From the NCBI RefSeq assembly GCF_037076565.1, contig NZ_AP029028.1, positions 372,001 through 436,000 of the forward strand: 64,000 nucleotides of DNA, in the 5' to 3' direction. The notes beneath the pieces were generated by a model that ran no database searches, had not been told where the DNA came from, and saw nothing but the letters and a program-made list of their open reading frames with translations. Source of the DNA: Herbaspirillum sp. DW155 (GTDB lineage: Bacteria; Pseudomonadota; Gammaproteobacteria; Burkholderiales; Burkholderiaceae_D). Of the stretch, positions 1 through 64,000 are shown piece after piece (the stretch's first letter is position 1; each line of letters starts with the position of its first letter). A program made the position numbers and the translations under genes.

Positions 1-660
1 GCCCTGGCGCGTGCGCTGGTGATCGCACCGCCCGTGCTGCTGCTGGACGAGCCGCTGTCCAATCTCGATGCCAAGCTGCGCGAAGAGATGCAATTCGAAC
101 TGCGCGACATCCAGCGCAAGGTCGGCACCACCACCATCATGGTCACGCACGACCAGAGCGAAGCCATGTCCATCAGCGACCGCGTGGTGGTGATGGAAGC
201 CGGCCACATCACCCAGGTCGGCCGTCCCCTGAACGTATATGAACATCCGGCCAACCGCTTCATCTCCACCTTCGTGGGCAAGGCCAACCTGCTGGAAGGC
301 CAGGTGGTCCGCGCCGCAGGTGAACGTGCTGACATCGTCGTGGGCAATATGATGCTGTCGCTGGAAAGTGCCGACAGCGGCCTGCGCACCGGTGGCCGCG
401 TAGTGCTGGGTCTGCGTCCGGAAAAAATCCGCTGTACCGCGCCCGGTCAGGGCCGCTGCAATGGCGAAGTGGTGCGCCGCTTCTTCCTCGGCAGCCAATG
501 GATGTATGAGGTGGAGACACCGCTGGGCCCGCTCTCGGTCCTCTCGGCCAACGATGGCGTCGAGGCGCTGGAACAGGGCGCCGCTGTCGGCCTGGCATGG
601 AGCGACTACAGCCTGCGCCTGGTCTCCACCGCGCGCAGCGATGAAGGGGTGGCGGCATGA
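1..660 (+). CDS. ABC transporter ATP-binding protein, PotA-like (5' end outside window)
   Basis: C-terminal part of the ATPase that powers import by the permeases encoded immediately downstream; it would act at the cytoplasmic face of the inner membrane. The frame is open from base 1. It starts just after the ABC signature, then shows Walker B with the D-loop (LLLLDEPLSNLD) and the switch histidine (VTHDQSEAM). A C-terminal half of about 110 residues resembles the TOBE domain of polyamine/iron-type ATPases. Walker A and the signature motif lie upstream of the window. The stop overlaps the next start (ATGA, 657-660), so translation is probably coupled. The substrate cannot be read from the ATPase. 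Confidence 0.93.
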   Translation, partial: ALARALVIAPPVLLLDEPLSNLDAKLREEMQFELRDIQRKVGTTTIMVTHDQSEAMSISDRVVVMEAGHITQVGRPLNVYEHPANRFISTFVGKANLLEGQVVRAAGERADIVVGNMMLSLESADSGLRTGGRVVLGLRPEKIRCTAPGQGRCNGEVVRRFFLGSQWMYEVETPLGPLSVLSANDGVEALEQGAAVGLAWSDYSLRLVSTARSDEGVAA

Positions 661-1574
661 GCGCGGCCGGCACGACTTCCGTGGCCCCGCCCGTGGTGAG
701 TGCCGTCGAGAGCGGCAAGGCTCCCGGCCAGCGCAGCCTGCCCTGGCTGATGTCGGCCCCGGCCATCCTGCTGTGTACGGTGATGCTGTTGGTGCCGCTG
801 GTGCTGACCTTCGTGCTGTCCTTCAACGCCTATGATGCCGAGACCGGCCCCAAGGCCGGCACCTTCACGCTGGAGCACTACCAGGCCGTGCTGACCGATC
901 CGTATTACTACGGCATCTTCTGGCGCACGCTGTGGATCTCGGGCCTGGTCACGCTGATCTGCATCGTCGTCGGTGCGCCTGAGGCTTATATCCTCAACCG
1001 CATGCGCAAGCCCTGGCGCTCCATCATGCTGCTGGTGGTGCTGGCCCCGCTGATGATCTCGGTGGTGGTGCGCGCCTTCGGCTGGAGCATGCTGCTCGGT
1101 CCCGAAGGCCTCATCAACGGCACGCTGGTGGCGCTGGGCTTTGCCAGGGTCAAGCTGCTCTATACCGAAACGGCCATCGTCATTGCGCTGGTGCATGTGA
1201 TGCTGCCCTTCATGGTGATCCCGGTATGGACCTCGCTGCAGAAGCTCGATGGTGGTGTAGCCAATGCGGCGCTGTCGCTGGGTGCCTCGCCCATCACCGT
1301 GCTGCGCCGAATCGTGCTGCCGCAGATCATGCCCGGCATCCTCTCGGGCAGCCTGATCGTCTTCGGCCTGTCGGCCAGTTCCTTTGCCATTCCGGGTCTC
1401 TTGGGCGGACGGCGCCTGAAGATGATGGCCACCATCATCTATGACGAATACCTGCACGAACTGAACTGGCCCCTGGGCGCGGCCATCGCGTTGCTGCTGC
1501 TGGTGGCCAACCTGGTCATCATGCTGGGCTGGAACCGCATGATCGAACGCCGCTACAAGAAAGCGCTGGGCTGA
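657..1574 (+). CDS. ABC transporter permease, PotB-like
   Basis: First inner-membrane permease of a spermidine/putrescine-type importer, 305 aa. About six hydrophobic segments follow a polar N-terminus of about 25 residues. The cytoplasmic EAA loop, which docks on the ATPase, is visible about two thirds along (NAALSLGASPITVLRRIVLPQ). The start overlaps the ATPase stop, and three bases separate its stop from the next permease. Family assignment rests on size, the EAA loop and gene order. The real substrate may be an amino-acid derivative, given the oxidoreductase genes in the same operon. Confidence 0.93.
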   Translation: MSAAGTTSVAPPVVSAVESGKAPGQRSLPWLMSAPAILLCTVMLLVPLVLTFVLSFNAYDAETGPKAGTFTLEHYQAVLTDPYYYGIFWRTLWISGLVTLICIVVGAPEAYILNRMRKPWRSIMLLVVLAPLMISVVVRAFGWSMLLGPEGLINGTLVALGFARVKLLYTETAIVIALVHVMLPFMVIPVWTSLQKLDGGVANAALSLGASPITVLRRIVLPQIMPGILSGSLIVFGLSASSFAIPGLLGGRRLKMMATIIYDEYLHELNWPLGAAIALLLLVANLVIMLGWNRMIERRYKKALG

Positions 1575-1577
1575 ACC

Positions 1578-2372
1578 ATGAACAAGAACGGACCGATTGC
1601 ATTGTGCTTCAATGCGCTGGTGATCCTCTTCACGCTGGCCCCGATCCTGGTGGTGTGCGTGATCGCCTTCACCCCCGAAAACACGCTGACCATGAACGGG
1701 CCGGAATTCTCGCTGCGCTGGTTCAAGGCGGTGTTTGAATTCCCCGATTTCGTGACGTCCTTCTGGAACAGCCTCTGGCTGGCCCTGGCCGCCGCCACCA
1801 TCTCCACGGCGCTGGCCATTCCGGCGGCCATGGCGCTGGTGCGTTATCCGCATCGCTGGTCCGCTGCCTTGCAGGGCCTGTTCCTGTCGCCGCTGATCAT
1901 CCCGCACCTGGTGCTGGGCGTGGCCTTGCTGCAACTGTTCTCGGTGGTGGGTGGCACCGGCAGCTTCGGCTGGCTGGTGCTGGCGCACTCGCTGGTGGTG
2001 ACGCCTTACACCATGCGCCTGATCATGGCCGCGCTGGTCGGCTTCGACCGCAGTGCCGAGCAGGCCGCGCTGTCGCTGGGCGCCGCGCGTTCGACGGTGT
2101 TCCTGCGCATCACGCTGCCGATGATCCTGCCGGGCATCACCGGGGGCTGGCTGCTGGCCTTCATCAACAGCTTCGATGAAGTCACCATGTCCATCTTCGT
2201 GACCTCGCCCTCGACGGTGACGCTGCCGGTGCGCATGTACATGTATGCCACCGAGTCGATCGATCCGATGATGGCCGCGGTGTCGGCGCTGATGGTGGGC
2301 ATCACGGCGGTGGCGATGATCATCCTGGATCGCGTCTATGGTCTGGACCGCGTGCTGGTGGGGCGTTCATGA
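1578..2372 (+). CDS. ABC transporter permease, PotC-like
   Basis: Second permease of the importer, 264 aa, with about six membrane segments beginning almost at the N-terminus. Its EAA loop (EQAALSLGAARSTVFLRITLP) lies about 160 residues in. PotB/PotC-type importers use two different permeases, which matches the adjacent pair here. The stop overlaps the start of the following ferredoxin-like gene (ATGA, 2369-2372), linking transport and oxidation genes in one transcript. Confidence 0.93.
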   Translation: MNKNGPIALCFNALVILFTLAPILVVCVIAFTPENTLTMNGPEFSLRWFKAVFEFPDFVTSFWNSLWLALAAATISTALAIPAAMALVRYPHRWSAALQGLFLSPLIIPHLVLGVALLQLFSVVGGTGSFGWLVLAHSLVVTPYTMRLIMAALVGFDRSAEQAALSLGAARSTVFLRITLPMILPGITGGWLLAFINSFDEVTMSIFVTSPSTVTLPVRMYMYATESIDPMMAAVSALMVGITAVAMIILDRVYGLDRVLVGRS

Positions 2373-2683
2373 GCCAGAACCCGATGTCCGCAAACGCACA
2401 GCTGGTGCGGCTGGCCGAACGCGAGCGCGCCACGGTCAGCTTCACGCTCGATGGCCAGCCGGCCACGGCGCTGGAAGGCGATACGGTGCTGACCGCGGTG
2501 CTGACCAATACTTCCAGTCTGCGCCGCAATGAATTCAGCGGTCAGCCCCGCGCCGGTTTCTGCATGATGGGGGCCTGCCAGGATTGCTGGATCGCCACCG
2601 ACAGCGGCGAGCGCCTGCGTGCCTGTTCCACCTTCATCCGCGCCGGCATGCAATTGCGCAGCGGTGCAGGGGAGGCCGCATGA
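2369..2683 (+). CDS. (2Fe-2S)-binding small subunit of a heterotrimeric flavin dehydrogenase
   Basis: 104-aa ferredoxin-like protein of the HcnA / opine-oxidase / D-hydroxyproline dehydrogenase small-subunit type. Four cysteines are placed as expected for a plant-type [2Fe-2S] cluster: Cys65, Cys70, Cys73 and Cys86 (CMMGACQDC, then RAC). It would pass electrons between the two flavoproteins encoded next. It overlaps both neighbours by four bases. Small + FAD/BFD + DAO subunits in tight succession are the hallmark of this three-component family. The substrate is unknown. Confidence 0.88.
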   Translation: MSQNPMSANAQLVRLAERERATVSFTLDGQPATALEGDTVLTAVLTNTSSLRRNEFSGQPRAGFCMMGACQDCWIATDSGERLRACSTFIRAGMQLRSGAGEAA

Positions 2684-4131
2684 CGCGTCCCGCTCCCGTC
2701 ATCGTCGGTGCCGGCCCGGCCGGTGTGCGCGCGGCCCAGACGCTGCTGGCGCATGGTCTGCATCCGATTGTCATCGATGAAGCGGCGCAGGCCGGTGGTC
2801 AGATCTATCGCCAGCCGCCGCGCGGATTCCTGCGCAGCCGCAAGACACTTTACGGTTTCGAAGCCGGCCGGGCGCAATCGGTGCATGGCGCTTTTCAGGC
2901 ACTGCGCGAGGCCATCGATTACCGGCCCAACACCCTGGTCTGGAATGCCCAGCCGGGTTTGCTCGACCTGATGGACGGCATGGCGCAATCGGCCTCCACG
3001 CTGGATTGGGACGACATCATCGTGGCCACCGGTGCGACCGACCGCGTGTTGCCCTTCCCCGGCTGGACCACGCCCGGCGTCTACACGCTGGGCGGATCGC
3101 AGGTGGCGCTCAAGTTCCAGGGCTGCGCTATCGGCCGTTCGGTGGTGCTGGCCGGCAATGGGCCGCTGCTCTATCTGGTGGCCTATCAATATGCCAAGTC
3201 CGGTGCGCATGTGGCCGCCGTGCTCGACAGCAGCAGCCTGGCCGACCGCATCGCCGCGCTGCCGGCCATGCTGGGCCAGCCGGCCTTGCTGGCCAAGGGC
3301 ATCTACTATCTCGCCTGGCTCAAGCTGCACGGCGTACCAGTGCATACCCACGCCCAGGTGCAGCGTGTGGAAGGTGATGCCCGTGTGCATGCGCTGGTCT
3401 GGCGTCGCGAGAATCTGGCACGCGCGGGTGGTAAGCCGGGCCTTGAGCAGCGCATTGAATGCGATGCCGTCGGCTTCGGTTATGCACTGCGTTCTGAGAC
3501 GCAACTGGCCGATCTGCTGGGCTGCCGTTTCCAGTTCGATGCCCTGCAGCGGGCACATCTGCCGGTGCGCGACCGGAGTACCCGCAGCAGCGTGCCGGGT
3601 GTCTATCTCGCGGGTGACGGCGCCGGCATCATGGGCGCGGATGCGGCTGAACTGGCCGGTGAACGCGCCGCGCTGGCGCTGCTGCAGGATCGCGGCATCA
3701 CCGTCGATGCGGCCCGGGTGGCGCAGATCGAAGGCGCGCTGGCACGCATCGGCGCTTTCCGTCTCGGACTGGAACGCGCCTTCCCCTTCCCCGAACGTTG
3801 GGCGGCGACCGCATCGGACGATCTGGTGATCTGCCGCTGCGAGAACATCCGCGCCGGTGAATTGCGCGCTGCCGTACGCGAGCAAGGCGCGGCGGAAATG
3901 AACCGGCTCAAGGCGCTCACGCGCGTGGGCATGGGTCGTTGCCAGGGCCGCATGTGTGGCGCAGCGGCCGCCGAAATCCTGGCGCATGCCGCCGGCCTGC
4001 CGGTGCAGGAAGTCGGACGCCTGCGCGGCCAGGCGCCGATCAAGCCGATTCCATTGGGCATGCATGTGCCGGCGCCCGAGCCGGTCGCGGCGCGCGTGAT
4101 CGCGCTGCATGCGCAGGAGGATGCCTCATGA
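2680..4131 (+). CDS. FAD/NAD(P)-binding oxidoreductase with C-terminal BFD [2Fe-2S] domain (HcnB-like)
   Basis: 483-aa large subunit of the dehydrogenase. The N-terminus has a dinucleotide-binding motif (VIVGAGPAGVRAAQ, residues 8-21) and a pyridine-nucleotide-disulfide oxidoreductase fold follows. The C-terminus carries a bacterioferritin-associated-ferredoxin-like cluster site with Cys385, Cys387, Cys421 and Cys426. This architecture is typical of HcnB, opine oxidase A and the alpha subunit of D-hydroxyproline dehydrogenase. The ATG at 2680 overlaps the previous stop (ATGA). An in-frame upstream extension to 2584 exists but would overlap the ferredoxin gene heavily, so it is rejected. Confidence 0.9.
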   Translation: MTRPAPVIVGAGPAGVRAAQTLLAHGLHPIVIDEAAQAGGQIYRQPPRGFLRSRKTLYGFEAGRAQSVHGAFQALREAIDYRPNTLVWNAQPGLLDLMDGMAQSASTLDWDDIIVATGATDRVLPFPGWTTPGVYTLGGSQVALKFQGCAIGRSVVLAGNGPLLYLVAYQYAKSGAHVAAVLDSSSLADRIAALPAMLGQPALLAKGIYYLAWLKLHGVPVHTHAQVQRVEGDARVHALVWRRENLARAGGKPGLEQRIECDAVGFGYALRSETQLADLLGCRFQFDALQRAHLPVRDRSTRSSVPGVYLAGDGAGIMGADAAELAGERAALALLQDRGITVDAARVAQIEGALARIGAFRLGLERAFPFPERWAATASDDLVICRCENIRAGELRAAVREQGAAEMNRLKALTRVGMGRCQGRMCGAAAAEILAHAAGLPVQEVGRLRGQAPIKPIPLGMHVPAPEPVAARVIALHAQEDAS

Positions 4132-5300
4132 AGCGCCTTGACACCGAAGTCCTCATCATCGGCGGCGGCATCGTCGGTGCGTCTGCTGCGCTGGTGCTGG
4201 CCAAGGCCGGACGTCGCGTGACCGTGCTGGAACGCGACCTGTGTGGTGCGCGCTCCAGCGGCATCAACTATGGCGGCGTGCGCCGCCAGGGGCGGCCCGA
4301 GGTACAGCTGCCGTTGTCGCAACGAGCGCATGAGATATGGGGAAATCTGCAGTCACTGATCGGCACGACCGGTGAATACGAACGCAGCGGCCACTTCAAA
4401 CTGGCCCGTAGCGAAGCTGACATGCAGTCGTTGATCGCCTATGCCGAACTGAGCCGCCCCTATGGTCTGGGCATCGAACTCATCAGCGGCGAACGCCTGC
4501 GCCAGCAGTGTCCCTGGCTGGGCGGCGCGGCGGTCGGCGGCTCGCTGTGTCCGGAAGACGGTCAGGCCAATCCGCGCCTGGTCTCGCCGGCCTTTGCGCG
4601 TGCGGCCGCAGCGGCGGGCACCACCCTCATCGAACGCTGCGAAGTCCTGCAGGTGGGCCACGATGGCCGCGACTTCGTGGCCGAAGCGCGGCAGGGTGAC
4701 GACACACTGCAGGTGCGCGCGGAAGTGCTCATCAATTGCGCCGGCGCCTGGGCCAATCGCGTGGCACAAGCCTTTGGCGAAACCGTGCCCCTGACCAGCG
4801 GCCATCCCAGCATGGTGGTGACCGAGCCGATTGCCCACTTCCTGCCCTGGAGCCTGGGCGTGGAGGGCGGTTCCATCTATTGCCGCCAGGTGGCGCGCGG
4901 CAACGTGGTGCTGGGCGGCGGACGCGGCTACGTGCTCGACGAGCAGCGCGCACGCGCTTCGCACGATTCCATCCTGGGTCTGTTGCCGCAGGCGGCGGCC
5001 TTGCTGCCGGCGCTGCGCCACGTGCATATCATCCGCACCTGGAGCGGCGTGGAAGGCTATCTGCCGGACCAGCATCCGGTGATCGGCCCCAGCACCACCC
5101 AACTGGGCCTGCTGCACGGCTTCGGCTTCTGCGGTGCCGGCTTCCAGATCGGCCCCGCCGCGGGTGAAGCACTGGCCGAGCTGGTGCTGCACGGGCGCAG
5201 CACGATTGCGCTGGATGCCTTCTCCATTGGCCGCTTCCTCCCGGCAGGCGCCGATGCTCCCGACCTGTTGTCCTCTCACGCTGAAAGGAAGATCTCATGA
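4128..5300 (+). CDS. FAD-dependent DAO-family oxidoreductase (HcnC / opine oxidase B-like)
   Basis: 390-aa flavoprotein of the glycine / D-amino-acid oxidase (DadA-like) superfamily, the likely substrate-oxidising subunit. The N-terminal FAD motif is VLIIGGGIVGASAA (residues 8-21), and the C-terminal FAD/substrate region ends in GFCGAGFQIGPAAGEALA. It overlaps the previous gene by four bases and the binding-protein gene that follows by four bases. Known relatives oxidise glycine, D-amino acids, opines or hydroxyproline. An amino-acid-like or amine substrate delivered by the co-encoded importer is therefore an inference. Confidence 0.9.
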   Translation: MKRLDTEVLIIGGGIVGASAALVLAKAGRRVTVLERDLCGARSSGINYGGVRRQGRPEVQLPLSQRAHEIWGNLQSLIGTTGEYERSGHFKLARSEADMQSLIAYAELSRPYGLGIELISGERLRQQCPWLGGAAVGGSLCPEDGQANPRLVSPAFARAAAAAGTTLIERCEVLQVGHDGRDFVAEARQGDDTLQVRAEVLINCAGAWANRVAQAFGETVPLTSGHPSMVVTEPIAHFLPWSLGVEGGSIYCRQVARGNVVLGGGRGYVLDEQRARASHDSILGLLPQAAALLPALRHVHIIRTWSGVEGYLPDQHPVIGPSTTQLGLLHGFGFCGAGFQIGPAAGEALAELVLHGRSTIALDAFSIGRFLPAGADAPDLLSSHAERKIS

Positions 5301-6346
5301 CGTCGCTTTCCCGCACCGCTGCTCTCGGACTGTTGCTGACCGCCGCCACCGTCGGCTTGCAGGTGCAGGCGCAGACCCGCACGCTGTATGTCGGCATGAA
5401 CGGCGGCAGCATGGAGAAGACTTTTACGCAGGCGGTATTTGCTCCCTTCGAGCAGAAGCACAACGTCAAGATTGCCGTGGTGCCGGGCGGCTCGGCCGAC
5501 ATCCTGGCCAAGGCCCAGGCGGCCAGGGACAAGCCGCAGATGCACCTGATGTTCCTGGACGATGGCGTCATGGTTCGCGCGGTCGGCATGGGCCTGTGCG
5601 AGAAGCAGAAGCCCAATCCCAACCTCGCCAACCTGCTGCCGGTGGCGCACATCAAGGATGACATGGCCACCGGGGTGACCATCAGCGTCACCGGCCTGGC
5701 CTACAACACCAAGGTCTACGCCGAGAAGGGCTGGGCGCCGCCGACCTCCTGGCTGGACCTGGCCGATCCCAAGCTCAAGGGGCGCGTGGTGTTCCAGTCG
5801 CTGCCCTCGTCCACGTTCGGCCTGCACGCCTTCCTCGCTTTCAACCAGATCAAGGGCGGCACCGATGGCAATGTCGATGCCGCCTTCAAGGCCTGGCCCT
5901 CCACCATCGGCCCCAATGTGCTGGAGTACATCTCCAACTCCGCCAAGATTTCCGAGATGGCGCAGACCGGCGAGGCCGCGCTGTTCCCTTACACGCCCAC
6001 GCTCTCCACGCTGCTCAAGAGCAAGGGCGTGCCGGTGGAATACGTGCAGCCCAAGGAAGGCGCCATCGTGCTGATGGTGGCGCAGTGCGTGATCGCCAAC
6101 AACAGCGAACCGCAACTGGCGCAGGAGCTGGCGGCCTATCTGCTCTCGCCGCAGGCCCAGGCGCTGGCGCTGGAAAACGGCAACTACAACCCGACCAATA
6201 CCAAGGTCCAGGTCACTGGCGCAGCGGCGGCCGAGCAGGCGCGCATGAATGGCTTCGTCAAAGCGGCACGGGCGGTGGACTGGGATGAGATCAACAAGAA
6301 CCGTGCGGTCTGGAATACACGCTGGAGCCGCACCATCGAACGCTGA
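5297..6346 (+). CDS. periplasmic substrate-binding protein, PotD-like
   Basis: 349 aa with a Sec signal peptide (hydrophobic run about residues 8-24, likely cleavage after VQAQ). The mature part looks like the extracellular solute-binding protein family that contains PotD/PotF and 2-aminoethylphosphonate- or iron-binding proteins. It would capture the substrate and hand it to the two permeases at the start of the operon. As the last gene before a clear terminator, it closes a seven-gene unit. Placing the binding protein after the oxidoreductase genes indicates that uptake and oxidation are co-regulated. Confidence 0.92.
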   Translation: MTSLSRTAALGLLLTAATVGLQVQAQTRTLYVGMNGGSMEKTFTQAVFAPFEQKHNVKIAVVPGGSADILAKAQAARDKPQMHLMFLDDGVMVRAVGMGLCEKQKPNPNLANLLPVAHIKDDMATGVTISVTGLAYNTKVYAEKGWAPPTSWLDLADPKLKGRVVFQSLPSSTFGLHAFLAFNQIKGGTDGNVDAAFKAWPSTIGPNVLEYISNSAKISEMAQTGEAALFPYTPTLSTLLKSKGVPVEYVQPKEGAIVLMVAQCVIANNSEPQLAQELAAYLLSPQAQALALENGNYNPTNTKVQVTGAAAAEQARMNGFVKAARAVDWDEINKNRAVWNTRWSRTIER

Positions 6347-6402
6347 GCCAGGCGAAAAGCGTAAATGATTTAGCTGATTTGCAAGACCTCTGGTAGTTTT
6401 TG

Positions 6403-6429
6403 CGCCGCCTTCGAGGTGGCGTTTTTTTT
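6403..6429 (+). terminator. Rho-independent terminator of the ABC/oxidoreductase operon
   Basis: An 8-bp stem (one G-U pair) with a TCG loop at 6403-6420, followed by eight T (6422-6429), 57 bases past the binding-protein stop. Confidence 0.85.
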
Positions 6430-6460
6430 GGTCCCGGATTTCCGCCGCGCCCGCCGTGGA

Positions 6461-6490
6461 TTGGCGGAAAGTGCATATTGCGCGTATAAT
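6461..6490 (+). promoter_or_regulatory. Sigma-70-type promoter for infA with long leader
   Basis: TTGGCG at 6461-6466, an 18-bp spacer, then a perfect TATAAT at 6485-6490. Transcription would begin near 6497, giving a leader of about 260 nt before the infA ATG at 6758. The 411-bp gap between the operon and infA holds the terminator, this promoter and the leader. No other gene is seen there. Confidence 0.7.
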
Positions 6491-6757
6491 AACGCGATCG
6501 CTCAAGAACAGAGCGGAAATCCTGATCCCCACGCGCCTTGTCGACCCTGCACCTTGCAATCCGCGTGATTCGCATCTTCATCCGCTTCCCCGAGTAAAGA
6601 ACCTGCGCTGCCGGCTTCGCCGCCAGTGTGTTCGACCGTCCTCCGACCTTAACGCTCCCGGCCTCCACTTGGCGTGGCCAGTCGTCAAAGCCAGAGATTG
6701 CAAATCCCCGAGCCCTTCCTCTGTCGAGGTCGCGCGCTCACGCACAAGAAAGAGAAA

Positions 6758-7021
6758 ATGGCAAAAGAAGAACTGATCGAAATGCAAGGACAAGTTTCCG
6801 AAGTCCTCCCCGACTCGCGCTTTCGCGTCGCACTGGACAACGGCCATTCGCTGATCGCCTACACGGCCGGTCGCATGAAGAAAAATTTCATCAAGATCCT
6901 GGCGGGTGACAAGGTGACGCTGGAGTTGTCTCCCTATGACCTGAACAAGGGCCGCATCATCTTCCGTCACCTGGAACAGCGCGGCCCCAGCGGTCCCCGT
7001 CCGGGCTTCCGTCGCCGCTGA
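6758..7021 (+). CDS. infA: translation initiation factor IF-1
   Basis: 87-aa S1/OB-fold protein ([11 protein letters not shown]...) that binds the ribosomal A site during initiation. It is longer than the canonical 72-residue IF-1, with a C-terminal Arg/Pro/Gly-rich tail ([12 protein letters not shown]). Betaproteobacteria commonly carry this longer second IF-1 outside the ribosomal-protein operon. The ATG at 6758 is preceded by AGAGAA. An in-frame upstream extension to 6674 lacks family similarity. Confidence 0.95.
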
Positions 7022-7097
7022 CATCGCGGGCCCCTCGGCCCGTCTGTCCAGGGCGAGAACCTGGCCCCCGTGATCGGTTTTGCGAAAGAAAAAGAAT

Positions 7098-7355
7098 ATG
7101 CAAGCTCCGTTCATCCATCAGGAGCACTACAAGGGCTTTCACATTTCGCTGCGCTGTAGCGGCGTGCGTGATCTGTGGGAGGTCAGCGAGGTGCACATTG
7201 CCCACGGCAGCGGGCTGGTGCCACCGCTGTTTCCACGCCGGCATTTGCCGGGCCGTTCCGCCAGCGCTGTGCTCGCCGTCGAGCGCGGGATGGCTTGGGC
7301 CAGGGCGGTGATCGATAATCTTGATCCGGCGCTGGATGAGGATTGGCTGGCATGA
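7098..7355 (+). CDS. small hypothetical protein
   Basis: 85 aa, not recognised. The start is taken at ATG 7098, preceded by a purine-rich GAAAGAAAAAGAA; an in-frame TTG at 7080 is an alternative. The protein is soluble, rich in His and Trp in its first half (HQEHYKGFHISL, LWEVSEVHI), and ends acidic (DPALDEDWLA). No signal peptide or membrane segment is seen. It follows infA in the same direction and could share its transcript. Confidence 0.6.
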   Translation: MQAPFIHQEHYKGFHISLRCSGVRDLWEVSEVHIAHGSGLVPPLFPRRHLPGRSASAVLAVERGMAWARAVIDNLDPALDEDWLA

Positions 7356-7408
7356 GGCCGGCCTGTGCCAGCCCTGCCGTCCCCGGTCGTGATCCTTCCT
7401 GGGGCAGC

Positions 7409-7771
7409 CTAGCGGCTGCGCCCGCTATCAGCCGCCTTGATCAGGCATTGCGATACCTTGGCCAGATGTTGCTGGGCTGCCTCGGTCAGGTTGATCTGCT
7501 TGCGCCTGCCGTCTTCGGTCTCGGACAGGGCAATCCATCCTTTTGCCACCAGTGACTTCAGTCGCAGGTGAACGGTCACCGGCGAGCCCAGCGAGGCATC
7601 GCCGGTCACATCGGTCACCGACAAGCTGGCATCGGTATGCAGTGCCCTGGTGATATGGTCGAAGACCTTCTTTTCCAGCGGCTCCAGCGAGGGCAGGTCG
7701 CGAATCGATTCGATGAGTTCGAGAAAACGCACGTAGATATCCATGTGCCGTTTTCGCTTGTTAGCACCCAT
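7409..7771 (-). CDS. winged-helix (MarR-like) transcriptional regulator
   Basis: 120 aa. A helical N-terminus is followed by a winged-helix core in the middle: SVTDVTGDASLGSPVTVHLRLKSL looks like the recognition region, and GWIALSETEDGRRKQINLT looks like the wing. This places it with short MarR-type regulators. The start at 7771 has AGGG seven bases upstream. It is divergent from the membrane-protein gene at 7855 with only 83 bp between starts, so it may control that promoter. Its ligand is unknown. Confidence 0.7.
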   Translation of the reverse strand: MGANKRKRHMDIYVRFLELIESIRDLPSLEPLEKKVFDHITRALHTDASLSVTDVTGDASLGSPVTVHLRLKSLVAKGWIALSETEDGRRKQINLTEAAQQHLAKVSQCLIKAADSGRSR

Positions 7772-7854
7772 AATGATCCCTCTGCAGATAGAGCGTGTAT
7801 TCTACCGCTCCACTACCGCTGCAGCATCCATATCAAGGGGTGATCTTTCAGGTC

Positions 7855-8433
7855 ATGAATACCACAAGCTTTCGTAGCTTCGGTCTAGGCGTAATGTTGT
7901 CGGCATTCCTGTTCCTCACCGCGCTGCTGGCCAATGAGCTCATCTTTCCCGGTCTGGCCTTCATTACCGGAGTCAACTGGATCTACCTGCCGGCCGGCAT
8001 CAGGCTGCTTTGCACGCTGCTCTTTGCCGAAGCCGGCGCGGTCGGCTTGTTCATCGCATCCTGGTTGGCGTGTTTCCTGTATTTCTTTCCCGACGATCTC
8101 ATCCGCTCGGTCGCCGGCGCGGTGATTGCGGCATTGGCTCCCTATCTTTCCTATCTTTTCGTGGAGCGCCGATACGGACTGGCCACTTCCCTCAAGGGTT
8201 TGTCCGGCTTGCGTCTGCTCACTGCCGCCGTACTCTATGCCTTTGCCGGCAGCAGCCTGCACCACTTCTGGTTCTGGCTGAGCCGGGACGGACATGCCTC
8301 GCCGGAGAGCTGGTGCGTCATGTTCATTGGCGACCTGAGCGGCACCCTCATCGTCCTCTATTTCTGTCGATTGCTGATCGCCTTGTTCAGGCGCGTCCCG
8401 GGGGCTGAGCGCGGCCGTCCGAAAGGCTATTGA
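7855..8433 (+). CDS. multi-pass membrane protein, MASE1-like
   Basis: 192 aa with about five to six hydrophobic segments and no catalytic domain. The pattern, including the WIYLPAGIRLL stretch after the first membrane segment, recalls the MASE1-type integral membrane sensor region seen at the N-terminus of many diguanylate cyclases and kinases. Here it stands alone. The ATG at 7855 is preferred because it directly precedes the first hydrophobic helix; an in-frame upstream extension to 7795 overlaps the divergent promoter region. Function unknown. Confidence 0.65.
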   Translation: MNTTSFRSFGLGVMLSAFLFLTALLANELIFPGLAFITGVNWIYLPAGIRLLCTLLFAEAGAVGLFIASWLACFLYFFPDDLIRSVAGAVIAALAPYLSYLFVERRYGLATSLKGLSGLRLLTAAVLYAFAGSSLHHFWFWLSRDGHASPESWCVMFIGDLSGTLIVLYFCRLLIALFRRVPGAERGRPKGY

Positions 8434-8928
8434 TCCATCGCTTTGCGAGCATGTGCGAAAAGTTTTGTTGATCGCGGTCAAATTCCCTTAATTTAGATAT
8501 AGAATTTAAATGTATTATCTAAATAAGATATTGCTGCGGGAAAATTCAAGACCTCCTCTGGGAAGGAGGTTCCTGCGTTTTCTTGTTTTGCTTGGTGTTT
8601 GCTGATGATTGATTAGCGATTACGTTTAAGTTACGCAATGTTGTTGGCAAACATGATGCGCAGTGGTAATGTACCGAAAAATTTTCAGAGTCGGGGGCAG
8701 CAGGGCAGCAGGGGATGTGTCCGTGCAGGACTTCAACCACCGCAGGGAGTGCGGTGACGCCGCGATCCATTTGGGGTGGAGTGCGGCATGAGCAGTACAT
8801 GAAGCCGTGCCGGTGGCGCAGTGCCGTCCTCCATCCATTCATGGATCCTTGGCGATAACACGTCGTTCAGTCCGGATTTCGGAGGAGCGATTTCAACCAC
8901 TGGGGGGTGGGTGATTTACTTCAGATAT
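8434..8928. other. 495-bp intergenic region upstream of the CsgG-like cluster
   Basis: No convincing gene. It contains an AT-rich block (about 8485-8535) that contrasts with the surrounding GC-rich DNA and probably holds promoter elements. A 7-bp hairpin with ACCTCCT/AGGAGGT arms (8551-8570) is followed by T-rich sequence, a weak terminator candidate. A GC-rich stretch at 8690-8850 carries short repeats (TTCAACCAC twice, GAGTGCGG twice). Confidence 0.5.
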
Positions 8929-10098
8929 ATGCTGCAGCGACTTGGGGTCTTGCTGCTGGTGTCCATGATTTCGTCCTTCGCGGGAGCGCAACAGCCACTG
9001 GACGTGGCCTTTGCCGGGTTTGCCTATGCTGGCGGCGAGAGCACCATGAAGGCGCGTTTCCCTTATTCACTCCGCTATGAAGCTGCGCAGCAGAGCGGCG
9101 GCAAGACTGTCTACCAGTCCCTGATGCAGCAGTTGCAGACCAATCCACCGACGCACTTGCGCATCACCACCCAGCTCGATGAGCTCAAGGGGCGCGATCA
9201 GGCATTGGCCGTGGCGCTGGTCGTGGGTAATGAGACCGTTTCCGATGAGGCCTTCGGCAACGTGCACAAGCTGATGGTGGTCATTCGCGCGCAAGTGATG
9301 TTCTTCGACTTCAAGTCGATGAACGTGGTGCGCTCGTATCCGCTCAGTTTCGCTTATGTCGATGTCCTGGATCATGCCGCCAGCGAGAATGAAATCATGG
9401 CGCGCGTCAGGATGGTCTACGAAGGGACCGGCGACAAGCCCGGCATCCTGGCACGCTTCGTCAACAGTGTGGCCAAGGCGCAGATCCCGGCGCAGGTCAC
9501 GCGATACCTGCAGGTGGTCAATGTGCGCGTGAGTCCCGAGGCGCAGGCGATGATTCCCGCTTCGCTCCGCTCCGAGCCGGGGGCGGTCGAGACCTGGGCT
9601 GCCGACCTGGTGGGGGAAGCCATTTCCACCCGTGCAGGCGTGCCCATCGTGCCGTATTCCAAGGGCTATGCGATCGGCAACGTGATGTCTTTGCGCGTCT
9701 CCGATGGGGCCGTATGGCAGCTCAAGCTGCCCAGGCCCGACTACGAAATCAGCGTCGACCTGAGCAACTTCAAGAAGATCAAATTCAGCGAAGTGGCGGG
9801 TGGCGCCACCACCTACGTCTATGGCGCCTATGGTGCGATCCGCATCGTGGAGCCCCTGGGCAACAAGGTCTATCTCGACACGACCCTGAAGAATGGCGAG
9901 ACCCGCATCATCCCGGCCAGCCAGCAATACGTGGACGACTTCTCGCATTTCTATGATGCCCTCAACGGCATGTTCGTCAAGCTGGCGCAGGTCATCGATG
10001 GCACCGGCGACGACAAGTGGATCAAGAGTGCGGCCGCCGCCCCCGCCATCGAGCAGCAGATTGTGCAAACCAAGGAGTTGATGAAGTCATGCAAGTAA
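8929..10098 (+). CDS. exported hypothetical protein, first gene of the CsgG-like cluster
   Basis: 389 aa, no family recognised. A Sec signal peptide (residues 1-20, ending FAGAQQ) indicates export. The mature protein is beta-rich with no cysteine until the very C-terminus (KSCK), where a single Cys sits next to last. The ATG at 8929 directly precedes the signal sequence; the in-frame sequence from 8821 is not signal-like. The stop overlaps the next gene by 10 bases, indicating coupled translation. Context suggests a periplasmic or surface role alongside the CsgG-like lipoprotein at 12066-13763. Confidence 0.8.
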   Translation: MLQRLGVLLLVSMISSFAGAQQPLDVAFAGFAYAGGESTMKARFPYSLRYEAAQQSGGKTVYQSLMQQLQTNPPTHLRITTQLDELKGRDQALAVALVVGNETVSDEAFGNVHKLMVVIRAQVMFFDFKSMNVVRSYPLSFAYVDVLDHAASENEIMARVRMVYEGTGDKPGILARFVNSVAKAQIPAQVTRYLQVVNVRVSPEAQAMIPASLRSEPGAVETWAADLVGEAISTRAGVPIVPYSKGYAIGNVMSLRVSDGAVWQLKLPRPDYEISVDLSNFKKIKFSEVAGGATTYVYGAYGAIRIVEPLGNKVYLDTTLKNGETRIIPASQQYVDDFSHFYDALNGMFVKLAQVIDGTGDDKWIKSAAAAPAIEQQIVQTKELMKSCK

Positions 10099-11261
10099 TC
10101 CGAACCCTCATTGCGCTGATGCTGGCGATGTTGCTGCTGCCGGCCAGCGCCCAGATCCAGCAGGCACGCGGCCAGTATTCGATCAGTTACAAGGACGCGC
10201 TTGGCGTCTTCGACCGCAAGGAAGTCCCTGCACCGATCAAGCAGAAGGCCAGGCAGGAAGCGGCCCTCAAAGCAGTCGAAAGTTACTATGCTGAGGCAGG
10301 GCAATCGGAGTCGGCCAACTTTGATGCGATCCGCGCCAGGATTCTGGAGAACCAGGATCGCTACATCCTCGATACCACAGTGCTTTCCGAGACCGATGAT
10401 CCGAAGGAGTTGCGCTACACCGTCGCGGTGCGCGTCTCGCTGAACGTGGCCAACCTGCGCAATGCGGTGCAGGCATCCTCGGCTATCGGCAAGGCGGCAC
10501 AAGGCGAAAAGTCGGCCATGAGCTTCGTCTTCGTCTCGCGCCAGGTCGAATCGGCCAAGTCCTATGACGCCCGCGTCTACAAGCGCCAGGACAATTCGGC
10601 GCAAGTAGCAGGTTCGGCAGTGAGCAAGGATAGTTACAAGGAGTCCACCAGCGAAGGTGAGTCGGTGGGCAAGTCGCGTGTGAGCACCAGTGGCTCGGCC
10701 ACCCGCGAAACAGGTCAGAACGTGGACATGTCGGTCAAGACGACGGTGACCTCCGAAACCGGTGGCAGCACCACCCGCAAGGCGACCGAGACCACCTGGC
10801 GCGTGCTGCCCAGTGCCAACCTGAACCAGGTGTTCGTCTCCAAGTTTTCCGAAGCGGGCTATGACGTGATCGAGGCTGCCATGGTGGAGTCGGCTGTCTT
10901 CAAGATCGCCAACATCGAAGCGGACTACAAGTCCGGCAATGACCTGCAACCGCAGACACTGCGCGCCATTGCGGCAGGCATGAAGGAAAACCAGATTCCC
11001 TATATCGCCCTGGGCACGCTCGATGTCGGCTTGCCGGACAAGGATCCACAAACCGGCCTCATGCGCGTGGCCGTCACCGTCAATGCCAAGGTGTGGGATG
11101 TCACCAAGCCCATTCCTCGCACTCGCCTGGCAGTCGGTCCGGTCGCTTACGCCGGAGTAGGACCTACCGAAGATGAAGCGCGCGGCAATGCCCTCAAGGC
11201 CGCTGCCAGCAATGCCGCGCAAGAATTGTCCAGCCGCATGACCACCATGGGTCTGCGCTGA
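10089..11261 (+). CDS. exported FlgT/CsgG-like protein of unknown function
   Basis: 390 aa with a signal peptide (residues 1-22, ending LLPASAQ). Residues about 49-122 (PIKQKARQEAALKAVESYY ... LRYTVAVRVSLNVANL) resemble the N-terminal LPP20/FlgT_N-type domain. A Ser/Thr-rich low-complexity insert spans about 168-235. The C-terminal region about 236-385 looks like the TolB/CsgG-type alpha/beta fold. FlgT itself belongs to the flagellar H-ring, but no flagellar gene is nearby. The start overlaps the preceding stop. These domain calls come from pattern recognition only. Confidence 0.75.
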   Translation: MQVIRTLIALMLAMLLLPASAQIQQARGQYSISYKDALGVFDRKEVPAPIKQKARQEAALKAVESYYAEAGQSESANFDAIRARILENQDRYILDTTVLSETDDPKELRYTVAVRVSLNVANLRNAVQASSAIGKAAQGEKSAMSFVFVSRQVESAKSYDARVYKRQDNSAQVAGSAVSKDSYKESTSEGESVGKSRVSTSGSATRETGQNVDMSVKTTVTSETGGSTTRKATETTWRVLPSANLNQVFVSKFSEAGYDVIEAAMVESAVFKIANIEADYKSGNDLQPQTLRAIAAGMKENQIPYIALGTLDVGLPDKDPQTGLMRVAVTVNAKVWDVTKPIPRTRLAVGPVAYAGVGPTEDEARGNALKAAASNAAQELSSRMTTMGLR

Positions 11262-11281
11262 GCTTGCCGGTCTGGCGGGAT

Positions 11282-11317
11282 GACATCCATGCGCTGATGG
11301 CTTGACGCATGGATGTC
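11282..11317. repeat. 12-bp perfect inverted repeat in the CsgG-like cluster
   Basis: GACATCCATGCG (11282-11293) and its exact reverse complement (11306-11317) are separated by 12 bases, 21 bp after the second gene's stop. There is no T-run, so it is not a standard terminator. It could be an mRNA hairpin setting different levels for the upstream and downstream genes, or an operator. Confidence 0.75.
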
Positions 11318-11413
11318 GTTCACGCCCGGATGGCGTTCTGCTGTCCGTTTGTTTCCCCTCGTTCTCGATCCCGTTTGTTCATCCATCCCTTACCTCATCA
11401 AGGAAGAAAAACC

Positions 11414-12031
11414 ATGAAAAAAATCCTCGCCCTGGTCGCCATTTCCCTCGCCGTGACCCTCCCCATGACGGCTTCGGCTCAGTTGGGCAATCTGCTGGGC
11501 GGCAGCAAGCCCGCCTCCGGTGGCGCCGATCTGTCCGGCCTGCAGACCCAGCTGGTGCGCAACTACGCCGCCGCCGGCCAGGACGTCGTGACGGCCAATA
11601 GCCACATCGGCGATGCGCTGGGCATCAAGCTGCAATCCATTGATGCCTCGGCTACCTCCGATTCCCTGTCGGCCAGCGAACTCGAAGCCAAGGACAAGGC
11701 CATCAGCGCCAATGCCCAGTCGGTCTCGGATGCGCTCAAGAAGGGCGCCACCCTGAAGGATGGCGAATCCAAGAAGAAATTCGCACAGGGCCTCCTGTCC
11801 CTGGCGCTCGGTCTGAAGAAGTACATTGGCCTGCGCAATGATGCCCAGAGCTTCGCCAATGGCCTCACCAGCGCATCGCCGCTGCAACTGCCCGGCCTGC
11901 AGGCCGGTGCCTATGTGGCCAAGACACTGCCCTCCAACGTGTCCGCGCTGACCGACGTGCTCAAGAACGCGGTGGACTTCGCCAAGAGCAATGGCGTGTC
12001 CGTGCCGGCTGACGCGACCAGTGTGCTCTGA
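11414..12031 (+). CDS. exported helical hypothetical protein, third gene of the cluster
   Basis: 205 aa, family not recognised. A clear signal peptide (residues 1-22, ending TASAQ) is followed by a Gly/Ser-rich linker and a predicted all-helical body rich in Ala, Ser, Leu and Lys, with no cysteines. The ATG at 11414 follows GGAAGAAAAACC. It lies between the FlgT/CsgG-like gene and the lipoprotein gene (34 bp to the latter), so it is probably a partner or cargo in the same system. That role is inferred from position only. Confidence 0.78.
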   Translation: MKKILALVAISLAVTLPMTASAQLGNLLGGSKPASGGADLSGLQTQLVRNYAAAGQDVVTANSHIGDALGIKLQSIDASATSDSLSASELEAKDKAISANAQSVSDALKKGATLKDGESKKKFAQGLLSLALGLKKYIGLRNDAQSFANGLTSASPLQLPGLQAGAYVAKTLPSNVSALTDVLKNAVDFAKSNGVSVPADATSVL

Positions 12032-12065
12032 TTCCCGATGATCGCATCCGACAAGAGAGTTTGAT

Positions 12066-13763
12066 ATGCAGCGACGAATTGGAGTAGGTGTTATTGCGTT
12101 GACGATGGCTCTGCTGTCGGGGTGCGATAAAAAGGAAGAACCGAAGAAAGTGGCCGAGCCCGTCGCGGCCGCACCGGAGCAGCCCAAGCGTAGCGCGCCT
12201 GACTTTGGTGGTGTCACCAAGGTCAGCCGCGAGGCCGAGGCCGTGGGCAGTACCCTGGAACTGGCCGTGGTCTCTGCCTTGCAGTCGGCGGTGGCGCAGG
12301 TCAATGGCGTGAAGGTTGCCAGTCAGTTGCAGGGCTTGCGGCAGGGGCTCGACGTCAGTGTCGATGGCCAGAATGCTGGCTCGGTGCGGGCTGATGCCTT
12401 CGTGCAGAAGATGGTGGCCGGGTCCCAGGGGACGGTGCTGGGTTACGAGATTCTGTCCCAGGAAGAGGTGGATAAGGTCGATGAAGAGGTGGTGGCGAAG
12501 GTGCGTGCCAGCGATGGCGGCTACAGCTACTCGGCATCGGCCTCGTCCGAAAGCAATATGAAGGTCAAGGCCAGCGGTGAAGGCAGTGCCCGTGGTGGTG
12601 ACGCGAGCGCCAGTGCCTCGGCGTCCTATTCCGGTTCGGCTGCTTCCAGCGAATCGGCTAACGTCGACGTCAAGCGCGGTGCCAGTTCCTATTCATCCGA
12701 CCTGAGCCACAAGAAGATGCGCAGCTACTGGAAGGTCAAGCTGCGCGCCGAGATCGCCCAGTACAAGGCGCCCGATGAAAAGGGGCAGCCGAAGATCGTG
12801 GTGGTCTTGCCCAAGACCCTGATGCAGACCTATCCGGTGGGCGACAGCCAGGTGCCGGCCGACGAGGTGGCACGCGCGGTGCGTGGGCGCCTGTCGGACA
12901 TCCTCACGCAGACCAAGCGTTTCATTGTGCTGGATCGTGAATTCGGTGCAGACCTGCAAGCCGAGATCGATCACATCAACAGTGGCAACGTGCGTGCACA
13001 GGACAGTGCGCGCATCGGCCAGCAGCTGGCCACGGATCTGTTGCTGATTCCGACCATCGAGCGTTTCGAATATCCCAAGTCGGTACGCAAGCTGCGCATG
13101 TCTGATCGCGAACTGGTGTCTTACTCGGGCGGCGGGCGCATCACGCTGCGGCTGGTCAATGCGGCGACCGGTCAGGTCGTGATGTCGCAGAGCTTCGAGC
13201 AGAAGCTGGCCAGTGCCGATCCGAGCACCATGCCACGCGTGATCGATGGCAAGAGCATGGCGGCGGGGTTGATGGATTCGCTGGCCGGCCAGATCGGCGG
13301 AGCCATCGTCACCGAGATTTTCCCGGTGTCGGTGGTGTCGCTCGATGGTGATCAGGTGGTGTTGAGCCAGGGTGGCGAATCACTACAGGTGGGCCAGCGC
13401 TGGAAGGCGGTCTATCTGGGTGAGGAGCTCAAGGATCCGCAGACCGGCAATTCGCTGGGCCGCAAGGAGACGCCGGTCGGCACGATTCGCATTGACCGCG
13501 TTGCCGCGCAGACCTCGTATGGCACCGTGGAGGCGGGTGTCAAGCTGGCTGACAAGCCCTTCGTGGCCGGCGCCATCGAGTTGCGTGGGCAACTGCCCAA
13601 GGCTGCGGCGGTAGAGGCCGGTGCAGCGGAGGGCAAGGCGGAGACCACGTCGGCTGCTGGTGCCGCGGCAGCTGCACCGGCCAAGGCCAAGAGCGCCAGA
13701 CCTGCAGCGGCAGCCACTGAAGCGCCCAAGGCCAGCGCACCGGCCAAGGATGACAATTGGTAA
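12066..13763 (+). CDS. CsgG/FlgT-like outer-membrane lipoprotein
   Basis: 565 aa. A lipoprotein signal with lipobox LLSGC (Cys20) is followed by charged residues. Residues about 153-212 form a Ser/Ala/Gly-rich low-complexity stretch. Residues about 243-418 resemble the CsgG/HfaB secretion-channel family (VVVLPKTL ... RLSDILTQTKRFIVLDRE ... RIGQQLATDLLLIPTIERFE). Residues about 419-508 resemble the C-terminal domain of FlgT (DPQTGNSLGRKETPVGTIRI). An Ala-rich tail of about 55 residues ends the protein. CsgG forms the outer-membrane curli export channel, but no CsgA/B/E/F genes are present, so the exported cargo is unknown. Confidence 0.8.
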   Translation: MQRRIGVGVIALTMALLSGCDKKEEPKKVAEPVAAAPEQPKRSAPDFGGVTKVSREAEAVGSTLELAVVSALQSAVAQVNGVKVASQLQGLRQGLDVSVDGQNAGSVRADAFVQKMVAGSQGTVLGYEILSQEEVDKVDEEVVAKVRASDGGYSYSASASSESNMKVKASGEGSARGGDASASASASYSGSAASSESANVDVKRGASSYSSDLSHKKMRSYWKVKLRAEIAQYKAPDEKGQPKIVVVLPKTLMQTYPVGDSQVPADEVARAVRGRLSDILTQTKRFIVLDREFGADLQAEIDHINSGNVRAQDSARIGQQLATDLLLIPTIERFEYPKSVRKLRMSDRELVSYSGGGRITLRLVNAATGQVVMSQSFEQKLASADPSTMPRVIDGKSMAAGLMDSLAGQIGGAIVTEIFPVSVVSLDGDQVVLSQGGESLQVGQRWKAVYLGEELKDPQTGNSLGRKETPVGTIRIDRVAAQTSYGTVEAGVKLADKPFVAGAIELRGQLPKAAAVEAGAAEGKAETTSAAGAAAAAPAKAKSARPAAAATEAPKASAPAKDDNW

Positions 13764-13892
13764 GTCGTTGAAGATGGTCCGGTGCGTCATGGGCGCATCG
13801 GGCCACGGTTGTCGGCATGATGCCGCGCGACTGTAAATAATTTAGCTTTTCCAGTAGCAACAAGCGGGTCCGTTTTCACGGACATCAAGCTG

Positions 13893-14114
13893 TTAGCGTC
13901 CGTGATTACGGGCTACCGGGTGAGTTCGCTGAGATCGGATGTAGCGGCGAAGTGTGTTGCGGGCAATTTTCCCAATGGAGATGCGGTCTCTGATGTACCA
14001 GCGTCGAATAGTTCCAAATAGCGCCACAACAGACATAGCAGTTGGCCGACCCTGTATTGCGATGTTGGTAAGTGCAAAGAGGTTGTTAAAGCCGATTTGC
14101 CACTGATTTGCCAC
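13893..14114 (-). pseudogene. remnant of an IS21-like transposase (IstA N-terminus)
   Basis: A 73-codon minus-strand frame contains FGTIRRWYIRDRISIGKIARNTLRRYIRS, which matches the N-terminal helix-turn-helix of IS21-family IstA. The usual residues between IAR and NT (RTGLS-like) are missing, and the frame stops soon after, so it is a decayed fragment. No IstB or terminal repeats are seen. It lies in the 411-bp gap between the CsgG-like lipoprotein gene and tRNA-Pro, which otherwise holds only small hairpins. Confidence 0.5.
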
Positions 14115-14130
14115 TAATACTCCACAAAGA

Positions 14131-14161
14131 AAAACAGCGAGTTGAATAACTCGCTGTTTTT
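14131..14161. terminator. bidirectional terminator downstream of tRNA-Pro
   Basis: A 13-bp perfect stem (AAAACAGCGAGTT and its complement) with a GAAT loop and A/T tracts on both sides. It sits 14 bases beyond the 3' end of the minus-strand tRNA gene. Confidence 0.85.
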
Positions 14162-14174
14162 ACTTGGATAATTC

Positions 14175-14251
14175 TGGTCGGGGTGAGAGGATTCGAACCT
14201 CCGGCCTCTACGTCCCGAACGTAGCGCTCTACCAGGCTAAGCTACACCCCG
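14175..14251 (-). tRNA. tRNA-Pro(CGG)
   Basis: A 77-nt cloverleaf on the minus strand. The 7-bp acceptor stem is CGGGGTG/CACCCCG, and the anticodon loop TTCGGGA gives anticodon CGG (Pro, codon CCG). The T-arm contains GGTTCGAATCC, and CCA is encoded (complement of TGG at 14175-14177). The gene is transcribed toward the terminator at 14131-14161. Confidence 0.97.
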
Positions 14252-14267
14252 TCGAGTGAGATCTAAG

Positions 14268-15257
14268 TCAGTGATTTCGATCTACTGCGAAAGCCGATAA
14301 TTCTAACAGGGATTTTTTGAATTGGCTATCGGGAAGTGAAATAATTGCATCCGCGGCGCGTCGCGCAGCAATTTCTGCCTGTTCACGGGTATAAGCCAGT
14401 GCGCCGGAATGGGTGATGGCCGACAGCACTTCGTCGAAATGCTGTTCATCGCCATTCTCGATACAGGTGCGCACCAGTTCGCGCTGCTGCGGCGTGCCGT
14501 GCTGCATCAGCCAGATCAGCGGCAGCGTGGGCTTGCCTTCGCGCAGGTCGTCGCCGACGTTCTTGCCGATCTCGGCACTGTTGCCGGAATAATCCAGCAC
14601 GTCGTCGATCAGCTGGAAGGCGGTACCGATGGAGCGGCCATATTCGCCAGCGGCTTCGATGCCGGCTTCGTCAGCACCCGCAATCAGAGCGCCGATCTGG
14701 CTGGCGGCCTCGAACAGCTTGGCTGTCTTGGAGCGGATCACCTGCAGGTAGCCGGCTTCGTCCACATCCGGATTGTGCATGTTAAGCAGCTGCAACACCT
14801 CGCCCTCGGCGATGACGTTGGTGGCGTTGGCGACGATCTTCATCACGCGCGCATTGTCGACGTCCACCATCATCTGGAAGGCGCGCGAATACAGGAAGTC
14901 GCCCACCAGCACCGAGGCCGCATTGCCGAACATGGCATTGGCAGTCTGCTTGCCACGACGCAACGAGGATTCGTCGACCACATCGTCATGCAGCAGGGTA
15001 GCGGTATGAATGAATTCGATCACGGCCGCCAGCGCGTGATGATGCTCGCCCTTGTAGCCGAAGGCATTGGCGATGAGCACCACCAGCACCGGGCGCAGGC
15101 GCTTGCCGCCCGCGCTGATGATGTATTCGGCGACCTGGTTGACCAGCGGCACCTCCGAGTACAGCTGCCGGCGGATGACTGCGTTGACCGCCTCCATGTC
15201 GGCGACGATCGGGTGCATGATGGATTGTTGCGAAGCGTTTTGTACGGCGGCAGACAA
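14268..15257 (-). CDS. ispB: octaprenyl diphosphate synthase
   Basis: 329-aa trans-polyprenyl diphosphate synthase that makes the ubiquinone side chain. Both Asp-rich motifs are present: the first as LLHDDVVDE, the second as LIDDVLDYSG. The N-terminal KRLRP substrate motif is also present (GGKRLRPVL). The 15257 start is a TTG with AGG seven bases upstream; an ATG at 15218 (MHPIVADM) is an alternative that would shorten the protein by 13 residues. It is divergent from rplU, a common betaproteobacterial arrangement. Confidence 0.95.
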   Translation of the reverse strand: MSAAVQNASQQSIMHPIVADMEAVNAVIRRQLYSEVPLVNQVAEYIISAGGKRLRPVLVVLIANAFGYKGEHHHALAAVIEFIHTATLLHDDVVDESSLRRGKQTANAMFGNAASVLVGDFLYSRAFQMMVDVDNARVMKIVANATNVIAEGEVLQLLNMHNPDVDEAGYLQVIRSKTAKLFEAASQIGALIAGADEAGIEAAGEYGRSIGTAFQLIDDVLDYSGNSAEIGKNVGDDLREGKPTLPLIWLMQHGTPQQRELVRTCIENGDEQHFDEVLSAITHSGALAYTREQAEIAARRAADAIISLPDSQFKKSLLELSAFAVDRNH

Positions 15258-15462
15258 GGCGGAACCTGTGGAAAATGGTTATTCCCCGGATTATACGATG
15301 ACAAGCAGGCGGCACGCCAAAGAGCATGTGGGCAGAAACTGCAGGTTTTTCATTGCCGCAATGAAAATGCTTGCATACCGCGTGTTGTCAGATGGGTAAG
15401 CTGGCTTGCGTTGTCCTGTCGGAAACTGTGTTGTACAGAGGCCGGCCGAAGTGTCAAGCCTT

Positions 15463-15491
15463 TTGACCGTGCGGCTAAGTGCCTGTATAAT
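15463..15491 (+). promoter_or_regulatory. Sigma-70 promoter of rplU-rpmA
   Basis: TTGACC at 15463-15468, a 17-bp spacer and a perfect TATAAT at 15486-15491, 85 bp before the rplU ATG. It sits in the 319-bp divergent region between ispB and rplU. The rest of that gap shows no gene. Confidence 0.85.
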
Positions 15492-15576
15492 TTGCGGTTT
15501 TCCTGTTTCGCCATGGGTTTTTGACGGGCGCGGCAAGGGAAAAATCGTTCTTATTCATTCATTCGTGAGGTTTCAC

Positions 15577-15888
15577 ATGTACGCGGTCATAAAAACCGGC
15601 GGCAAACAATACAAAGTTGCTGCTGGCGAAAAACTCAAAGTAGAACAGATACCGGCTGACATTGGCTCCGAAATCACTTTGGATCAAGTGCTCGCAGTGG
15701 GCGCAGGCGAAACCGTGAAGTTCGGTGCGCCGCTGGTCGCAGGTGCTACGGTGCTGGCTACTGTGGTAGCACAAGGTCGCCATGACAAGGTCCGCATCTT
15801 CAAGATGCGTCGTCGCAAGCACTACCAAAAGCGTCAAGGCCATCGTCAGAACTACACCGAACTGCAAATCGTCTCGATCAACGCCTAA
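15577..15888 (+). CDS. rplU: 50S ribosomal protein L21
   Basis: 103 aa ([14 protein letters not shown]...), the usual length for L21, with the typical C-terminal basic region [18 protein letters not shown]. It binds 23S rRNA. The ATG at 15577 follows TGAGG; longer upstream readings are unsupported. It is first in the conserved rplU-rpmA-obgE block. Confidence 0.98.
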
Positions 15889-15936
15889 GCGTTGAACCAA
15901 ACGAACTGCTCATCCAAAGTCATCAAGGAGTTTTAA

Positions 15937-16194
15937 ATGGCACACAAAAAAGGCGGCGGCACTACGCGCAACGGCCGTGACTCAGAATCGAAACGCCTGG
16001 GCGTCAAGGTTTATGGCGGCCAAGTGATCAACGCTGGCGGCATCATCGTCCGTCAACGCGGCACCCGCGTCCACGCTGGCGAAAACGTCGGCGTCGGCAA
16101 GGACCACACCCTGTTCGCCCTGAAGGACGGCAAGGTCAAGTTCGTTGTCAAGGGCCTGCAACAGCGTCAATACGCTACCGTCGTTACGGCGTAA
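15937..16194 (+). CDS. rpmA: 50S ribosomal protein L27
   Basis: 85 aa ([24 protein letters not shown]...), the standard length, with the conserved N-terminus that reaches toward the peptidyl-transferase centre. It has an AAGGAG ribosome-binding site and lies 48 bp after rplU. Confidence 0.98.
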
Positions 16195-16232
16195 GCGTTC
16201 CTGTCATCCGGGTTCGCCCGGAAACCAGGCAT

Positions 16233-16264
16233 AAAAAAGGCTCTGCCGATGGTGGAGCCTTTTT
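16233..16264 (+). terminator. terminator after rpmA
   Basis: A stem pairing AAAAAGGCTC with GAGCCTTTT, followed by further T residues, 39 bases past the rpmA stop. It separates the ribosomal genes from obgE. Confidence 0.8.
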
Positions 16265-16382
16265 GATTTTTGAAGAGCCGTCAACAAAGCGCCGAGCCCC
16301 GGCTTCCATGGTGAGTACAGGGTGGTCCTGATCAGGATCGAGGATGCATCGACGTTTTGTTAGCGGCTCCCATGTCCCATGA

Positions 16383-17504
<1,122 letters not shown>

Positions 17505-17509
17505 TTCCT

Positions 17510-17543
17510 CCCTTGCGCAGCCCTTGATGGGGCTGCGCAAGGG
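17510..17543. repeat. strong GC-rich hairpin between obgE and proB
   Basis: A 14-bp perfect inverted repeat (CCCTTGCGCAGCCC and its complement) with a 6-base loop starts six bases past the obgE stop. It lacks a T-run (G-rich sequence follows), so it may slow or process transcripts rather than terminate efficiently. Confidence 0.7.
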
Positions 17544-17616
17544 GGGCGGTTCGGGCTATCATCTCAGCCTGTCGGATTTTCCGATCGCCCCCAGAAGAAT
17601 CAGAACCCGGAACACT

Positions 17617-18735
17617 ATGCAATCGGTCATTCAACGCGCCAAGCGACTCATCATCAAGGTTGGCTCTTCGCTGGTCACCAATGATGGCAAGGGCCTGGAC
17701 GCCAACGCCATCGCCCGCTGGGCCGAGCAGATCGCGCAATTGCGCGCGCTGGGCAAGGAAGTGGTGCTGGTCAGCTCCGGCGCTGTCGCCGAAGGCATGC
17801 AGCGCCTGGGCTTCGAGAAGCGTCCCACCGGCATCCATCACCTGCAGGCCTGCGCCGCCGTGGGTCAGATGGGCCTGGCCCAGATCTACGAAACCAGTTT
17901 CCGCAAGCATGCGCTGCACACCGCCCAGGTGCTGCTGACCCACGCCGACCTGGCCGACCGCGAACGCTACCTCAATGCACGCTCCACCCTGTTCGCCCTG
18001 CTGCAACTGGGCGTGGTGCCGGTCATCAACGAGAACGACACGGTGGTCACCGATGAAATCAAGTTCGGTGACAACGATACGCTGGGGGCGCTGGTCGCCA
18101 ACCTGATCGAAGCCGAAGCGCTGATCATCCTGACGGACCAGCCGGGCCTGTTTACCGCCGACCCGCGCAAGGATCCGACGGCCACCCTGATTTCCGAAGC
18201 GCGTGCCGGCGATCCGTCGCTTGAACTGATCGCAGGTGGCACCGGTACCGGCATCGGCCGCGGCGGCATGTTGACCAAGATCCTCGCCGCCAAGCGGGCC
18301 GCCACATCCGGCGCGCATACCGTCATCGCCTGGGGCCGCGAAGACCAGGTGTTGACGCGCCTGGCCGCCGGGGAGGCCATTGGTACCCAGCTCAATGCGG
18401 AGACGGCGCAACTGACCGCACGCAAGCAATGGATGGCCGATCACCTGAAGACCGCCGGCCGCGTGGTGCTGGATGCAGGCGCGGTCCAGAAACTGAGCCT
18501 GGAAGGCAAGTCGCTGCTGCCCATCGGCGTGGTGGAAGTCTCGGGCGAGTTTGGCCGGGGCGATGTCATCACCTGCGTAGATGAGAGCGGACGCGCCATC
18601 GCCCGTGGCATGAGCAACTACAACAGCTCGGATGCGCGGCGCATCATCCGCCATCCTTCGTCCGAAATCCAGGCTATCCTGGGCTTCGTCGAGGAGCCGG
18701 AGCTGGTGCATCGGGATAACCTGGTGCTGCTGTGA
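17617..18735 (+). CDS. proB: glutamate 5-kinase
   Basis: 372 aa; catalyses the first step of proline synthesis (ATP + glutamate to glutamyl-5-phosphate). The N-terminal amino-acid-kinase domain has [10 protein letters not shown] and NENDTV motifs. A C-terminal PUA domain covers about the last 90 residues ([15 protein letters not shown]). The ATG at 17617 gives the family N-terminus; a longer in-frame reading from 17524 runs into the intergenic hairpin and is rejected. Confidence 0.96.
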
Positions 18736-18758
18736 TGGGGATCGGAGAAAGTTTGTAA

Positions 18759-18799
18759 ATCGTTTAAATCTTCTAAATCATTTAAAAAATTTAAACGAT
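18759..18799. repeat. AT-rich inverted repeat with TTTAAA boxes
   Basis: An 11-bp perfect inverted repeat, ATCGTTTAAAT (18759-18769) / ATTTAAACGAT (18789-18799), with a third TTTAAA between the arms (18781-18786). The block is strikingly AT-rich against its neighbours and lies just before the proB terminator. Confidence 0.75.
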
Positions 18800-18814
18800 A
18801 TGGTTGATTCAAGT

Positions 18815-18843
18815 AAAAAACGCGGCTAGGGCCGCGTTTTTTT
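18815..18843. terminator. terminator between proB and the CNP1-like gene
   Basis: A 12-bp stem (AAAAAACGCGGC and its complement) with a TAGG loop and A/T tracts on both sides. It can serve proB (+) and the convergent CNP1-like gene (-). Confidence 0.88.
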
Positions 18844-18864
18844 ATGGCTCGGCCGGCACCGGTA

Positions 18865-19443
18865 TCAGCGGCGCACCGGATCGATGCGGGTCTGGCTCTT
18901 GAGGCGACCGACAATGCTCTTGACGTTTTCATTGTCGGCAATGATCTTGCCTTCGCAGAAATAATCCTTGAACAACGCGCCATCGATGCGGTTCACGCCG
19001 ATATCGCGGATCGGTTGCCACTTGTCGCGGCGCGAACGCGACCAGGTGCCATCGGGATGACCGAAGGCATAGGTCTTCTTTTCCCAGGTTTCGCAGCGCA
19101 TGCCTTCATACATCACGTTCACCGCGCCGCCCTGGGTCTTGGTCACGACGGTGTAGCGCACCACCTTGTCGGTGCCGATGGAGACCGAGTTCACATCGAT
19201 GTACGCCTTCATGGTGGCTTGCGGGCTGAGGTAGAACTCGGCGAGATTCTGTTCTTGTGGCGTGGGCGGGAGGTGTACGGCGATCTCCTGCCAGGGCTTT
19301 TCCTCGTCGTCGAAGTCTTCATCGAAGCTCTGCGCCAGCGTACCGGCGCAAGCCGCCAGCAGCGAGCAGGCCAGCACGGCGCGGCGCAGGTTGCGCACCG
19401 TCAACAGGGAACGTGGGGTATCGGATTGCAGGAAAGAGGGCAT
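18865..19443 (-). CDS. CNP1-like family exported protein
   Basis: 192 aa, matching by recollection the CNP1-like family (named after a neisserial protein) that is common next to rppH/proS in Burkholderiales. The N-terminus is a signal sequence (hydrophobic LLAACAGTLAQ, about residues 26-38). The mature part has paired cysteines (RCETW and YFCEGK) and aromatic residues. The start at 19443 is 5 bp past the rppH stop, implying one transcript. Function is not known. Confidence 0.8.
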   Translation of the reverse strand: MPSFLQSDTPRSLLTVRNLRRAVLACSLLAACAGTLAQSFDEDFDDEEKPWQEIAVHLPPTPQEQNLAEFYLSPQATMKAYIDVNSVSIGTDKVVRYTVVTKTQGGAVNVMYEGMRCETWEKKTYAFGHPDGTWSRSRRDKWQPIRDIGVNRIDGALFKDYFCEGKIIADNENVKSIVGRLKSQTRIDPVRR

Positions 19444-19448
19444 GGAAT

Positions 19449-20039
19449 TCACTTGGTTTCCGGCGTGCTCGCGCCGTTGCAGGGCTGGGCTTGTGCGGCC
19501 TGGCCCGGATTCTTGTGGGGATGCGCAATGCGCCCGGCTTGCTCGGCACGGCGCGGGCCATGACCGGGACGATTCAGGAAGCGCGACAATTCCTGCAGCG
19601 CCTGCTGATAGACCTCGCGCTTGAATTCGATCACCACGTCCAGCGGCACCCAGTAGTCGTGCCAGCGCCAGGCATCGAATTCCGGATGCGAGGTGCCGCG
19701 CAGGTTGACGTCGCAATCGCGCCCGACCATGCGCAGCAGGAACCAGATCTGTTTCTGGCCGCGATAATGGCCGCGCACTTCGCGCTTGATGAAATGGTCG
19801 GGGACTTCGTAGCGCAACCAGTCACGGGTGCGGCCGATGATCTTGACGTGCTCGGCACGCAGGCCGATTTCTTCTTCCAGTTCCCGGAACATCGCCTGTT
19901 CGGGGGTCTCGCCGTGCTTGATGCCGCCTTGCGGGAATTGCCAGGAGTGCTCGCGTACGCGCTTGCCCCACCACACCTCGTTATTGGCGTTGAGCAGGAT
20001 GATGCCGACGTTCGGGCGGAAGCCTTCTCGATCCAGCAT
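19449..20039 (-). CDS. rppH: RNA pyrophosphohydrolase
   Basis: 196-aa Nudix hydrolase that removes pyrophosphate from mRNA 5' ends and so triggers RNase E decay. The Nudix box is intact at residues 38-60 ([13 protein letters not shown] then RELEEEIGL). The N-terminus [15 protein letters not shown] is characteristic; an in-frame start four codons upstream is less likely. The C-terminal 30 residues are a basic, Pro/Ala-rich extension. Divergent from proS. Confidence 0.95.
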
Positions 20040-20266
20040 GGTGATCCTCAAACTTTCTGCGGCTGGAAGTCCCTTTCAGGCAGGCTCATGCGACTGCGGG
20101 CGCACGCGGGAAAACCGGTACGCCAGGCGGGTCAGGAGCAATCACATCGATGCACGGATGTCATTGAAACTAGGAGCAAATCTGCAAAGAAAGGGCGCAT
20201 CAGCCAGCTAATCCTTTAAAATTGGAATGATTATAACCCTCCTCTTTTTAAAAAGAACCGACCGTC

Positions 20267-21994
20267 ATGCGCGCCTCACGTTTTTTTATTTCCACCCTGA
20301 AAGAAGCCCCTTCCGACGCTGAAATCGTGAGCCACAAGCTGATGATGCGGGCTGGCATGATCAAGCGTCTGGGCGCCGGCATCTACACTTACATGCCGAT
20401 GGGTCTGCGCGTGATTCGCAAGGTAGAGGCCATCGTGCGCGAGGAAATGAACCGCGCCGGCGCCGTCGAGCTGCTGATGCCGGTGGTACAGCCGGCCGAG
20501 CTGTGGCAGGAAACCGGCCGCTGGAACAAGATGGGCGCCGAGCTCATGCGCGTGAAGGATCGCCATGGCCGCGACTTCGCCATCCAGCCGACTTCCGAAG
20601 AAGTGGTCACCGACGTGGCACGTTCGGAGCTGCGCAGCTACAAGCAACTTCCGGTCAACTTCTATCATATCCAGACCAAGTTCCGCGACGAACGCCGTCC
20701 GCGTTTCGGCCTCATGCGCGGCCGCGAATTCACGATGAAGGACGCCTACTCCTTCGACCGCGATGTCGAGGGCTTGAAGAAGTCCTACCAGGCCATGTAT
20801 GACGCCTACGTGCGCATCTTCACCCGCTTCGGGCTGGAGTTCCGCGCGGTGGCTGCCGACAACGGCGCCATCGGCGGTTCCGGCTCGCATGAATTCCATG
20901 TCATCGCGGCCACCGGCGAAGATGCGTTGGTCTATTGCCCGACTTCGGATTACGCCGCCAACATGGAAGCGGCCGAAGCGCTGGCCGTGGACAGCACCCG
21001 TGGCGCCGCCACCCAGGCACTGGAGAAGACCGCCACCCCCGGCAAGTCCAAGTGCGAAGCCGTGGCCGAGCTGCTGGGCCTGCCGCTGGCACGTACCGTC
21101 AAATCCATCGTCCTGGCCGTGGACAACGAAGACCCGGCCAAGAAGGAAATCTGGCTGCTGCTGCTGCGCGGCGACCACGAACTGAACGAAGTGAAGGCCA
21201 GCAAGATCCCGGGCCTGTCCACCTACCGCTTCGCCAACGAAGCCGAGATCGTCGAATGGTTCGGCACGCCGCCGGGCTACCTCGGCCCGATCGGCACCAG
21301 GAAGCCGGTCAAGGTCGTGGCCGACCGCACGGTGGCCAACATGGCCGATTTCGTTTGCGGCGCCAACGAAGCCGATTTCCACTACACCGGCGCCAACTGG
21401 GGACGCGACCTGCCCGAACCGCTGGTGGCCGACATCCGCAACGTGGTCGAAGGCGATGCCTCGCCGGACGGCAAGGGCGTGCTGGCGATCCAGCGCGGCA
21501 TCGAAGTGGGCCACGTGTTCCAGCTCGGCACCACCTATTCCGAAGCCATGAAGGCGACCTACCTGGACGAATCCGGCAAGCCGCAACCGCTGGTGATGGG
21601 CTGCTACGGCATCGGCGTGACCCGTATCCTGGGCGCGGCCATCGAACAGAATTTCGACGACCGCGGCATCATCTGGCCGACCTCGATTGCGCCCTTCGAA
21701 GTGGTGCTCTGCCCGATGGGCTACGACCGCAGCGAAGCCGTCAAGACCGAGATCGACAAGCTCTATGCGCAACTGACCGAAGCCGGTGTGGACGTGGTGC
21801 TGGACGACCGTGGCGAACGCCCCGGCGCGATGTTTGCGGACTGGGAGCTGATCGGCGTGCCGCATCGCATCGTGGTCGGTGATCGTGGCCTCAAGGAAGG
21901 CAACATCGAATACCAGGGGCGCCGCGACACCGAGGCCACCCAAGTGCCGCTGGCCGATGCGCTGGCTTTCATCCAGGGCAAGCTGGCCGCCTGA
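20267..21994 (+). CDS. proS: prolyl-tRNA synthetase
   Basis: 575-aa class II aminoacyl-tRNA synthetase of the bacterial type with an editing insertion. Motif 2 appears in the [19 protein letters not shown] region, motif 3 in [10 protein letters not shown]. The insertion domain covers about residues 225-385, and the anticodon-binding domain is C-terminal ([21 protein letters not shown]). The length is typical. It is transcribed divergently from rppH. Confidence 0.97.
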
Positions 21995-22015
21995 TTTTTC
22001 CACAGGCTGCAATGA

Positions 22016-22051
22016 CAAAGGCGGGCGCCATGGGCGTCCGCCTTTGTTTTT
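22016..22051 (+). terminator. terminator after proS
   Basis: A stem of about 14 bp (CAAAGGCGGGCGCC with GGCGTCCGCCTTTG, one G-U pair) and an ATG loop, followed by a T-run, 22 bp past the proS stop. It is also oriented to serve the convergent gene that ends at 22074. Confidence 0.85.
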
Positions 22052-22073
22052 GGGGCAGGGAAATCAGCTGCGC

Positions 22074-22490
22074 TTACTTGGCCGGTACGATGGTCACGGT
22101 CTCGCGCAGGATGCCGCCCTCAGCGACGCTGCCGTCGACTTTGCCCTGGCCGTTGACGCGCTTCTCGCAATCGATGCGGTCCGATTGCGGCAGGCCTTCA
22201 CAGCGGCGCAAGGCGTTTTCCTTCAGCTGGGCAGCGCCCGGATCGGTCAGGGTGCCGCGTGCGGCGGCCTGCTGGGCGGCACCGGCTTCACGCAGGCAGG
22301 TGGCGCGGTCCTCGGTGGAAGCGCCGCTCTTGCAGGCGGCGATCTGCTGTTGGTATTCCGAATTGCCCGCCTTGCCGGCGGCGAACACGTGCGAGGCGCC
22401 GCCCAGGGCAGCCAGGCCGATCACGAGGGCGCTGGCCGAGCGCAGCAGCTGGTGGCGCAGGGATGCGGTGGGTGCGGTTTGATTTGGCAT
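22074..22490 (-). CDS. small exported hypothetical protein
   Basis: 138 aa. A long signal sequence (Ala/Leu-rich, residues about 15-38, ending HVFAAGKAG) is followed by a small domain with four cysteines (AACKSG, ATCLRE, RRCEGL, IDCEKR), consistent with two disulfides in the periplasm. The start at 22490 is chosen because AAAGGA sits about eight bases upstream; an ATG six bases earlier is too close to that site. The family is not recognised, though similar Cys-spaced small proteins are common in Burkholderiales. Confidence 0.75.
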   Translation of the reverse strand: MPNQTAPTASLRHQLLRSASALVIGLAALGGASHVFAAGKAGNSEYQQQIAACKSGASTEDRATCLREAGAAQQAAARGTLTDPGAAQLKENALRRCEGLPQSDRIDCEKRVNGQGKVDGSVAEGGILRETVTIVPAK

Positions 22491-22839
22491 GGTCATTTCC
22501 TTTCTCTTGGTCATGAGCGTCCAAGCTCATCTGTGAATGGCACAGGGTAGACCCGTTTTCCGGTTTTCGGTTCTTTTATTCAGTTCTGCCGACGGCATTG
22601 TGAGCGAAAGAGTTTGTTACAAGCCTTTGCGGCCGTCGGCCCATCCTGCAAACCGCCATGGTAGGCGGCGACAGGGCCGCCTGCCATCAGTCAAGCGCTG
22701 CAAGAGACGTCAGACAAGAGGAACAGCGGGCCGCAGCAGGGCCGTGCGCATGCGCGCTGAAACATCCGGAAACAAAAACGCCCGCATGACATCTGCGGGC
22801 GTTTTTGTTTGCAAGTCGCTTGCAAACCGCGGGCGTCGA
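22491..22839. other. intergenic region with structured elements
   Basis: No gene is seen. A 12-bp stem with one G-U pair and a six-base loop lies at 22658-22687 without a T-run. The terminator of the SWIB gene lies at 22774-22806. Confidence 0.6.
22774..22806 (-). terminator. terminator of the SWIB/H1-like gene
   Basis: A 13-bp stem (AAAAACGCCCGCA and its complement) around TGACATC, with A/T tracts on both sides, 34 bases beyond the minus-strand stop. Confidence 0.85.
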
Positions 22840-23325
22840 TCAGCTCAGGTGCGCCGAGATCAGCTTGGTCATTTCAAACATCGTGACTTGCTTCTTGCCA
22901 CCGAAGATTGCCTTGAGTTTGTCGTCGGCATCGATGTTGCGCTTGTTTTCGGCGTTCTGCAGCTTGTGCTTCTTGATGTATTCCCACACCTTCTTGGTCA
23001 CCTCGGTGCGCGGCAGCGGCTTGGCGCCGACCACTTCGCCCAGGGCAGCCGATGGGGTCAGCGGCTTCATGAAGGCGGCATTGGGAGTGCGTTTTGCTGC
23101 GGGCTTTGCTGCGGCTTTCTTTGGCGCTGCCTTGGGTGCTGCTTTCGCTGCTGCCTTCGGTGCGGCTTTCGGCGCTGCCTTGGCTGCCTTGGGAGCTGCC
23201 TTCGCTGCTGCCTTGGGGGCGGCGGCTTTGGCGGCTGGTTTGGCGGCTGCCTTGGCTGCCGGTTTGGCGGCGGGTTTTGCTGCTGGCTTCTTTACTGCGG
23301 CTGCTGCTTTTTTTGCTGTGGCCAT
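22840..23325 (-). CDS. SWIB-domain protein with histone H1-like Lys/Ala tail
   Basis: 161 aa. Residues 1-80 are almost entirely Lys, Ala and Pro in KAAAPKAAA-type repeats, like histone H1 C-terminal tails and bacterial KAP/AlgP proteins. Residues about 84-160 form a SWIB/MDM2-type domain (FMKPLTPSAALGEVVG ... VWEYIKKHKLQ ... IFGGKKQVTMFEMTKLI). SWIB is best known from eukaryotic chromatin remodelling and chlamydial proteins. Such fusions are widespread in betaproteobacteria and are presumed to bind DNA. A role in nucleoid organisation is inferred. Confidence 0.9.
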   Translation of the reverse strand: MATAKKAAAAVKKPAAKPAAKPAAKAAAKPAAKAAAPKAAAKAAPKAAKAAPKAAPKAAAKAAPKAAPKKAAAKPAAKRTPNAAFMKPLTPSAALGEVVGAKPLPRTEVTKKVWEYIKKHKLQNAENKRNIDADDKLKAIFGGKKQVTMFEMTKLISAHLS

Positions 23326-23732
23326 CGGAAAGACTCCTCACAAGAATGAGATGAATGCGTCATTTACGCACCGCTAATAGTGGTGCTCTTTGCACGGCCA
23401 TGCAAGTATTTTTTAGCGGATTTTCCCGCCAAAGCGCCAGGAAACAACGAGCCGCCCCGATCCGGCGTCAAGCCGCGCCGGTGAAGGGATCGCGGCGGAT
23501 CGCCGAAGTCCGGAAAAGGGGTGCTCCGGGCAGCTTGCTACCCACGCAAAAGCGATGAAAAAAGGGCAGGTTTTCACGCAGTCGAAGCGGCCGAAAACGC
23601 ATCGGCGGCGAGGCATGTGGAAGGGGAGAGCTGCTGCGGAGGAGGGGAGGCTGCGGCGGCAGAGGCACCGCCGCAAGGAGTCAGGGTGTTCGCCGCAAAG
23701 CCAGTTCCAGAAAGGCTTTGCGGCCGGTGATG
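23326..23732. other. 407-bp intergenic region between the SWIB gene and ffh
   Basis: No supported gene. It holds the SWIB gene's upstream region and a GC/AG-rich stretch (about 23615-23690) with a small 8-bp hairpin (TGCGGCGG/CCGCCGCA, 23652-23675). Confidence 0.5.
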
Positions 23733-25103
23733 TCAGCGCATGCCGCCCGGCAGCATGCCCTTCATGCTGCGCATCATCTTCATCATGCCGCCGCCCTTGA
23801 GCTTCTTCATCATCGATTGCATCTGCTCGAACTGGGACAGCATGCGGTTCACTTCCTGCACCTGCACCCCGGCACCGGCAGCGATGCGGCGCTTGCGGGT
23901 GGCCTTGATCAGTTCGGGCTTGGCGCGCTCCTGCGGGGTCATGGAGTTGATGATGCCTTCCATGCGGCGCACCTGCTTTTCGGCCTGGTCCATGTTGGCG
24001 TTGCCGGCAGCGGCCTGCATCTGGGCCGGCAGCTTGTCCAAGAGGCTGGTGAGGCCGCCCATTTTCTTCATCTGCGACAGCTGCGCCTTGAAGTCATTGA
24101 GGTCGAACTTGCCGCCACCCTTGATCTTGTGCGCCAGATCCTGCGCGGCTTCCATGTCCACACCCTTGCGCGCCTCTTCCACCAGGGCCAGGATGTCGCC
24201 CATGCCGAGGATGCGGTTAGCCATGCGCGAGGGATCGAAGGCTTCCAGTCCATCGAGCTTTTCGGCCACGCCGGCGAACTTGATGGGCTTGCCGGTGATG
24301 TGGCGCACCGACAGCGCCGCACCGCCGCGCGAGTCGCCGTCCAGCTTGGTGAGCACCACGCCGGTCAGCGGCAGGGCATCGTTGAAGGCCTTGGCGGTGT
24401 TGATGGCGTCCTGGCCCAGCATGGCATCGACCACGAACAGGGTTTCGATGGGCTTGATGGCGGCGTGCACGGCACGGATTTCATCCATCATGGCCTGGTC
24501 GATGCCGAGACGGCCGGCAGTGTCGACGATGAGCACTTCATGGTGGTGCTTCTTGGCGTAATCCAGCGCGGCCAGGGCGATGTCGACCGGCTTGTCGGTC
24601 GGCTGGCTGGGGAAGAAGTCGGCACCGGCCTGGCCGGTCACGGTCTGCAGCTGGCCGATGGCGGCCGGGCGGTAGACGTCGGCGGAGACGGTCAGGACTT
24701 TCTTTTTCTTGTTCTCGCGCAGGTACTTGGCGAGTTTGCCGACGGTGGTGGTTTTACCGGCACCCTGCAGGCCGGCCATCAGGATGATGGCGGGTGGCTG
24801 GGTCGCAAAGTTCAGTTGCGAGGCTTCGGCACCGAGGTCGGCGCCCATCAGGCTGGCCAGCTCGCGCTGGACCACGCCCACCAGCGCCTGGCCGGGGGTG
24901 AGCGAGCCGATGACCTCTTCGCCCATGGCTTTTTCCTTCACCTTGGCGATGAACTCGCGTACGGCGGGCAGGGCCACGTCGGCCTCCAGCAGGGCCAGGC
25001 GCACTTCGCGCAGCATCTCGGCGGTATTGGATTCGGTCAGTCGCGCCTCGCCGCGCATGGTTTTGACGACTTTGGCGAGGCGTTGGGTCAGGTTGTCTAG
25101 CAT
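23733..25103 (-). CDS. ffh: signal recognition particle protein Ffh
   Basis: 456-aa SRP54 GTPase that binds signal sequences together with 4.5S RNA and targets membrane proteins to FtsY. It has an N domain from MLDNLTQRL, a G domain with P-loop GLQGAGKTT, DTAGR and TKLDG motifs, and a Met-rich M domain ending GGMMKMMRSMKGMLPGGMR. The ATG at 25103 gives the standard N-terminus. No 4.5S RNA gene was found in the window. Confidence 0.97.
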   Translation of the reverse strand: MLDNLTQRLAKVVKTMRGEARLTESNTAEMLREVRLALLEADVALPAVREFIAKVKEKAMGEEVIGSLTPGQALVGVVQRELASLMGADLGAEASQLNFATQPPAIILMAGLQGAGKTTTVGKLAKYLRENKKKKVLTVSADVYRPAAIGQLQTVTGQAGADFFPSQPTDKPVDIALAALDYAKKHHHEVLIVDTAGRLGIDQAMMDEIRAVHAAIKPIETLFVVDAMLGQDAINTAKAFNDALPLTGVVLTKLDGDSRGGAALSVRHITGKPIKFAGVAEKLDGLEAFDPSRMANRILGMGDILALVEEARKGVDMEAAQDLAHKIKGGGKFDLNDFKAQLSQMKKMGGLTSLLDKLPAQMQAAAGNANMDQAEKQVRRMEGIINSMTPQERAKPELIKATRKRRIAAGAGVQVQEVNRMLSQFEQMQSMMKKLKGGGMMKMMRSMKGMLPGGMR

Positions 25104-25279
25104 GGTGATATCTGCAAATGAGTGAAGGGCCGGAGGGCCGCTGGCCTGCACAAGGGCACGAGGGCGCACAGGCGTACGCAGCAAGGGCGGCGGGCAATCC
25201 TGCATTTTAACCGATCAGCCCTGCTGCGCCCCGGTTGGCGCGTGCGGTCCAGATGGGGATGCTACGTAAAATTAACAGC

Positions 25280-25308
25280 TTGTACGGCTTGCACTCTTTG
25301 TGTATACA
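25280..25308 (+). promoter_or_regulatory. candidate promoter of the NMT1-type ABC operon
   Basis: TTGTAC at 25280-25285, a 17-bp spacer and TATACA at 25303-25308, about 140 bp upstream of the binding-protein ATG. It lies in the 345-bp gap after ffh, where no gene is seen. Confidence 0.5.
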
Positions 25309-25448
25309 TGGGCGCTGAATTTCCAAGCGCATAGAACAATCAAGGCCCCCGCCACGCAGCCGGGGCCAAACGCCATCGAGACAGCCGGACTGCATTGCGG
25401 GTCGCGGCGCGCCGTATCAACAACGATACACACAAGAGGAGAGTGGAA

Positions 25449-26414
25449 ATGCAAAAGCCAACACAATGGATCGCCCTGGCCCTGCTGGCCAGCGCCGGTT
25501 TCTCGGCCACCAGCCATGCGGCGGATGACGTGATCCGCCTGGGCAATTTGAAGTTCGCCCACTATGGTGCGGTGTCCTACATCAAGGAGATCGCCCCCAA
25601 ATGCGGCATCAAGGTCGATGAAAAGGTCTTCGCCAAGGGTCCGGATGTGATGCAGGGCATCCTGGCCGGTGAGCTCGATGTGGGTACGACCGCCTCCGAA
25701 GCGGCCATTTCGGGCCGCGCCAACGGTGCGCCGATCTATGTGGTGGCCGGTTTCGCCAAGGGTGGCGCGCGCCTGGTGGCGGGCAAGGACTCGGGCATCA
25801 AGTCGGTCAAGGACCTGAAGGGCAAGAAGGTGGGCGTGACCCGTGGTGGTATCCATGAAGTGCTGCTGGATGCCGAACTGGGCCAGAACGGACTGACCGC
25901 CAAGGATGTCACCATCGTCTACCTGGCCTTTGCCGACCTGAACCAGGCTCTGCTGGGCAAGAACATCGACGCCATGATGCAGAGCGAGCCGCAATCCTCG
26001 CAGGCCATCAACAAGGGCTTCGGCGTGGAAGTGATGAAGCCTTATGACACTCCCATCGGCGAGCCCTATCGCACCATGGTGATGACCGAGAAGTTCTATA
26101 CGGAGAAGCGTGCGCTGGCAGAAAAGTTCATGCGCTGCTTCCTGGAGGCGACCAAGACCTTCATCGACAAGCCGGACGTGGCCGAAAAATACGTGCGTGA
26201 AGTGATCTTCAAGAACCAGATCACCAAGGAAGACTTCTTTGACGCCATCGGCAATTCGCCCTACGCCTACGACATCACCGCCGAGCACATCCAGATCACC
26301 ACCGACACCATGGCCAAGTACGGCACCGGCAAGATGGCCAAGCCGCCGGTGGCCAAGGATTGGGTGAAGACCGATCTGCTGGAGCAGGCCAAGAAGAGCA
26401 TGAACCTGAAGTAA
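25449..26414 (+). CDS. ABC transporter substrate-binding protein (NMT1/SsuA-like)
   Basis: 321 aa with a signal peptide (residues 1-24, ending TSHAAD). The body follows the nitrate/sulfonate/taurine-binding family pattern: GVTRGGIHEVLLDAELGQNG and a DAMMQSEPQSSQA stretch. It would bind a small anionic or thiamine-precursor-type ligand in the periplasm. The ATG at 25449 follows GAGGAGAG; upstream in-frame codons lack signal character. First gene of a three-gene importer. Confidence 0.9.
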   Translation: MQKPTQWIALALLASAGFSATSHAADDVIRLGNLKFAHYGAVSYIKEIAPKCGIKVDEKVFAKGPDVMQGILAGELDVGTTASEAAISGRANGAPIYVVAGFAKGGARLVAGKDSGIKSVKDLKGKKVGVTRGGIHEVLLDAELGQNGLTAKDVTIVYLAFADLNQALLGKNIDAMMQSEPQSSQAINKGFGVEVMKPYDTPIGEPYRTMVMTEKFYTEKRALAEKFMRCFLEATKTFIDKPDVAEKYVREVIFKNQITKEDFFDAIGNSPYAYDITAEHIQITTDTMAKYGTGKMAKPPVAKDWVKTDLLEQAKKSMNLK

Positions 26415-26432
26415 GCCAAGGGGAAATCGCGC

Positions 26433-27254
26433 ATGGCAAAGAAAAACAAGGGCAGCTTCCTGCAGGGGCTGCTGGTGCCGATCATCGTGATCGCGCTGTG
26501 GGAGGGGGCCTCGCGGGCGGGCTGGATCAATCCGCAGATCCTGCCCTCGCCCTGGGCGGTGCTGAAGAAATGGGTGGAATACGCCACGCCCCTGAAACCC
26601 TACGACCCCGAGTCCGGCAGCTGGCTGGCCTGGGCCTTCTCGGGCGAACTGGTGATGGATGCCATCGGCAGTCTCTACCGGGTGGTGGCGGGCTTCCTGA
26701 TCGGTGCCGGGCTGGCCCTGCCGCTGGGCTTGCTGATGGGCTCCAGCCAGCGCATCTACGGGCTGATGAACCTGACGGTGCAGGTGATTCGCCCGATCCC
26801 GCCGATTGCCTATATCCCGCTGGCCATCCTCTGGTTCGGGCTGGGCAATCCGCCGGCGCTGTTCCTGATCTCGCTGGGCGCTTTCTTCCCGGTGCTGATG
26901 AATACCATCGCCGGGGTGCGCCAGGTCGACAGCATCTACCTGCGCGCCGCCCGTAACCTGGGGGCGAGCCAGTCCACGCTGTTCTTGCGGGTGATGTTGC
27001 CGGCCTCGGTGCCTTACATCCTCTCGGGGGTGCGCATCGGCATCGGCACGGCCTTCATCGTGGTGATCGTGGCGGAGATGATTGCGGTCAGCAATGGATT
27101 GGGTTTTCGCATCATGGAGGCGCGCGAGTATTTCTGGTCGGACAAGATCATCGCCGGCATGATCACCATCGGCCTGCTCGGCCTGGCCATCGACCTGGGC
27201 ATGAGCCGCCTCAACAATTACATGCTGCGCTGGCATCGCGGGCTGGAGAACTGA
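26433..27254 (+). CDS. ABC transporter permease (SsuC/TauC-like)
   Basis: 273 aa with about six membrane segments. The EAA loop (YLRAARNLGASQSTLFLRVMLP) lies about 170 residues in, as expected for the single-permease nitrate/sulfonate/taurine class that works as a homodimer. It is 18 bp after the binding-protein gene and one base before the ATPase gene. Confidence 0.92.
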   Translation: MAKKNKGSFLQGLLVPIIVIALWEGASRAGWINPQILPSPWAVLKKWVEYATPLKPYDPESGSWLAWAFSGELVMDAIGSLYRVVAGFLIGAGLALPLGLLMGSSQRIYGLMNLTVQVIRPIPPIAYIPLAILWFGLGNPPALFLISLGAFFPVLMNTIAGVRQVDSIYLRAARNLGASQSTLFLRVMLPASVPYILSGVRIGIGTAFIVVIVAEMIAVSNGLGFRIMEAREYFWSDKIIAGMITIGLLGLAIDLGMSRLNNYMLRWHRGLEN

Positions 27255-27255
27255 C

Positions 27256-28065
27256 ATGAAACCGACCGATTTCTCTCCCCGTATCTGTATACAGAGTGTG
27301 AACAAGGTCTTCAAGACCGATGACCGCGAGGTGGTGGCCCTGAAGGACATCAATCTCGACATCCCCGATGGCCAGTTCGTCTGCCTGCTCGGTCCTTCCG
27401 GCTGCGGCAAGTCCACGCTTCTGAACGCCATCGCCGGATTTGCGCTGCCCTCGTCCGGCCAGATCCTGACCGGCGACAAGGTGGTCAGCGAGCCGGGGCC
27501 GGATCGGGGCATGGTATTCCAGGAATATGCGCTGTTCCCCTGGATGACGGTGGAGCAGAACGTGGCCTTCGGTCTGGAGATCAAGGGAACACCCAAGGCC
27601 GAGATCGCCCGGCGTGTGACGCAGCTGCTGGACAAGCTGGGCCTGATCGACTTCCGTACCCGCTTCCCCAAGGACTTGTCCGGCGGCATGCGCCAGCGCG
27701 TGGCCATTGCCCGGGTGCTGGCGCTGGATTCGCCCATCCTCCTGATGGACGAACCCTTCGGTGCCCTCGATGCGCTCACCCGGCGCAACCTGCAGGATGA
27801 GCTGCTGCGCATCTGGGACGAGTTCAGGAAGACCATCGTCTTCGTCACCCACAGCATCGAGGAAGCCATCTACCTGGCCGACCGTATCGTGGTCATGACC
27901 TACCGGCCCGGCACGGTCAAGCGCGATATGCTGGTGAACCTGCCGCGCCTGCGCGATCCGGCCGCGCCCGAGTTCAATGCCCTCAAGCGCGAACTCGGCC
28001 AGCTGGTGATGGAAGAGCAGCAGCGCCATCACAACGCCGAGATGAAGGCGGCCGCCGTCGACTGA
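27256..28065 (+). CDS. ABC transporter ATP-binding protein (SsuB/TauB-like)
   Basis: 269 aa with all nucleotide-binding motifs: Walker A GPSGCGKST (46-54), Q-loop VFQEYALFPW, signature LSGGMRQR, Walker B LLMDEPFGALDA and switch VTHSIEEA. The motif set and length fit the sulfonate/nitrate/taurine group. Only one base separates it from the permease stop, so it is the last gene of the operon. Confidence 0.94.
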   Translation: MKPTDFSPRICIQSVNKVFKTDDREVVALKDINLDIPDGQFVCLLGPSGCGKSTLLNAIAGFALPSSGQILTGDKVVSEPGPDRGMVFQEYALFPWMTVEQNVAFGLEIKGTPKAEIARRVTQLLDKLGLIDFRTRFPKDLSGGMRQRVAIARVLALDSPILLMDEPFGALDALTRRNLQDELLRIWDEFRKTIVFVTHSIEEAIYLADRIVVMTYRPGTVKRDMLVNLPRLRDPAAPEFNALKRELGQLVMEEQQRHHNAEMKAAAVD

Positions 28066-28095
28066 GGCAGTGCGTTGTCCCTGATGCAGTACCCG

Positions 28096-28122
28096 GACAC
28101 GGCAGGCGCTCCCTGCCGTGTC
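28096..28122 (+). terminator. hairpin after the NMT1-type ABC operon
   Basis: An 11-bp perfect stem (GACACGGCAGG and its complement) with a five-base loop, 31 bases past the ATPase stop. Only a short T-stretch follows, so termination strength is uncertain. Confidence 0.5.
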
Positions 28123-28200
28123 GCATTTGGCCGGGCCGATTTGCCCGCCGCCTGACCCGGCACAAGCCGGGCCGGGGCCGAGATAGTGTAAACTCGGGCG

Positions 28201-29013
28201 ATGCAAACTTATTTTTTCATCCTGGCTGCGCTGCTCTATCTGGGCTGCGCCTTCATGCCCTCGGAGCGGCGCGTGCCGATTTCACTGGGCATCGTCGCGG
28301 GCTGGGTGCTGCATGGTGCGGCGCTGCTGTCGGACATGTTCGCGCCGGAGGCACTGCGGGTGGGTTTTGCGGTCATGCTCTCGTCCACGCTGTGGATTTC
28401 CGTTGCGGCCTACTGGCTGGAAAATCGCAATTTCTCGCTCGACAGCATGCGTGTGCTGGTGCTGCCGGTGGCGGCCCTGGCGGTGGTACTGCCCAGCATA
28501 TTCCCCGGCAACATGGTGGCGCTCACCGGAAAGTCCGACTGGTTCCTGGCACACATCGCCATCTCCATCCTGGCCTATAGCACCCTGACCATCGCCGCCT
28601 TCCATGCGGTATTGATGGTGCTGCAGGAGTCGCGCCTGCATACCCGCCCCGGTCCGGCCGCCCAGTCCAGCTGGTTCGGGCTGGCGCTGGATCGCCTGCC
28701 GGCGCTGCTGACCATGGAAAAATTGCTGTTCCGCCTGATCGCCTTCGGCTTCACCTTGCTGACGCTGACGGTGTTATCGGGCGTGGTCTTCTCCGAGCAG
28801 TTGTTCGGGACGCCATTGAAGTGGGACCACAAGACGGTCTTCACCATGCTGTCCTGGCTGCTGTTCGGCCTGCTCCTGGCCGGCCGTCGCTGGCAGGGAT
28901 GGCGGGGGCGCACTGCGCTGAGCTTCACGCTGGCCGGTTTCGCCATTCTTCTATTAGCTTATGTGGGCAGCCGGTTCGTGCTTGAAGTCGTGCTGCATCG
29001 GGTTTTGACATGA
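28201..29013 (+). CDS. ypjD: cytochrome c assembly / YpjD family membrane protein
   Basis: 270-aa integral membrane protein with about eight hydrophobic segments. It resembles the CcsA/HemX-like YpjD group (LAHIAISILAYSTLTIAAFHAVLMVLQE; KWDHKTVFTMLSWLLFGLLLAGRRWQGWRG), with histidines placed as in heme-handling relatives. In many beta- and gammaproteobacteria this gene sits directly beside ffh; here the ABC operon lies between them. Its biochemical role is not settled. The stop overlaps the next start (ATGA, 29010-29013). Confidence 0.85.
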   Translation: MQTYFFILAALLYLGCAFMPSERRVPISLGIVAGWVLHGAALLSDMFAPEALRVGFAVMLSSTLWISVAAYWLENRNFSLDSMRVLVLPVAALAVVLPSIFPGNMVALTGKSDWFLAHIAISILAYSTLTIAAFHAVLMVLQESRLHTRPGPAAQSSWFGLALDRLPALLTMEKLLFRLIAFGFTLLTLTVLSGVVFSEQLFGTPLKWDHKTVFTMLSWLLFGLLLAGRRWQGWRGRTALSFTLAGFAILLLAYVGSRFVLEVVLHRVLT

Positions 29014-29294
29014 AATATCTGATCTGGCTGGTCGTGCTGCTGGCCGTGGTAGTGTGGTTCCAGCGCGCCAAGAAATCCATGCTGGCCGGTAGCGACCCCG
29101 CTGCTGATGGCAATGCCGAGCCCGGCATGCCGCGTCCCAAGCCCTCGCGCTTTCGCCGCCGTAGCGACAGCAACGTCGAGACCATGGTGCAGTGCGCCCA
29201 TTGCGGCATCCACTTCCCGTCCTCCGAGGCGGTGGTGCATGCCTCCGGCGCGCACTACTGCTGCGAAGAGCATCGCCGCCTGGCCTCCTTCTGA
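29010..29294 (+). CDS. PP0621-like small membrane-anchored zinc-ribbon protein
   Basis: 94 aa. An N-terminal membrane anchor (LIWLVVLLAVVVWF, residues 4-17) is followed by a basic Pro-rich linker. A C-terminal cluster CAHCGIHFPSSEAVVHASGAHYCCEEHRR has cysteines and histidines suited to binding zinc (YHS/TRASH-like). It overlaps ypjD by four bases and is followed after two bases by ampD. Function unknown; the family is common after ypjD in Burkholderiales and pseudomonads. Confidence 0.8.
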   Translation: MKYLIWLVVLLAVVVWFQRAKKSMLAGSDPAADGNAEPGMPRPKPSRFRRRSDSNVETMVQCAHCGIHFPSSEAVVHASGAHYCCEEHRRLASF

Positions 29295-29296
29295 TC

Positions 29297-29920
29297 ATGG
29301 ACACTGCCTTCTCTGAGCCCGGCGCCTGGATCATCGATGGCGACGGCTGGTGCAATCACGCCCGCCGCGAACCCTCGCCCAACTGCGACGACCGCCCCGA
29401 GGGCGTGGCCACGGAGCTGCTGGTGATCCACAACATCAGCCTGCCGCCCGGCCAGTTCGGCGGGCCCTACATCGCTGACCTGTTCTGCAATCGCCTCGAC
29501 TTCGACGCCCATCCCTATTTCGACCAGCTGCGTGCGCTGCGGGTGTCGGCCCACTTCCTGATCCGCCGCGACGGCGAGGTGGTGCAGTTCGTGCCTGCCC
29601 ATCGCCGCGCCTGGCATGCGGGCGTTTCCAGCTTCGAAGGACGCGAGCGCTGCAATGATTTTTCCATCGGCATCGAGCTGGAGGGGACCGACTTCGAACC
29701 CTTCACCGAGGCCCAATATGCGACGCTGGTGAAGCTCTCCCAGGCCCTGGTAACGCGTTACGGATTGGCCGCCGTGGCCGGTCACGAGCACATCGCGCCG
29801 GTACGCAAGACCGATCCCGGTCCCTTCTTCGACTGGGCCGGCTATCACAACGAAATGGCGAAAATTATTAACGCGGCGCAATTGCGCTTCCCTCTTGGCC
29901 TTCACAAAAGTCAAGCTTGA
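29297..29920 (+). CDS. ampD: 1,6-anhydro-N-acetylmuramyl-L-alanine amidase
   Basis: 207-aa cytosolic zinc amidase of peptidoglycan recycling that cleaves anhydro-muropeptides. The zinc ligands are placed like those of the E. coli enzyme: His45 (VIHNISLPP), His163 (GHEHIAP) and Asp173 (KTDPGPFFDW). Loss of AmpD typically induces AmpC through AmpR, but no ampC/ampR is in this window. The ATG at 29297 directly follows the previous gene; a longer reading overlaps it and is rejected. Confidence 0.95.
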   Translation: MDTAFSEPGAWIIDGDGWCNHARREPSPNCDDRPEGVATELLVIHNISLPPGQFGGPYIADLFCNRLDFDAHPYFDQLRALRVSAHFLIRRDGEVVQFVPAHRRAWHAGVSSFEGRERCNDFSIGIELEGTDFEPFTEAQYATLVKLSQALVTRYGLAAVAGHEHIAPVRKTDPGPFFDWAGYHNEMAKIINAAQLRFPLGLHKSQA

Positions 29921-29947
29921 TGAGCAGAAAAATTCTCGAAATAGCGA

Positions 29948-29976
29948 TTGCATCTGCCTAGGTCCGCTACTAGAAT
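29948..29976 (+). promoter_or_regulatory. candidate nrdA promoter
   Basis: TTGCAT at 29948-29953, a 17-bp spacer and TAGAAT at 29971-29976. The -10 overlaps the first candidate NrdR box. The implied leader to the nrdA start is about 340 nt, and this 402-bp gap after ampD contains no other gene. Confidence 0.5.
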
Positions 29977-30012
29977 TAGTCCCAATCGTTGTTTTGATAC
30001 TAGATGTAGTGC
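29967..30012 (+). promoter_or_regulatory. candidate tandem NrdR boxes
   Basis: Two related 10-bp cores, CTAGAATTAG (29970-29979) and CTAGATGTAG (30000-30009), lie 30 bp apart. The second matches every strongly conserved position of the NrdR consensus core (C-w-A-n-A-T-n-T-w-G); the first differs at one. Paired boxes about three helical turns apart next to an nrd promoter are the known NrdR arrangement. The assignment here is by eye. Confidence 0.45.
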
Positions 30013-30181
30013 TCAGTTGAACTTGTTGTTGTAGTCGGGTCTGTATCCTCAGCAGGCCCGTTCCAGGCAGTGCTTCAGAAGGTGCAAGAGCCGCGAGGCA
30101 GTAACCAAGTATGACAACGCCCCCGGTTCTCCTTCTTTTAAATCCGTTCCACACATCAGTTTCAAGCAGTTTTGCGTCAGC

Positions 30182-30208
30182 ATGAATGTCCACGCAAGGG
30201 ACATTCAT
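30182..30208 (+). repeat. hairpin in the nrdA leader
   Basis: A perfect 10-bp stem, ATGAATGTCC (30182-30191) with GGACATTCAT (30199-30208), and a 7-base loop, 115 bp before the nrdA start. No T-run follows. Confidence 0.7.
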
Positions 30209-30322
30209 TGTGGGACGCTTCCGTCGTTCGCAGGGCCCGTGCAGTTCGCGGCCCGGATGAAGTTATTAGCAACGCAGACGGCATACCCCATCCGTCTGCC
30301 CCCATGTACCTCAGGAGGCTAA

Positions 30323-33307
30323 GTGCGCTCAACCCAAGAAATTTCCGTCAAATCGCCCGCCCCGTTTGGCGTCTCCGCCGAGCTGGATGGCTCCGCTGAA
30401 GGCCAGTCCATCGTGTCCCAGACTGCAGGCCTGGGCGAATACCGCATCATCCGCCGCAATGGCGCGGTGGTCGGTTTCGAGCCCTCCAAGATTTCCATCG
30501 CCGTGACCAAGGCCTTCCTGGCCGTCAACGGTGGCCAGGGTGCGGCCTCGGCGCGCGTGCGCGAAATGGTCGAGCAACTGACCACCAACGTGGTGTCGGC
30601 GCTGGTGCGCCGCCAGCCCACCGGTGGCACCTTCCATATTGAAGACATCCAGGACCAGGTCGAGCTGGCCCTGATGCGTTCGGGCGAGCATGACGTGGCA
30701 CGTGCCTATGTGCTGTATCGCGCCAAGCGTATGGAAGAGCGCGCCCAGCAAGGCGCTGCCACCAAGACCGAAGTGGCCGCACCGCAGCTGCACGTGACCG
30801 AAGACGGCCAGAGCCGTCCGCTGGACATCAATGAAGTGCGCGCCCTGATCGCCGCCGCCTGCGTCGGTCTGGAAGCGCACGTGGATGCCGAAGCCATCCT
30901 GGCCGAGACCGTCAAGAACCTGTACGACGGCGTGCCCGTCGAAGAGCTGTACAAGTCCGCCATCCTGGCTGCCCGCGCGCTGATGGAAAAGGACCCGGCC
31001 TACAGCCAGGTGACCTCGCGCCTGCTGATGCACACCATCCGCAAGGAAGTCTTCGGCAAGGAAGTGGCGCAGGCCGACGCTCCCGCCGAGTACCTGGAAT
31101 ACTTCCCGCAATACGTGAAGAAGGGTATCGAGGCCGAACTGCTCGACACCAAGCTGGCCCAGTTCGACCTGGCCAAGCTGGCCGCAGCCCTGAAGCCCGA
31201 GCGCGACCTGCAGTTCGGCTACATCGGCCTGCAGACCCTGTATGACCGTTATTTCCTGCACATCGGCGGCACCCGCATCGAGATGCCCCAGGCGTTCTAC
31301 ATGCGCGTGGCCATGGGCCTGGCACTGAACGAAATCGACCGCGAAGCGCGCGCCATCGAGTTCTACGACCTGCTGTCGTCCTTCGACTTCATGAGCTCGA
31401 CCCCGACCCTGTTCAACTCGGGTACCCAGCGTTCGCAGCTGTCCTCCTGCTACCTGACCACGGTGGCCGACGACCTCGACGGCATCTACGAAGCCATCAA
31501 GGAAAACGCCCTGCTGGCCAAGTTCGCCGGCGGCCTGGGCAATGACTGGACCCCGGTGCGCGCCCTGGGCGCCCACATCAAGGGCACCAACGGCAAGTCG
31601 CAAGGCGTGGTCCCCTTCCTGAAGGTGGTCAACGATACCGCCGTGGCGGTCAACCAGGGTGGCAAGCGCAAGGGCGCGGTCTGCGCCTACCTGGAAACCT
31701 GGCACATGGACATCGAGGAATTCCTCGAACTGCGCAAGAACACCGGCGACGACCGCCGCCGCACCCACGACATGAACACCGCGAACTGGATTCCCGACCT
31801 GTTCATGAAGCGCGTGATGGAAAAGGGCGAGTGGACCCTGTTCTCGCCCTCGGACACCCCGGACCTGCACGACAAGTTCGGCCGTGCCTTCGAAGAAGCC
31901 TACACCGCCTATGAAGCCAAGGCCGCCCGTGGCGAGCTGAAGCTCTTCAAGAAGGTGCAGGCCAACGACCTGTGGCGCAAGATGCTGTCGATGCTCTTCG
32001 AAACCGGCCACCCGTGGATCACCTTCAAGGATCCTTGCAACATCCGCTCGCCGCAGCAACACGTGGGCGTGGTCCACAGCTCCAACCTGTGCACCGAGAT
32101 CACCCTGAACACCAACGACAGCGAAATCGCGGTCTGCAACCTGGGTTCGGTGAACCTGCCGGCGCACCTGGTCAATGGCGAGCTGGACCATGCCAAGCTG
32201 CAAAAGACCATCCGCACCGCCATGCGCATGCTGGATAACGTCATCGACATCAACTATTACGCCGTCAAGAAGGCCCGCGACTCCAACCTGCGCCACCGTC
32301 CGGTCGGCCTGGGCATCATGGGCTTCCAGGACTGCCTGCACATCAAGCGCGTGCCCTACGCCTCGATGGATGCCGTCGAGTTCGCCGACCGCTCCATGGA
32401 AGCCGTCTGCTACTACGCCTACATGGCCTCGACCGAACTGGCCGAAGAGCGCGGCCGTTACGCTTCCTACCGCGGTTCGCTGTGGGATCGCGGCATCCTG
32501 CCGCAGGATTCCCTGAAGCTGCTGGCACAAGAACGCGGCGGCTATCTGGAAACCGACACCACCGAGACCCTGGACTGGGCCGCCCTGCGTGCGCGCATCG
32601 CCGAACACGGCATGCGCAACTCGAACTGCGTGGCCATTGCGCCGACGGCGACCATCTCCAACATCATCGGCGTGTCCGCCTGCATCGAGCCGACCTACCA
32701 GAACCTGTACGTGAAGTCGAACCTGTCGGGCGAATTCACCGAGATCAACGAGTACCTGGTGCGCGACCTGAAGGCCCGTGGCCTGTGGGATGAAGTCATG
32801 GTCGCCGACCTCAAGTATTTCGACGGCAGCCTGGCCAAGATCGACCGCATCCCGCAAGACCTGCGCGACATCTACGCCACCGCCTTCGAAGTGGATCCGT
32901 CCTGGCTGGTGGAAGCCGCCTCGCGTCGTCAGAAGTGGATCGACCAGGCCCAGTCGCTGAACATCTACATGGCCGGTGCTTCCGGCAAGCGCCTGGACGA
33001 GACCTACAAGCTGGCCTGGCTGCGTGGCCTCAAGACCACCTACTACCTGCGCACCATCGGCGCGACCCACACCGAGAAGTCTACTTCCCGTGCGGGCGCA
33101 CTGAACGCCGTGGCCGTTGACGGCGGTGCAGGTGCGATGGCATCGGCTTCCGGTACGGCCGTGCCGGCTGCACCGATCGCCTCGGCCGCCGCTGCCTCGG
33201 CTGCCTACGTGATGCCGAACCCGGGTGCTTCGATCGAAGCCGATGGTCCGGTCTGCACCATGCGTCCGGGCGACCCGGGCTTTGAAGAGTGCGAGGCCTG
33301 CCAGTAA
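30323..33307 (+). CDS. nrdA: ribonucleoside-diphosphate reductase, alpha subunit
   Basis: 994-aa class I catalytic subunit that reduces NDPs to dNDPs with NrdB. Two N-terminal ATP-cone domains (about residues 30-130 and 145-240) suggest elaborate allosteric control. The active-site cysteines sit in SQLSSCYLT, SNLCTEI and VCNLGSVNL, and the C-terminal redox pair is CEACQ. The length exceeds the E. coli enzyme (about 760 aa) mainly because of the extra cone and linker. The start is GTG with AGGAGG at 30313-30318. A low-complexity Ala/Ser/Gly linker precedes the C-terminal tail. Confidence 0.97.
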   Translation: MRSTQEISVKSPAPFGVSAELDGSAEGQSIVSQTAGLGEYRIIRRNGAVVGFEPSKISIAVTKAFLAVNGGQGAASARVREMVEQLTTNVVSALVRRQPTGGTFHIEDIQDQVELALMRSGEHDVARAYVLYRAKRMEERAQQGAATKTEVAAPQLHVTEDGQSRPLDINEVRALIAAACVGLEAHVDAEAILAETVKNLYDGVPVEELYKSAILAARALMEKDPAYSQVTSRLLMHTIRKEVFGKEVAQADAPAEYLEYFPQYVKKGIEAELLDTKLAQFDLAKLAAALKPERDLQFGYIGLQTLYDRYFLHIGGTRIEMPQAFYMRVAMGLALNEIDREARAIEFYDLLSSFDFMSSTPTLFNSGTQRSQLSSCYLTTVADDLDGIYEAIKENALLAKFAGGLGNDWTPVRALGAHIKGTNGKSQGVVPFLKVVNDTAVAVNQGGKRKGAVCAYLETWHMDIEEFLELRKNTGDDRRRTHDMNTANWIPDLFMKRVMEKGEWTLFSPSDTPDLHDKFGRAFEEAYTAYEAKAARGELKLFKKVQANDLWRKMLSMLFETGHPWITFKDPCNIRSPQQHVGVVHSSNLCTEITLNTNDSEIAVCNLGSVNLPAHLVNGELDHAKLQKTIRTAMRMLDNVIDINYYAVKKARDSNLRHRPVGLGIMGFQDCLHIKRVPYASMDAVEFADRSMEAVCYYAYMASTELAEERGRYASYRGSLWDRGILPQDSLKLLAQERGGYLETDTTETLDWAALRARIAEHGMRNSNCVAIAPTATISNIIGVSACIEPTYQNLYVKSNLSGEFTEINEYLVRDLKARGLWDEVMVADLKYFDGSLAKIDRIPQDLRDIYATAFEVDPSWLVEAASRRQKWIDQAQSLNIYMAGASGKRLDETYKLAWLRGLKTTYYLRTIGATHTEKSTSRAGALNAVAVDGGAGAMASASGTAVPAAPIASAAAASAAYVMPNPGASIEADGPVCTMRPGDPGFEECEACQ

Positions 33308-33406
33308 GCAAGCAATCCGGGTGGGGCCGGACGGCCTGCTGATGAGGATGATCAAGGTCATCCGAGATGATGGCAGCACCACTGTCCAAGTCCCACCCAC
33401 CCTAGC

Positions 33407-33440
33407 CGGCGCATCGCGGTGAACTTCACCGGATGCGCCG
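33407..33440 (+). repeat. strong hairpin between nrdA and nrdB
   Basis: A 9-bp outer stem, CGGCGCATC (33407-33415) with GATGCGCCG (33432-33440), and a 5-bp inner stem (GGTGA/TCACC) separated by a small bulge. It lies in the 212-bp gap between the two genes and lacks a T-run. Confidence 0.7.
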
Positions 33441-33519
33441 TTGTCACCTGATAGACACCCGCCGCGCCACGGTCATCCGACCTGCCGGCAGCGACCGATA
33501 AAGTAAAGAGGAACCACAG

Positions 33520-34686
33520 ATGCTTTCTTGGGATGATGAAGTCAAGCAGCCGGCCCAGGCGCCGCGCACCCCCAACCTGCAGCCGCAACTGCAACAGGCT
33601 TTCGGCCAGTCCAACGCTGCGCTGAACCCGGCGCTGATGGCCGGCAACGGCGAGCAGGTCGACACCACCCGCCGCGTCAATGCCGCCGACAAGCGCATCA
33701 TCAACGGCCACACCGACGTCAACCAGCTGGTGCCCTTCAAGTACAAGTGGGCCTGGGACAAGTACCTGGCCGGCTGCGCCAACCACTGGATGCCGCAAGA
33801 GATCAACATGCAGCGCGACATCGAGCTGTGGAAGAATCCGAACGGCCTGACCGAAGACGAACGCCGTCTGGTCAAGCGCAACCTGGGCTTCTTCGTCACC
33901 GCCGACTCGCTGGCCGCCAACAACATCGTGCTGGGCACCTATCGCCACATCACCGCGCCGGAGTGCCGCCAGTACCTGCTGCGCCAGGCCTTCGAAGAAG
34001 CGATCCACACCCACGCCTACCAGTACATCGTCGAGTCGCTGGGCCTGGATGAAGCCGAGATCTTCAATGCGTATCACGAGGTCGCATCGATCCGCGACAA
34101 GGACGAGTTCCTGATTCCCTTCATCGATACGCTGACCGATCCCGAGTTCAAGACCGGCACGATGGAGAATGATCAGAAGCTGTTGAAGTCCTTGATCGTC
34201 TTCGCCTGCATCATGGAAGGTCTGTTCTTCTACGTCGGCTTCACGCAGATCCTGGCGCTGGGTCGACAGAACAAGATGATGGGTGCAGCCGAGCAGTATC
34301 AATACATCCTGCGCGACGAATCGATGCACTGCAACTTCGGCATCGACCTGATCAACACCGTGAAGATGGAGAACCCGCACCTGTGGACTCCTGAATTCCG
34401 CGAAGAGATCAAATCGTTGTTTTTACGCGCGGTGGAGTTGGAATATCGTTACGCAGAGGATACAATGCCGCGAGGCGTGCTCGGGTTGAACGCACCGATG
34501 TTCAAGAGCTACCTGCGATTCATCGCAAACCGCCGCGCACAGCAAATCGGATTGGATCCGCTGTTCGCACAAGAAGAAAATCCGTTCCCGTGGATGAGTG
34601 AGATGATCGACTTGAAGAAGGAGCGCAACTTCTTTGAGACCCGCGTCATCGAATACCAAACCGGGGGCGCACTGAGTTGGGAATGA
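33520..34686 (+). CDS. nrdB: ribonucleoside-diphosphate reductase, beta subunit
   Basis: 388-aa radical-generating subunit of class I ribonucleotide reductase. Metal ligands can be placed as Asp129, Glu160, His163, Glu233, Glu267 and His270, and the radical tyrosine is Tyr167 ([11 protein letters not shown]). It is therefore a conventional diiron-tyrosyl type. The surrounding sequence resembles the chlamydial R2 protein, which instead has Phe at the tyrosine position. The ATG at 33520 has AGAGGAA upstream. It follows nrdA after 212 bp and probably shares its transcript. Confidence 0.97.
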
Positions 34687-34692
34687 TGTGCA

Positions 34693-34938
34693 GTCTCGAA
34701 GTTCTCTTCATCGAGACGTGATGCACAACAGTAGCCGGGTAGCTTGCAAGATGCCCGGCTGCTGAAACGGAAAAGGCCTACGCCAAATTAATGAACAGTC
34801 AGAGACCGAATCAATCTTCTCTGTTATCGCCGCTTAACCCCCTCGTGTCGGGTCAGGCGGCTTTTCCTTTGAAAAACACCGAGGTTTTTCAGGAACGCGA
34901 TTCCGACGCTAGCGTTTGAACACGCTGGCGTTTTTTTT
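34693..34938 (+). terminator. multi-hairpin region ending in a terminator after nrdB
   Basis: Five successive stem-loops follow nrdB: 34693-34717, 34733-34760, 34829-34861 (then TTTT), 34871-34890, and a classic terminator at 34906-34938 (10-bp stem with one G-U pair, then eight T). They occupy the first half of the 503-bp gap before the next gene. The rest of the gap shows no gene, only an ATCAAGCTTGAT palindrome at 35146-35157. Confidence 0.75.
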
Positions 34939-35189
34939 GGTGTCGCGCCTGCTCCCGTAGTCGCATCTTCCTGCGCCATTGCGCGGGCACTACCGGAGGG
35001 GCGTCGCCAAGATAGCTGAAGCGCTGCATAGGTGAGGGGATGCAGCAGTTCAGCTGGTGCCGAATTCATTAGCGCAAGCCACAGGCGGCTTGTGCCGATG
35101 AATAGCTCGCCCGCGTCATCGCGATGTCGCGTGCGGGTTGCTTATATCAAGCTTGATTTTTTCCATTCACGTGAAGAAGGAGAAACAAA

Positions 35190-36026
35190 ATGGCAACAGC
35201 AGCAAAGAAGACCGCGGCGAAGAAGCCGGCGGCAAAGAAGGAAAAGGCGGTCGCCGCCAAGGAAACCACCAAGAAGGTAGCAGCCCCCAAGGCCGCAGCC
35301 GCCAAGAAGACCGTGGCCAAGGCCGCCGCCAAGCCGGCAGCTGCCAAGAAGGCTGCAGCGCCGAAGAAGGCCGCAGCGACCAAGGCAGCCGCTCCTAAGG
35401 CAGCAGCCAAGAAGGTTGCAGCTCCGAAGGCAGCCGCCAAGAAGACCGCAGCACCGAAGGCGGCAGCAAAGAAGGTTGCAGCTCCGAAGGCAGCCGCCAA
35501 GAAGACCGCAGCACCGAAGGCAGCAGCGAAGAAGGTCGCAGCTCCGAAGGCCGCCGCCAAGAAGGCCGCAGCACCGAAGGCAGCAGCGAAGAAGGTTGCA
35601 GCTCCGAAGGCCGCCGCCAAGAAGGCCGCAGCACCGAAGGCAGCAGCAGCGAAGAAGGTTGCAGCTCCGAAGGCCGCCGCCAAGAAGGCAGCAGCACCGA
35701 AGGCAGCAGCAGCGAAGAAGGTTGCAGCTCCGAAGGCCGCCGCCAAGAAGGCCGCAGCACCGAAGGCAGCAGCAGCGAAGAAGGTTGCAGCTCCGAAGGC
35801 CGCCGCCAAGAAGGCCGCAGCACCGAAGGCAGCAGCGAAGAAGGTTGCAGCTCCGAAGGCCGCCGCCAAGAAGGCAGCAGCACCGAAGGTCGCTGCTCCG
35901 AAGAAGGCCGCTGCGCCCAAGAAGGCCGCCGCCAAGCCGGCAGCCGCTGCAGCTCCGGCCGCCGCCAAGACCGTGTTGAACCCGGCCGCAGCATGGCCGT
36001 TCCCGACCGGCGCTGGCCGTCCGTAA
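35190..36026 (+). CDS. histone H1-like Lys/Ala/Pro repeat protein
   Basis: 278 aa made almost wholly of Lys, Ala and Pro in a 20-21-residue tandem repeat (KKVAAPKAAAKKAAAPKAAA type). A short non-repetitive N-terminus and an uncharged C-terminal end (NPAAAWPFPTGAGRP) flank it. It resembles the AlgP/HC1-type bacterial H1-like proteins that bind DNA non-specifically. The start has a strong AAGGAG site and the gene ends in tandem hairpins. Repeat number is expected to vary between strains. Confidence 0.88.
   Translation: MATAAKKTAAKKPAAKKEKAVAAKETTKKVAAPKAAAAKKTVAKAAAKPAAAKKAAAPKKAAATKAAAPKAAAKKVAAPKAAAKKTAAPKAAAKKVAAPKAAAKKTAAPKAAAKKVAAPKAAAKKAAAPKAAAKKVAAPKAAAKKAAAPKAAAAKKVAAPKAAAKKAAAPKAAAAKKVAAPKAAAKKAAAPKAAAAKKVAAPKAAAKKAAAPKAAAKKVAAPKAAAKKAAAPKVAAPKKAAAPKKAAAKPAAAAAPAAAKTVLNPAAAWPFPTGAGRP
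35401..35890 (+). repeat. 60/63-bp tandem repeat inside the H1-like gene
   Basis: Eight copies, marked by GAAGGTTGCAGCTCCGAAGG-type blocks starting at 35411, 35471, 35531, 35591, 35654, 35717, 35780 and 35840. Spacing is 60 bp, except three 63-bp intervals where one extra CAG codon is inserted. All length changes are multiples of three, so the frame is kept. Confidence 0.92.
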
Positions 36027-36040
36027 TCCGGGCGTGCGTC

Positions 36041-36101
36041 CAGTCTGATCCCCTCAGACTGAAGGCCGCTGTATGGCATCGCGCCATGCAGCGGTTTTTT
36101 T
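36041..36101 (+). terminator. tandem hairpin and terminator after the H1-like gene
   Basis: An 8-bp stem (CAGTCTGA/TCAGACTG, 36041-36061) is followed by a 12-bp stem with one G-U pair (36066-36094) and a run of seven T. The remainder of the 303-bp gap to the next gene shows no gene. Confidence 0.85.
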
Positions 36102-36329
36102 ATGCCTCACCGTTCTGGTCTTGCCGTAGAGATAGCCACCGCGATCAGAAGGATGCCGCAAGCTCTGCTCTGGCAATCCGGCGCAATGGCACAATATGAA
36201 GAAGCTGGTGCATGCCCACACGCCCTGCGCGTGCATGCCTGCCAGATGATGTCGCCGCCGCACCTGGCGATTGCGCCCCAGCCGCTGGCACACTAGTATG
36301 TGCCCTGCCTCTCACTGATGGAGATCCCT

Positions 36330-36869
36330 GTGCTGCTTAGTATTTTCACGATGATCGTCAACGCCGTCGCCAGCATCCTGGCCGGCGTCATGCTGCTGCG
36401 TTTCTGGATGCAAGTGGTGCGCGTGCGTCCGCCCCAATCGGTGGGGCAGTTCGTCTACCAGCTCTCGGACTGGCTGGTGCGTCCCCTGCGCCGGGTGATG
36501 CCGGGCAGCGGTTACGACTGGGCCAGCCTGGTGGGTGCCTTCCTCATCGTGCTCTTGTCCATCATCGCCATCCTCGGTTTGCAGACCGGCTTCAACTTCA
36601 AGATCATCTTGCTGGTGGCGCTGGAGCGTTTGCTGCAGTGGATCTGCTACGGCTTCATGGCCACGCTGATCATGGAAGCGGTCTTCAGCTGGGTCAATCC
36701 GCATGCGCCGCTAGCCCCCTTCGTGCGCGCCCTGAACGACCCGCTGCTGCGCCCGCTGCGCCGTCTCATCCCGCCGCTGGGCGGTGTCGACCTGTCGCCG
36801 CTGGTACTGCTGATCCTGCTGCAGATTGCGGTACGGGTGATCGACGCGCTCTTCTTCACGCTCTACTGA
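36330..36869 (+). CDS. YggT family membrane protein
   Basis: 179 aa with two similar halves, each a pair of hydrophobic segments followed by the family motif (WLVRPLRRVMPGSG and PLLRPLRRLIPPLGG). YggT proteins are inner-membrane proteins linked to osmotic tolerance or cell-division placement in other bacteria; the role here is uncertain. A GTG at 36330 is chosen because GGAGA precedes it and it gives the typical N-terminus MLLSIF. An in-frame ATG at 36318 overlaps that site. Confidence 0.85.
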   Translation: MLLSIFTMIVNAVASILAGVMLLRFWMQVVRVRPPQSVGQFVYQLSDWLVRPLRRVMPGSGYDWASLVGAFLIVLLSIIAILGLQTGFNFKIILLVALERLLQWICYGFMATLIMEAVFSWVNPHAPLAPFVRALNDPLLRPLRRLIPPLGGVDLSPLVLLILLQIAVRVIDALFFTLY

Positions 36870-36894
36870 AGACGCTGCGGCCTTGCCCCAACGC

Positions 36895-36924
36895 AAAAGA
36901 GCCGGACACACGTCCGGCTCTTTT
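36895..36924. terminator. bidirectional terminator between yggT and the peroxiredoxin gene
   Basis: A 13-bp stem (AAAAGAGCCGGAC with GTCCGGCTCTTTT) and a four-base loop, with A and T tracts at either side. It serves the convergent genes ending at 36869 and 36955. Confidence 0.88.
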
Positions 36925-36954
36925 GATTTTTGATGTCTGCCTGCGCTTCTCTGG

Positions 36955-37548
36955 TCAGCGCTTCTGCCTGGCCGACCATTGCTCCAGCGCCTGCATGGTG
37001 TTCTCCACGTGTTTTTCCGGATTCATGTCGGTGTATTCATAGAGGATGGCATGGTCCGGCGTGATGACGTAGGAGGTGCGGCTGGCATAGCCGGTCACCT
37101 TCAGGAACTGGGCGTCATAGGCCTTCATGATCTTCTTGTCGACGTCGGCAGCCACGGCGAACTTGCTGCGACATTCGCTGACGGAGAACTTGTTGAGCGT
37201 CTCGATGTTGTCCCCCGACACGCCGATGACGGTGGCCCCCAGTGCCTTGTAGCGATCCACCGCTTCGGCGAAGAGGTGGGCTTCGATGGTGCAGCCGGAG
37301 GTGAAGGCCGCCGGATAGAAGTACAGCACCACCGGACCTTTCTTGAGCGCTTCCGAGAGCGAGAAGGTCGAGACCTGTCCTCCCAGTGAACTCGGCGCGG
37401 AGAACTCGGGCGCCTTGTCGCCGGGCTTGAGTGCGGCCAGCGCGGCTTGCGAACACAGTGCCGCAGCCAGCAAGACGCACGCGTTACCCACACGGCGCAG
37501 GCGCGAGCAGACCCCGGCAGACATGACAGACGACGAATGGCTCAGCAT
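36955..37548 (-). CDS. exported peroxiredoxin (AhpC/TSA, PrxQ-like)
   Basis: 197 aa. The N-terminal 39 residues form a signal sequence ending AALAAL, so the enzyme should act in the periplasm. The peroxidatic site fits the P-x-x-x-T-x-x-C rule (PAAFTSGC), followed by TIEAHLF. A second cysteine (SECRSKF) may be the resolving residue. Most PrxQ/Bcp enzymes are cytosolic and about 155 aa long, so the signal peptide is the unusual part. It reduces peroxides using thioredoxin-like donors; the donor here is unknown. Confidence 0.87.
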   Translation of the reverse strand: MLSHSSSVMSAGVCSRLRRVGNACVLLAAALCSQAALAALKPGDKAPEFSAPSSLGGQVSTFSLSEALKKGPVVLYFYPAAFTSGCTIEAHLFAEAVDRYKALGATVIGVSGDNIETLNKFSVSECRSKFAVAADVDKKIMKAYDAQFLKVTGYASRTSYVITPDHAILYEYTDMNPEKHVENTMQALEQWSARQKR

Positions 37549-37612
37549 GGCGAATCTCCTTGTGGCGTGCTGCTGCCGGTGTCACGCTGCGCGGCACCGG
37601 CCGGGAATGACA

Positions 37613-38545
37613 TCAGAAGCGATAACCGAAAGCCTTGTGGAAGCGTTCCTCGATCTCTGCCTTGGACGGCGCATGGTTCTGCGGACCTTGCGAAGCGATC
37701 TTGATGGAACCCATCAGGCTGGCCAGGCGGCCGGTGGTTTCCCAGTCATAGCCTTCGGTCAGACCGTAGAGCATGCCGGCGCGGAAGGCATCGCCGCAGC
37801 CGGTCGGATCGGCGATCTTGTCGGCCCGCACGCAGGGGATGGCGTGGTGCTTACCGCCCACGAAGATGTCCGCTCCCAGCTCACCGCGCGTGACCACCAG
37901 CGCCGTGACGCGCTCGGCGATCTGCGCCAGCGTCAGGCCGGTGCGGGCGGTCAGCAGCTCGGCTTCGTAATCGTTGACGGCCACGTAGGTGGCCAGGTCG
38001 ATGAAGTTCTTGAGGTCATTGCCATCGAACATCGGCATGCCCTGGCCCGGATCGAAGATCAGCGGGATGTTCAGTTCGGCGGCCTGCTGCGCGTGCTGCA
38101 GCATGCCATCGCGGCCATCGGGAGCGACGATGGCGAATTTGACCCTGCCGGCATCGGCCACCTTGTTTTCATGCGACCAGGTCATGGCACCGGGGTGGAA
38201 GGCGGTGATCTGGTTGCTGTCGGCATCGGTGGTGATGAAGCACTGGGCCGTAAACGACGTCTCGATCTGGCGCACGCATTGCGTGGAGATCCCCAGCGTG
38301 GCCAGGCGCTCCATATAGGGCGCGCTATCGAGTCCCACCGTGGCCATCACGATGGGCTCGCCGCCCAGCAGCTTGAGGTTGTAGGCGATGTTGCCGGCAC
38401 AGCCGCCGAACTCGCGGCGCATGGTCGGCACCAGAAAGGAGACGTTGACCTTGTGCAACTGGTCGGCCAGCAGGGCTTCAGCGAAGCGGCCCTCGTATTG
38501 CATGATGTTGTCGTAAGCGAGGGAACCGCAGATCAGTGAGCTCAT
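37613..38545 (-). CDS. PfkB-family carbohydrate (adenosine-type) kinase
   Basis: 310-aa ribokinase-fold kinase. The N-terminal substrate site (GGCAGNIAYNLKLLGG) and C-terminal anion-hole/catalytic motif (DPTGCGDAFRAG) are both present. The overall pattern resembles the betaproteobacterial adenosine-kinase-like PfkB group. The ATG at 38545 (MSSLICGSLAYD) gives the family N-terminus; a longer reading to 38620 is rejected. The substrate is not assignable from sequence alone. Confidence 0.88.
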   Translation of the reverse strand: MSSLICGSLAYDNIMQYEGRFAEALLADQLHKVNVSFLVPTMRREFGGCAGNIAYNLKLLGGEPIVMATVGLDSAPYMERLATLGISTQCVRQIETSFTAQCFITTDADSNQITAFHPGAMTWSHENKVADAGRVKFAIVAPDGRDGMLQHAQQAAELNIPLIFDPGQGMPMFDGNDLKNFIDLATYVAVNDYEAELLTARTGLTLAQIAERVTALVVTRGELGADIFVGGKHHAIPCVRADKIADPTGCGDAFRAGMLYGLTEGYDWETTGRLASLMGSIKIASQGPQNHAPSKAEIEERFHKAFGYRF

Positions 38546-38652
38546 GGCGTGGTCGGTACAAGTGAGTGAACGATGCCGCATTGTAGAAGAAAAGCGGCCG
38601 GGAGGCTGGACTTGGCGCAAGCAGCGCCGCGTTGCCGGAGCAGCAGGGCGGC

Positions 38653-39879
38653 TCAGGGATAGAACAGATAAATGCGATAGCCCGAGACCAGCGCTTCCTT
38701 GAGCTCGAAGTTGAGCCTGATCTGCTGCTCGCTCGCGGGCGCGATGCCGCTGTCGACCTGGGCCGGATCGGCCAGATAGTCGCGCGGACGGAAGACCCGC
38801 CGCACCACCGCCTTCTCGTCATCATTGTTGAGCGTGAGTTCAATATGCGGCCAGGCCTGCGCAGTGTCGCCGCGATTGCGCATCACCAGCGAGAGCGCAT
38901 AGACGTTCTGGTTGGGCGGCACCACCTGCAGTTCGTTGGCTTCCAGCGAGAGCCGGTCGATCTCGGTGGGCAGGCCTACGGTGCAATGCAAGGCTACGCA
39001 CATGCCATTGAGCAGGGGACGCAAAGGCGGCGCGGCGGCGGCCAGGGGATTACGCCAGTAATAGAGCGATTGCAGCAGCAGGACCGGCACCATGACGCCG
39101 GCCAGCACCATCATCACCATCTTCATCACCTGGCTGATACGAGCGCGGCGCTCGGCGTGCTTGACGAAGCCGGGAGCGTCGGCGGGTTCGCTCTCGTCCT
39201 GGATTTCCCGTTCTTCTTCCACAGCTGGCAGCGGTTCGTCGTCGATGCGAAACACCGCAGCCACCTCGGGCGGGGCGGCGATCTCATCGGTATCGATGGA
39301 AGAGCGCTGCAGCAGGGCGCCGCTGTCGGGGTCGTGTTCCGACGGGGCAGGCGAGCTGCCGGCCTGGTCGGCTAGGTTGATCTTGTCCACAGGCGCGGCG
39401 GGTTTGAGCGCCGCACCCAGGTCGGGAATGTAGCCCGGACTGGCGGGCGAGCGGAATACCTTGGGTTCGGCGATCACCGGAATGGCCGCGGGTGCCGCCG
39501 CTGCAGCAGCAGCGATGGTCGGCTCCGGAGCAGGAACGTTCACCTCCGGCAGTGGAGCCGGCGAAGGGGGCGCGGAGAAAACGGGCTGGGAGGCTGGCGG
39601 CGCGATATTTCGTTCATATGCGCCTGGAGCCGGGGAAACCGGGGATGTCTGCGATGCCGGCGTCGGTACCACGGACGGGCTGGCCATGCCGGCCTGCGCC
39701 TTGCTGCCCGGTGCGGGCTGGTAGTGGCCGTCGGCCACGCTGGGCTCGACCAGGAACTCGTTACCGTTGAAGACCTGGCGGCAATTGCCGCAGCGGACCA
39801 GTCCGCCGCGCAGTTTGAGCTGGTCGCTGGCGACCCTGAAGATGGTCAGACAGTGCGGACACTGCGTCGCCAACGCCAT
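38653..39879 (-). CDS. zinc-ribbon and DUF3426 membrane protein
   Basis: 408 aa. The N-terminal MJ0042-type zinc finger has Cys7, Cys10, Cys30 and Cys33. A long Pro/Ala/Glu-rich disordered region follows (about 40-235), then one membrane segment (about 245-268, VMMVLAGVMVPVLLL), then a C-terminal DUF3426 domain with paired cysteines. It sits three bases downstream of prmA on the same strand, a common betaproteobacterial pairing. Function unknown; the topology suggests a cytoplasmic zinc finger and a periplasmic domain. Confidence 0.88.
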   Translation of the reverse strand: MALATQCPHCLTIFRVASDQLKLRGGLVRCGNCRQVFNGNEFLVEPSVADGHYQPAPGSKAQAGMASPSVVPTPASQTSPVSPAPGAYERNIAPPASQPVFSAPPSPAPLPEVNVPAPEPTIAAAAAAAPAAIPVIAEPKVFRSPASPGYIPDLGAALKPAAPVDKINLADQAGSSPAPSEHDPDSGALLQRSSIDTDEIAAPPEVAAVFRIDDEPLPAVEEEREIQDESEPADAPGFVKHAERRARISQVMKMVMMVLAGVMVPVLLLQSLYYWRNPLAAAAPPLRPLLNGMCVALHCTVGLPTEIDRLSLEANELQVVPPNQNVYALSLVMRNRGDTAQAWPHIELTLNNDDEKAVVRRVFRPRDYLADPAQVDSGIAPASEQQIRLNFELKEALVSGYRIYLFYP

Positions 39880-39882
39880 GGA

Positions 39883-40797
39883 TTACTCCGGCAGGCGGCC
39901 TGCCAGGGCCACCCAGCCTTCGTGTTCGGCCCACACGGTCAGGGCGATATAGGGTGCGTAGCTGGCGATGACTTCCTGCGCCTGGCGCTCCAGCACACCC
40001 GAAAGTACCAGCGAACCGCCCGCGCGCACGCGTCCGGCCAGCATCGGCGCCATCAGTTGCAGGGGACCGGCCAGGATGTTGGCCACCACCACGTCGAAGC
40101 GTTCGCCTTCCGGATGAGCGGCGGCGAAGGGTTCCGGCAGGTAATAGGTAGCGCTGCAGCCGTTGCGTTCGGTATTGTGATGCGCCGCTTCCAGCGCCTG
40201 CGGATCGATGTCCACGCCGATCACCTGGGGCACGCCGATCTTGGCGGCCACGAGTGCCAGGATGCCCGAGCCGCAGCCGTAGTCGAGCAGGGTTTGGGCC
40301 TGGGGCGCATTGGCTTCCAGCCACTCCATGCACAGCCGGGTAGTCGGATGGCTGCCCGTGCCGAAGGCCAGGCCCGGGTCCAGTTCCAGCACCAGGGCAT
40401 CGGGATCGGCCGGGGCTTCGTGCCAGCTGGGCACCACCCAGATGCGCTGGCCGATGTGGATGGGCTCGAACTGGGATTGCGTCAGGCGCACCCAGTCCTG
40501 CTCTTCCACGTTGCGCGTGGCAAAGGGCAGGGCATAGTCCAGGCCGATGGCCTTGGCCGCATCCATGACGATGGTGGCGTGGTCGGCATCCTTGCCGGCC
40601 AGCGCCACTACACGGCTGCGGTCCCAGGCGGCTTCTTCGGGCTCCATGCCGGGCTCGCCGAAGAGCGGGCGCTCGGCGTCCGTCCCTTCATCGGCATCTT
40701 CCACCGACACCGACAGGGCGCCAGCATCCATCAGGGCGTCGGACAATGCCTCCGCCTCTTCCCGCGCCACTTCGATGACGATTTCTACCCATGCCAT
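39883..40797 (-). CDS. prmA: ribosomal protein L11 methyltransferase
   Basis: 304-aa SAM-dependent enzyme that trimethylates L11. The SAM motif is [19 protein letters not shown] and the NPPF-like position reads [10 protein letters not shown]. The N-terminal substrate-recognition domain begins [10 protein letters not shown]. The ATG at 40797 gives the family start. It is 49 bp past the accC stop on the same strand, continuing the accB-accC-prmA order. Confidence 0.95.
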
Positions 40798-40846
40798 GCT
40801 GGTTTGCCTTTGCTGTTGCGTTACCGTTGATGCTGATGTGCTGCGA

Positions 40847-42226
<1,380 letters not shown>

Positions 42227-42334
42227 AACAGGAATGAGGCGTCGCCAGGTTCAAGCGTTATAGGTTCCAAAGCCAGGCCGCGGGCATCTGCCGCGCGGCG
42301 GCCGTTGCGGCCGGGCCAGGGACTGCGGCGGAGT

Positions 42335-42820
42335 TTAACCCAGCACGAACAGGGGTTGGCCGAACTCGACGGCCTGGCCGTTTTCCACCAGGATCTGCTT
42401 GACCACGCCACCCTTGTCGGCGTCGATTTCGTTGAGCAGCTTCATGGCTTCGATGATGCACAGGGTATCGCCTTCCTTGACTTCCTTGCCCACTTCGACG
42501 AAGGCCGGTGCGCCCGGCGCGGAGGAACGGTAGAAGGTGCCGACCATCGGCGACTTGACGATGTGGCCTTCCGGCACGGCCGGGGCAGCCGGGGCGGCCG
42601 CCGGAGCAGCAGCAGCGGGCGCGGCGGCCACGGGAGCGGCGGCCACGGGAGCGGCGGCGGGCGCGTAGGCTTGCTGTTGCGGCACCATCACCACCTGGTT
42701 CTGGGCATTCGGGGAAGACTTGACGATGCGGACCTTGCTTTCGCCTTCGGTGACTTCCAGCTCTTCGATGGCCGATTCAGCAACCAGGTCGATCAGCGTC
42801 TTGAGTTTTCGTAAATCCAT
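42335..42820 (-). CDS. accB: biotin carboxyl carrier protein of acetyl-CoA carboxylase
   Basis: 161 aa. An N-terminal domain and an Ala/Pro-rich flexible linker (about residues 52-83) lead to the C-terminal biotinyl domain. The biotinylated lysine is Lys127 in EAMKLLNE; the family usually has Met where the first Leu stands. First gene of accB-accC. Confidence 0.97.
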
Positions 42821-42945
42821 TTGAATCCCTCGGAATGTAGATGAGTAGTGTTGTTAACGAAGCGCCGGCGCTGTGTCGCAGCCGGCGGGTTCAGTCTGGG
42901 TCTTGCAGTACGTGATGCGATCCGTTCGAAGCGGCGGGTCCGCCC

Positions 42946-43383
42946 TCAGGATTGACGCAGCCAGAAATCGACGGCCATACGGTAGCCATCGACCCCGAAG
43001 CCGCACAGGACTGCCCGGGCGATGCCGGACAGATAGGAAAAATGCCGGAACTCCTCGCGCTGGTGCACATTGGAGATATGCAGTTCCACGAAGGGAATGG
43101 CCACCCCGGCCAGGGCATCGCGCAGGGCCACGCTGGTATGCGTCAATCCGCCCGGATTGATGATGATGCCGTCCACCCCTTCCTGGCGGGCCTGATGGAT
43201 GCGGTCGATCAGGGCACCTTCGTGGTTGCTCTGGAAGGTCGCCAGGGATGCGCCGGCGGCGCGCGCCTGTTCTTGTGCACGCTGCTCGATGTCGGCCAGC
43301 GTGGTAGTTCCGTAGACTTCCGGCTCCCGGGTTCCGAGCAGATTCAGGTTCGGGCCATTGAGCAGGAGAAGCTTTTTTGCCAT
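42946..43383 (-). CDS. aroQ: 3-dehydroquinate dehydratase, type II
   Basis: 145 aa, the typical size. It catalyses the third shikimate-pathway step. The active-site lid has Arg19 and Tyr24 ([11 protein letters not shown]). [16 protein letters not shown] and the catalytic-His region [15 protein letters not shown] follow. It lies 125 bp upstream of accB on the same strand, a widespread proteobacterial arrangement. Confidence 0.97.
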
Positions 43384-43491
43384 GGAGATTAAGCTCCGTT
43401 TGACGACGATGCGCGCATTTTGCCGTCAAATGCATTCATTTGGCAAGAAAAACTTTCTTTTCACGGATTTACGCCGGTGCAGAGGGTGATG

Positions 43492-44013
43492 TCAGAGCTG
43501 GGAGAGGTCGGCGCGCAGTTCGTCGAACTTGATGCGGCCCAGGTAGACCTTCTTGACGTTGCCGTCCTTGCCCACCAGAGCGGTGAACGGAAGACCGCCC
43601 GCCTGATTGCCGAATTGCCGCAGCAAATCGGTGGCGCCGGTTCCGGCAACGAAGAGAGGATAGCGGATTTGGTACTTTTGCGCAAACTTGGCGATATTTT
43701 CCTGACTATCGACGCCAATTCCCAGGATTTGCACCGGCGCGATCTCATTCTGCAGGGCAGTCAGCTCCGGCATTTCTTCCACACAGGGGCCGCACCAGGT
43801 CGCCCAGAAGTTGACCACCAGGGGCTTGCCTTTATATTGCGCCAGCGATTGCGTCTGGCCGCTGGCGTCGGGCAGCGATTGCGAGAGCAGCTGGTTCAAG
43901 GCCTGGGTTTGGGCAGAGACGGGCGGGTTGGCGCGATGGCTGGCATACAAGCCAACACCCACGCACACCACTGCAACCACGGCCAACAAGATCACATTTT
44001 TCAGTTTCGTCAT
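43492..44013 (-). CDS. TlpA-like membrane-anchored thiol-disulfide oxidoreductase
   Basis: 173-aa thioredoxin-fold protein. A single N-terminal membrane segment (residues 7-24) anchors it in the inner membrane facing the periplasm. The active site is Trp-Cys74-Gly-Pro-Cys77, and the cis-proline region is GGLPFTALV. Relatives reduce disulfides for cytochrome c maturation or periplasmic redox control. The start overlaps the stop of the upstream gene (44010-44013). Confidence 0.9.
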   Translation of the reverse strand: MTKLKNVILLAVVAVVCVGVGLYASHRANPPVSAQTQALNQLLSQSLPDASGQTQSLAQYKGKPLVVNFWATWCGPCVEEMPELTALQNEIAPVQILGIGVDSQENIAKFAQKYQIRYPLFVAGTGATDLLRQFGNQAGGLPFTALVGKDGNVKKVYLGRIKFDELRADLSQL

Positions 44014-44651
44014 GAATTCTCATCCTCGGAGGTGGCATCGATCAGCCCGGCCAGCGCGGCCGCATCGCCGCGCTCGGGGCGCTTGCCGGGGGCAGCGCGC
44101 AGGCTGCCGCGCAGATCGTCTTCGTCATACAGGGCCAGATGGGCCAGTTCGGGATCGGCACCGCGCTGAGGCAGCAGGAAGCTCAGGGTTTCCACTGCCT
44201 GGCCGGTGCGGAAGTGACTGGTTTCCCCGACCTCGAAGTTCACATTCTTGTTCAGGAGGAAAATCTCGACATCCTTGGCGCTGGGGGAGAACAGCTGCAA
44301 GTGGATGTCAGAATGTTCACCTGCCGTGCCGTTCCACACCGCCCCGGTAATATAAGGATTGAACTGTTGCAAGTCCTGCATCAGTTGCAAGGCCACCTGG
44401 CGCAGGTGCAAAAGGCGCGCCGGCTGGGTGTCGGCAAAGAAGAGTTCGTTGTAGAGGCGCACTTCTTCTTCGATCTGCTCGTTATCCGGCATGATCTCGC
44501 CGCGTATCTTCTGACTACCCAGGATCTGTTTGGCGGCCTTGCGCTTGGCGGTACCGTAGTCGGCGCCATCTTCGGCGATCATGCGGGCGGCGGCAGCGGC
44601 GATTTCGGCGCGCATTTGCTCGGTGGGGGAAGTGAATTCGAATTCAGGCAT
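44010..44651 (-). CDS. nucleotidyltransferase-like protein, function unknown
   Basis: 213 aa, conserved in betaproteobacteria next to mpl, as far as recalled. A nucleotidyltransferase-like core is suggested by GAVWNGTAGEHSDIHLQLFS, but the second catalytic Asp of the D-x-D pair is His here (DIH), so activity may be altered or lost. The N-terminal 50 residues are helical and Ala/Lys-rich; the C-terminal 35 are charged. An in-frame ATG slightly upstream is also possible. It overlaps the TlpA-like gene by four bases and is divergent from mpl. Confidence 0.75.
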   Translation of the reverse strand: MPEFEFTSPTEQMRAEIAAAAARMIAEDGADYGTAKRKAAKQILGSQKIRGEIMPDNEQIEEEVRLYNELFFADTQPARLLHLRQVALQLMQDLQQFNPYITGAVWNGTAGEHSDIHLQLFSPSAKDVEIFLLNKNVNFEVGETSHFRTGQAVETLSFLLPQRGADPELAHLALYDEDDLRGSLRAAPGKRPERGDAAALAGLIDATSEDENS

Positions 44652-44726
44652 GGGCGACATCATACGCGTTAGCGGCAGCACCCGCCGCCTCAGGTAAAAT
44701 CGCGGGATTACACCCCAAGATTCGCT

Positions 44727-46109
44727 ATGCACATACACATCCTCGGCATCTGCGGCACCTTCATGGGCGGCCTGGCCGTGCTGGCCAAAGAGGCCGGCCA
44801 TACCGTGACCGGCTGCGACGCCAACGTCTATCCCCCCATGAGCACCCAGCTGCAAGCCCAGGGCATCACCCTGATCCAGGGCTTTGAGCCGTCCCAGGTG
44901 GAGTTGCAGCCTGATCTGTTCGTGATCGGCAATGTCGTCTCGCGCGGCAATCCGCTGATGGAAGAGATCCTCAACCGGGGCCTGCCCTACGTCTCCGGTC
45001 CGCAATGGATGGGCGAGAACATCCTGCAGGGCAAGTGGGTCCTGTCGGTGGCCGGTACCCACGGCAAGACCACCACCTCGGCCATGCTGGCCTGGGTGCT
45101 GGAACACGCGGGCTACCAGCCGGGCTTCCTGATCGGCGGTGTGCCGATGAACTTCGGCATCTCGGCGCGCCTGGGCAGCGATGGCCAGGGTGGGCCGTCG
45201 CCCTTCTTCGTCATCGAAGCCGACGAATATGACACCGCCTTCTTCGACAAGCGCAGCAAGTTCGTCCACTACCGCAGCCGCACCGCCATCCTGAACAATC
45301 TGGAATACGATCACGCCGACATCTTCCCTGATCTGGCTGCCATCGAGACGCAATTCCATCATCTGGTACGCACCGTGCCCGGCATCGGCCGGGTTATCGT
45401 CAATGGCCGCGAAGCCGCGTTGCAGCGCGTGCTGGCGCGCGGCTGCTGGAGCGAACGTGAAGATTTCGGCGTGGCCACCGGCCAGCCCGGCTGGTCGCTG
45501 CAGACCCGCGAGGATGGCCGTTTCGAGGTCTTCTTCGAGGGCCGGTCGCAAGGCACGGTGGACTGGTCGCTGACCGGCGAACACAACCGTATGAACGCCC
45601 TGGCCGCTATCGCCGCCGCCCGCCACGTGGGCGTGCCGCCAGCGCAGGCCATCGAGGCGCTGGGTGCGTTCCAGAGCGTCAAGCGGCGCATGGAGCTGCG
45701 CGGGACCGCCAAGGGCGTGGCCGTGTATGACGATTTCGCCCATCACCCGACCGCCATCGCCACCACCGTGGCGGGCCTGCGCAAGAAGGTCGGAGCGGCG
45801 CGCATCCTGGCCGTGCTGGAACCGCGTTCCAACACCATGAAGCTGGGTACCATGAAGGACGCCCTGCCGGGCAGTCTGGTGCAGGCCGATCTGGTCTTCG
45901 GTTTCGGCGCCCGGTCCGGGCGCGACGCGCTGGGCTGGGACCTGGCCGAGGCGCTGGCCCCGCTGGGCGACAAGGCCGCCGCCTTCGACGATCTGGATGC
46001 ACTGGTGCAGGCCGTCAAGGCCGCGGCCCGGCCGGGCGACCACGTGCTGGTGATGAGCAACGGCGGCTTCGGCGGCGTGCACCAGAAGCTGCTGGACGCG
46101 CTGGCATGA
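44727..46109 (+). CDS. mpl: UDP-N-acetylmuramate:L-alanyl-gamma-D-glutamyl-meso-diaminopimelate ligase
   Basis: 460-aa Mur-ligase-family enzyme that rejoins recycled tripeptide to UDP-MurNAc. The N-terminus MHIHILGICGTFMGGLAVLA is typical of Mpl. The ATP-binding P-loop is GTHGKTTTSAML, followed by EADEYDTAFFDKRSKF. Together with ampD (29297) and anmK (53862), it indicates active peptidoglycan recycling. It overlaps the next gene by four bases. Confidence 0.96.
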   Translation: MHIHILGICGTFMGGLAVLAKEAGHTVTGCDANVYPPMSTQLQAQGITLIQGFEPSQVELQPDLFVIGNVVSRGNPLMEEILNRGLPYVSGPQWMGENILQGKWVLSVAGTHGKTTTSAMLAWVLEHAGYQPGFLIGGVPMNFGISARLGSDGQGGPSPFFVIEADEYDTAFFDKRSKFVHYRSRTAILNNLEYDHADIFPDLAAIETQFHHLVRTVPGIGRVIVNGREAALQRVLARGCWSEREDFGVATGQPGWSLQTREDGRFEVFFEGRSQGTVDWSLTGEHNRMNALAAIAAARHVGVPPAQAIEALGAFQSVKRRMELRGTAKGVAVYDDFAHHPTAIATTVAGLRKKVGAARILAVLEPRSNTMKLGTMKDALPGSLVQADLVFGFGARSGRDALGWDLAEALAPLGDKAAAFDDLDALVQAVKAAARPGDHVLVMSNGGFGGVHQKLLDALA

Positions 46110-46696
46110 TCCTCTATCTGCACGGCTTTCGTTCCTCGCCGCAGTCCTTCAAGGCGCGCGTGATGGGACAGCGCATGGCCGAACTGGGTTTGCAGGATCA
46201 GTATGTCTGTCCGCAACTGCCCGCCTCGCCGGCCGGCGCCATCGCCCTGGCCGGCTCGCTCGTGGCCGGCGTGGACCCGGCGCAGCTGACCGTGGTCGGC
46301 TCATCCCTGGGCGGCTATTACGCCACCTGGCTGGCCGAGCACACCGGCTGCCGCGCGGTGCTGGTCAACCCGGCCGTGAAGCCGCCGCGCGATCTGCAAT
46401 CCTATGTCGGCGTGACCACGCAATACCATTCCGACGAACCTTTCGAATTCAAGCGCGAGTACATCGCCGAGCTGCTGGCCCTGGCCGTGCCGGCGATCAC
46501 GCGTCCCGAGCGTTATTTCCTGCTGGCCGCCACCGGCGACGAGGTACTGGACTGGCGCGAGATGGTGGCCCATTACCCCGGCGCGCGCCAGACCGTCATC
46601 GAGGGCAGCGATCACGGCATGGCCGAGTTCGCCGATCATCTGGACGCGGTGCTGAGCTTTTGTGGCGTGGACCTGCCCGGCAAGGCGGTGCGCTGA
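46106..46696 (+). CDS. YqiA/YcfP family alpha/beta-hydrolase
   Basis: 196 aa. The nucleophile elbow is GSSLGGYYATWLAE and the likely catalytic histidine lies in GSDHGMAEF. The N-terminus MILYLHGFRSSPQSFK is typical of the YqiA/UPF0227 esterase group. The start overlaps the mpl stop (ATGA) and its stop overlaps ubiC (TGATG). Physiological substrate unknown. Confidence 0.9.
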   Translation: MILYLHGFRSSPQSFKARVMGQRMAELGLQDQYVCPQLPASPAGAIALAGSLVAGVDPAQLTVVGSSLGGYYATWLAEHTGCRAVLVNPAVKPPRDLQSYVGVTTQYHSDEPFEFKREYIAELLALAVPAITRPERYFLLAATGDEVLDWREMVAHYPGARQTVIEGSDHGMAEFADHLDAVLSFCGVDLPGKAVR

Positions 46697-47310
46697 TGCC
46701 GCATGCTGTACGGATGGGGCGCTGGAGGGCGCACCCGCAGGCGCTGGCCTCGCTGCTGGCGGTTGATGGCGACCTGATGCGCCGCACCCGCGCCTGGCTG
46801 TCGGACCCCGGTTCCATGACGCTCAAACTCAAGAATCGGACCCAAAGCTTCAGCGTGCGCCTGCTGCGCCAGCGCCCGGGCCGCATCCTGGCCGATGAGC
46901 ATGAAGCCTTGTGCATATCGCCCCGCAGCCGCGTGGTTGAGCGCGATGTGATCCTGCTGGCCGACGGGCAGCCGGTGGTGTTCGGGCATACGGTCTTGTC
47001 GACCGGCTCGGTCAAGTCCGACTGGCCCTTCTTCAGCAAGCTGGGCACCACGCCCCTGGGCGCCAACTTGTTCTTTGATCCGCTGGTCGGGCGCAGCCCC
47101 ATCCAGTATGCTCGGCTGGCCGCCGGCCACCCGCTGATGCAGCGCATCGCGCTGGCCCTGCCCGAGACCGAATTGCCGGCTACCTTGCTGGCGCGCCGCT
47201 CCCTGTTTACACGGCGTGGCGGCGTGCTCATGGTGACCGATGTTTTCCTGCCGGCATTGCAGGCGCTCATGCGTCCGTTGCCGGCCCACGTACCGATTGA
47301 AAAGCGATAG
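46696..47310 (+). CDS. ubiC: chorismate lyase
   Basis: 204 aa. It converts chorismate to 4-hydroxybenzoate and pyruvate, the first ubiquinone-ring step. Family features include SVRLLRQRPGRILADE, RVVERDVILLADGQPVVFGHTVL and LGTTPLGANLFFDP, and the C-terminal LLARRSLF. The ATG at 46696 overlaps the previous stop by one base; an ATG at 46714 is possible. With ispB (14268) the window carries both the head-group and the tail step of ubiquinone synthesis. Confidence 0.92.
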   Translation: MPHAVRMGRWRAHPQALASLLAVDGDLMRRTRAWLSDPGSMTLKLKNRTQSFSVRLLRQRPGRILADEHEALCISPRSRVVERDVILLADGQPVVFGHTVLSTGSVKSDWPFFSKLGTTPLGANLFFDPLVGRSPIQYARLAAGHPLMQRIALALPETELPATLLARRSLFTRRGGVLMVTDVFLPALQALMRPLPAHVPIEKR

Positions 47311-47316
47311 AAGCAG

Positions 47317-49419
47317 ATGAATTTATTGTTCGAAGAATCCGGCGATTTCAAGGCCGGCTCCATCATGACCCAGCAGGGCGAGTCCTACCAGGTCGAGATG
47401 GCCTCCGGCAAGCGCGCCAAGGTCAAGTCGCGCGATGCGCTGCTGCAATTCGCTGCCCCGGCGCCGCAGGAACTGCTGCAACAGGCGCAAGCCATCGCGC
47501 AGGAAATCGATCTGGATTTCCTCTGGGAAGTGGCCGGCGAAGACGAATTCGGCTTCACCGACCTGGCCGCCGAGTACTTCGGCCATGCCCCGCTGCCGCC
47601 CGAGGCGGCCGGCCTGCTGCTGTGCCTGCATCATGCGCCGATCTATTTCTACAAGAAGGGGCGTGGGCGCTACAAGGCCGCCCCGCAAGCCTCGCTGCAG
47701 GCCGCGCTGGCCGGACTGGAAAAGAAGAAGCAGCAACTGGCTGCGCAGGCCGTGTATGTCGAGGAGCTCAAGGCCCACAGGCTGCCCGACGTCTTCCGTC
47801 CCATCGCGCTGCAATTGCTCTTCAAGCCGGACAAGAACGGCATCGAATTCAAGGCCCTGGATGCCGCTGCCAAGGAGCTGCAGACCACGCCGCAGCGCCT
47901 GATGCTGGCCGCCGGTGGCGTGGCCTCGCCCAAGGATCTGCATTACGCGCGCTTCCTCTACGAATTCTTCCCGCGCGGCACCGGCTTCCCGGCCATCGAC
48001 ATCCCGCCGGCCACCACCGATCTGCCGCTGGCTGATGTGCAGGCCTTCTCCATCGATGACGTGACCACCACCGAAATCGATGATGCCCTGTCCGTCACCC
48101 GCCTGCCGGATGGCAAGCTGCGCGTGGGCATCCACATCGCAGCGCCAGGCCTGGCCATCAAGCGCGGCGATGCCATCGATGCGATTGCCCGGGCGCGCAT
48201 GTCCACCGTCTACATGCCGGGCGAAAAGATCACCATGCTGCCGGACGACCTGGTGGCCACCTATACGCTCGATGCCGGTGCCGCCCGTCCGGCCTTGTCG
48301 CTCTATGCCACGCTGGACCCTGCCAGCTGGGAAGTGCTGGCCACCGAGACCCGCGCCGAGCGGGTACCCATTGCGGCCAACCTGCGCCACAACGATCTCG
48401 ACGAGCTGGTCACCGAGGAAGCCCTGGCCGAGAATCGCGGCGAGTATCCGCACAAGGAAGAGATCGCGCTCTTGTGGCAGTGGGTGCAATTGCTGGAACA
48501 GGGCCGCATGGCCAAGCGCGAGAGCTTCGGTCTGCGCCCGGAACAGAACAACCGCGTCGATTTCAATTTCTACGTCGAGAACGATGTGGTGAGCATCGTG
48601 CGCCGCCGTCGTGGCGCGCCGCTGGACAAGATCGTGGCCGAGCTGATGATCTTCGCCAACAGCACCTGGGGCAAGCTCATGGCCGATCACGGCGTGCCCG
48701 GCATCTATCGCGCGCAGGGCGGCGGGGCTGGAGGCTGGGCCGCCAAGATGCAGGTGCGCATGGTGACCCACGCCGCGCCTCACCAGGGGCTGGGCGTGGA
48801 TCAATATGCCTGGAGCACCTCGCCGCTGCGCCGCTATACCGACCTGGTGAACCAGTGGCAGATCCTGGCCTGCATCGAACATGGCGTGACCGCGCCGCTG
48901 GTGGCGCCCTTCAAGCCGCGCGATGCCGAGCTGTTCGCCATCGTCTCCGGCTTTGATGCGGCCTATTCGGGGTATGCCGATTTCCAGTCCACCATGGAAC
49001 GCTACTGGTGCCTGCGCTGGCTGGCGCAGGAAAACGCCCGTACCGTGGAGGCCGTGGTGTTGAAGGATGAAATCCTGCGACTGGTCGAGATTCCGCTGGT
49101 ACTGCGCATGCCGGGCCTGCCGCAACTGGCGCGCGGGTTGCAGGTCAAGCTGGACCTGCTGCGCTGGGATGAGGTCGACCTGAGCGTGGAGGCGCGCCTG
49201 CTGGAAGTGCCAGCTGCTGCCGCCCAGGCCCTGGCCACCGATATCGGAGAAGAGGACGAAGAGGAGTTGCTCGAAGGCATGGCCGCCATGGGCAGCGCAG
49301 AGCAGGGGGAACAAGCTGAGGCAGAACAGACGCAGGAGCAGGCCGGCGATGTGCCGGTGCCAGATGCCCCCGATACCGCCGACGCCGGCGAAAACCCGCC
49401 CGCCCAAGCGGCCCAATGA
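47317..49419 (+). CDS. RNB-domain exoribonuclease (RNase II family)
   Basis: 700 aa. The N-terminal third resembles the RNase II-like cold-shock/helical region, and the RNB catalytic core covers about 230-560. The metal-site segment appears as SIDDVTTTEIDDALSV, and a C-terminal S1-like region follows. The last 70 residues are Glu/Gln/Ala-rich and probably disordered. It degrades single-stranded RNA 3' to 5'. It starts six bases after ubiC. It matches neither RNase R nor E. coli RNase II closely by eye, so no gene symbol is given. Confidence 0.88.
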   Translation: MNLLFEESGDFKAGSIMTQQGESYQVEMASGKRAKVKSRDALLQFAAPAPQELLQQAQAIAQEIDLDFLWEVAGEDEFGFTDLAAEYFGHAPLPPEAAGLLLCLHHAPIYFYKKGRGRYKAAPQASLQAALAGLEKKKQQLAAQAVYVEELKAHRLPDVFRPIALQLLFKPDKNGIEFKALDAAAKELQTTPQRLMLAAGGVASPKDLHYARFLYEFFPRGTGFPAIDIPPATTDLPLADVQAFSIDDVTTTEIDDALSVTRLPDGKLRVGIHIAAPGLAIKRGDAIDAIARARMSTVYMPGEKITMLPDDLVATYTLDAGAARPALSLYATLDPASWEVLATETRAERVPIAANLRHNDLDELVTEEALAENRGEYPHKEEIALLWQWVQLLEQGRMAKRESFGLRPEQNNRVDFNFYVENDVVSIVRRRRGAPLDKIVAELMIFANSTWGKLMADHGVPGIYRAQGGGAGGWAAKMQVRMVTHAAPHQGLGVDQYAWSTSPLRRYTDLVNQWQILACIEHGVTAPLVAPFKPRDAELFAIVSGFDAAYSGYADFQSTMERYWCLRWLAQENARTVEAVVLKDEILRLVEIPLVLRMPGLPQLARGLQVKLDLLRWDEVDLSVEARLLEVPAAAAQALATDIGEEDEEELLEGMAAMGSAEQGEQAEAEQTQEQAGDVPVPDAPDTADAGENPPAQAAQ

Positions 49420-49474
49420 AGCAGTGCTGGCGTAGAATTGGCGCTGTGTCTATCGTCGTCGCTTCCCGTTTGCT

Positions 49475-50356
49475 GTGAATCTGTTTGCCCAACACCGTCT
49501 GCTGAGCCTGGCGCTCGGAATTTCGCTGCTGGTGCATGGCCTCTTGCTGGCCGTGCACTTTGCCGCGCCCGACGCCTTCCGCTTCAAGCCGTCCGACCCG
49601 GAACTGGAAGTCATCCTGGTCAACGCCAAGCATGACAAGAAGCCGGTCAACGCGCAGGCGCTGGCACAGGCCAATCTGGATGGCGGCGGCAATGCCGATG
49701 AGGGCCGCGCAAAGTCGCCGCTGCCGGACATGCAGCACGTGGAGAGCGGTGACAGCGTAAAGGCCGCACAGCGCAAGGTGGCCGAACTGGAACAGCAGCA
49801 ACGCAAGATGCTGGCCCAACTGCAGGAGGCCCGGCAGCACGTGGCCAGCGCCGACCTGCAAAAACCGGCCGAGACACCGCAACCGAACGCGCGCGAGCTG
49901 ACGGAAACCGCCAAGGCGATGGCGCGCATGGAAGCCGAGCTGGCCAGGGACATCGAGCAATACAACAAGCGGCCAAAGAAGACCCAGATCACCCCGAGCA
50001 CCCGCGAAGTGGGCTATGCGCAGTACTTCAAGGCCTTGCAGGACAAGGTGGAAAAAGTCGGCACGCTGAACTTCCCGACCCGCGACGGCAAGAAGCTCTA
50101 TGGCGAATTGCTGGTGGTGATTCCGGTGTTCCAGGATGGCAGCCTCTACGAGCGCGAGGGCGGCGTAGTGGTGCGTACCAGTTCGGGCAATGCGGCACTG
50201 GATCGTGCGGCGGTCGACATCGTGCGGCGCGCAGCGCCCTTCGGCCGCTTTCCGGAGAATATGCGCACCAGCGGCAAGGATGACGTGTGGGAAGTCATCG
50301 TGACCTTCCGTTTCACCCGCGACCAGGGTGTGCAGGCACAACTGGGCGCCAGCTGA
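49475..50356 (+). CDS. TonB-like energy transducer family protein
   Basis: 293 aa. One N-terminal membrane segment (about residues 10-28) is followed by a coiled-coil-prone Gln/Glu/Lys-rich region (about 88-125) and a C-terminal TonB domain (FPTRDGKKLYGELLVVIPV ... NAALDRAAVDIVRRAAPFG). The start is GTG. No exbB/exbD or receptor gene is adjacent, and the classical Pro-rich spacer is weak. It may therefore be a structural or TolA-like relative rather than a siderophore-uptake TonB. Confidence 0.8.
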   Translation: MNLFAQHRLLSLALGISLLVHGLLLAVHFAAPDAFRFKPSDPELEVILVNAKHDKKPVNAQALAQANLDGGGNADEGRAKSPLPDMQHVESGDSVKAAQRKVAELEQQQRKMLAQLQEARQHVASADLQKPAETPQPNARELTETAKAMARMEAELARDIEQYNKRPKKTQITPSTREVGYAQYFKALQDKVEKVGTLNFPTRDGKKLYGELLVVIPVFQDGSLYEREGGVVVRTSSGNAALDRAAVDIVRRAAPFGRFPENMRTSGKDDVWEVIVTFRFTRDQGVQAQLGAS

Positions 50357-50413
50357 CACCGGCGCGGCCCGGCCACTTACAAAAACAGATAACGAGGGAG
50401 CACCTAGAACACC

Positions 50414-51229
50414 ATGGATGAATACGTCGTCATCGGCAATCCGATTGCCCACAGCAAATCCCCCGAGATCCATGCGCAGTTTGCCGCCCAGACCGGCCAG
50501 TCGCTGCACTACGATCGCCTGCTGGTGCCGCTGCATGGCTTCAAGGCGGCGGTGCAGGTGTTCCAGCGGCGCGGCGGACGCGGCGCCAACGTCACCGTCC
50601 CGTTCAAGCTGGAAGCCCACGCCCTGGCCGATCACCTGAGCGAGCGCGCGCGCCTGGCCGGTGCGGTCAACACGCTCAGGTTCGAGGACGGCCGCATCCT
50701 CGGCGACAACACCGATGGCGCCGGCCTGGTCACCGACATCACGGTCAATGCCGGCCAGGCCCTGGCGGGCCGCCGCATCCTGCTGTTGGGGGCCGGTGGC
50801 GCCGCGCGCGGGGCCTTGCTGCCGCTGTTGCAGCAGCGGCCGGCCGAACTGGTGATCGTCAACCGTACGCAGTCCAAGGCCGACGAGCTGGCGCAGCAGT
50901 TCGCCGAATACGGCCCGGTCCGCAGTGCGGCCTATGCCGATCTGGGCGGCGTGTTCGACGTCATCATCAACGCCACCTCGGCCAGCCTGTCGGATGATCT
51001 GCCGCCGCTGCCGGTGTCGGTCTACGGCAGCGAGACCCTGGCCTACGACATGATGTATGGCCGCCAGCCCACGGTCTTCCTGCAGAGCGCCCAGCAGCAT
51101 GGCGCCAGCGTGCGTGACGGCCTGGGCATGCTGGTCGAGCAGGCCGCCGAAGCCTTCCTGCTCTGGCGCGGCGTGCGGCCGGCGACCGCCGAGGTGTTTG
51201 CCAGCCTGCGCCGGCAACTGGCGCAATGA
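50414..51229 (+). CDS. aroE: shikimate dehydrogenase
   Basis: 271 aa; NADPH-dependent reduction of 3-dehydroshikimate. Substrate motifs: [27 protein letters not shown] and GAVNTLRF with [11 protein letters not shown]. Cofactor motif: [13 protein letters not shown] with [11 protein letters not shown]. With aroQ (42946), two shikimate steps are in the window. It follows the TonB-like gene after 57 bp. Confidence 0.96.
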
Positions 51230-51337
51230 AGACAGTCCGCTACACCTGTAGAGGACTGCAGGTGTGGATGACCGCAGGTCTGCATGACGCTATGATCCCG
51301 CAACGATAGAAATCTGGAACAGAACGACCACCGGTAC

Positions 51338-52045
51338 ATGAAATCGCTCCGCAAGCTGCTCTTCTGGATCATCGTCCTGCCCGTCACGCTGGTATTGCTG
51401 CTGCAGCTGTACTTCTTCGTGCAGATCTGGTGGTGGAAGGATCACAATCCCGAATCCACCAGCTTCATGCGCCAGCAACTGTCGCTGTTGCGCGAGAAGG
51501 ATCCGAACGCCCAGCTGCAATTCCGCTGGGTGCCTTATGCGCGCATCTCCAACAACCTCAAGCGCGCCATCATCGCCTCGGAGGATTCCAATTTCTCCGA
51601 GCACGACGGCATCGACTGGGACGCCCTGCAAAAGGCCTACGAAAAGAACGAGAAGAAGGGCAAGGTGGTGGCCGGTGGTTCCACCATCACCCAGCAGCTG
51701 GCCAAGAACCTGTTCCTGTCGGGCGAGCGCAGCTATCTGCGCAAGGGTCAGGAATTCATCATCACCTACATGCTGGAATTCCTGCTGGACAAGCAACGCA
51801 TCTTCGAGATCTACCTCAACGTGGTGGAATGGGGCAATGGCGTCTTTGGCGCCGAGGCGGCCGCCCAGCATTACTATCGCAGCAGCGCCGCCAGCCTGGG
51901 TGCCGAGCAGGCCGCACGGCTGGCGGTGATGCTGCCGCGTCCGCGCTACTACGACCGCAATCGCGGCTCCGGTTACCTGGCCGCCCGCACCAGCCTGATC
52001 CTGCGCCGCATGAACGCAGCCACGCTGCCGCCTGCGCACAAGTAA
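51338..52045 (+). CDS. mtgA: monofunctional biosynthetic peptidoglycan transglycosylase
   Basis: 235-aa GT51 enzyme that polymerises lipid II glycan chains. An N-terminal membrane anchor (residues 8-29) precedes the catalytic domain. Catalytic Glu82 sits in [16 protein letters not shown], followed by [15 protein letters not shown] and [13 protein letters not shown]. It has no transpeptidase domain. It lies downstream of aroE, as in many betaproteobacteria. Confidence 0.96.
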
Positions 52046-52184
52046 TCCGCCGCTCCTGTCGAGCTTGCTGCGGGCGCGCTTTGCGCTTGCCTGGCGCTGG
52101 GCTTGAACGTACACTTGCGCACGTTTCGCGCCTGTCGTCACGGGCCGCCTGTACCTCCCCCCGCGTTCCACCCAGCGAGAACCC

Positions 52185-53150
52185 ATGATCAATGTATTCG
52201 TGTTGCAAAACGGACGACTGAGCCAGGTCAACATCGACAGCCGGACCGACCTGGAGCAGGCCGCGCCGGTCTGGGTGGACCTGACCGAACCGAATGACGA
52301 GGAGCGCGCCTGGGTCAAGAGCATCTATGGCGTGACCCTGCCCGACGAGGATGAATTCAGCGACATCGAAGCCTCGGCCCGCTACTTCGAAGCCGAGAAC
52401 GGCGACCTGCACCTGCGCACCGACTTCCTCTTCGAAGGTGACGACGATTCGTCCTCCACCATGACGGTGGCCTTCATCCTGGCCCGCAACATCCTCTTCT
52501 CGGTGCACGCCGAAGACCTGCCGGTGTTCCGCCTGGTGCGCATGCGCGCGCGTTCGCGGCCCGGCTCCATCGGCGACTACCGCGACGTCCTGCTGGATCT
52601 GTATGAGACCGATGCCGAATATTCGGCCGATGCGCTCGAAGGCATCTATCAGAAACTCGAAGCGGTGAGCACCAGCGTCTTGAAGAAAAGCCTGTCCGAC
52701 CAGGCCGCCGCCGAAGTGCTCAACACCATCGCCCACGAAGAAGACCTGAACGGCCGCATCCGTCGCAACATGATGGACACGCGCCGCGCGGTGAGCTTCC
52801 TGATGCGCGGACGCCTGCTCAGTTCGGAGCAGTTCGAGGATGCGCGCCAGATCCTGCGCGACATCGAATCCCTGGATGGCCACACTGCCTTCCTGTTCGA
52901 CAAGATCAACTTCCTGATGGATGCCACGGTCGGCTTCATCAACATCAACCAGAACAAGATCATCAAGATCTTCTCGGTGGCCTCGGTGGCCTTCCTGCCG
53001 CCCACGCTGATCGCCAGCATCTACGGCATGAACTTCAAGGTCATGCCGGAGCTGGATTGGGTGGTCGGTTATCCGCTGGCCATCCTGATGATGGTCGGTT
53101 CGGCCATTGCGCCGTTCTGGTATTTCCGTCGGCGCGGCTGGCTCAATTGA
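52185..53150 (+). CDS. corA: CorA family magnesium/cobalt transporter
   Basis: 321 aa. A long acidic/helical cytoplasmic domain is followed by two C-terminal membrane helices. The signature GMN motif is present (SIYGMNFKVMPEL) at the first helix, and a basic C-terminus follows. It forms pentameric divalent-cation channels. The 139-bp gap upstream shows no regulatory leader recognisable as a Mg sensor. Confidence 0.94.
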   Translation: MINVFVLQNGRLSQVNIDSRTDLEQAAPVWVDLTEPNDEERAWVKSIYGVTLPDEDEFSDIEASARYFEAENGDLHLRTDFLFEGDDDSSSTMTVAFILARNILFSVHAEDLPVFRLVRMRARSRPGSIGDYRDVLLDLYETDAEYSADALEGIYQKLEAVSTSVLKKSLSDQAAAEVLNTIAHEEDLNGRIRRNMMDTRRAVSFLMRGRLLSSEQFEDARQILRDIESLDGHTAFLFDKINFLMDATVGFININQNKIIKIFSVASVAFLPPTLIASIYGMNFKVMPELDWVVGYPLAILMMVGSAIAPFWYFRRRGWLN

Positions 53151-53278
53151 GCCCTGTCTGCTGACGGCGACGTCCTCATTTCTCCGACACCGCTTGCCGG
53201 ACTTCTCCGATTCCGTACAGGGGCTGCGGGCGGCACACTGTTCTCATCGCCCATTGCCTTCATGCAGAGGAGAACACC

Positions 53279-53749
53279 ATGTCCGTCCGTCATCACTACA
53301 TTTCGCTGGCCGTGATCAGCGCCAGCTTCGCCGGCCTGCTGATCGGCTGCGCCAGCCCGCAACAGGCCCCCTACGGCGCCGCACCGACTTCGCAAAACGA
53401 TGAACGCGTGGCGGCCTATTCCGGCACCGGTGTGGTCGAGGCCATCGAAGTCACCCACAAGGAAAGCAACGGCGTGGCCGGTGCGGTCGTCGGTGGCGTG
53501 GCCGGTGGCCTGCTCGGCAACGCCGTGGGCGGGGGCACGGGGCGCGTGCTGGCGACGGTGGCGGGCGCTGCCGGTGGGGCCTATGCCGGTAACCAGGTCC
53601 AGCGCAACAGCGCTGCAGGCCAGCAGGCCTACAACATCCGCGTGCGCATGAGTGACGGCTCGCTGCAAACGTTCGCGCAGGAAGACAATACCGATTTCCG
53701 TGTGGGGGATCGTGTGCGCCTCGATAACGGTCGTATCAGCCGTTACTAA
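53279..53749 (+). CDS. glycine-zipper 2TM domain lipoprotein
   Basis: 156 aa. Lipoprotein signal with lipobox LIGC (Cys24). A Gly/Ala/Val-rich glycine zipper (GAVVGGVAGGLLGNAVGGGTG) at about residues 65-100 resembles the 17-kDa surface antigen / SlyB family. A C-terminal beta domain follows (YNIRVRMSDGSLQTFAQEDN). It is likely an outer-membrane lipoprotein involved in envelope integrity. It has an AGAGGAGA ribosome-binding site. Confidence 0.9.
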   Translation: MSVRHHYISLAVISASFAGLLIGCASPQQAPYGAAPTSQNDERVAAYSGTGVVEAIEVTHKESNGVAGAVVGGVAGGLLGNAVGGGTGRVLATVAGAAGGAYAGNQVQRNSAAGQQAYNIRVRMSDGSLQTFAQEDNTDFRVGDRVRLDNGRISRY

Positions 53750-53764
53750 TTGGGCTGGTATTTT

Positions 53765-53841
53765 GATACCGATCCGTTCGGTATCGAAATAAAAACAAAG
53801 AAATAAAAACAAAGCCGTCCGGTTCGACACCGGACGGCTTT
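53765..53841. terminator. tandem hairpins ending in a terminator between the glycine-zipper gene and anmK
   Basis: A first stem (GATACC/GGTATC, 53765-53785) is followed by A-rich sequence. A perfect 12-bp stem (AAAGCCGTCCGG and its complement, 53811-53841) with a 7-base loop comes next. It lies between convergent genes. Confidence 0.75.
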
Positions 53842-53861
53842 GTCGTTTCTGTCTGTGCGTG

Positions 53862-54989
53862 TCAGGCCGGATACAGCGCACCGAGCACCCGCAAGCCGCG
53901 CGCGCCCGTCACTGCCGGCAGGTTGCCCGGCAGGCGCAGATCGAAGCGGCGCGCCAGCCACGCGAAGGCCAATGCCTCCACATGCTGCGGCGCTACGCCC
54001 AGTGCTGCGGTCGATTGCACACTCGCGCGGCCCTGCAGTTGTTGCTGCAACAGCCGCATCAGCAACGCATTCTCGGCCCCGCCCCCGCAGACGTAGACCT
54101 GTTGCGCCGCAGGCGCATGCGCGCCGATGGCATCGGCAATGGTGCTGGCCGTGAGCATGGCGAGGGTGGCCTGCACATCTTGCGGTGCAAGCGGCTCGCC
54201 GATGCGCAGCAGCGCGGCCTGCAGCCAGTCGAGGTGGAACAGGTCGCGTCCGGAACTCTTGGGTGGCGGCGCGCGGAAGAAGGGCTCGTCGCGCAATTGC
54301 GCCAGCAGGCCCGCATGCACCTGGCCAGAGGCGCCCCAGTCGCCGTTGGCGTCATAAGCGCGTTGCTGGTGCAGATGAATCCAGCCATCCATGAGCGCAT
54401 TGCCCGGCCCGGTATCGAAGCCGTAAGCGCCGTCTTCCCCGGCCGGCAGGATGCTGATGTTGGCGATGCCGCCGATGTTGACCACGACCCGCGACTGTTC
54501 CGCCGCGCCGAAGAGGGCGCGATGGAAGGCCGGCACCAGCGGCGCCCCCTGGCCGCCTGCGGCCACGTCGCGGCTGCGGAAATCGGCCACGACATCGATG
54601 CCGCACAGCTCGGCCAGCAGCGCCGGGTTGTTGGTCTGGCGCGTGAAGCCCAGTTCGGGACGATGGCGGATGGTTTGTCCATGCACCCCGACCATGCGCA
54701 CCTGCGCCACCGTCTTGCCCGCCTGCAGCAGCAACTGCGCCACGCAATCGGCGTAGTGCACCGCCAGCGCATTGGCGGCCAGGGCTTCGCGTTCGATCTC
54801 GTTGGGGCCGGCCGACTGCAAGGCCATCAGGTCCGCGCGCAGATGCGCCGGGAAGGGGACATAGGCCGCAGCCAGCGTGGCCGAGATGGCCTGGCCGTCA
54901 AACTCTGCCAGCACGCCATCGACGCCATCCAGGCTGGTGCCGGACATCAGGCCGATATACAACAGGGAAGAACCGTAAGAATCGTTCAT
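53862..54989 (-). CDS. anmK: anhydro-N-acetylmuramic acid kinase
   Basis: 375 aa; phosphorylates and opens 1,6-anhydroMurNAc during cell-wall recycling. Family motifs: LYIGLMSGTSLDGVD at the N-terminus, GVHGQTIRHRP, VVNIGGIANISIL and FDTGPGNALMD. The ATG at 54989 (MNDSYGSS) is preferred over an upstream in-frame start at 55046. It lies next to the M23 peptidase on the same strand. Confidence 0.96.
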   Translation of the reverse strand: MNDSYGSSLLYIGLMSGTSLDGVDGVLAEFDGQAISATLAAAYVPFPAHLRADLMALQSAGPNEIEREALAANALAVHYADCVAQLLLQAGKTVAQVRMVGVHGQTIRHRPELGFTRQTNNPALLAELCGIDVVADFRSRDVAAGGQGAPLVPAFHRALFGAAEQSRVVVNIGGIANISILPAGEDGAYGFDTGPGNALMDGWIHLHQQRAYDANGDWGASGQVHAGLLAQLRDEPFFRAPPPKSSGRDLFHLDWLQAALLRIGEPLAPQDVQATLAMLTASTIADAIGAHAPAAQQVYVCGGGAENALLMRLLQQQLQGRASVQSTAALGVAPQHVEALAFAWLARRFDLRLPGNLPAVTGARGLRVLGALYPA

Positions 54990-55069
54990 GGCAGGCAGGG
55001 CAGAAAAAGAAAGGGCGGCCGCTGATTCTACAGCGGCCGCCCCCACAGGCGATACGTGACAGCCGCCGT

Positions 55070-56467
55070 TTATTTGGCCGCCGCCAGCTTCACATCGGTT
55101 GCACCCGGCACGCGCAGCATGACCATGCGGTGCTGCATGTCGGCCGCCACTGCGCGGAAGCGCTGCAACTGCGGGCCGGTCAGCGCCTGGTTGTTGGGCA
55201 CGTCCACCGACAGCGGGTCGCGCGGCTGGTTGTTGACGCGGAATTCGTAATGCAGGTGCGGCCCGGTGGCCCAGCCGGTCATGCCGACGAAACCGATCAC
55301 GTCGTTCTGGCTGACCTTCATGCCCTTCCTGATATTGGGCGCGAAGCGGCTCATGTGGCCGTAGGCGGTGGAGTAGCCGCTCCAGTGCTTGATGATGACG
55401 ATGTTGCCGTAGCCATTCTGCTGGCCCACGAAATCGACCACGCCGTCAGCGGCTGCGTGGATGGGGGTGCCGGTGGGGGCCGCAAAGTCCACGCCGGTGT
55501 GCTGCTTCCACTTGCCCAGGATGGGATGCAGGCGCATCGAGAAGCCGGACGAGATACGGGTGAAGGCCAGGGGCGACTTCAAGAAAGCCTTCTTGAGCGA
55601 CTTGCCGTCGAAGGCATAGTAGCCACCGCCGCCGGTCTTGCTGGCCGGGTCGCTGAACCACACGGCCTGGTAGCGGTTGCCGGCATTGTCGAATTCACCG
55701 GCCAGCACGCGCCCGGTACGTACCAGATCGCCGTTCTGGTAGTAGGTCTCGTAGACCACGTTGAAGCGGTCACCCCGGCGCAGGTCGGAGGCGAAGTTGA
55801 TGTTGGTGGCGAACATGTCCACCAGTTGCATGGCGATCGCATCGGGGATCTGCGCGGCATCGGTGGCGGCAAAGAGCGAGGAGAAGATGGTGCCGGCGCG
55901 CATTTCCACGCGGCGTTCCAGCACGGCGGGCTGGGCTTGGGCGGTGAACTTGCCGTCCTGGCGCGAGATCACCAGGTTCTTGGGGGTGTCGCTGCCGTCA
56001 TCCAGCGTGGCCGACAGCCTGATGAGCTCACCGTTGTCGTCGGTCTGGGCCACCACGCGCTTGCCGGCGCGCAGTTGCATCACCGTGCGCGCCAGGGTAT
56101 CGGACTTGATGAAGGCGGCGGCCTCGGCGTCATCCACGCCCAGGCGGTTGAGCAGGGTGGCCAGGGTGTCGCCGCTGCGCACCTTCTCTTCATTGACGTA
56201 ATACTGCGAGCGTTCCTCCAGCGCACTGATCTGCTGTTGCAGGTCGGGCAGGGCCAGTTCCTTGGAAATCGGGTTGACCGGGGCATCGCGCAGGTCAGGT
56301 TCGGCCGGCGCGAAGCCGGCGGCGCCGATGGTGAAGGCGGCCAGGAAGAGGGCGCTGGCGCCGATGATGCGGGTCTTGGGCGAGGAGGCGGCGACTTTGT
56401 GGTGGCAGGACTGCAACGCGGAGAAGCACTGGGACCAGACGTGCTTGAGTTTATCTTGTGGGAACAT
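55070..56467 (-). CDS. M23 family (LytM) metallopeptidase
   Basis: 465-aa murein endopeptidase of the MepM type. An N-terminal membrane/signal segment (about 34-52) is followed by a LysM/OapA-like region (about 94-160). The C-terminal LytM domain has its zinc ligands in HTGVDF and HLHYEF, both intact, so it should be catalytically active. It would cleave peptide cross-links during wall growth. It lies upstream of anmK with 80 bp between, and is divergent from tyrS, the usual betaproteobacterial order. Confidence 0.93.
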   Translation of the reverse strand: MFPQDKLKHVWSQCFSALQSCHHKVAASSPKTRIIGASALFLAAFTIGAAGFAPAEPDLRDAPVNPISKELALPDLQQQISALEERSQYYVNEEKVRSGDTLATLLNRLGVDDAEAAAFIKSDTLARTVMQLRAGKRVVAQTDDNGELIRLSATLDDGSDTPKNLVISRQDGKFTAQAQPAVLERRVEMRAGTIFSSLFAATDAAQIPDAIAMQLVDMFATNINFASDLRRGDRFNVVYETYYQNGDLVRTGRVLAGEFDNAGNRYQAVWFSDPASKTGGGGYYAFDGKSLKKAFLKSPLAFTRISSGFSMRLHPILGKWKQHTGVDFAAPTGTPIHAAADGVVDFVGQQNGYGNIVIIKHWSGYSTAYGHMSRFAPNIRKGMKVSQNDVIGFVGMTGWATGPHLHYEFRVNNQPRDPLSVDVPNNQALTGPQLQRFRAVAADMQHRMVMLRVPGATDVKLAAAK

Positions 56468-56710
56468 GCAAACCGAATACGTTAAAATCTGACGTTTCCG
56501 TGGCCGATGGCGGGTATGGCTGCAATGCGGCGTTTCCTGTCCCCTTCGCCGTGTTGCGCCCGCGAAACATCGCCTACGGGTCGAGAACGTTTTCCTGCTG
56601 CTGAGCTTCTGAGGCCGCGTCCTGGCGCTGGGCAGAAAAAACGAAGTCGGAATTATAGCAACACGATTTAGCGGTCCTGTCCTACAAAAGCCTATTTTTT
56701 AGTTATATCG

Positions 56711-57967
56711 ATGAACGCCGATCAGTCCACCTCTCCCGCCGCCGCAGCTCCTTCCCGTTTGCCCCTCACCGACAAGGTGCAGGAGGCCCTGACCATCACC
56801 AAGCGCGGTATCGATGAGTTGCTCATCGAAAGCGAATTTGCGCAAAAGCTGGCGCGCGCCGAGCAAAGTGGACAGCCGCTGCGCATCAAGCTGGGCCTGG
56901 ACCCGACCGCACCTGACCTGCACCTGGGCCACACGGTGGTGTTGAACAAGATGCGCCAGCTGCAGAACCTGGGCCACCAGGTGATCTTCCTGATCGGCGA
57001 CTTCACCTCCATGATCGGCGACCCGTCCGGCCGCAATGCGACCCGTCCGCCGCTGTCGCGCGAGCAGATCGAGGTCAACGCCAAGACTTATTTTGCCCAG
57101 GCCAGCCTGGTGCTGGACCCGAGCAAGACCGAGATCCGCTACAACTCCGAATGGTGCGATGCCCTGGGCAGCCGCGGCATGATCCAGCTGGCCTCGCGCT
57201 ACACGGTGGCGCGCATGATGGAGCGCGATGACTTCACCAAGCGCTTCAAGGAAGGCACGCCGATCTCGGTGCATGAATTCCTCTATCCGCTGATGCAAGG
57301 CTACGACTCGGTGGCCCTGAAGTCCGATCTGGAACTGGGCGGCACCGACCAGAAATTCAATCTGCTGGTGGGCCGCGAACTGCAGAAGGACTTCGGCCAG
57401 GAACCGCAGTGCATCCTGACCATGCCGCTGCTGGAAGGTCTGGACGGCGTGGAAAAGATGTCCAAGTCCAAGGGCAACTACATCGGCATCACCGAACCGG
57501 CCAACACTATGTTCGCCAAGGTGATGAGCATTTCCGACGTGATGATGTGGCGCTACTACGAGTTGCTGTCCTTCCGTTCCATTGCCGAGATCGCCGGCTT
57601 CAAGGCCGAGGTCGAAGCCGGCAAGAATCCGCGCGACATCAAGGTGGCGCTGGCCCAGGAAATCGTCGCCCGCTTCCACTCGCAGCAGGCCGCCGAAGAT
57701 GCGCTGGCCGACTTCGTGAACCGCTCCAAGGGCGGCATCCCGGACGATATCCCGGAAGTCTCGCTGACCGGCGCCCCGCTGGGCATCGGCCAGTTGTTGA
57801 AGCAAGCCAACCTGTGCGCCTCCACCTCGGAAGCGCTGCGCATGGTCGAGCAGGGCGGCGTGCGCATCGATGGCACCGTCATCAGCGACAAGGGTTTGAA
57901 GGTCGAGGCCGGCCAGTGCGTGGTGCAGGTGGGCAAGCGCAAGTTCGCCCGCGTCACCCTGGCGTAA
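56711..57967 (+). CDS. tyrS: tyrosyl-tRNA synthetase
   Basis: 418-aa class I synthetase. The HIGH motif reads HLGH (residues 71-74), and KMSKS is present as [12 protein letters not shown]-terminal S4-like RNA-binding domain ends the protein ([18 protein letters not shown]). The length and HLGH motif fit the TyrRZ subgroup. Twelve bases separate it from dtd. Confidence 0.97.
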
Positions 57968-57979
57968 GCTGGAGCGCGC

Positions 57980-58462
57980 ATGATCGCTCTCTTGCAGCGG
58001 GTCAGCCAGGCCGCCGTGGTGGTGGAGGGCCAGACCCTGGGCGCCATCGGCACCGGGCTGATGGTGCTGGTCTGCGCCGAGCGCCATGACACCGTGGCCG
58101 AAGCCGATGCCTTGTTGAAGAAGCTGCTGGCCTATCGCGTCTTCGGCGACGAGGCCGGCAAGATGAATCGCAGTGTTGCCGATGTGCAAGGCGGCCTGCT
58201 GCTGATCCCGCAATTCACGCTGGCGGCCGATACCAATTCGGGCACGCGACCGTCCTTCACCCCGGCGGCGGCACCGGAACTGGGACGGCAATTGTTCGAT
58301 CACTTCGTGGCACAGGCGCGTGCGCGTCACGGGCAGGAACGGGTGGGCACAGGGTGCTTTGGAGCCGATATGAAGGTTTCTCTCACCAACGACGGCCCGG
58401 TGACCTTCTGGCTGCAGATCAGGCCCAAGGTGCCGGCGCCCGATATGAACGTTGCTGTATAA
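57980..58462 (+). CDS. dtd: D-aminoacyl-tRNA deacylase
   Basis: 160 aa. It removes D-amino acids from mischarged tRNAs, notably D-Tyr-tRNA, which fits its place directly after tyrS. The cross-subunit motifs SQFTLAADT(N) and NDGPVTF are conserved ([28 protein letters not shown]). A GGAG lies seven bases before the ATG. Confidence 0.96.
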
Positions 58463-58538
58463 ATCTCATCCCGGCATTGAAGCCCGTGGGCGTGGCCCCA
58501 AATGGATTCGTACTGCGTGTTGAATGTGGCCTTACTTT

Positions 58539-58551
58539 AGGAGGTGATATG
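58539..58551 (+). promoter_or_regulatory. extended Shine-Dalgarno sequence of the PEBP-like gene
   Basis: AGGAGGTGAT directly abuts the ATG at 58549 and is complementary over 10 bases to the 3' end of 16S rRNA. The AGGAGG core is only four bases from the start codon, an unusually long and close site. Confidence 0.8.
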
Positions 58552-59196
58552 AAATTCTGGAGCGATTCTTTCAAGGACGGTGCCAACATCCCCGGCGAGT
58601 TCGCCTTTGCGGTGATGGACCCCAAGACCCACGTGGCCCTGTCTGCCAATCGCAATCCGCACTTCGCCTGGAGCGACCTGCCGGCCGGCACCCGGTCGCT
58701 GGCGCTGGTGGTGCATGATCCCGACGTGCCCTCGCGCGGCGACGATGTGAACCAGGAAGGCAAGACCGTGCCGCTGGAACTGCCGCGGGTGGATTTCTAT
58801 CACTGGACCCTGGTCGACATTCCAGCCAATGTCAGCGAGATCAAGGCCGGTCAGTTCAGCAATGGCGTGACCGCACGCGGCAAGCCGGGCCCGGCGGTGC
58901 TGGGCGACGTGATGCCGGGCGCGCGCCAGGGCATCAATGACTACACCGGCTGGTTTGCCGGCGACGGCGACATGCGCGGCGACTACTTCGGCTACGACGG
59001 TCCCTGCCCGCCGTGGAACGATGCGCTGGTGCACCGCTACATCTTCACCCTCTATGCACTGGACGTGGAACAGCTGCCGGTGTCCGGCAACCTGGAAGGT
59101 TCGGTGGTGGTCACGGCGCTGCGCGACCATGTGCTGGAACAGGCTTCGATCACCGGCCTGTACACCCTCAACCCCAACGCGGTACCGCGTAGCTGA
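58549..59196 (+). CDS. YbhB/YbcL (PEBP, Raf-kinase-inhibitor-like) family protein
   Basis: 215 aa, cytosolic (no signal peptide). Family motifs include NPHFAWSDLPAGTRSLALVVHDPDVPS, DFYHWTLVDIPA and YDGPCPPWNDALVHRY. Bacterial homologues bind phospholipids or small anions; their role is unclear. The start is fixed by the strong ribosome-binding site. It follows dtd after 86 bp and precedes the phosphatase gene by 9 bp. Confidence 0.92.
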   Translation: MKFWSDSFKDGANIPGEFAFAVMDPKTHVALSANRNPHFAWSDLPAGTRSLALVVHDPDVPSRGDDVNQEGKTVPLELPRVDFYHWTLVDIPANVSEIKAGQFSNGVTARGKPGPAVLGDVMPGARQGINDYTGWFAGDGDMRGDYFGYDGPCPPWNDALVHRYIFTLYALDVEQLPVSGNLEGSVVVTALRDHVLEQASITGLYTLNPNAVPRS

Positions 59197-59205
59197 ACTG
59201 CCCGC

Positions 59206-59850
59206 ATGACCGACATCCTGCTGATCCGCCACGGCGAAACCGACTGGAACGTGGACAAGCGCCTGCAAGGGCATATCGACATCGGCCTCAATGCCGCGGG
59301 CCGGCGCCAGGTGCTGGCGTTGGGCGAGGCGCTGGCGGGGGAGGGCATCGATGCCGTCTTCGCCAGCGACCTGCAGCGCGCCCGCGATACCGCGCAGGCC
59401 GTGGCGGACGCGGCGGGGTTGTCCGTGCAGATCGACGCGGGTTTGCGCGAGCGCTGCTACGGGGCCTTCGAGGGATTGCGTCATGTGGAGATCGAGGCGC
59501 GTTATCCCGAGGCCTATCGACAGTGGAAGGCGCGCGAGCCGGACTTCCGTTATCCGGCCGGCGAGCGCATCGCCGAGACCATGCGCGAATTCTATGAACG
59601 CTCGGTAGCGGCCATGCAGCGCGTGCTGGCCACGGGCCGCTATCGCAAGGTGGCCATCGTCACCCACGGCGGCGTGCTGGAATGCGTTCATCACTGGGCC
59701 AGCCAGAGCTCCTTCGCCCAGCCGCGCAGCTTCGACATCTTCAACGCCAGCGTCAACCGCCTGCACTGGGATGGCCAGCGCGCCCATATCCGCTCCTGGG
59801 GCGAGATCGGACATCTCCAGCGGGAGACGCTGGATGAGGTGGATCGCTAG
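59206..59850 (+). CDS. histidine phosphatase family protein (GpmB-like)
   Basis: 214 aa. The phosphohistidine motif is RHGE (LLIRHGETDWN), and the second catalytic histidine is in VTHGGVLE. It belongs to the phosphoglycerate-mutase-like superfamily, but sequence does not separate mutases from broad phosphatases. It is closely spaced after the PEBP-like gene, so the two are likely co-transcribed. Confidence 0.92.
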   Translation: MTDILLIRHGETDWNVDKRLQGHIDIGLNAAGRRQVLALGEALAGEGIDAVFASDLQRARDTAQAVADAAGLSVQIDAGLRERCYGAFEGLRHVEIEARYPEAYRQWKAREPDFRYPAGERIAETMREFYERSVAAMQRVLATGRYRKVAIVTHGGVLECVHHWASQSSFAQPRSFDIFNASVNRLHWDGQRAHIRSWGEIGHLQRETLDEVDR

Positions 59851-60009
59851 CGCCCGCCTTCCCTTGCCCGGCATCAACCTGAGAGGTTCGCTGTCGGCCC
59901 AGGATGACGGAATTTCCTGTGCGGTGATATTTGCCATTGGCATTTCACCAACAATCAAAGCTGCCCAATAAATAATCAGCCTCAAAGATGTAACCGCGCC
60001 CGATTCTTG

Positions 60010-60039
60010 TTGGGCGGGCCCCGGCAATCGCGCTAAAAT
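60010..60039 (+). promoter_or_regulatory. candidate promoter of dusB-fis
   Basis: TTGGGC (60010-60015), an 18-bp spacer and TAAAAT (60034-60039), 35 bp before the dusB GTG. The 224-bp gap after the phosphatase gene contains no gene. Confidence 0.4.
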
Positions 60040-60074
60040 AGCGCCCTTCCCCGAACCTCCCCCTGATCCACGTC

Positions 60075-61094
60075 GTGAACATTGGGCCCTATTCCCTGCG
60101 CAACAACGTGTTCGTCGCCCCCATGGCGGGTGTGACCGACCGACCGTTCCGCCAGCTGTGCAAGCAGCTGGGGGCGGGGTATGCCGTGTCCGAAATGGCG
60201 GCGTCCGATCCGCGGTTGTGGCAGAGCGAGAAGACTTCGCGGCGCATCAACCACGATGGCGAGATGGAACCCAAGGCGGTGCAGATCGCCGGAGCCGATC
60301 CTGCCATGCTGGCCGATTGCGCGAAGTACAACGTCGAACGCGGCGCGCAGATCATCGACATCAACATGGGTTGCCCGGTCAAGAAGGTCTGCAACAGCTG
60401 GTGCGGTTCGGCCCTGCTGCAGGACGAGGAACTGGTGGCGCGCATCCTGGACGCGGTGGTGTCGGCGGTGGACGTGCCGGTGACGCTGAAATTTCGCACC
60501 GGCTGGAACCGCGCCAACAAGAACGCTCTCAAGATCGCCGCCCGCGCCGAAGCCGCCGGCATCGCCATGCTCACCCTGCATGGCCGTACCCGCGCCGACG
60601 GCTACAGCGGCGAAGCGGAATACGACACCATCGCCGCCGTCAAGGCGGCCGTGAAGATTCCGGTGGTGGCCAATGGCGACATCACCACGCCCGAGAAGGC
60701 GCGCGAAGTGTTGCGCATTACCGGCGCCGATGCCGTCATGATCGGCCGCGCCGCACAAGGACGGCCCTGGATCTTCCGCGAGATCGACCACTTCCTGCGT
60801 ACCGGTGAACATCTGCCGGCACCGCTGGTGAGCGAAGTGGAGCACCTCATGGCCGAACATCTGCAAGCCCACTACGCCTTCTATGGCGACTACCTGGGCG
60901 TGCGCACGGCGCGCAAGCACATCGGCTGGTATGTGCGCGACCTGCCGGGCGGCGAGCAGTTCCGCCGCAGCATGAACCGCATCGAAGACTGCGACCAGCA
61001 GTTGCAGGCGGTGCGGCAGTTCTTTGCCGCTCAGGCCGTGCATGGCGAACGCCTGCAATACGGACTGGCCGACGAGGTGCCGCTGGCTGCCTGA
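60075..61094 (+). CDS. dusB: tRNA-dihydrouridine synthase B
   Basis: 339-aa FMN enzyme that reduces uridines in tRNA. The N-terminus (IGPYSLRNNVFVAPMAGVTDRPFR) and the catalytic-Cys region (DINMGCPVKKVCNSWCGSALL) identify DusB. The start is GTG at 60075. It is followed by fis, the conserved dusB-fis arrangement of proteobacteria. Confidence 0.96.
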   Translation: MNIGPYSLRNNVFVAPMAGVTDRPFRQLCKQLGAGYAVSEMAASDPRLWQSEKTSRRINHDGEMEPKAVQIAGADPAMLADCAKYNVERGAQIIDINMGCPVKKVCNSWCGSALLQDEELVARILDAVVSAVDVPVTLKFRTGWNRANKNALKIAARAEAAGIAMLTLHGRTRADGYSGEAEYDTIAAVKAAVKIPVVANGDITTPEKAREVLRITGADAVMIGRAAQGRPWIFREIDHFLRTGEHLPAPLVSEVEHLMAEHLQAHYAFYGDYLGVRTARKHIGWYVRDLPGGEQFRRSMNRIEDCDQQLQAVRQFFAAQAVHGERLQYGLADEVPLAA

Positions 61095-61274
61095 GGCAGT
61101 CCGGCAAGAGAGCAGCACGTACGGCAGGACAGGGTATCGGATGCGCCGGCCCCGGTAGCAACGGCGGGCGCAATTGATCAACAACATGGCTTCATCATGC
61201 AGCAGCGCGCCCAGGGGGAAAACGGCGCGTTGGATTTGCGGGGTGGCGCCGACAAGAACAGAAGCAGCAGAGCA

Positions 61275-61508
61275 ATGAGCAAAGAAAGTATTGAGGATGT
61301 CGTCAAGAAGAGCCTGGAAAAATATTTCCGGGATCTGGGTGAACAGCTGCCCACCAATGTCTACGACATGGTGCTGGCCACGGTCGAAAAACCGGTCTTC
61401 GAGACCGTGATGGCGCGTGCCGAGGGCAATCAGTCCCAGGCCGCCGAGATCCTCGGCATCAACCGCAACACGCTGCGCAAGAAGCTGCAGCAGCACGGCC
61501 TGCTGTAG
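61275..61508 (+). CDS. fis: Fis-family DNA-binding protein
   Basis: 77 aa. The C-terminal helix-turn-helix (GNQSQAAEILGINRNTLRKKL) is typical of Fis/NtrC C-termini, and the N-terminal half forms the dimerisation helices. In gammaproteobacteria Fis bends DNA and regulates stable-RNA genes; the betaproteobacterial protein is shorter. The ATG at 61275 gives the family start, while an in-frame ATG at 61197 would add 26 unconserved residues. It lies downstream of dusB. Confidence 0.92.
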   Translation: MSKESIEDVVKKSLEKYFRDLGEQLPTNVYDMVLATVEKPVFETVMARAEGNQSQAAEILGINRNTLRKKLQQHGLL

Positions 61509-61616
61509 CCGCCACCGTCCTTGCCGGCGCGCCAGTGAGGGCGTCGGGAGGGTGCGCGGATGCAGCTTCCTTCCACGGTTTTTCAGGTTTCCTTTTCCTT
61601 ACCAGTCTTGCCTACC

Positions 61617-63188
<1,572 letters not shown>

Positions 63189-63210
63189 TTGCGGCTTGCT
63201 CCAAAAAATG

Positions 63211-63237
63211 ACGCCCGGCTTCATGCCGGGCGTTTTT
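63211..63237 (+). terminator. terminator after purH
   Basis: A 9-bp perfect stem (ACGCCCGGC/GCCGGGCGT) with a TTCAT loop and a T-run, 22 bases past the purH stop. Confidence 0.87.
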
Positions 63238-63269
63238 GTTGGTGGCGCGTGCGCCGCTGCAGGCTGGTT

Positions 63270-64000
63270 TCAGCTGTCCTCGGTGATGAATCCTTCATGC
63301 AGGGCAATGCGCGTCATCGCGGCTTCAAAACGCTGGCGCGATTCCGAGGTCAGCTGCTGCAGGTATTGATGCAATTGCGCGTCAGCCACATTGCGGTTGG
63401 CGCACTGGGCGCTGTAGCGCTCGAACTGCGACAGCTGCATCAGCAGCTCGGCCACGTGGCGCGGGCATTCGCACGCCACCGTGGTGGACTGGTTGGCGAA
63501 GGCGATCAGTTCGTTGTCGTCCCAGCGGCGCGCCGGCAGGGCCGTGGCGGCTTCCTCCTCCGCGCGTGCGGGCAGGGACAGCGCCGCCAGGCCGCGCAGC
63601 CATTGCAGGATCACCACGTCCGGCTGCGGCGCGCGCAACAGGCTGATGCCCACCGTCGCCAGCGTCTCGCACACGGCCTCGCTGGCAAATCCATACAGCA
63701 CCGCCATCGGCAGCCCGCTCAGGGCCGGTGCCGAACTCTCCAAGGCGCCCAGCCAGCCGGCATGCAATTGCGGCTCGTGCAGCAGCAGGGCATCCACTTC
63801 TTCGCGTTTTAGGGCCATGGCCGCCTGTTCGATGTTCTCGAACGGTCCCAGCAATTGCAGCGGACGGCCCAGGCGCTGCAGCAGGCCCGGCTTGTCCAGC
63901 CGCTGCGCCAGCGTGGAGCCGATCACGGCCAGGCGCCACTGGCCTTGCGCGGCCTCCGGCGGCGTCGGCCTGGCCGCATGCAGTTCGGCATGGGTGGCGG
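63270..64000 (-). CDS. sensor half of a probable MerR-family regulator (5' end outside window)
   Basis: At least 242 codons are open to the window edge, so the N-terminus is missing. The visible part begins with a Pro/Ala linker and a domain like a cobalamin-binding-type fold without an obvious cofactor site (QWRLAVIGSTLAQRL ... EEVDALLLHEPQL). It ends with a helical region (RRWDDNELIAFANQSTTVACECPRHVAELLMQLSQFERYSAQCANR) that resembles the C-termini of long MerR regulators in Burkholderiales, by recollection. A DNA-binding domain would lie beyond 64000. A GTG at 63926 could be mistaken for a start, but the frame continues upstream without a stop. Confidence 0.5.
   Translation of the reverse strand, partial: ATHAELHAARPTPPEAAQGQWRLAVIGSTLAQRLDKPGLLQRLGRPLQLLGPFENIEQAAMALKREEVDALLLHEPQLHAGWLGALESSAPALSGLPMAVLYGFASEAVCETLATVGISLLRAPQPDVVILQWLRGLAALSLPARAEEEAATALPARRWDDNELIAFANQSTTVACECPRHVAELLMQLSQFERYSAQCANRNVADAQLHQYLQQLTSESRQRFEAAMTRIALHEGFITEDS

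What the first reader, a model, noticed from the sequence alone, without database searches (positions are those of the whole stretch)
8929..13763. Four-gene exported cluster with CsgG/FlgT-like folds and no known cargo
Seen: four consecutive genes all encode exported proteins, one a lipoprotein. The first two overlap by 10 bp and the last two are 34 bp apart. The fourth combines a CsgG/HfaB-like region with a FlgT C-terminal-like domain, and the second has a FlgT_N-like region plus a TolB/CsgG-like fold. Known: CsgG exports curli, HfaB anchors the holdfast, and FlgT forms the flagellar H-ring. Neither curli, holdfast nor flagellar genes are next to this cluster. Inference: it may be an undescribed outer-membrane secretion or envelope ring complex, with the third, small helical protein as a cargo or periplasmic partner.
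Basis: partly seen in the sequence, partly recalled or inferred. Interest (0 to 1): 0.72.

Follow-up and report, generated by a model that had tools for sequence, protein, structure and literature searches.

The report
Undescribed FlgT-like outer-membrane gene set
Four neighbouring bacterial genes that are found together in many species probably build an unstudied protein assembly on the inner face of the outer membrane, from parts related to a ring around the flagellum but apparently used without flagella.

Summary
Four exported proteins A-B-C-D (window 8911-13763, +; Herbaspirillum-type genome) form a conserved cassette. In a 399-genome sample of the order, B is strong in 7 genomes; A is in the same 7 and strongly in no other; C is in 6 of the 7 plus 2 others. 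Order A-B-C-D holds in 17 of 20 loci scanned.

D is a lipoprotein over Pfam's CsgG cut-off. By profile it matches FlgT through N, M and C domains; its modelled middle domain is nearest CT253 and FlgT, with PelC and CsgG lower and tied. B is modelled as FlgT N plus a TolB/FlgT_M-like domain. A and C have no convincing Pfam match.

Best reading: a flagellum-independent, FlgT-type assembly at the outer membrane; the ring is inferred from fold class. A CsgG-style pore is not supported, though not excluded: one cluster's D lacks the first hairpin segment. C as cargo is weakened by solitary homologues. Curlin repeats: 0 of 15 cluster genomes; FlgH absent in 3 of 15. Nine literature searches gave no description.

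The parts
8911..10098 (+). Gene A: exported protein, 395 aa from GTG 8911 (389 aa from ATG 8929); no known family; conserved Cys near the C-terminus (here C-K at the end)
   Evidence: no convincing Pfam/NCBIfam family; Cys invariant in 18 of 18 aligned rows
10089..11261 (+). Gene B: exported protein, 390 aa; FlgT_N-like domain followed by a TolB_N/FlgT_M-like domain
10089..10098 (+). 10-bp overlap of the A stop and the B start (ATGCAAGTAA); translational coupling inferred
   Evidence: 10 bp in 18 of 20 junctions examined, 4 bp in L021, none in L043
10155..10445 (+). B residues 23-119, FlgT_N-like domain (strand, helices, two strands)
10566..10784 (+). B residues 160-232, Ser/Thr/Gly-rich low-confidence loop; mostly missing in the L041 homologue
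11414..12031 (+). Gene C: small exported protein, 205 aa, no known family; homologues also occur without A and B
12066..13763 (+). Gene D: lipoprotein, 565 aa, FlgT-like N-M-C architecture that also scores as Pfam CsgG
12114..12125 (+). Lipobox L-S-G-C of D (residues 17-20)
   Evidence: sequence; lipobox by eye in 15 of 17 homologues
12483..12719 (+). D residues 140-218, region with a Ser/Ala/Gly-rich insert in the N domain, present only in some D homologues
12783..13319 (+). D residues 240-418, CsgG/FlgT_M/PelC-type domain
13323..13595 (+). D residues 420-510, FlgT_C-like domain with a DPxTGxxLG motif
   Evidence: (weak TsaP match, E 0.11)
13605..13760 (+). D residues 514-565, low-confidence tail of variable length ending in a conserved Trp (here DDNW)
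   Evidence: 16 of 17 homologues end in W; pLDDT under 50

Best explanation
A-B-C-D encode one cell-envelope assembly that works like a FlgT/PelC-type scaffold and is not tied to the flagellum. Shown: the four genes travel together; D is a predicted lipoprotein with a FlgT N-M-C profile match; B is predicted to have FlgT N-M architecture. Inferred: D is anchored in the inner leaflet of the outer membrane and, like several members of this fold class (FlgT H-ring, PelC 12-mer, CsgG ring), assembles a periplasmic collar; B co-assembles with D; A and C are periplasmic partners; D's tail with its terminal Trp docks on another partner. It is a scaffold, not itself a pore. What it encloses or anchors is unknown.
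Against: No oligomer or pairwise complex was modelled; A and C have no fold assignment. The D model is middling (mean pLDDT 61.6, 206 residues under 50), as is B (70.8). The TolB_N/FlgT_M fold also occurs in proteins not known as rings (TolB, LpoB, PqiC, GNA1162 among the matches), so a ring does not follow from the fold. Structure comparison of D covers mainly residues 238-482; its N domain rests on the profile match alone. The FlgT-like profile has only 3 rows, one without the N domain. Asp at +2 of the mature N-terminus (window, L012, L013, L023, L038) is an inner-membrane retention signal in E. coli (recalled); most other homologues have Gly. FlgH is present in 12 of 15 cluster genomes, and of the 3 without it two carry divergent forms of the cluster (G100, G102).
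Confidence: 0.48

Rival explanations
1. CsgG-like secretion channel: D oligomers form an outer-membrane barrel and export an unknown product, with C as cargo or chaperone.
For: D passes the Pfam CsgG cut-off; CsgG is matched in 10 of 11 homologues at a permissive threshold; hhalign to E. coli CsgG 52%, E 1.4e-4; CsgG ties with PelC among the structural matches of D. In the window's D model the strands 325-342 and 349-365 are long, so a first hairpin like CsgG's is possible there.
Against: FlgT matches D better than CsgG. In L041's D the segment aligned with CsgG's first membrane hairpin is missing, and the second connection is short in the 7 D rows aligned (hairpin positions in CsgG recalled). 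Curlin repeats in 0 of 15 cluster genomes. C homologues occur without A and B. No constant neighbour that looks like a cargo was seen by eye.
Confidence: 0.17
2. LpoB/TolB-like regulator: a lipoprotein complex that reaches through the peptidoglycan to control a synthase, hydrolase or the Tol system, without a ring.
For: 6 of 11 D homologues match LpoB at the permissive threshold (best E 0.0017); the Caballeronia D' matches TolB_N 4.4e-4 and LpoB 8.1e-4, both under the cut-off; B's best structural match is TolB; a C homologue without the cluster lies beside a lytic-transglycosylase-like gene (L076, by eye); one distant cluster carries SH3 and M48 peptidase genes.
Against: The window's D has no LpoB match. 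D's FlgT match includes a C domain that LpoB and TolB lack (recalled). No constant peptidoglycan gene beside the cluster was seen by eye.
Confidence: 0.22
3. Accessory collar for a known machine (flagellum, type IV pilus, type II secretion) encoded elsewhere in the genome.
For: FlgT-like architecture; FlgH is present in 12 of 15 cluster genomes; some cluster-free relatives have pilB/C/D-like genes near the same tRNA-Pro (by eye).
Against: 3 of 15 cluster genomes lack FlgH (G294 with the usual cassette, G100 and G102 with divergent ones). No D match in 28 of 34 same-genus genomes, some incomplete, so it is not needed for common machines. No constant machine gene next to the cluster was seen by eye. 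Pili and secretins were not searched for.
Confidence: 0.1

Closest known systems
FlgT (flagellar H-ring protein; PF16548, PF16539, PF16538)
   Same: D matches FlgT across N, M and C by profile and by M-domain structure; B matches N plus M by model
   Different: D is a lipoprotein, does not reach FlgT Pfam models and scores as CsgG; no flagellar genes nearby by eye; occurs in 3 of 15 genomes without FlgH
CsgG (curli export channel; PF03783)
   Same: D passes the Pfam cut-off; lipoprotein; same core fold
   Different: FlgT_N-like and FlgT_C-like parts in addition; no curlin repeats in 15 cluster genomes (CsgE and CsgF not searched); first hairpin segment missing in L041's D
PelC (dodecameric outer-membrane lipoprotein ring of Pel export)
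   Same: Core domain of D superposes at 2.2-2.3 A over 125-126 residues
   Different: The PelC chains matched are 139-158 residues and sit below a PelB barrel (PMC12141448, passages read); no PelB-like gene was noticed by eye here, none was searched for
CsgG-DUF4810-GNA1162 three-lipoprotein operon
   Same: related folds in one operon, one of them CsgG; a set of this look is in the same genome (DUF4810 and GNA1162 named by eye)
   Different: other partners; no counterpart of A or C noticed there
CsgG plus FlgT_C proteins (e.g. L053, L055, L057)
   Same: M and C domains of D (99.7%, E 3.6e-27)
   Different: the profile match does not include an FlgT_N domain; their gene neighbourhoods were not examined

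Membership tests
FlgT | N-M-C three-domain architecture | tested here: met
   D vs FlgT-like profile A10 over all three regions, 98.7%, E 1.5e-16; A10 holds 3 sequences, one without the N domain
FlgT | passes Pfam FlgT_N, FlgT_M and FlgT_C cut-offs | tested here: not met
   window D matches only CsgG and a sub-threshold DUF6812; FlgT_M in 2 of 11 homologues, best E 0.0014; no FlgT_C in G000 at E<=1
FlgT | encoded with flgO/flgP or other flagellar genes, in flagellated bacteria | tested here: not met
   no flagellar neighbours seen by eye; FlgH absent from 3 of 15 cluster genomes
CsgG | Pfam CsgG above the curated cut-off | tested here: met
   35.3 bits vs 20.8
CsgG | two membrane beta-hairpins forming the export barrel | tested here: inconclusive
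   first hairpin segment missing in L041's D, second connection short in 7 D rows aligned; but the window's D keeps a segment at the first place, with long strands in the model
CsgG | curlin repeats in the genome | tested here: not met
   0 of 15 cluster genomes; CsgE and CsgF not searched
PelC / ring-forming outer-membrane lipoprotein | ring-shaped oligomer | not testable with these tools
   single-chain predictions only
LpoB | Pfam LpoB above cut-off | tested here: not met
   window D has no LpoB match; 6 of 11 homologues at permissive E, best 0.0017; D' of L049 19.7 bits vs cut-off 22.3
TolB | TolB_N fold plus beta-propeller | tested here: inconclusive
HfaB holdfast anchor | CsgG-like lipoprotein with HfaA/HfaD | not tested
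   no HfaA/HfaD search was made
LPP20 | Pfam LPP20 match | tested here: inconclusive
   no LPP20 among the listed hmmscan matches of A-D homologues, which may miss distant members

The most novel reading that the evidence does not exclude
A new kind of outer-membrane-associated machine: two FlgT-architecture proteins (one a lipoprotein) build a hetero-oligomeric periplasmic ring with two protein families of unknown fold, independent of flagella and curli, and spread horizontally among proteobacteria as a self-contained cassette, with a second subtype that adds further exported proteins (E and F).
Probability: 0.33. Interest if true: 0.78.

Novelty: new variant of a known kind. Interest (0 to 1): 0.6.

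Why it matters
FlgT, CsgG, PelC and TolB share a core fold used at several outer-membrane machines. A conserved cassette with two FlgT-architecture proteins outside the flagellum would suggest that the H-ring module has been recruited for something else. It would also give two protein families (A, C) without present annotation a place to be studied. A deletion strain and a pull-down in a laboratory strain would test it directly.

Tried and rejected
Defence system: no PADLOC hit for A-D. Phage origin: no significant PHROGs hit, no match of B among 50,697 phage records. Curli: curlin repeats in 0 of 15 cluster genomes. Flagellar H-ring: FlgH missing in 3 of 15. B or A as sequence homologues of D: hhalign probability 7% and 1%; B vs FlgT by sequence 4%, so B's assignment rests on the model. 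Sequence searches of solved structures gave only weak hits. The weak B hit in G175 (E 3.7e-4) and the weak A hit in G316 (E 4.9e-4, interrupted frame) were not counted as clusters; G175 had no D match. Literature: nine searches, read as listings (one search showed 20 of 293), gave no paper on such a cluster; the library lacks most subscription journals. L050 (second C. metallidurans strain) was fetched but not analysed. The groups tested on the trees were chosen after the bit scores were seen; in the D tree L043 sits on a very long branch and is not placed reliably. Empty sites were read in 5 of the 11 genomes.
Full report
WHAT IS THERE. The window lies in a 5.47-Mb, one-contig genome whose named near relatives are Herbaspirillum (L012, L013). 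Genes A (8911-10098), B (10089-11261), C (11414-12031) and D (12066-13763) lie on the + strand. A and B overlap by 10 bp; C and D are 34 bp apart. A's start is more likely GTG 8911 than ATG 8929, since three near relatives keep the upstream residues and a G-rich stretch precedes it.

CONSERVATION. One scan of named genomes with B gave 6 loci, all 6 with A-B-C-D. In one search, 20 loci were scanned. In 17 the order and strand A-B-C-D is kept (L021's D is cut by the contig end). L022 is the other end of L021's cluster; L042 is rearranged; L047 is not a cluster. C. metallidurans CH34's megaplasmid adds one more A-B-C-D. In the order sample of 399 genomes (own included), B is strong in 7 (one further weak hit, G175). 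A is in the same 7 and strongly in no other (one weak hit, G316). The A profile already held the A proteins of all 7 (window included); the other 6 had been found beside B with a model lacking them (L042's A only at E 4e-6). So mainly shows that A was not found elsewhere. The same holds for C: it is in 6 of the 7, all 6 already in that profile, plus G118 and G321 alone. The 7 genomes are from 6 families. D was found in 9 of 10 genomes given, the miss being the weak-B genome G175 (profile without these genomes). In the phylum sample B was found in 6 of 398, three of them from one genus outside the order but in the same class. Among 34 same-genus genomes (own included) 6 have D. The A/B overlap is 10 bp in 18 of 20 junctions, 4 bp in L021, and L043 has a gap (L042 left out). 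Gene neighbours differ between genomes (by eye), so the cassette looks self-contained.

IS IT A PORE? The alignment of 7 D homologues with E. coli CsgG and FlgT shows that L041's D lacks the segment lying where CsgG's first membrane hairpin is (positions in CsgG recalled, not from a call). The connection where the second hairpin would be is short in the D rows. The window's own D keeps the first segment, and its model has long strands there. So a CsgG-type barrel is not a conserved property of the family, but the window's D alone does not exclude it.

VARIANTS. In L043, D lacks a lipobox and A carries one. In G100 (L042) the locus reads SH3 - M48 peptidase - B - D - two small exported proteins - a 443-aa protein, possibly a long C - A. 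In Caballeronia pSBC2-3 (L049) it reads D' - E - F - A - B - C, with E and F resembling the two extra proteins of L042 by eye. This suggests a second subtype. D ends in Trp in 16 of 17 homologues, after a tail of variable length. Trees disagree about genus g181: with A and B, grouping g181 with the long-insert D carriers is rejected (p 0.020 and 0.028); with D this grouping is not rejected (p 0.64) and the opposite one nearly is (p 0.053). D may therefore have been exchanged between cassettes. The groups were named after the scores were seen.

SITE. The cluster lies between an infA-like gene region and tRNA-Pro/ispB. Relatives G008 and G020 have matching flanks on both sides without the cluster; G008 has an acyltransferase-like gene there. 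In G005, G030 and, after one other long frame, G015, only the tRNA/ispB side matches and is followed by CorC-like and pilB/C/D-like genes (5 genomes, names by eye). The site looks like a variable spot.

MECHANISM. Best reading: an outer-membrane scaffold of FlgT type. FlgO, FlgP and FlgT form the Vibrio H-ring around the L-ring (PMC6375700, passages read), and PelC is a dodecameric lipoprotein ring on the periplasmic side of the PelB barrel (PMC12141448, passages read). D and B share that fold class. Ring formation, partner binding and outer-membrane location are inferences. Rivals are an LpoB/TolB-like regulator, a CsgG-like exporter, and an accessory collar for a machine encoded elsewhere.

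NOVELTY. The domains of B and D are known; the combination, and the families A and C, have no convincing Pfam or NCBIfam match. Nine literature searches gave no description (listed under Tried and rejected). I rate it a new variant of a known kind, interest 0.6.

Noticed in passing
L075 9801-10736 (G321); L076 2178-2771 (G118): C homologues without A, B or D in the stretch read (L076 is only 3.3 kb): one solitary, one between a lytic-transglycosylase-like gene and a GspG-like pseudopilin gene (by eye). C is a wider family than the cluster.
   Followed up: partly
window 13605-13760 and homologues: D ends in Trp in 16 of 17 homologues, with an acidic residue two or three places before it, behind a tail of variable length; the E proteins of L042 and L049 end in acidic-Phe. 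Possibly a docking motif.
   Followed up: partly
L044-L046 (genus g181): D is 66% identical to the window's D while A, B and C are only 30-40% identical, as if D had been exchanged between cassettes.
   Followed up: partly
L042 5107-11552; L049 5280-10764: A second arrangement with extra exported proteins E and F (no convincing Pfam family); in L042 also SH3 and M48 peptidase genes.
   Followed up: partly
G000:C1 about 3873394-3875118 (L024 9394-11118): The genome's other CsgG protein sits in a three-lipoprotein set that looks like CsgG-DUF4810-GNA1162 (by eye).
   Followed up: no
window 7346-14251: Region between an infA-like gene and tRNA-Pro is variable between relatives and looks like an insertion spot.
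   Followed up: partly
window 12483-12719 and 10566-10784: Both D and B carry long Ser/Thr/Ala/Gly-rich inserts, each absent in some homologues; purpose unknown.
   Followed up: no
window 12126-12128: Asp directly after the lipid-bearing Cys of D in the window, L012, L013, L023 and L038, Gly in most others; this could change membrane sorting (sorting rule recalled).
   Followed up: no
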